Assembly: GCA_024278415.1 (NCBI GenBank) | Contig: JAJRTI010000827.1 | Span: 1 to 18,622 of the forward strand | Reading direction: 5' to 3' | Length of the DNA stretch: 18,622 bases | DNA from: Planctomycetota bacterium | GTDB lineage: Bacteria > Planctomycetota > Brocadiia > JAJRTI01 | In this document: positions 1 to 18,622 of the stretch, one piece after another | Layout of the letters: every line of letters starts with the position of its first letter | Numbering within the stretch: position 1 is the first letter of the stretch | Made by a program: the position numbers and the translations under genes | The notes under the pieces: model-generated | Databases searched by the model: none | What the model was told of the DNA's origin: nothing | What the model saw: only the letters and a program-made list of their open reading frames with translations

Positions 1-1557
1 AAGGATTGCCCGGAGAAGTGGGTGGCGCTCATGAAGGCGACGTACGAGGCGCTCAAGGAGATCGATCCGAACTGCTACGTGGTCGGCACCTGCGGCCCCC
101 CGGGCAGCATGGGCTACTCGTGGTATCGCCGCACGTTCGCGCTGGGATCGCTCAAGTACCAAGACGCGGTGTCGAGCCACCTTTACCACTTCGGCCCGTG
201 GGTGGGCAGCGGCGTGGCGACGACCGTGCGCTCGTGGATGCGCGAGATCCGCAAGATCATGAAGGAGAACGGCCGCGTCGTGCCGCTGTGGGACTCCGAG
301 ACGACCGTGACTCCGCCGTCGTCCATGTACCGCCATCCCTCGCACACGCGCTTCGTGCGCTACCATCCAGGCCAGGCGCCATCCGATCCCGTCGAGCAGG
401 CGCAGACATACTTCAAGGTCCTCGTCATGCACAAGATCGAGGACGTGAAGTACTCGTTCCACATCTTCCACGGCGGCGTCGAGTACACGTCCCACACCGG
501 CGAGTACGACGAAACGCCGCTGGGTTTCCTCGCGACGCAGGCCACGCTCGCAAAGTATCTGGAGGAAGCGGAGTATGTGGAGGACGTGAAGCTGCGGCCC
601 GAGGTGTTCGCGTGTCTGCTCAAGGACCGCGGCCGGCTGATCCTCATCGCTTGGGGGCCCATGTTCCTCAAGCGCGACCGCGCGGACGTGACGCTGCCCA
701 TCCCGGCCGCGCGCTTCACCGCGCGCGACGTGTTCGGCAACCCGCTCCCAGTCCAGGGTGACGAGATGTCGACGCGCCTGGCCGTGACGTGGCAGGGCTT
801 CTACTTGCTCGCGGACGGCATGTCCGTGGCGGAGCTGAAGGCCGGGCTCGCGAACGCGAAGGTCGCGGTTCGCTTTGCAGACGAGGGCGGCCGCGCGGCC
901 AAGGGCCGCTTTGGCGAGGAGCCGGCCGCCACGGCCCAGCGGCCCAGTTGGGTCGGCTTCTACCCCATCGATCTCTCGAAGGCCGCAAACCGCGGCTTCC
1001 GGGACGAAGAGGTCGCGGACGGCAAAGGCGGGTGGAGCGACGAGGGGAAGAACGACATGCGTTTCCTGCCGACCGGGGACTGGCTCGTGAACGGCGTGCC
1101 TTTCCGCATCCTCTCGCCGGCGAAAAACGCCGGCAAATCGTGCATCGTGCTCAAGGGCGGCCTGCAACCCAACCCGCAGTTCCCGGCGAGCGTGACCGTG
1201 CCCGTGGGCAAACGGCTCAGCAAGTTGCACTTCCTCCACACGCTCGCGTGGGGCGGCCGGCGGCCGTCGAACGCGTTCCGCTACGTGCTCCATTACAAGG
1301 ACGGGTTCGAGGAAGAGGTGCAGGTCGTGGACCGCGTCAACGTGGCGAACTGGTGGTACTTGGGCCACCTGCCCCAGGCGAAGGTCGGTTGGGAGGGCCC
1401 CAACCCGGTGCGGGACAAGGTCCGCCTCTGGCACACGTCTTACGCGATCACCCACCCCAAGGGCGCGCAGGCCGTGTTGGACCGCATCGAGATCATCTCC
1501 GAGTGCAAGCGGCCCATCCCGATCGTGGTGGCGATTACGGGCGTGTACTCGAACTGA
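1..1557 (+). CDS. Glycoside hydrolase, GH-A clan-like, 5'-truncated by window edge
   Basis: The frame is open from base 1, so the N-terminus lies outside the window; the GTG at 22 is internal and not a convincing start. About 518 codons are visible. The first ~230 look like the C-terminal half of a TIM-barrel hydrolase: an N-to-C run through a conserved SHLYHFGPW stretch, then PLWDSE, where the Glu codon at 298-300 sits where GH39/GH5-type enzymes carry the nucleophile. A short beta-sandwich follows (ARFTARDVFGNPLP, the usual non-catalytic domain after the barrel). The last ~200 residues (FYPIDLSKAANRGF to the stop) form a separate beta-rich domain, possibly carbohydrate-binding, that is common in planctomycete-like proteins. 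The role is probably polysaccharide or glycoside hydrolysis; the substrate cannot be read from sequence. The family number is uncertain and the catalytic residue is inferred from motif context only. Confidence 0.75.
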   Translation, partial: KDCPEKWVALMKATYEALKEIDPNCYVVGTCGPPGSMGYSWYRRTFALGSLKYQDAVSSHLYHFGPWVGSGVATTVRSWMREIRKIMKENGRVVPLWDSETTVTPPSSMYRHPSHTRFVRYHPGQAPSDPVEQAQTYFKVLVMHKIEDVKYSFHIFHGGVEYTSHTGEYDETPLGFLATQATLAKYLEEAEYVEDVKLRPEVFACLLKDRGRLILIAWGPMFLKRDRADVTLPIPAARFTARDVFGNPLPVQGDEMSTRLAVTWQGFYLLADGMSVAELKAGLANAKVAVRFADEGGRAAKGRFGEEPAATAQRPSWVGFYPIDLSKAANRGFRDEEVADGKGGWSDEGKNDMRFLPTGDWLVNGVPFRILSPAKNAGKSCIVLKGGLQPNPQFPASVTVPVGKRLSKLHFLHTLAWGGRRPSNAFRYVLHYKDGFEEEVQVVDRVNVANWWYLGHLPQAKVGWEGPNPVRDKVRLWHTSYAITHPKGAQAVLDRIEIISECKRPIPIVVAITGVYSN

Positions 1558-1576
1558 GCGCCGGTGGGGACATGAA

Positions 1577-1592
1577 TCCGCCGGCCGGCGGA
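1577..1592. terminator. 16-bp perfect palindrome after the first hydrolase gene
   Basis: TCCGCCGGCCGGCGGA is its own reverse complement and starts 20 bp after the stop of the upstream hydrolase. It can fold into a 6-bp GC stem with a 4-nt loop. There is no T-run behind it, so intrinsic termination is possible but weakly supported. Confidence 0.35.
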
Positions 1593-1618
1593 CAAGCTTG
1601 TGGTATTTCGTTCACAAA

Positions 1619-1662
1619 GCGGGCTTCGCCCGCGACCGGGAGCGGAAGGCCTTCGCCTTCCG
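1619..1662 (+). repeat. Two adjacent hairpins; the second is a GGAG-footed REP-like unit
   Basis: The first hairpin (1619-1633) has a 6-bp stem GCGGGC/GCCCGC and loop TTC. The second (1643-1662) has an 8-bp perfect stem CGGAAGGC/GCCTTCCG with loop CTTC, directly preceded by GGAG (1639-1642). The GGAG plus hairpin recurs identically at 18394-18417. A tetranucleotide foot followed by a small hairpin is the known architecture of REP sequences. The unit lies between the hydrolase stop and the next start and could also act as a transcription barrier. Confidence 0.65.
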
Positions 1663-1672
1663 TCTTGACCGT

Positions 1673-1978
1673 ATGAACGCAGAACATCAGCCATCGGGCG
1701 AACTGCAGACGATTCCCGGCGTCGGGCCGAGTATTGGTCAAGACCTTCGCGACCTAGGTCTCCAGCGGGTTGAAGATCTTGCGGGAAAGGACCCGGAGGA
1801 GATGTACAAGGCGCTCTGCGAATTGCGTGGCGCCAAGATCGATCGGTGCGTCTTGTACGTCTTCCAGTGCGCGACTTACTTTGCAGGCAATCGCACCCAC
1901 GATTCTGAACTCCTGAAGTGGTGGAACTGGAAGGATCTGGAGACCGCGCAGGACTTGAGCATCCAACTCATGGAGTAA
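1673..1978 (+). CDS. Helix-hairpin-helix (Cdd1/pathogenicity-locus-like) small protein
   Basis: The product is 101 residues. A helix-hairpin-helix core is clear: LQTIPGVGPSIGQDLRDLGL (residues 11-30) is the GhG-type hairpin, followed by VEDLAGKDPEEMY and IDRCVLYVFQCATYF. This order matches the Cdd1 family (Pfam 'pathogenicity locus'), small proteins of about 90-110 residues presumed to bind DNA non-specifically; no reaction is established for the family. The ATG at 1673 is chosen because the frame upstream of it runs through the hairpin repeat and encodes nothing conserved. No Shine-Dalgarno sequence is visible. The tail (LLKWWNWKD) is also typical of the family. It appears to be transcribed alone, being separated from the neighbours on both sides. 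Confidence 0.75.
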   Translation: MNAEHQPSGELQTIPGVGPSIGQDLRDLGLQRVEDLAGKDPEEMYKALCELRGAKIDRCVLYVFQCATYFAGNRTHDSELLKWWNWKDLETAQDLSIQLME

Positions 1979-2102
1979 CAGCGAAGAATCCCGCTGTCGG
2001 ACCGCCCAATCAGGGCGTCTTTTCCGCCGGCCATCGGACTGCGACGGCCTTCCAGGCGCGACTCCAAACCACAGAGCATCGGGGACGGGGCGCGCTGCAA
2101 AC

Positions 2103-2131
2103 TTGATCTCGACACCTGGGCATGGGATAAT
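2103..2131 (+). promoter_or_regulatory. Sigma70-like promoter of the toxin-antitoxin pair
   Basis: The -35 box TTGATC (2103-2108) and -10 box GATAAT (2126-2131) are separated by 17 bp. Transcription would begin near 2138, about 2 nt before the antitoxin ATG at 2140, which implies a leaderless or nearly leaderless mRNA. No Shine-Dalgarno sequence precedes the ATG, in agreement. Confidence 0.55.
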
Positions 2132-2139
2132 TTAGCATC

Positions 2140-2376
2140 ATGACGACGCTAGTAGAAAAAATCGCGAACGAGGTGAAGGCCCTTCCCCAGAAGGAACTGG
2201 ACGAGTTCCTCTCGTGGCTTGCCGAATACGAACTCGCACGGCCGGACCGGTGGGACAGGGAGATCGAACGTGACTCCCAGCCCGGCGGGCGGCTTGACGC
2301 CGTGCTGAAGCGAGTTCGGGATGACATCACCGCCGGAAGGACCAAGTCTCTGGATGAAGTCTTCAACGACTCCTGA
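2140..2376 (+). CDS. Type II antitoxin, small acidic protein
   Basis: The 78-residue product would neutralise the toxin encoded directly downstream. It has a predicted helical N-terminal half (EVKALPQKELDEFLSWLAEYE) and a C-terminal segment ending KSLDEVFNDS, a tail often seen in antitoxins paired with RelE/ParE-like toxins, where the flexible C-terminus wraps the toxin. No classical ribbon-helix-helix, AbrB or HTH motif is obvious, so how it would bind its operator is unclear. The stop overlaps the toxin start by 23 bp, the usual antitoxin-first order with translational coupling. The identification rests on size, order, overlap and the partner, more than on the antitoxin sequence itself. Confidence 0.65.
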   Translation: MTTLVEKIANEVKALPQKELDEFLSWLAEYELARPDRWDREIERDSQPGGRLDAVLKRVRDDITAGRTKSLDEVFNDS

Positions 2377-2614
2377 CTTCTGGGCGGCATTCGCGGCTCT
2401 GCCTCTCAAGATCAAGACCAGGGCAAAGGTCGTCTACCGTTTGTGGCGCCGCAACCCCCGTCATCCGTCCCTCCAGTTCAAGAAGACGGGCAACGCGTGG
2501 TCCATCCGCATTGGTGGAGGCTACAGGGCACTCGCGCTTCTTGAGGGCGACGCGTTCTACTGGTTCTGGATCGGGACGCATGACGAGTACGAGCGTCTCT
2601 TGGGACTTCACTGA
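2354..2614 (+). CDS. RelE/ParE-superfamily toxin
   Basis: The product is 86 residues from the ATG at 2354. An upstream in-frame ACG/ATG extension to 2321 exists, but it lies inside the antitoxin gene and would add a non-conserved leader. The end of the protein is diagnostic: WSIRIGGGYRAL, then FYWFWIGTHDEYERLL, the beta-strand and Gly-Thr-His-Asp-Glu-Tyr block of RelE/HigB-like toxins (cytotoxic translational repressors that usually cleave mRNA at the ribosome). The Arg/Lys-rich middle (KIKTRAKVVYRLWRRNP) fits RNA binding. The gene is co-transcribed with the antitoxin, with a 23-bp overlap. Whether this member is an mRNA interferase or targets gyrase, as ParE does, cannot be told from sequence. 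Confidence 0.8.
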   Translation: MKSSTTPDFWAAFAALPLKIKTRAKVVYRLWRRNPRHPSLQFKKTGNAWSIRIGGGYRALALLEGDAFYWFWIGTHDEYERLLGLH

Positions 2615-2619
2615 TCTGC

Positions 2620-2763
2620 GGACGGCTCAAGCCAGAGCGTGCACGGTACGCATGGGCGCCGCGGTCCCCCTTTGACGTCCCGGGTATCAAGACGAAGGCC
2701 ACGACGCAGGATATCCTAGCGGCCATCAGGAGATCCGGATCGAGGGAAGCCAATGCGAGGTAG
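2620..2763 (+). pseudogene. Possible remnant C-terminus of a second antitoxin
   Basis: Directly after the toxin a frame stays open to the TAG at 2761. It encodes a segment with SPFDVPGIKTKATTQDILAA followed by IRRSGSREANAR. The pattern 'F-D-[VI]-P-G-[IV]-K-T ... [TS]-x-[ED]-[ED]-I-L ... I-R-x-[SG]-R-E' resembles the C-termini of VapB/RelB-type antitoxins. No start codon with a ribosome-binding site exists in this frame, and it is closed upstream at 2581-2583. If real, it is the tail of a gene whose 5' part was lost, perhaps when the present toxin gene arrived. The resemblance is by eye from recall; chance coding-like sequence remains possible. Confidence 0.3.
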
Positions 2764-2778
2764 ATGGGGGCGTCCCCC
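2760..2778 (+). repeat. GTAG-footed hairpin
   Basis: GTAG (2760-2763) is followed after 2 nt by GGGGG-CGT-CCCCC (2766-2778), a 5-bp G:C stem. It is one of several GTAG/GGAG-footed hairpins in the gaps of this window and sits at the end of the antitoxin-like remnant. Confidence 0.4.
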
Positions 2779-2850
2779 GTTCTGATACTGGCGCGCCACT
2801 CAGCTTGAGTTCTCCGGTGGTTCGCCCATAGGCGCCTGAGCGCGCAGCGG

Positions 2851-2879
2851 TTGCGCGCCTCTCCGGAGATGGGTATAAT
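2851..2879 (+). promoter_or_regulatory. Sigma70 promoter of guaA with overlapping dyad
   Basis: The -35 box TTGCGC (2851-2856) and a perfect -10 box TATAAT (2874-2879) are separated by 17 bp, with a predicted start near 2886 and a leader of about 50-70 nt. A 7-bp inverted repeat, GCGCGCA (2840-2846) and TGCGCGC (2852-2858), overlaps the -35 box and is well placed to be a repressor operator. The regulator is unknown. The rest of the 2615-2938 gap holds only the antitoxin-like remnant and a GTAG hairpin. Confidence 0.65.
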
Positions 2880-2938
2880 CCCGCCCTTTCACGCCCCGCG
2901 CGACAGGCCCTGGCTTCGGTGGCCGGTAGCGCCGGGGC

Positions 2939-4504
2939 ATGGCGGAGAACGTGCTCATGTCTGAGACGCCCGAAAAAGTGCTCATCTTCGACTTCGGCTC
3001 GCAATACGCGCAACTTATCGCGCGCCGCGTCCGGGAACACAATGTGTACTCGGAGATCGTGCGCTTCGACACGCCTGCGAGCGAGATCCAAGCCGCGGCG
3101 CCCAGCGGCATCATCATGTCCGGCGGCCCGGCCAGCGTGTATGCAGAGGGCGCGCCGCAGTGCGACCCGGGGGTGTTCGACTTGGGCGTGCCGATCCTCG
3201 GCATCTGCTACGGCATGCAGGTCATGTGTCACACGCTCGGGGGGAAGGTGCTCCCGTCCGAGAGCCGCGAGTATGGCCGGCGCAGCCTCGACGTGGTCGA
3301 CCACACGGACCTGTTCCGCGCACTGCCCGACCGACTCACCGTGTGGATGAGCCACGGGGACCAGGTGGAGCGCATCAGCGAGGAGTTCGTGCCGCTGGCC
3401 ACGACGCCCACCTGCCCCTACGCCGCGGCGCGGCACAAGACGCGGCCGCTCTTCGGCGTGCAGTTCCACCCCGAAGTCACGCACACTCCGCGGGGTTCGG
3501 AGATCCTGGGCAACTTCCTCTACAACGTGTGCGGGTGCCAAGGCACGTGGCGCATGAGTTCGTACATCGAACAGACGATCGCGGACGTGCGCAAACGCGT
3601 CGGCGACGCGCGGGTCGTGCTCGGGCTGTCGGGAGGCGTAGACTCGTCGGTCGTGGCGGTGCTGCTGCACAAGGCCATCGGCGACCAACTTACGTGCATT
3701 TTCGTGGACAACGGCGTGCTCCGCGCCAACGAGGCCGAGTCGGTGCTCGACATGTTCCAGCAGCATCTGTCGGTCAACGTGCGGTTCGTGGACGCGAGCG
3801 ACCGCTTCCTCTCGAAGCTCGCGGGCGTGACCGACCCCGAGAAGAAGCGCGTGATCATCGGCCACGAGTTCATCGACGTGTTCCAGGAAGAGGCGAAGAA
3901 GCTCGACAACGTGAAGTTCCTCGCGCAGGGCACGCTCTACCCGGACGTGATCGAGAGCCAGCCCGCGCACGGCGGCCCCACCGCGACCATTAAGAAACAC
4001 CACAACGTGGGCGGCCTGCCTGAGAAGCTCGGCCTGGAGCTGATCGAGCCTCTGCGGTTCCTGTTCAAGGACGAAGGCCGCGAGATCGGCCACGAACTCG
4101 GGCTGCCCGACGATGTGATCTGGCGCCATCCTTTTCCCGGCCCCGGCCTGGCCGTGCGGGTGGTGGGCGCAGTCACCCGGGACCGGCTCGACGTGCTGCG
4201 CGCGGCAGATGTGATTCTGCTCGAAGAGATTCGCGCAGCCGACCTCTACCGCAAGATCGGGCAGGCCTTCGCGGTGCTCCTGCCGGTCGCGTCCGTGGGC
4301 GTCATGGGCGATGAGCGCAGCTACGAAAACGTCGTGGCTATCCGCTGTGTCGAGACGAAGGATTTCATGACCGCGGACTGGTACAAGATGCCCGACGACG
4401 TGCTCAATATCGTCTCGAACCGCATCATCAATGAGGTCAAGGGGGTCAACCGCGTCGTGTACGATATCAGCTCGAAGCCCCCGAGCACAATCGAGTGGGA
4501 GTAG
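2939..4504 (+). CDS. guaA: GMP synthase (glutamine-hydrolysing)
   Basis: The enzyme converts XMP, ATP and glutamine to GMP, the last step of guanine nucleotide synthesis, in the cytoplasm. It is 521 residues, close to the usual ~525. Domains in order: class I glutamine amidotransferase (about 14-205) with the nucleophile Cys90 in GICYGMQ and the His177/Glu179 pair in VQFHPEV; the ATP-pyrophosphatase with P-loop [10 protein letters not shown] (230-239); and the C-terminal dimerisation domain ending in the conserved KPPSTIEWE. All key residues are present. The start at 2939 gives [13 protein letters not shown]; the ATG at 2957 is an alternative with GGAG 10 bp upstream and would give 515 residues. 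The gene stands alone behind a strong promoter and ends just before a GTAG-footed hairpin. Confidence 0.97.
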
Positions 4505-4508
4505 CAAA

Positions 4509-4532
4509 GTAGCCGCATGCGCTAGCATGCGG
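4509..4532 (+). repeat. GTAG-footed 8-bp hairpin after guaA (possible terminator)
   Basis: GTAG (4509-4512) is directly followed by CCGCATGC-GCTA-GCATGCGG (4513-4532), a perfect 8-bp stem with 4-nt loop, beginning 5 nt after the guaA stop. There is no U-run, so if it terminates transcription it does so as a REP-like or Rho-assisted barrier. The architecture equals that of the hairpins at 10618-10684. Confidence 0.6.
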
Positions 4533-4609
4533 GAGCTGTCGGATTGGAAGTCTTTCGAGGGGCGTCCCGCGGCTCTGGTCTCGCCACGTCATCAAGCAGA
4601 GACGCTCTT

Positions 4610-4656
4610 ACGAGCGTGCTATGAACCTGGGGCCATGTTGCTTGTAGCACGCTCGT
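4610..4656. repeat. 12-bp inverted repeat between guaA and the convergent hydrolase
   Basis: ACGAGCGTGCTA (4610-4621) and TAGCACGCTCGT (4645-4656) are exact reverse complements separated by 23 bp. The right arm is contained in GTAGCACGCTCGT, so a GTAG foot is again present. The element lies in the 223-bp gap between guaA (plus) and the GH106-like gene (minus), where a bidirectional transcription barrier would be expected. Nothing else is evident in this gap. Confidence 0.55.
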
Positions 4657-4727
4657 CAGTGCGTTCCGATGTGGGGGTCAGCGCCTCGCCGGGCCGGAAT
4701 GCTGTCACGAGCGCGCTACGAGCGCCC

Positions 4728-7715
4728 TCACTCGCCACACGGACTTGCGAAACGTCGCACCAAACACGGCGCTTCGATCAGCCCATGGGGCACGAGATCG
4801 TAGTCGTCGCGCCAGTTGTCCGGCTCGTAGAAGCTGCCGGGCGCGTTGAACCCGGGCGCGTAGTCCTTGCGGTGGTGGGGGCCCAAGAGATTGCGCAGAG
4901 AGGTGAAGACCTCGACCTCGATGCGGTTCGCGCCGGGGCGCAGCAAATCAGTCACGTCCACTTCATACGGTGGCCAGGCAACGGGGCCGGCGTCTTGGCC
5001 GTTCACGCGCACCCGTGCGACCACTCCTTCCCACTTGCCCAAGCGCACGACCATTCGCTCGCCTTCGTCGTGCGGCCCCACCTCGGCTTCTGCCGCGTAC
5101 ACCATCGAGCCGGCAAAGAAGGGATAGCCCTGCGCGCACCAGTCGCCAGGCGTGACGGATTCGGGCTGCGGCGAGAGCGCGATCTTGCGCCCGTTCCACG
5201 CCGCGGCAAAGTCCCCAGCCAGGTAGCACGCCTCGATCTCCATGCCCATGTCGAAGTCGGGGCAGGTGAGCACGACTTCGTTCGCTCCCGGCTGCACGAG
5301 CTTAGTGACGTCGACCTTGCTGAAGGCTGGATCGAAGCAGTAGTCGCCGCTCGCTGTGGCCGCCTGCCCGTTGACCTCGATCGAGAAGCGCTCAGGCGTC
5401 TCTGTGACGAAGTGCAGCTCCGTGGGCTGGTGCTCGAGTTCGAACTCGTAGCGCAGCGCGACGCGCGTGTCGCCCGCGAGCGGCTTGTAGCTCTTGCGCG
5501 CGAGCCAGAGCTGCACCCCGCGGTTGTGGCTGTCGTGTTCGAGGCCGTAGTGTTGGCGAATCGCGCCGAACGCGGCCAACACGTACATGGGCTCCGACCA
5601 CTCGCCCTCGCCGATGCGATACTGGCAGCGGTCGAGGATGGCCGAGTTCGCGATGGCCGGCTTGGCGGTGACGCCATCGAGCGGGATGCGCGCGGCCGTC
5701 TCAAGCTTTGGCTGGGCCGGCGCGGCCGGCTCGTCGCCGTCGGTGACGAGCAGCGCACTGCCCACGGGGGGCATTTCGATCTCGACGATTGTGCGGCCGC
5801 CGTCCTCACGCGACGCCAACTCGGTGATGCCGCCATCGGCCAAGTCCCACTGCGCCACGCGCGTGCACTTGGGCAAGCCCACCGTGAGGTCGTACGCCTG
5901 TTCCGTGTCGACGTTGCTCAGGAACACCACGTGCCGGCCGTCGATGACGCGGTGCTGGTAGTAGACCGTCTCGGCCGCGTCGTCGAGCGTGATGTCCGGC
6001 TCGATGCAGGCCAGCGCGCCGCGGAGGGCCTCTTTGTCGAGCGCGACGTGCGCCGCGTTTGCGTGCTGGCGCAGCGCGTCGAGCCGGCCGCTGGGCTCCG
6101 CGTCTACGAGCGTGGGCGCCGGCTCCACGAACACGATCTGGCCGCCGTTGCCGGCGAACTGTTCCAGCAGCGCGAGCGTCGTCTCGCGCAGGAGCAGGCA
6201 CGGCGGCACGACCACGGCCTGGTACGACGCTTGGCCGACGACGAAGCGCGCGCCATCGACGCGGCCGTGCTTGGCGATGAGCGTCTCGTCGCCCAGATCG
6301 AAGCTGCGATGGATTTGGGCCATGAGGTCGTTGAGGTCAATGAACGCCTCGCCGATCTCCGCGCCCCGCGGATCGGCCCCCATGCCGCCGGTGAGCGCCC
6401 AGATGCTGTGGTAGGGATGGAGCACGAGCACGTCCGTGGCCGCCTCGCCCTGCGCGAGCACGAACCCCAGCCGGCCAAAGTAGTCGCCCAGCAGCCGATA
6501 CTCCGGCCACCACGGTTGGTGGGGCAGGAACGACGGCGGGAAGTCGCGCTTGCGGCAGCCGCGCAGGGACATGAGCGACAGGTGCTGGCAGAGGAAGTTG
6601 ATGCCCAGGTTGCACTGCCAGTCGCCGATGCGCTTCTGGTCGGCAAACGTCAGCTCCCAGCCCGCGCCGCCGTACGTTTCCGACAGCACGTGCTTCCGGC
6701 CGAGTTGGTGCGCAACGCTGCCGACCTCCTTCACCATCATCACGTTGCCGAACTGCCGGCCCTGCCGGTTGGGCCGGTCGTAGTTGTATTGGTTGAACAG
6801 ATGGTCGATGCCCGGCATCTGCATGTACTCGTAATGCGGCATCGTGCTGCCGGTATGCGCGGTGGCCGGGAAGGTATGCTCCCAGAAGTGCCCGGTGAGC
6901 ATGAGGCCGTTGGCTTCGCACCAGTCGTAGATGCGCTTGCAGAACACCTCCGAGAAGAGTTGCGTGTGCACGTCCCAGTAGTCGAGCCGCACCTTCATCG
7001 AGTCGTCATCGTCGATGAACAAGCTCGGCAGGCGATCGAGGATGTTGTAGCCCTTGCGCTCTTGAAAGTGCTCCGGGAAGCGCCCGGTCCACGGCAAGCA
7101 CGGCCCGGGGCAACCGGCGCTCGACGCCTGGGGCTCGTCGGTGAAAATGCCGGGGATGATGCCGCCGAAGTCCTCGCCGAAACGCTTGCGGTACGCCTCG
7201 TGTGTGACGTCGATGAACTCCTCGACCGCGTCGGGGTTGCACGTGTCGATGTAGCTGAAGCCGTTGAACCAGGAGTTGTCTTGGGCGGATACAAGGGTGA
7301 ACGCGGCCGCTTCGCCCTTGCCGAGCTTGAACGTGGCGAGGCAGTGGCCGGGCCACGTGTCCTCGTCGGTGAGGCGCTGCATGTGCAGGCCCATGGCGCG
7401 ATACGTCTCGTTCGCCTTCGGCACGAGGCCGCCCGCGTAGCCGGAGGGGTAGCTGTCCTCGTCGTACAGCCACGCCTTCATGCCGAGTTCGCGCGCCTCT
7501 TCGACGCAGGTCTTGACCCGGTCCATCCACGCGTCGCTCAGGTAGTCCGTGAGCAACCCCACGCGCGAGTGCATGAAGAATCCGCCGATGCCTTGCTCGT
7601 GGAACGCGCGGATCTGGCGCACCAGCTCCTCGTCCGTCAGGTCGTCGTTCCACGACCAAAACGGCGCACTGCGGTAGAGGGATGGAGGATTCTCGAAACC
7701 TTCGTGCAAGTCCAT
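4728..7715 (-). CDS. GH106-like large glycoside hydrolase (putative alpha-L-rhamnosidase)
   Basis: The product is 995 residues with no signal peptide (MDLHEGFENPPSLYR), so it is probably cytoplasmic. It would cleave a glycoside, by family analogy a terminal rhamnose or similar deoxysugar. The N-terminal TIM-barrel region shows the family opening PFWSWNDDLTDEELVRQI (18-35), GIGGFFMHSR and WLYDEDSYPSG; FTDEPQ with Asp193/Glu194; and the strongly conserved LSETYGGAGWELT (Glu346) followed by QKRIGDWQCNLGINFLCQH. The middle is a Rossmann-like region of the beta-galactosidase type. The last ~250 residues hold two galactose-binding-like beta-sandwiches (VDVTKLVQPGANEVVLTCPD; VDVTDLLRPGANRIEVEV). A GGGAG ribosome site precedes the ATG. 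The substrate is not determined; related sequences are often annotated only as 'glycosyl hydrolase'. Confidence 0.8.
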   Translation of the reverse strand: MDLHEGFENPPSLYRSAPFWSWNDDLTDEELVRQIRAFHEQGIGGFFMHSRVGLLTDYLSDAWMDRVKTCVEEARELGMKAWLYDEDSYPSGYAGGLVPKANETYRAMGLHMQRLTDEDTWPGHCLATFKLGKGEAAAFTLVSAQDNSWFNGFSYIDTCNPDAVEEFIDVTHEAYRKRFGEDFGGIIPGIFTDEPQASSAGCPGPCLPWTGRFPEHFQERKGYNILDRLPSLFIDDDDSMKVRLDYWDVHTQLFSEVFCKRIYDWCEANGLMLTGHFWEHTFPATAHTGSTMPHYEYMQMPGIDHLFNQYNYDRPNRQGRQFGNVMMVKEVGSVAHQLGRKHVLSETYGGAGWELTFADQKRIGDWQCNLGINFLCQHLSLMSLRGCRKRDFPPSFLPHQPWWPEYRLLGDYFGRLGFVLAQGEAATDVLVLHPYHSIWALTGGMGADPRGAEIGEAFIDLNDLMAQIHRSFDLGDETLIAKHGRVDGARFVVGQASYQAVVVPPCLLLRETTLALLEQFAGNGGQIVFVEPAPTLVDAEPSGRLDALRQHANAAHVALDKEALRGALACIEPDITLDDAAETVYYQHRVIDGRHVVFLSNVDTEQAYDLTVGLPKCTRVAQWDLADGGITELASREDGGRTIVEIEMPPVGSALLVTDGDEPAAPAQPKLETAARIPLDGVTAKPAIANSAILDRCQYRIGEGEWSEPMYVLAAFGAIRQHYGLEHDSHNRGVQLWLARKSYKPLAGDTRVALRYEFELEHQPTELHFVTETPERFSIEVNGQAATASGDYCFDPAFSKVDVTKLVQPGANEVVLTCPDFDMGMEIEACYLAGDFAAAWNGRKIALSPQPESVTPGDWCAQGYPFFAGSMVYAAEAEVGPHDEGERMVVRLGKWEGVVARVRVNGQDAGPVAWPPYEVDVTDLLRPGANRIEVEVFTSLRNLLGPHHRKDYAPGFNAPGSFYEPDNWRDDYDLVPHGLIEAPCLVRRFASPCGE

Positions 7716-7773
7716 GTGGCGCTCCCAAGCAAGGGCAATCGCGGCTGATTGGGCTATCGGGTAAACGGTGGAG

Positions 7774-7803
7774 AGGATAGGCGTCCAGGGCGGGAGTTGT
7801 CAA
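7774..7803 (-). promoter_or_regulatory. Sigma70-like promoter of the GH106-like gene
   Basis: Read on the minus strand, a perfect -35 box TTGACA (7803-7798) is followed after 18 bp by TATCCT (7779-7774), a 4/6 match to the -10 box. Transcription would begin near 7767, leaving a leader of about 50 nt. Confidence 0.5.
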
Positions 7804-7955
7804 GGCGGCGCGGTTTAGTTGACTGCCAAGCGGGCATCACGTAACATTCCCCGGGGAACCGCGTACGCGGCACAGACCGCTGCGAACTACCCGCCAAAGC
7901 ATCTACGCTTTCTCGCAGACTTCGCTGCGAAAAGGAGGCGGCTGCGCCGCCGTCG

Positions 7956-8043
7956 GGCCGCTTGTAGTAGGGCGATTTATCGCCCGTCTGCCTCGTGAGG
8001 GCAAGGACGTTCGACGGGCGATGAATCGCCCTACTACGAGCCT
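7956..8043 (+). repeat. Paired REP (BIME-like) element, copy A
   Basis: The 24-bp arms 7964-7987 and 8014-8037 are inverted repeats with 23/24 matches. Each arm is itself a near-palindrome (GGGCGAT..ATCGCCC) entered from GTAG. The spacer is 26 bp. The left flank reads GGCCGCTT and the right flank GAGCCT, shared with copies B and C. The nested dyad, GTAG foot and intergenic position match the known BIME architecture. Confidence 0.8.
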
Positions 8044-8063
8044 CGCCACGTCGCGCCGCACAC

Positions 8064-8081
8064 ATCGACAACATGTTGTCG
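8064..8081. repeat. Palindrome ATCGACAACATGTTGTCG, copy 1
   Basis: A perfect 16-bp dyad (CGACAACATGTTGTCG, 8066-8081) lies 39 bp before the radical SAM start. The same 18 bases occur at 18447-18464. There is no unpaired loop, so a dimeric protein site is at least as likely as an RNA hairpin. Confidence 0.6.
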
Positions 8082-8119
8082 CTACATTTGTGTTAACGGG
8101 CTAACGCCCCCGTCCGCAC

Positions 8120-9613
8120 ATGCACGCTGTCCTCGTCTACCGCGGCCGATACCACATCCGGGAAGCGCTCGACTTCGAGACGCTCGCGGCGGTGCTCCGG
8201 CAAGGGGGCCACGAAGTGACGCTCGTGTACGACCCGGACGTGTTCGGCGTCACGGATAACGTGCTCCAGATCGGCTGGCTCGCGCGTCGGCTCTCGGACC
8301 AAGAGCGCATTGTGCAGCGTATCGTCGATGCCAAGCCGGGCGTGGTGCTCCTGAACGTGCTGTCGTCCACGCACGAGTGGTGCCTCGAAGTGGCCGCCCA
8401 AGTCAAGCAGCGCACCGGCGCGGCCACCGTCTTCCTTGGCTTCCATCCCTCCGTGTCCGCCGAGAGCGTGGTGCAGAATGAGGGCGTGGATTACGTGATC
8501 CAGGGCGAGGCCGAGGGCGTCGTCAACCCCCTGCTCGACGCGCTCGCGGACGGCCGCGAACCGAGCGACGTGGGCAACCTGCTCTACCGCAAGAACGGCG
8601 ACGTCGTGCAGACGCGCCGCGCGGAGCCGGTGGATCTCGACGCGCTGCCCCTGCCGGACAAGGACCTGTTCGCGCCGTACGTGTCGCACGCGTATAGCTA
8701 CATGGCCATGGTCAGCCGCGGCTGCCCGTACCTGTGCACCTTCTGCGAAGAGACGTGCAGCAAGAAGCTCTACGGCAGCGGCTACTACCGGCGCAAGAGC
8801 GTGGACACGGTCCTGCGCGAGTTGGCCGAGGGCAAGCGCCGGTACCAATACAAGGAAGTCATCTTCAAGGACTCGTACCTCGCAGTGAATCGCGAATGGA
8901 CGGAGGAACTGATCGCGCGCTACAAGGCCGAGATCGGCGTGCCGTTCAAATGCTTCTGCACGATCCTCGGCTTCGACCGCGACATGGCGCGCCTGCTCAA
9001 GGGCGGCGGGTGCTACGGCATCGAGTTCGGCTTCCAAACGTGGAACGACCGCATCCGCCGCGAGGTGCTGAACCGGCGGGAGACCGCGGAGCAGGCGGTG
9101 GCCGCGTTCGAGGCCTGCGCGGAGGAGAAGCTCTGGTACGACGTGGACCACATGTTCGGCCTGCCCACGGAAACCGAGCAAGACCACATCGAGGGTGCGC
9201 TGCGCTACCGCGAGTTGCGGTACATGAACCGCGTGAAGGTGCACCACCTCCTATACTTGCCGACCGCGGACATCATCGAGCACGGCATCGCCGCGGGCGC
9301 GCTGCCCGCAGACGCGCACGAGCGCCTCGCGGCCGGCTGGGAGAGCGACTTCTACGACGCGCAGGTGGGCAGCGAAGAGGAGCGCAAGGCCATCGCCGGC
9401 TATGCCGCGCTCTACAAGCTGCTGCCGATCATGCCCCGGTGGCTCGTGCGTTGGTTCACGCGGAACGGCCGCGTGCGCTGGTTGCGCCACATCCCGTCCC
9501 CGCTCATGGCCCTGCTCCAGGCGCTCAACGCGCTCCGCACCGGCGACTTGCGCTTCCGCGCGTACCTGAGCTTCTACCCCCGCAAGGTCTGGCTCGGCCT
9601 CCGCAGGCGGTAG
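8120..9613 (+). CDS. B12-binding-domain radical SAM protein
   Basis: The product is 497 residues. An N-terminal cobalamin-binding-like Rossmann domain (about 1-150: HAVLVYRGRYHIREAL, GVVLLNVLSSTH, VFLGFHPSV, YVIQGEAE) is followed by a radical SAM barrel (about 190-400). The [4Fe-4S] motif CPYLCTFC places the ligands at Cys202, Cys206 and Cys209. LPLPDKDLF before the cluster motif is the usual linker. The N-domain lacks DxHxxG, as in class B (BchE/RSMT-like) members. The C-terminal ~90 residues are basic and helical with no recognised domain. The reaction is unknown: methylation of an unactivated carbon or another radical rearrangement is typical for the family. No ribosome-binding site is obvious. 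Paired-REP copies A and B flank the gene. The methyltransferase 264 bp downstream is on the same strand but separated by a repeat. Confidence 0.88.
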   Translation: MHAVLVYRGRYHIREALDFETLAAVLRQGGHEVTLVYDPDVFGVTDNVLQIGWLARRLSDQERIVQRIVDAKPGVVLLNVLSSTHEWCLEVAAQVKQRTGAATVFLGFHPSVSAESVVQNEGVDYVIQGEAEGVVNPLLDALADGREPSDVGNLLYRKNGDVVQTRRAEPVDLDALPLPDKDLFAPYVSHAYSYMAMVSRGCPYLCTFCEETCSKKLYGSGYYRRKSVDTVLRELAEGKRRYQYKEVIFKDSYLAVNREWTEELIARYKAEIGVPFKCFCTILGFDRDMARLLKGGGCYGIEFGFQTWNDRIRREVLNRRETAEQAVAAFEACAEEKLWYDVDHMFGLPTETEQDHIEGALRYRELRYMNRVKVHHLLYLPTADIIEHGIAAGALPADAHERLAAGWESDFYDAQVGSEEERKAIAGYAALYKLLPIMPRWLVRWFTRNGRVRWLRHIPSPLMALLQALNALRTGDLRFRAYLSFYPRKVWLGLRRR

Positions 9614-9653
9614 GCCTCGGAGGAGATATGAAGGACAGGCGGTGAAGGAGATG

Positions 9654-9728
9654 AGGCTCGTAGTAGGGCGATTCATCGCCCGTGGCTACAGACGCAGAGA
9701 CGGGCGATGAATCGCCCTACAAACAGCC
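9654..9728 (-). repeat. Paired REP (BIME-like) element, copy B, inverted
   Basis: The left arm 9660-9683 and right arm 9700-9720 are inverted repeats; the right arm has lost the outer TAC. The outer flanks (AGGCTC on the left, CAAACAGCC on the right) match those of copies A and C only when reversed, so B is in the opposite orientation. It lies between the radical SAM and methyltransferase genes. The rest of the gap (9729-9877) shows nothing else. Confidence 0.75.
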
Positions 9729-9877
9729 TGCCGGCGGCGCGGCGTATCCTTTCTTGCAACGAAGCATCTCAACTCTTGGCACGGCGAGATTCTTCAACCT
9801 TCCGACGGCCGCCACCAACCATTAACCATTCCGAACAGACCGCCGAAGGGCGGGACTCCAAACTCCGAGGCGCCCCA

Positions 9878-10612
9878 ATGATCCGCGAACACAAGAGCGA
9901 CGACTGGCAAGAATACGTGGTGGACTGGAAAGGCGACCCGCACGCGGTCATGGAGCCGCTGGAGCGCGAGATCCAGATCGTGGATGACGCGCTCGCGGCG
10001 CTCGTGGACGCGGGCATGCTCGCGCATACGCAATACGACCACGAGATGTTCCTCGCACACCGCGAGGCGGTCAAGGCGAACTTCGAGATCCCCTGGACCG
10101 GCATCAGCCCGCGCATGCAGCGCTTGCTCTACGCGATCAACGCGATCATGCAGCCCAACGTGATGCTCGCCGCGGGCATCTTCTGCGGCAACACGTTAAT
10201 CTCCAATGCCGGCGCGGCCATCGGGCCCGGCGCCTGCTACCAGGCCGAGAAGTTGGTGGGCATCGAGATCAAGCCGGAGGAGGCCGGCCGCGCGCGGCGT
10301 AACGTCGCGACCATCGACCCCGAGGGCCAGTGCGAGATTCTGGGCATGGACGCGGTCGAGTGGATCGCGGGGTTCGACGGCAACATCGACCTGCTCTACA
10401 TCGACGCGGACGGTGCGTATCTCCAGATCGTGCAGGAAGCCGCCAAGCGCGCGCTGCGGCCCGGCAGCCTCGTTGTGGCCCACAACTCGATCAATCTCGC
10501 CCACCAGATCGCCGACTTCCTCGAATACGTGCGCCACGATGCCCACTTCAGCGAGAGCATGAACATCCATATCGACGACCAGGGCATCGAGGTGTCCATG
10601 TGGCAGGGCTGA
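9878..10612 (+). CDS. Class I SAM-dependent methyltransferase, O-methyltransferase-like
   Basis: The product is 244 residues from the ATG at 9878, with GAGG 7-8 bp upstream; the longer frame to 9707 runs through repeat DNA. A helical N-terminal cap (1-90) is followed by a Rossmann methyltransferase core. The glycine-rich SAM loop is VMLAAGIFCGNTL (95-107), the acidic ribose-binding end of strand 2 is Glu130 in LVGIEI, MDAVEW is near 157-162, and DLLYIDADG (171-179) is the strand-4/metal region typical of caffeoyl-CoA-type and Methyltransf_24 enzymes. The late SLVVAHNSIN replaces the usual DN motif and may mark the substrate end. The substrate is unknown; a small molecule or sugar hydroxyl is likely by family. 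Its link with the radical SAM gene is only by neighbourhood. Confidence 0.75.
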   Translation: MIREHKSDDWQEYVVDWKGDPHAVMEPLEREIQIVDDALAALVDAGMLAHTQYDHEMFLAHREAVKANFEIPWTGISPRMQRLLYAINAIMQPNVMLAAGIFCGNTLISNAGAAIGPGACYQAEKLVGIEIKPEEAGRARRNVATIDPEGQCEILGMDAVEWIAGFDGNIDLLYIDADGAYLQIVQEAAKRALRPGSLVVAHNSINLAHQIADFLEYVRHDAHFSESMNIHIDDQGIEVSMWQG

Positions 10613-10617
10613 TGATT

Positions 10618-10684
10618 GTAGCCGAAGCCGCCAGGCTTCGGGCTCTGTTGGCATGGCCCCCCGAACTCTGGCGAGTTCGGCTAC
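10618..10684. repeat. Pair of GTAG-footed 8-bp hairpins between convergent genes (bidirectional barrier)
   Basis: Two perfect hairpins, CCGAAGCC-GCCA-GGCTTCGG (10622-10641) and CCGAACTC-TGGC-GAGTTCGG (10661-10680), are bracketed by GTAGCCGAA (10618-10626) and TTCGGCTAC (10676-10684), so GTAG stands at both outer ends in inverted orientation. The pair fills the 78-bp gap between the methyltransferase (plus) and the GH32-like gene (minus). The structure is that of a BIME, and the place is right for a two-way transcription terminator. Confidence 0.7.
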
Positions 10685-10690
10685 GTGCGC

Positions 10691-12937
10691 TCACGGCTCC
10701 ACGCGTACCCAAACGCGATCCACGTACATCGTGCAGTTGTTCGTGTTCGGGCAGAAGCCGATGGTCTGGATGCGGTGCACGCCGTCGTCGCCGAAGGGCA
10801 GGCCGGTCGCGGTCTGGTCGCCGACCGTGAGGTCAAACGTCGCGGCCTTGAGGTCCGCGTCGATGGCCACGTCGACCCACTCGTCCCGCGGCACGGTCAT
10901 GCCCTGGATGGGGTTCCGCTTCTTGTGGTAGTAGCTCACCACGCCGTTGGGGTAGAAACGCACGTTGAACGCGCGGCGATCGTACTGGTCCGGCGCGTTG
11001 TCGTACGCGTCGATGTCCACGCAATACTTGTTCGTGGACGGCACGTAGATGCGCGCCTTGACTTGGATGCGGCCCTTCTCCGTATCGGCCGCGTCCTGGG
11101 GGGACAGCTTCACCCAGGCACGTCCGCCGGCTCTGGATTTCTCGTCGCGGCGTTCGGCCTTGAGGTAGTGGTTCTTGCCGGCTTTGCCGCTGCCAATGGG
11201 ATCGTCGCAGAGCACCTGCACGCGGTCGGGGCTGCCCTCGGCGATGTGCCAGCCGCTGCCGTCGCCGCCGGGCGCGGGGTCGAGGTCGTCGTCGGTCGGA
11301 GTGACGCCGGCCTTCACGGACTGGAAGTCGTCGTCGATCGCGACGAATGGCTTGCGGTCGCGATTCTTCTTCGGAATGCCGCCGAACTTGCTCACGTCCG
11401 GCCGCACGGGATCGGGTTGATACGGCACGAATTGGAACGCGTAGAGGTCCGCATCGCGCAGCACGAACCGCAGCCGCACCGGCTTGCCCGCTAGCGCGCG
11501 CACGTCGCCGCCCGCGTACCGCCAGCACACGCGGTAGCGCAAGCTGTCGCAGAAGATCTCCGGGCACTCTTCGAGTGCGTATCCGTCGATGGGCTTGCCG
11601 TCCGCGTCCTGGATTTCGACCTGGATACTGCCCGCGGCCGAGGTGGACGCGTTGAGCACCAAATTGCCGCCCTCGAAGACGAGGGGCTTGGTCACGATCT
11701 CACCGCCGCTGAACGGCGCGTACGCGGACACGAACCCGTCGACCCTCACCGTGTAGCGCCGCACGCTCGTATACGTGCCCTCCCAATAGCCTTCGGTTGC
11801 GTAGAGCGAGATCTCGTCCGGCGCGGCGGGCAGGTGCGAGCGCGTCTCGACCATGCCCCAGAAGACGAAGTTGTCGCCGTAGACCCACGAGTCTTTCTGC
11901 ATGGGTCCGGGCCGAATGAACGCCTCGGCCCAGCGCTTGAAGCGCAGGCCGTCGCGGCTCGTCATGAAGACCGCGTCGGTCACGGTCGTGCCGTAGCGCC
12001 GGCTCGACTTGGCGCGCACCAAGCGCACCTCCTGGCCTGGGAGGTCAAGCATGGGGTCGGACCAGCCGCGATCGTTGTACCGCATGGGAAAGCCCATGAA
12101 GATGTGCGGCGCGCGGTAGTAGGGCTGGACCTGATTCGTGTAGAGCGCCTGCACCGGCGCGCCGGGGTACTCCAGCCACTGCGGCTTGGGGAAGTGGAGG
12201 ATGTCCTTGGACACCGCGGTCATGATGCCGCGCACGCCGGCGTTGAAGTGCCGGTGGTACTCGCGGTATTCCTCGCGCACCGGATCCCAAAACGCGAGAT
12301 TCTGCGAGTCGAACGCGCCGAAGGTTTGGATCGGCTTGTCGCTCATGAGCGAGAAGTGGAGCCCGTCGCCTGACTTGAGCACATACATGCCGCGAGGCTT
12401 CTGGCCAATCGTAATGATCTTGTACTTCTCGTCCGGCGGGCAGTTGGGGTTCGTGTCGATGAACGTCGCGGTGTGCGCGGGGTCGCCGCCGACCTCGGCG
12501 ATGAGCGCGGTATCGACCACGATGTTGTTGGCCTTAGATCCCTCGAACTCGATGATGCCCAGCTCCGGCTTGCGCCAGTGGATGCCGTCGTCACTCTCCG
12601 CGTAGCACAGCACCCAGGGGTGCGTCTTGCGCGCCTGGGCCGGCTTGCCGCCGTGCTCGTAGTGGCCCCCGCGGTAGTACATCTTGTAGAGGTCGCCGTC
12701 CTTGAACACGGATTGGTACCCGCTCGCGTTGCCGCCCCAGGGCTCGTCCGTGCGCAACACGATCTCCTTGCGCTCCGGCCGGTGCAACTGAAGCCGAGCG
12801 CCGCCGGCCATCGACTCGATCAGATACTCATCGACGAACAGCTCCAGGCGCGAGCCGATGCGGATCGGACCGTCTGGGGCCGCGGCGACGATCGAACAGA
12901 CGGAAGCCAGCACGAGGAAGGCGGCGGCTGTGTTCAT
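10691..12937 (-). CDS. Secreted GH32/GH43-like beta-propeller protein with C-terminal sandwich domain
   Basis: The product is 748 residues from the ATG at 12935-12937, which has AGGAG 7-8 bp upstream and is followed at once by a Sec signal peptide (NTAAAFLVLASVCSIVAAA, predicted cleavage near residue 20). The longer frame reaching 13219 runs through a REP pair and is rejected. Residues ~25-500 open with IGSRLELFVDEYLIES and contain GDLYKMYYRGG and LCYAESDDGIHW, repeats typical of five-bladed propellers of the GH32/GH43 type found in PVC bacteria. Residues ~529-748 (DDDFQSVKAG to VDRVWVRVEP) look like a concanavalin/LamG-like sandwich. Catalytic acids cannot be assigned with confidence, so it may be a glycan-binding protein. 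The export signal fits work outside the cytoplasm. Confidence 0.75.
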   Translation of the reverse strand: MNTAAAFLVLASVCSIVAAAPDGPIRIGSRLELFVDEYLIESMAGGARLQLHRPERKEIVLRTDEPWGGNASGYQSVFKDGDLYKMYYRGGHYEHGGKPAQARKTHPWVLCYAESDDGIHWRKPELGIIEFEGSKANNIVVDTALIAEVGGDPAHTATFIDTNPNCPPDEKYKIITIGQKPRGMYVLKSGDGLHFSLMSDKPIQTFGAFDSQNLAFWDPVREEYREYHRHFNAGVRGIMTAVSKDILHFPKPQWLEYPGAPVQALYTNQVQPYYRAPHIFMGFPMRYNDRGWSDPMLDLPGQEVRLVRAKSSRRYGTTVTDAVFMTSRDGLRFKRWAEAFIRPGPMQKDSWVYGDNFVFWGMVETRSHLPAAPDEISLYATEGYWEGTYTSVRRYTVRVDGFVSAYAPFSGGEIVTKPLVFEGGNLVLNASTSAAGSIQVEIQDADGKPIDGYALEECPEIFCDSLRYRVCWRYAGGDVRALAGKPVRLRFVLRDADLYAFQFVPYQPDPVRPDVSKFGGIPKKNRDRKPFVAIDDDFQSVKAGVTPTDDDLDPAPGGDGSGWHIAEGSPDRVQVLCDDPIGSGKAGKNHYLKAERRDEKSRAGGRAWVKLSPQDAADTEKGRIQVKARIYVPSTNKYCVDIDAYDNAPDQYDRRAFNVRFYPNGVVSYYHKKRNPIQGMTVPRDEWVDVAIDADLKAATFDLTVGDQTATGLPFGDDGVHRIQTIGFCPNTNNCTMYVDRVWVRVEP

Positions 12938-13013
12938 GGCGAAGCTCCTGGAGTTGTGTGACGTCGACCATGCCCGGCGCGCGGTCGGCATCGCCGGCGG
13001 CGTGTGTGCCGGT

Positions 13014-13042
13014 AGCGTAATCTCGCCGCGACGCGAAGTCAA
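13014..13042 (-). promoter_or_regulatory. Candidate promoter of the GH32-like gene
   Basis: On the minus strand TTGACT (13042-13037) is followed after 17 bp by TACGCT (13019-13014). The -35 box is a 5/6 match, but the -10 box is only 3/6. The start would be about 70 nt upstream of the ATG. Confidence 0.3.
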
Positions 13043-13062
13043 TGCGTCCTGCTGGACGAGCG

Positions 13063-13141
13063 GGCCGTTTGTAGTAGGGCGATTTATCGCCCGTTGCTTC
13101 GAGGTGCAGAGACGGGCGATGAATCGCCCTACTACGAGCCT
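13063..13141 (+). repeat. Paired REP (BIME-like) element, copy C
   Basis: Arms 13071-13094 and 13112-13135 are 24-bp inverted repeats with one mismatch, identical arm by arm to copy A. The spacer is 17 bp. Flanks GGCCGTTT and GAGCCT match copy A in the same orientation, but the spacer resembles A's only after reversal. The element lies between the divergent GH32-like and cupin genes. Confidence 0.8.
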
Positions 13142-13171
13142 GCGGCGTCTGCCGTTAGGGCCCGCAATTCC

Positions 13172-13188
13172 CATGGTGAAACTCCTGG
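13172..13188 (-). other. Second copy of a ribosome-site/start-codon segment
   Basis: On the minus strand CCAGGAGTTTCACCATG matches 15 of 17 bases of CCAGGAGCTTCGCCATG, the actual translation start of the GH32-like gene (12951-12935). It is in frame with that gene 79 codons upstream, across REP copy C. The peptide between has no coding character, so this is either a displaced start-region duplicate or chance. Confidence 0.35.
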
Positions 13189-13198
13189 CTCTCTCGTG

Positions 13199-13226
13199 TT
13201 GACTCACCCATGCGCGCACCTATAAT
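13199..13226 (+). promoter_or_regulatory. Sigma70 promoter of the cupin-nnrE operon
   Basis: TTGACT (13199-13204, 5/6) and a perfect TATAAT (13221-13226) are separated by 16 bp. Transcription would begin near 13233, giving a leader of about 44 nt with GGAGG at 13264-13268 ahead of the cupin ATG. Confidence 0.65.
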
Positions 13227-13276
13227 GATGCCCGACGAATGAACGGCCCAGCAACGCCTGTGTGGAGGATCTGACC

Positions 13277-13615
13277 ATGGAGCGCGTGAACGAGCACGAT
13301 TTGGAGTACCGCGACGGCGATTCCGGCGTGAAGTATCTCTTCCGCGGGCCGTACACCGACTGGGGAGTGCTGAAGTTTCTGCCCGGCCAAGAGCTGGGCC
13401 AACACAAGCACGAGCGCATCGAAGAGACCTTCTACTTCGTCAAGGGCGAGCCGAAGATGATCGTGAACGGCGAGGAGTACCGCGTACGCCAGGGCGACGC
13501 GTTCCGTATGGAGGTGGGCGACGTGCACAACATCGTCAACGACACCGACGCGGCCATCGAGGCCGTGTTCATCAAGAGCGCGTACGACCCCAAGGACAAG
13601 GTGAACGTCGAATGA
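13277..13615 (+). CDS. Single-domain cupin protein
   Basis: The product is 112 residues, one cupin barrel. Motif 1 is PGQELGQHKHERIEETFYF with probable metal ligands His43, His45 and Glu49 or Glu50; motif 2 is GDAFRMEVGDVHNIVN with His84. Such small cupins bind a divalent metal and serve as isomerases, dioxygenases or sugar/ligand sensors; no substrate can be named. The ATG at 13277 has GGAGG 8 bp upstream, better than the GTG at 13262. The stop overlaps the nnrE start by 4 bp (ATGA), so the two are translationally coupled and probably share a process or at least their control. Confidence 0.85.
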   Translation: MERVNEHDLEYRDGDSGVKYLFRGPYTDWGVLKFLPGQELGQHKHERIEETFYFVKGEPKMIVNGEEYRVRQGDAFRMEVGDVHNIVNDTDAAIEAVFIKSAYDPKDKVNVE

Positions 13616-14280
13616 GGCCCATGACGCGCGACGAGGTGCGGGACGTGGACCGCCGCGCGATCGAGGAGTTCGGCATCCCGGGCCTCGTGCTCATGGAGAA
13701 CGCCGGCCGCGGCGCGGCCGACATCGCGCAGGCCATGCTCTCGGGCATCGACGCCTCGCGCATCGCGATTCTTTGCGGCAAGGGCAACAACGGCGGCGAC
13801 GGCTTCGTCATGGCGCGGCATCTGCGCAACCGCGGCTTCCCAGTCGAGACGTTCTACACCGGCAAGGCCGACGCCGCGGGCGACGGCGACGCCGCGATGA
13901 ACCTGCGCATCGTGCAGAAGATAGGGCTGCCCCTGGAGGAGGTGCTCACGGCCGACGACGCGGCCGCGCTGGGCGAACGGTTCGACCTCTACGACCTCAT
14001 CATCGACGCGCTGCTCGGCACGGGCCTCACCGGCGAACCCCGGGAGCCGGCGCGCACGCTCATCGAGGCCGTCAACGCGTCGGGCAATCTCGTGCTCGCG
14101 GTGGACATCCCTTCCGGCCTGGACTGCGACACCGGCGAGCCGCTCGGCGTCGCCGTGAACGCGACGCGGACCGCGACGTTCGCCGCGAACAAGGTGGGCT
14201 TCACCAAGCCGCAAGCGCGGGCCTACTGCGGCAGGGTCACGGTCGTGGACATTGGCTGCCCGCGGTGCTTGGTGGAGTGA
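13612..14280 (+). CDS. nnrE: NAD(P)H-hydrate epimerase (YjeF N-terminal domain)
   Basis: The product is 222 residues. The enzyme interconverts the R and S forms of hydrated NAD(P)H so that the companion dehydratase can repair them. Hallmarks are GLVLMENAGRG (24-34), the dinucleotide loop CGKGNNGGDGF (55-65), DALLGTGLTG, and AVDIPSGLDCDTG with the conserved Asp-Ile-Pro-Ser-Gly. In many bacteria this domain is fused to the ADP/ATP-dependent NAD(P)HX dehydratase (NnrD); here it stands alone, so a separate dehydratase must be elsewhere if the pathway is complete. The start overlaps the cupin stop by 4 bp; the ATG at 13621 is a possible alternative. It is convergent with nadD. Confidence 0.9.
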   Translation: MRPMTRDEVRDVDRRAIEEFGIPGLVLMENAGRGAADIAQAMLSGIDASRIAILCGKGNNGGDGFVMARHLRNRGFPVETFYTGKADAAGDGDAAMNLRIVQKIGLPLEEVLTADDAAALGERFDLYDLIIDALLGTGLTGEPREPARTLIEAVNASGNLVLAVDIPSGLDCDTGEPLGVAVNATRTATFAANKVGFTKPQARAYCGRVTVVDIGCPRCLVE

Positions 14281-14290
14281 GGGGATCCTT

Positions 14291-14323
14291 CAGATCCGTC
14301 AGATCCGTCGGATCTGTCAGATC
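14291..14323. repeat. 9-bp tandem repeat (CAGATCCGT-like), 3.7 units
   Basis: The units are CAGATCCGT (14291-14299), CAGATCCGT (14300-14308), CGGATCTGT (14309-14317) and a partial CAGATC (14318-14323). The array lies just after the nnrE stop in non-coding DNA. It could arise by slippage; no function is evident. Confidence 0.65.
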
Positions 14324-14347
14324 AAGCATCTTCCTGGGTTTGTCCCG

Positions 14348-14369
14348 CCGTCCGCCGGATGGCGGACGG
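14348..14369. terminator. 9-bp hairpin between convergent nnrE and nadD
   Basis: CCGTCCGCC-GGAT-GGCGGACGG is a perfect 9-bp GC stem with a 4-nt loop, lying in the 95-bp gap between two convergent genes, the expected place for a two-way terminator. There is no T-run. On the minus strand GTAG (14379-14376), which includes the nadD stop codon, lies 6 nt before the stem, so it also resembles the REP-like units seen elsewhere in the window. Confidence 0.55.
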
Positions 14370-14375
14370 CTGCGG

Positions 14376-14987
14376 CTACGATCGGTACAGCCCCCACTCC
14401 CGGATATAGGCTTCCACGGCCTCGGGCACCCATGCGCGGATCGGCTCTCCCTCGCGCACGCGCCGGCGGATCTCCGTCGACGAGACGTCCATGAGCGGCG
14501 CGGGCACGCGCCGGGCGCAAATGGCTTGCGCGCGTTCTTGGCCAATGGCCTGGGTCAGAGCGGCCGGAGGATCGAGCGGGCTCCCAGGCCGCGCGACGAC
14601 CGCGAAGCGGCACAAGTCCACGAGCCTGTCGACTTGGTACCAGGAGTCGAGTTCTTGGAGCATGTCCGCGCCGATGAGGAAGAAGGGCGGCTCGACGAGG
14701 CTGTAGCGCTCCGTGACCGCGGCGACGGTGTCGATGGAGTAGGATGGCCCCCCGCGGCGGATGTCGATGTCGGCCACCTCCCAGCCCTCGTGGCCTTGCG
14801 CGGCCAACTCGCACATGCACAGGCGATGCTCGGCCGGCGCGAGTTCGGCCGCGCCCTTGTGCGGCGGCACCGCGGCCGGCACGAGCAGAAGCCGGTCAAG
14901 AGCGAGTGCGCGGAACGCAGCCTCGGCGACCGCGACGTGCGCGCGGTGGATGGGGTTGAACGTGCCGCCGAAGATCGCCAGTCGCAT
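14376..14987 (-). CDS. nadD: Nicotinate-nucleotide adenylyltransferase
   Basis: The product is 203 residues. It makes nicotinate adenine dinucleotide from NaMN and ATP, the penultimate step of NAD synthesis, in the cytoplasm. The start at 14987 gives MRLAIFGGTFNPIHRAH, in which GGTFNPIHxxH is the nucleotidyltransferase ATP-binding signature at the very N-terminus as in the family. LLLVPAAVPPHKG, FLIGADMLQELDSWY and the late SSTEIRRRV (substrate loop, SSTxIR) complete the pattern. The extended frame up to 15095 adds a non-conserved leader and is rejected. AGGGA lies about 8-9 nt upstream of the ATG. It lies next to nnrE, which repairs the same cofactor, on the opposite strand. Confidence 0.93.
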   Translation of the reverse strand: MRLAIFGGTFNPIHRAHVAVAEAAFRALALDRLLLVPAAVPPHKGAAELAPAEHRLCMCELAAQGHEGWEVADIDIRRGGPSYSIDTVAAVTERYSLVEPPFFLIGADMLQELDSWYQVDRLVDLCRFAVVARPGSPLDPPAALTQAIGQERAQAICARRVPAPLMDVSSTEIRRRVREGEPIRAWVPEAVEAYIREWGLYRS

Positions 14988-15187
14988 GCTGTTCCCTGAG
15001 TCAAAGCCGCGGTTTGAGGCGGTGGATAGGCCCCATGCCGCGCATTGTAGCGCTTCGAACGGTGTTTTCAAATGCCGGCCGTGGCGCGGCGGCAAGCGGG
15101 AGAGTCGCCGAGATTCTTGAGGGCGGATGTTGTTACACTATGTCCCGTAGTGACTCCGCCGCAAGGCCGCATCGAGGAAACCACGCC

Positions 15188-17089
15188 ATGCCATGCACAA
15201 GACGAACATTCCTGCATCAGGTGGCCGGCGCCACCGCGATGGCGGCCGCACGCACGGCCCTCGCCGGCGACGCGGCCTCGCGCAAGCCCAACATCGTGTA
15301 CATCATGTCCGATGAGTTGGGGTATTTCGAACTCTCCTGCATGGGTCACCCGCACCTCGCGACCCCGCACGTGGACCGCATGGCCGCGGAGGGTGTGCGG
15401 TTCACGCAGGCGCTCGCCGGATCGCCCTTGTGCGCGCCGACGCGGTGTTGCCTCATGACCGGGAAGCATTCGGGCCACACGTCCGTCCGGCGCAACGATG
15501 GCGGCACGCCCATGCGCGCGGGCGAGCCCACGATCGCGTCCGTGCTGAAGCAGGCCGGCTACGCCACCGGCGGATTCGGCAAGTGGGGGTGCGGCGGACG
15601 CGGGTCCGAGGGCGTGCCGGAGACACACGGCTTCGACGTATTCCTCGGCTACTACGACCAAGTCCACGCGCATTCGTACTACACGCCCTACCTCATCCGC
15701 AACAGCGAGGAAGTCCCCCTGCCCGGCAACCACGGACTCAGCCAGGGAAAGACGTACTCGCATTACGTCATCATGGACGAGGCGAAGAAGTTCATCCGCG
15801 CAAACCAGGACCGCCCGTTCTTCTGCTATCTTCCCATCACCCCGCCGCACGGCATCTTCGACATCCCCGACGACGACCCCGCGTGGGCCTTGTTCAAGGA
15901 CAAGCCGTGGCCGCTTCCCGCGCGGCGCTACGCGGCGATGGTGAGCATGGTCGACCGAAAGGTCGGCGAGATTCTCGCACTGCTCAAGGCGCTCGGCCTC
16001 GACCGCGACACGATCGTCTTCTTCTGCGGCGACAACGGGGGCATGGACTACTTCGCGAGCCAGGACCACCCGCGCGGGTTCCACGCGCCGAACGTGAACC
16101 CCCGGACCGGCCAGGCGTTCCGCGGGCAGAAAGGCCAGTTGTACGAAGGCGGCCTCCGCATCCCCATGATCGCGCGCTGGCCGGGCCACATCGCGCCCGG
16201 CCGCGTCAGCGATTTCCTCTGGTATTTCCCGGACGTGCTGCCCACCGCGGCCGAACTCGCGGGCACGGCCCCGCCCGCGGACATCGACGGCGTCTCTATC
16301 CTGCCCGAACTCGTCGGCGCCCGCGCGGCTGGGCGGGCACAACAGCAGCACGAGTTCCTCTACTGGGAGCTGGGCGGCCAGACCGCGGTGCGCATGGGCC
16401 AGTGGAAGGCGATCCAGCCGCGCAAGAACCGGCCCTGGGAGCTGTACGATCTCTCCACCGACCTGAGCGAACGTGGCAACGTCGCGCAGGCCCATCCGCA
16501 GGTGCTCGCCAAGATGCAGGCCTTCGCCCGGGAGTCGCACCAGCCCGCGCGGCCCGGGCGATACGCCAACCGCGCGCTGGAGAACAAGGACCGCCGCGCC
16601 AAGTTCGGCGACGTGCGGCCGCCGGCAGCCAAGCCGCGCCACTGGCCCACCGAAGGACTCATCCCCGCCAAGGAGTGCAAACTCATCTACGTCAACAGCG
16701 AGTCCCGATACAACGGCAAACTCGCGCGCAACGCCATCGACGGCGACCCGCGCACGCATTGGCACACGCAGTTCCGCGACGCCACGCCCGCGCATCAGCA
16801 CGAACTCGTCATCGACCTCGGCGCGGAGCGCGAGATTCGCGGCTTCCGGTATCTCGCGCGGCAGGACCGGGGCTGGAACGGCGCGTTCAAGGATTGCGAA
16901 TTCTACGTCGCCAACACGCCGGACGGATTCGACAAGCCGGTCGTGAAGGCGACGTTCCGCAAGACCCGGGAGGCGCAGGATGTCCAGTGCCCGCCGGTCC
17001 GCGGCCGCTACGTCAAAGTGCGCGTGCGTTCGGAGGTCAACTCCGGCCCCTGGGCGTCCGCGGCGGAGATTGGCGTCATCGGGGAGTAG
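15188..17089 (+). CDS. Tat-exported sulfatase with C-terminal F5/8-type (discoidin) domain
   Basis: The product is 633 residues. The start at 15188 gives MPCTRRTFLHQVAGATAMAAA, a twin-arginine signal; GAGG stands 10 bp upstream. The sulfatase domain (about 33-480) carries the formylglycine site CAPTR at Cys82, so maturation by an anaerobic or FGE-type system is needed. Lys132 (GKWG), His221 (TPPHG) and Asp282/Asn283 (CGDNGG) are the usual catalytic and metal residues, and YEGGLRIP is conserved. The first metal site reads SDELG instead of the common DDLG. Residues ~496-633 form an F5/8 type C-like sandwich (ESRYNGKLARNAIDG, THWHTQF, ELVIDLG, GRYVKVRVRSE), likely carbohydrate-binding. It would remove sulfate esters from a glycan outside the cytoplasm. 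The next gene also has a Tat signal. Confidence 0.9.
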   Translation: MPCTRRTFLHQVAGATAMAAARTALAGDAASRKPNIVYIMSDELGYFELSCMGHPHLATPHVDRMAAEGVRFTQALAGSPLCAPTRCCLMTGKHSGHTSVRRNDGGTPMRAGEPTIASVLKQAGYATGGFGKWGCGGRGSEGVPETHGFDVFLGYYDQVHAHSYYTPYLIRNSEEVPLPGNHGLSQGKTYSHYVIMDEAKKFIRANQDRPFFCYLPITPPHGIFDIPDDDPAWALFKDKPWPLPARRYAAMVSMVDRKVGEILALLKALGLDRDTIVFFCGDNGGMDYFASQDHPRGFHAPNVNPRTGQAFRGQKGQLYEGGLRIPMIARWPGHIAPGRVSDFLWYFPDVLPTAAELAGTAPPADIDGVSILPELVGARAAGRAQQQHEFLYWELGGQTAVRMGQWKAIQPRKNRPWELYDLSTDLSERGNVAQAHPQVLAKMQAFARESHQPARPGRYANRALENKDRRAKFGDVRPPAAKPRHWPTEGLIPAKECKLIYVNSESRYNGKLARNAIDGDPRTHWHTQFRDATPAHQHELVIDLGAEREIRGFRYLARQDRGWNGAFKDCEFYVANTPDGFDKPVVKATFRKTREAQDVQCPPVRGRYVKVRVRSEVNSGPWASAAEIGVIGE

Positions 17090-17129
17090 ACGGAAGGGGG
17101 GGCTCCCATGATGGGCTTGGCTGGGCGCC

Positions 17130-17158
17130 TTGAACTGCCCATCCCGTTGCCATATCTT
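17130..17158 (+). promoter_or_regulatory. Weak candidate promoter of the aldo/keto reductase gene
   Basis: TTGAAC (17130-17135) and TATCTT (17153-17158) are separated by 17 bp; each matches consensus at 4 of 6 positions. The start would be about 42 nt before the ATG. The gene may equally be read through from the sulfatase, which ends 117 bp upstream. Confidence 0.35.
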
Positions 17159-17206
17159 GGGGTTCTCCGGTTTCACCAACGACCCACTTGGGAACGCACG
17201 GCCACC

Positions 17207-18388
17207 ATGCCAAACCGCCGCATCTCACGCCGGAACTTCGTCAAGGCCGCATCCGCGTCGGCCGCGGGCCTCGCACTGGGCGCGTCGACGACCACCTCCG
17301 GCATGCAATACCGCCGGCTCGGCCGCACCGGGCTTATGGTGAGCGAACTGGGCATCGGATGCTCGCCCCACGGCCAGCGCAAGAAGTTTAGGCCGTACTG
17401 CGAGGCCATGCCCGAAGTCATCCGGCGCGGCCTCGACTTGGGCATCAACGTCATCGACACCGGCCCCAGCTACCGCACGCAGCCCATGGTCGGCGCCGCG
17501 CTCAAGGGCGTCAAGCGCGGCTCGTTCATCCTCTGCACCAAGTCCGAGCAAGTGCGCAAGGGCAAAATCATCGCCGAACTCGAGCAGAGCCTGCGCGAGC
17601 TTCAGATGGACCACGTGGACGTGCTGCACGAGCATGCGCACTACAAGTCGATCGTCGGCGCGTACGGCCGGCTTGAGTTCGTCGAGGCCTGCGAGCAACT
17701 CAAGAAGCAGGGCAAAGTGCGCTTCTTCGGCGTCGCGGGCCACAATCCCGACGTGCTCGCCGAGTACGTCCGCACCGGCCACTTCGACACGGTCATGGCG
17801 CCGTTCAACTACCTCCCCCGCGGGCCCGCGCGAGAGTTGTTTCCGCTCGCGCAGCGCCTCGACGTGGGCGTGTTCGCGATCAAACCGCTCACCGGCAACT
17901 ACAAGCCGTGGGAGCGGCCGGCCGGCTCGAACAAGAAACTCGACGCCCTGGCCAAGAAATACCAGGCCGCGGACTACTTCGAAGCCGGGCTCAAGTTTGT
18001 CTTGTCCAACGCCAACGTGTCCTGTGCAGTGTGCGGCATGGAGCGCGTGGTCGAGGTCGAGGAGAACGCAGCCATGGCCGGGAAACGCTTCGCGCAGCGC
18101 GACCACGACGCGATGAAGGCGTACGCTGCGGCCGTGGGCGGAGAGTACTGCCGCCTGTGCGAGGCGTGTCTGCCGTGCCCCCGCGGCGTGGCGATCCCCG
18201 ACGTGCAGCGTTTCCACATGTACCATGACAACTACGGCCACTACGAGCGCGCCAAGCGGCTCTACGCCGAACTGCTCCCAGAGCAACGCGCGGACCGCTG
18301 CAACGGCTGCGGCGAATGCGAGCAGCGCTGCCCCAACGGCCTGCCGATCCGCGCCAAGCTCGAAGCCGCGCACCGGACGCTGGCATGA
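17207..18388 (+). CDS. Tat-exported aldo/keto reductase with two Fe-S cluster motifs
   Basis: The product is 393 residues. The start at 17207 gives MPNRRISRRNFVKAASASAA, a textbook SRRxFVK twin-arginine signal. The aldo/keto reductase barrel (about 33-310) opens MQYRRLGRTGLMVSELGIG and keeps the tetrad as Asp84 and Tyr89 (IDTGPSY), Lys112 (CTKSEQ) and His143 (VDVLHEHAH). The C-terminus has two ferredoxin-like Cys clusters: Cys315/318/321/324 (unusually short spacing, CxxCxxCxxCP) and Cys365/368/371/375 (CxxCxxCxxxCP), suggesting two [4Fe-4S] clusters and electron exchange with another protein. This Tat plus AKR plus Fe-S arrangement is common in PVC genomes, but its reaction is not established. 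It is adjacent to the sulfatase on the same strand, so the two may act on the same sugar. Confidence 0.9.
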   Translation: MPNRRISRRNFVKAASASAAGLALGASTTTSGMQYRRLGRTGLMVSELGIGCSPHGQRKKFRPYCEAMPEVIRRGLDLGINVIDTGPSYRTQPMVGAALKGVKRGSFILCTKSEQVRKGKIIAELEQSLRELQMDHVDVLHEHAHYKSIVGAYGRLEFVEACEQLKKQGKVRFFGVAGHNPDVLAEYVRTGHFDTVMAPFNYLPRGPARELFPLAQRLDVGVFAIKPLTGNYKPWERPAGSNKKLDALAKKYQAADYFEAGLKFVLSNANVSCAVCGMERVVEVEENAAMAGKRFAQRDHDAMKAYAAAVGGEYCRLCEACLPCPRGVAIPDVQRFHMYHDNYGHYERAKRLYAELLPEQRADRCNGCGECEQRCPNGLPIRAKLEAAHRTLA

Positions 18389-18393
18389 AACGC

Positions 18394-18417
18394 GGAGCGG
18401 AAGGCCTTCGCCTTCCG
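18394..18417 (+). repeat. GGAG-footed hairpin, second identical copy
   Basis: GGAG (18394-18397) followed by CGGAAGGC-CTTC-GCCTTCCG (18398-18417) is identical to 1639-1662, some 16.7 kb away. It begins 6 bp after the aldo/keto reductase stop, where it could also act as a transcription barrier. Confidence 0.7.
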
Positions 18418-18446
18418 ATACTGCCGTAGGCGCTTGGCGGCCGAGG

Positions 18447-18466
18447 ATCGACAACATGTTGTCGAT
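18447..18466. repeat. 20-bp perfect palindrome, copy 2
   Basis: ATCGACAACATGTTGTCGAT is completely self-complementary without a loop. Its first 18 bases equal 8064-8081. It lies in the gene-free tail of the window. Confidence 0.65.
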
Positions 18467-18474
18467 GTCGCGGC

Positions 18475-18540
18475 TTACTCTTAGTCCTACTCTTAGTCTT
18501 ACTCCTCCGTGTCGTGCGGTTAGAGTAGGACTAAGAGTAA
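18475..18540. repeat. 19-bp inverted repeat made of 12-bp tandem units
   Basis: The left arm 18475-18493 and right arm 18522-18540 are perfect 19-bp reverse complements with a 28-bp loop. The left side is built of the 12-mer TACTCTTAGTC[C/T] (18476-18487, 18488-18499) plus a partial third unit, giving an all-pyrimidine-biased strand unlike the surrounding GC-rich DNA. The remaining bases to 18622 show no gene or further signal. Confidence 0.75.
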
Positions 18541-18622
18541 GACAAAGAGTAGGAGCGGGAACTGCGGCACGGCCGTCCCTTTCTCGCATCTCTTTTTGCA
18601 GGAAGGCGTAGGTTCTTTCAAC

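Follow-up and report, generated by a model that had tools for sequence, protein, structure and literature searches.

Three head-to-head pairs of GTAG-footed hairpins, probably REP pairs moved in trans, share their arm with hairpins of Candidatus Poribacteria

The window, by which we mean the whole stretch of DNA analysed here, comprises 18,622 bases at 65.7% GC and holds three short elements, copies A, B and C, each located between genes (3/3; the gene starts beside them are likely starts, judged by eye). Copy A separates a GH106 gene (minus strand, start 7715) from the divergent gene of a B12-binding radical SAM protein (plus strand, start 8120), copy B lies between the stop of the radical SAM gene (9613) and a methyltransferase gene in tandem with it (start ~9878), and copy C has a minus-strand gene (likely start ~12937) on one side and a cupin gene (13262) on the other, the two again being divergent. 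A Pfam scan of 15 window proteins revealed no Y1 transposase domain. Elsewhere in the window, a small gene at 2321-2614 encodes a ParE-like toxin domain that scores over the Pfam cut-off. The hairpins of copies A, B and C, together with those of a second family, are read here as probable REPs and are as follows.

7964..7987, plus strand: left REP of copy A, with a GTAGTA foot, the 6-bp stem GGGCGA and loop TTTA
8014..8037, minus strand: right REP of copy A, loop TTCA, facing the left REP; divergent intergenic gap 7716-8119
9660..9683, plus strand: left REP of copy B, loop TTCA
9700..9720, minus strand: right REP of copy B, loop TTCA, foot without the outer GTA; tandem gap 9614 to ~9877
13071..13094, plus strand: left REP of copy C, loop TTTA
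13112..13135, minus strand: right REP of copy C, loop TTCA; divergent gap
4509..4532, plus strand: second family, single REP with GTAG, stem CCGCATGC and loop GCTA; convergent gap after guaA (stop 4504)
10618..10641, plus strand: second family, left REP of a head-to-head pair, with GTAG, CCGAAGCC and GCCA; convergent gap 10613-10690
10661..10684, minus strand: second family, right REP of that pair, with GTAG, CCGAACTC and GCCA

The arms of copies A, B and C are one hairpin, GTAG-TA-GGGCGA-TTYA-TCGCCC-GT, arranged as three head-to-head pairs, each an inverted pair with its GTAG ends facing outward. The arm core GGGCGATTNATCGCCC occurs six times (7970-7985, 8016-8031, 9666-9681, 9702-9717, 13077-13092, and 13114-13129), and a search of the window allowing up to 3 mismatches returned the six arms alone, equal to 12 strand matches; dinucleotide shuffles gave a mean of 1.24 arm matches, and 0 of 200 reached 12. 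The full 24-nt sequence GTAGTAGGGCGATTYATCGCCCGT is present in 5 of the 6 arms, the exception being the right arm of copy B, which reads TTTGTAGGGCG with the outer GTA missing. GTAG is located 5' of the palindromic hairpin in all six window arms, and the outer GTAGTA in five of them. Copies A and C have identical left ends (CGGGCCGYTTGTAGTA, loop TTTA) and identical right ends (AGGCTCGTAGTA, loop TTCA), while copy B carries AGGCTCGTAGTA at its left end and the shortened foot at its right. The spacers of the three copies are unlike in both length and sequence, and the four bases 5' of GTAGTA read GYTY in the window arms. The preliminary description had spoken of three copies with nearly identical facing arms, all between genes, in a window devoid of a TnpA-REP (RAYT) protein; the six arms indeed form three inverted pairs, the intergenic location is borne out for each, and the Pfam scan is consistent with the missing enzyme. 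Its arm length of 24 bp holds for five arms, the right arm of copy B being without the outer GTA.

The second family differs in format, with GTAG placed straight before a perfect 8-bp stem and a GCYA loop. Its three hairpins are all situated in convergent gaps, and the stems of its pair (10618-10684) are unequal. It resembles the GTAG plus 8-bp format of the Stenotrophomonas REP as given in the accessible portions of PMC8266576, though its loop has 4 nt vs 3 nt there. The second-family pattern was found in none of 274 loci searched, at least 214 of them Poribacterial, and in no viral contig.

Other repeats were noticed in the window. A 16-nt perfect palindrome, CGACAACATGTTGTCG, is found twice, each time between genes (8066-8081, ~30 bases from copy A, and 18449-18464), and an exact 24-nt repeat, GGAGCGGAAGGCCTTCGCCTTCCG, which forms a perfect 8-bp hairpin with loop CTTC, is found in two intergenic places (1639-1662 and 18394-18417); neither the palindrome nor the 18-nt core of the repeat was present in 174 loci searched. 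A long inverted repeat of TACTCTTAGTC-like units, with 29-nt arms that are 90% complementary, spans 18476-18551. Terminator-like sites directly adjoin copy A (7937-7951, minus strand) and copy B (9729-9744, plus strand).

Folded as single-stranded DNA, every pair reaches z -9.4 to -10.8 on both strands, with 0 of 200 shuffles as good, and when a window pair is folded alone as a single strand, one long arm-to-arm hairpin is favored over a separate REP hairpin in each arm. The strength of the folds on both strands, together with the two adjoining sites, could suggest transcription terminators or RNA-stabilising hairpins that have no mobility. However, no terminator-like site lies within A, B or C, the 3 such sites of the region do not exceed the shuffles (mean 3.2), and Rfam returned no match; moreover, GTAG feet and a head-to-head layout are not required for termination, and A and C are upstream of both their neighbours. 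We thus hold this explanation to be highly improbable.

A reading of A, B and C as REP pairs instead has close precedents. In the accessible portions of PMC8266576, group-3 REPs of Marinomonas consist of GTAG, a 2-base gap, a perfect stem and a loop T-T-N-A, and cleavage assays found the T, T and A of the loop to be essential and its third position free. The TTTA and TTCA loops of the window, on perfect stems two bases after GTAG, have this very form. REPtron Mb of Marinomonas sp. MWYL1 is similar to the window hairpin in that a gap of two bases parts GTAG from a short, perfectly paired stem, and in its T-T-N-A loop; the stem is 6 bp in the window vs 5 bp in REPtron Mb, and the lineages differ (PMC8266576, as far as accessible). 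Di Nocera and colleagues likewise report a two-base gap in GTAG-1 and GTAG-2, and name Planctomycetes among the phyla of the GTAG-tagged REP super-family (available sections of PMC3733652). By description, the window elements follow the GTAG-1/GTAG-2 format, with a dinucleotide gap, a fixed motif after the stem, head-to-head dimers and a mostly intergenic location (PMC3733652, same sections). The fixed motif after the stem is mostly GTY in the window and Poribacteria hairpins.

The exact arm was searched for in one genome for each of 84,980 GTDB species, yielding 91 stretches, of which 90 are titled Poribacteria (from 31 isolates, judging by the titles) and one Phycisphaerae. The same arm as in the window is thereby found in REP arrays of Candidatus Poribacteria (GYTYGTAGTAGGGCGATTYATCGCCCGT), and the arm pattern was absent from viral contigs. 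The Phycisphaerae match (locus L048) was rejected as a chance match, its foot being GAGTAG, its loop TTGA, and its genome offering this single match at up to 2 mismatches. Since the exact arm occurs in no other lineage of the species genomes, close relatives of the window are probably missing from these, or carry an altered arm.

A generalised form of the hairpin is present in 60 of the 84 Poribacteria genomes, with at least 10 in 44 genomes, at least 50 in 11 and a maximum of 195, and the reversed-control pattern gave 1 match in all 84. Among 294 genomes sampled from the phylum of L048 (Planctomycetota by title), it was found in a single genome, with two control matches. We then gathered 331 GTAGTA-N6-TTYA-N6 sites, with pairing not demanded, from 214 Poribacteria loci (1.94 Mb; L048 and other-phylum loci left out): 285 have perfect 6-bp stems and 28 have stems with one mismatch. 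Nine stem codes occur in total, and four of them account for 275 of the 285, frequencies that are biased by the choice of the loci for a GGGCGA arm, a RAYT match or G061/G062 membership. With any 4 bases allowed after a perfect stem, the loop is TTCA in 168 cases, TTTA in 117 and another sequence in 5, and the four bases 5' of GTAGTA are kept in Poribacteria as well, mostly as GTTY.

These Poribacterial hairpins lie outside long ORFs in 94 of 101 clusters, whereas 80% of random positions fall inside. As for divergent gaps, they hold 6 of the 79 classified Poribacterial clusters, vs 50 of 320 gaps overall; the divergent location of two of the three window copies is rare for Poribacterial clusters and counts against the REP reading. 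At locus L061 (7425-7878), a 132-bp unit in which a GGGCGA REP and a GTGCTA REP are joined tail to tail is repeated four times in tandem, while L064, which is orthologous to this array, has one couple only. In another set of loci of a subclade (L007 7052-7530, L071 2480-3200, and others), a Poribacterial REP pair is found within a larger repeat with ATAGGACTTACGCAGTT-like ends, and between the aligned flanks of L071 and L035 there are ~620 bases including this larger repeat with its REP pair vs ~60. A REP within a long ORF is seen in three related loci (L045 1459-1478, L069 5306-5325, and L076 1687-1706); it is decayed in L055 and absent from the homologues L260 and L264.

Y1 transposase domains were present in all 13 element-bearing genomes searched (that of L048 included), and 27 of the 30 loci around them are without a hairpin of the window type. 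Two proteins from the remaining three, hairpin-bearing loci were classified. At L109 the protein is an IS200/IS605 transposase. At L104, a 199-aa protein beside hairpins scores 90.5 bits, vs an NCBIfam cut-off of 80, as a REP-associated tyrosine transposase, and TnpArep 4er8 is its sole match in the PDB up to E 1 (E 8e-8). Relatives of this RAYT were recovered from 18 of the 84 Poribacteria genomes at E<=1e-12. In nine of these genomes the copy is long and uninterrupted, with 71-100% identity (G013, which is the query's own genome, G002, G009, G008, G061, G062, G057, G065, and G049), the other relatives being broken, partial or distant. With one mismatch tolerated in the stem, and with contig ends truncating some loci, 3 to 17 hairpins surround the intact gene at eight of the nine loci; the ninth, in G049, carries none, and this genome has a RAYT and no hairpin. 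The number of hairpins per genome has a median of 60 in the nine RAYT genomes and of 8 in the 75 others (Mann-Whitney p 5e-4, with no correction for kinship). G043, with the most hairpins (195), and G072, with 90, showed no RAYT match at this threshold. The RAYT family is broad: it numbers 1,106 database proteins, and the best 120 include names from Verrucomicrobia, Armatimonadota, Ardenticatenaceae and cyanobacteria.

A RAYT relative at E<=1e-30 was found in 8 of 392 genomes of the phylum of L048. The closest, in G146, is 59% identical, and the hairpins that flank it are of the types GTAGTA-GGACGC-TTGA and GTAGTA-GGGCGC-TTCA, besides one with loop TTAG. This REPtron is similar to the window elements in its GTAGTA foot, 6-bp stem and TTNA loop (3 of 4 hairpins), but has the stems GGACGC and GGGCGC instead. 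Its stem pattern has three matches in G146, all at the RAYT itself, and none in nine other genomes. At ten other RAYT loci of this phylum, where hairpins were counted without a chance control, GTTCGTAGT-footed hairpins with other stems are seen in L163, L164, L167 and L169 and GTAG hairpins of another form in L168 and L171, with none at four loci. Foot and loop tend to stay while the stem varies with lineage, which fits the cleavage assays of the Marinomonas group-3 REP (PMC8266576, accessible portions).

The same variation bears on a reading of the copies as operator sites, in which a regulator of the flanking genes would bind the palindrome GGGCGATTYATCGCCC as double-stranded DNA, with two copies in divergent promoter regions. 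While A and C do lie between divergent genes, copy B follows the 3' end of one gene and precedes another that runs the same way, and the relatives are dispersed, mostly outside divergent gaps, as well as present in a tandem array (L061) and around a RAYT. In addition, stem codes that vary on both sides, with foot and loop nearly fixed, fit recognition of a folded single strand better. An operator role therefore appears very unlikely to us.

The presence of inverted repeats at both ends could also indicate a MITE of a DDE transposase with terminal inverted repeats, and in one Poribacteria subclade (L071, L007) the pair is enclosed by a larger repeat whose ends are TAGGACTTACGCA-like. Yet we see no target-site duplication by eye at A, B or C, hairpins of this kind are also found singly, and a RAYT is embedded among them, making this the least probable of the explanations considered here.

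We conclude with good confidence that A, B and C are REP pairs (BIME/REPIN), that is, non-autonomous and non-coding elements moved by a group-3 RAYT in trans. They are of an already known kind, the GTAG super-family REP pairs of group-3 type. The REP/BIME reading of the preliminary description is supported by the anatomy, by the dispersed hairpins of the same design (at least 10 in 44 of 84 Poribacteria genomes) with 94 of 101 clusters outside long ORFs, and by the hairpin-flanked RAYT. Points against the REP-pair explanation are the divergent gaps of two copies, the hairpin-rich genomes G043 and G072 without a RAYT match at the threshold, G049 with a RAYT and no hairpin, the apparently slow movement, the homodimeric form of the window pairs and their preference for one long hairpin. 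The preliminary description's suggestion of an arm family specific to this lineage does not stand as worded, as the exact arm is common to Poribacteria, outside which the window genes fall. A group-3 RAYT, an HUH tyrosine transposase related to IS200/IS605, would bind and cut the single-stranded GTAG-footed hairpins of the pair and, supplied in trans, would copy or move the pair into intergenic DNA, single-strand cleavage presumably being the step. The window's own genome would be expected to carry such a RAYT and many more copies, and the RAYT/REP pair may have passed from one lineage to another or have been inherited from some distant ancestor. In the REPINs of Pseudomonas fluorescens the mobile unit is reportedly also an inverted REP pair served by a RAYT in trans, as in our preferred explanation, though their sequence and lineage are said to be unlike the window's.

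Related Poribacterial loci differ in the copy number of hairpins and in their presence. For G061 and G062, 46 and 50 clusters were queried against the regions of the other genome (flanks ~95-100% identical), and the hairpin is kept at 16 of 16 comparable distinct sites, a count in which shared sites are favored because the choice of regions centered on REPs for either genome. Two sites differ in REP number and length, and one reads 2 vs 1 at nearly equal length; the array beside the RAYT has 2 vs 4 REPs, with flanks 98.6-99.6% identical. Movement between near-identical genomes looks slow. Across all loci, 82 of 225 clusters have an ortholog in another locus, and the hairpin is lacking in 12 of 145 non-independent locus comparisons, the 12 stemming from three sites and including three L055 cases that are decayed remnants. 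In the comparison of L077 with L079 the REP is present with an altered foot, GTAGTC. The cleanest case, L073 vs L245, is a near-clean REP absence, with an extra stretch of ~55 bases that holds the REP.

The genes of the window place it outside the sampled Poribacteria. Window GuaA has a best identity of 61% in the 84 Poribacteria genomes vs 67% in 294 genomes of the phylum of L048. Among plasmids, guaA gave a single partial match (72% over 56% of the query, in a Methylobacterium record), which does not help to place the window. The closest proteins are 77-78% identical for GuaA (P0121-P0123) and 83-84% for the radical SAM protein (P0002 and P0003). In a GuaA tree of 36 rows, the window and three proteins are separated from five Poribacteria by a 100/100 branch, and the organism-named rows on the window side are planctomycetes in 6 of 6 cases; the tree is of one gene, unrooted, and made from hand-picked rows with no third phylum knowingly sampled. 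At E<=1e-60, none of the 84 Poribacteria genomes matches the radical SAM protein. This protein has 158 database matches, itself counted, whose names include Planctomycetota, Kiritimatiellae and Sumerlaeota, and at E<=1e-150 it was found in 0 of 75 genomes of the class of the best GuaA match. A position of the window within the sampled Poribacteria was rejected on the GuaA identity, the GuaA tree and the radical SAM absence taken together.

The two sides differ in how the hairpins are paired. In Poribacteria, the 56 pairs that stand head to head within 100 bp are without exception heterodimers of two different stem codes, most commonly GGGCAA with GTGCGA (30) and GCGCAA with GGGCGA (20); G061 and G062, both included in this count, are near-copies, and with equal-flank pairs counted once there remain 50 distinct pairs with 0 homodimers. 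In contrast, the window pairs, whose copies were first noticed for their similar arms and beside which the window has no other GTAGTA hairpin of TTYA loop type, are homodimers in 3 of 3 cases (Fisher p 3e-5 vs 0 of 56). The Candidatus Poribacteria arrays thus have the arm of the window in head-to-head pairs of different stems, where the window has equal stems. Unequal stems would be predicted to disfavor one long arm-to-arm hairpin, and the homodimeric form of the pair may be lineage-specific. It is possible, though we consider it rather doubtful, that the code GTAGTA/GGGCGA/TTYA, which the sampled neighbors of the window's probable lineage lack, crossed phyla between Poribacteria and another lineage, one that is probably Planctomycetota-like, where the heterodimers (56/56) then became homodimers (3/3).

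A literature search, as far as sources were accessible, returned no paper connecting Poribacteria with REPs. The word Poribacteria occurs 0 times in the available main text of the GTAG super-family paper (PMC3733652), and in the accessible passages of Poribacteria papers "palindromic" is absent, "rep" is a journal name, and transposase genes are mentioned once each.

This work adds to Poribacteria a REP/RAYT family whose stem codes form a discrete set. Hairpin-flanked RAYTs that are 39 to 100% identical, with similar foot and loop and different stems, make up a natural series for recognition by group-3 RAYTs. A rule of heterodimers would be relevant to the way in which REP pairs escape one long hairpin. 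If the cross-phylum transfer were true, stem identity within a pair would be under selection, perhaps against the long arm-to-arm hairpin, and the specificity between RAYT and stem would be readable from natural pairs. The stem code common across lineages and the contrast of homodimers and heterodimers are worth following.
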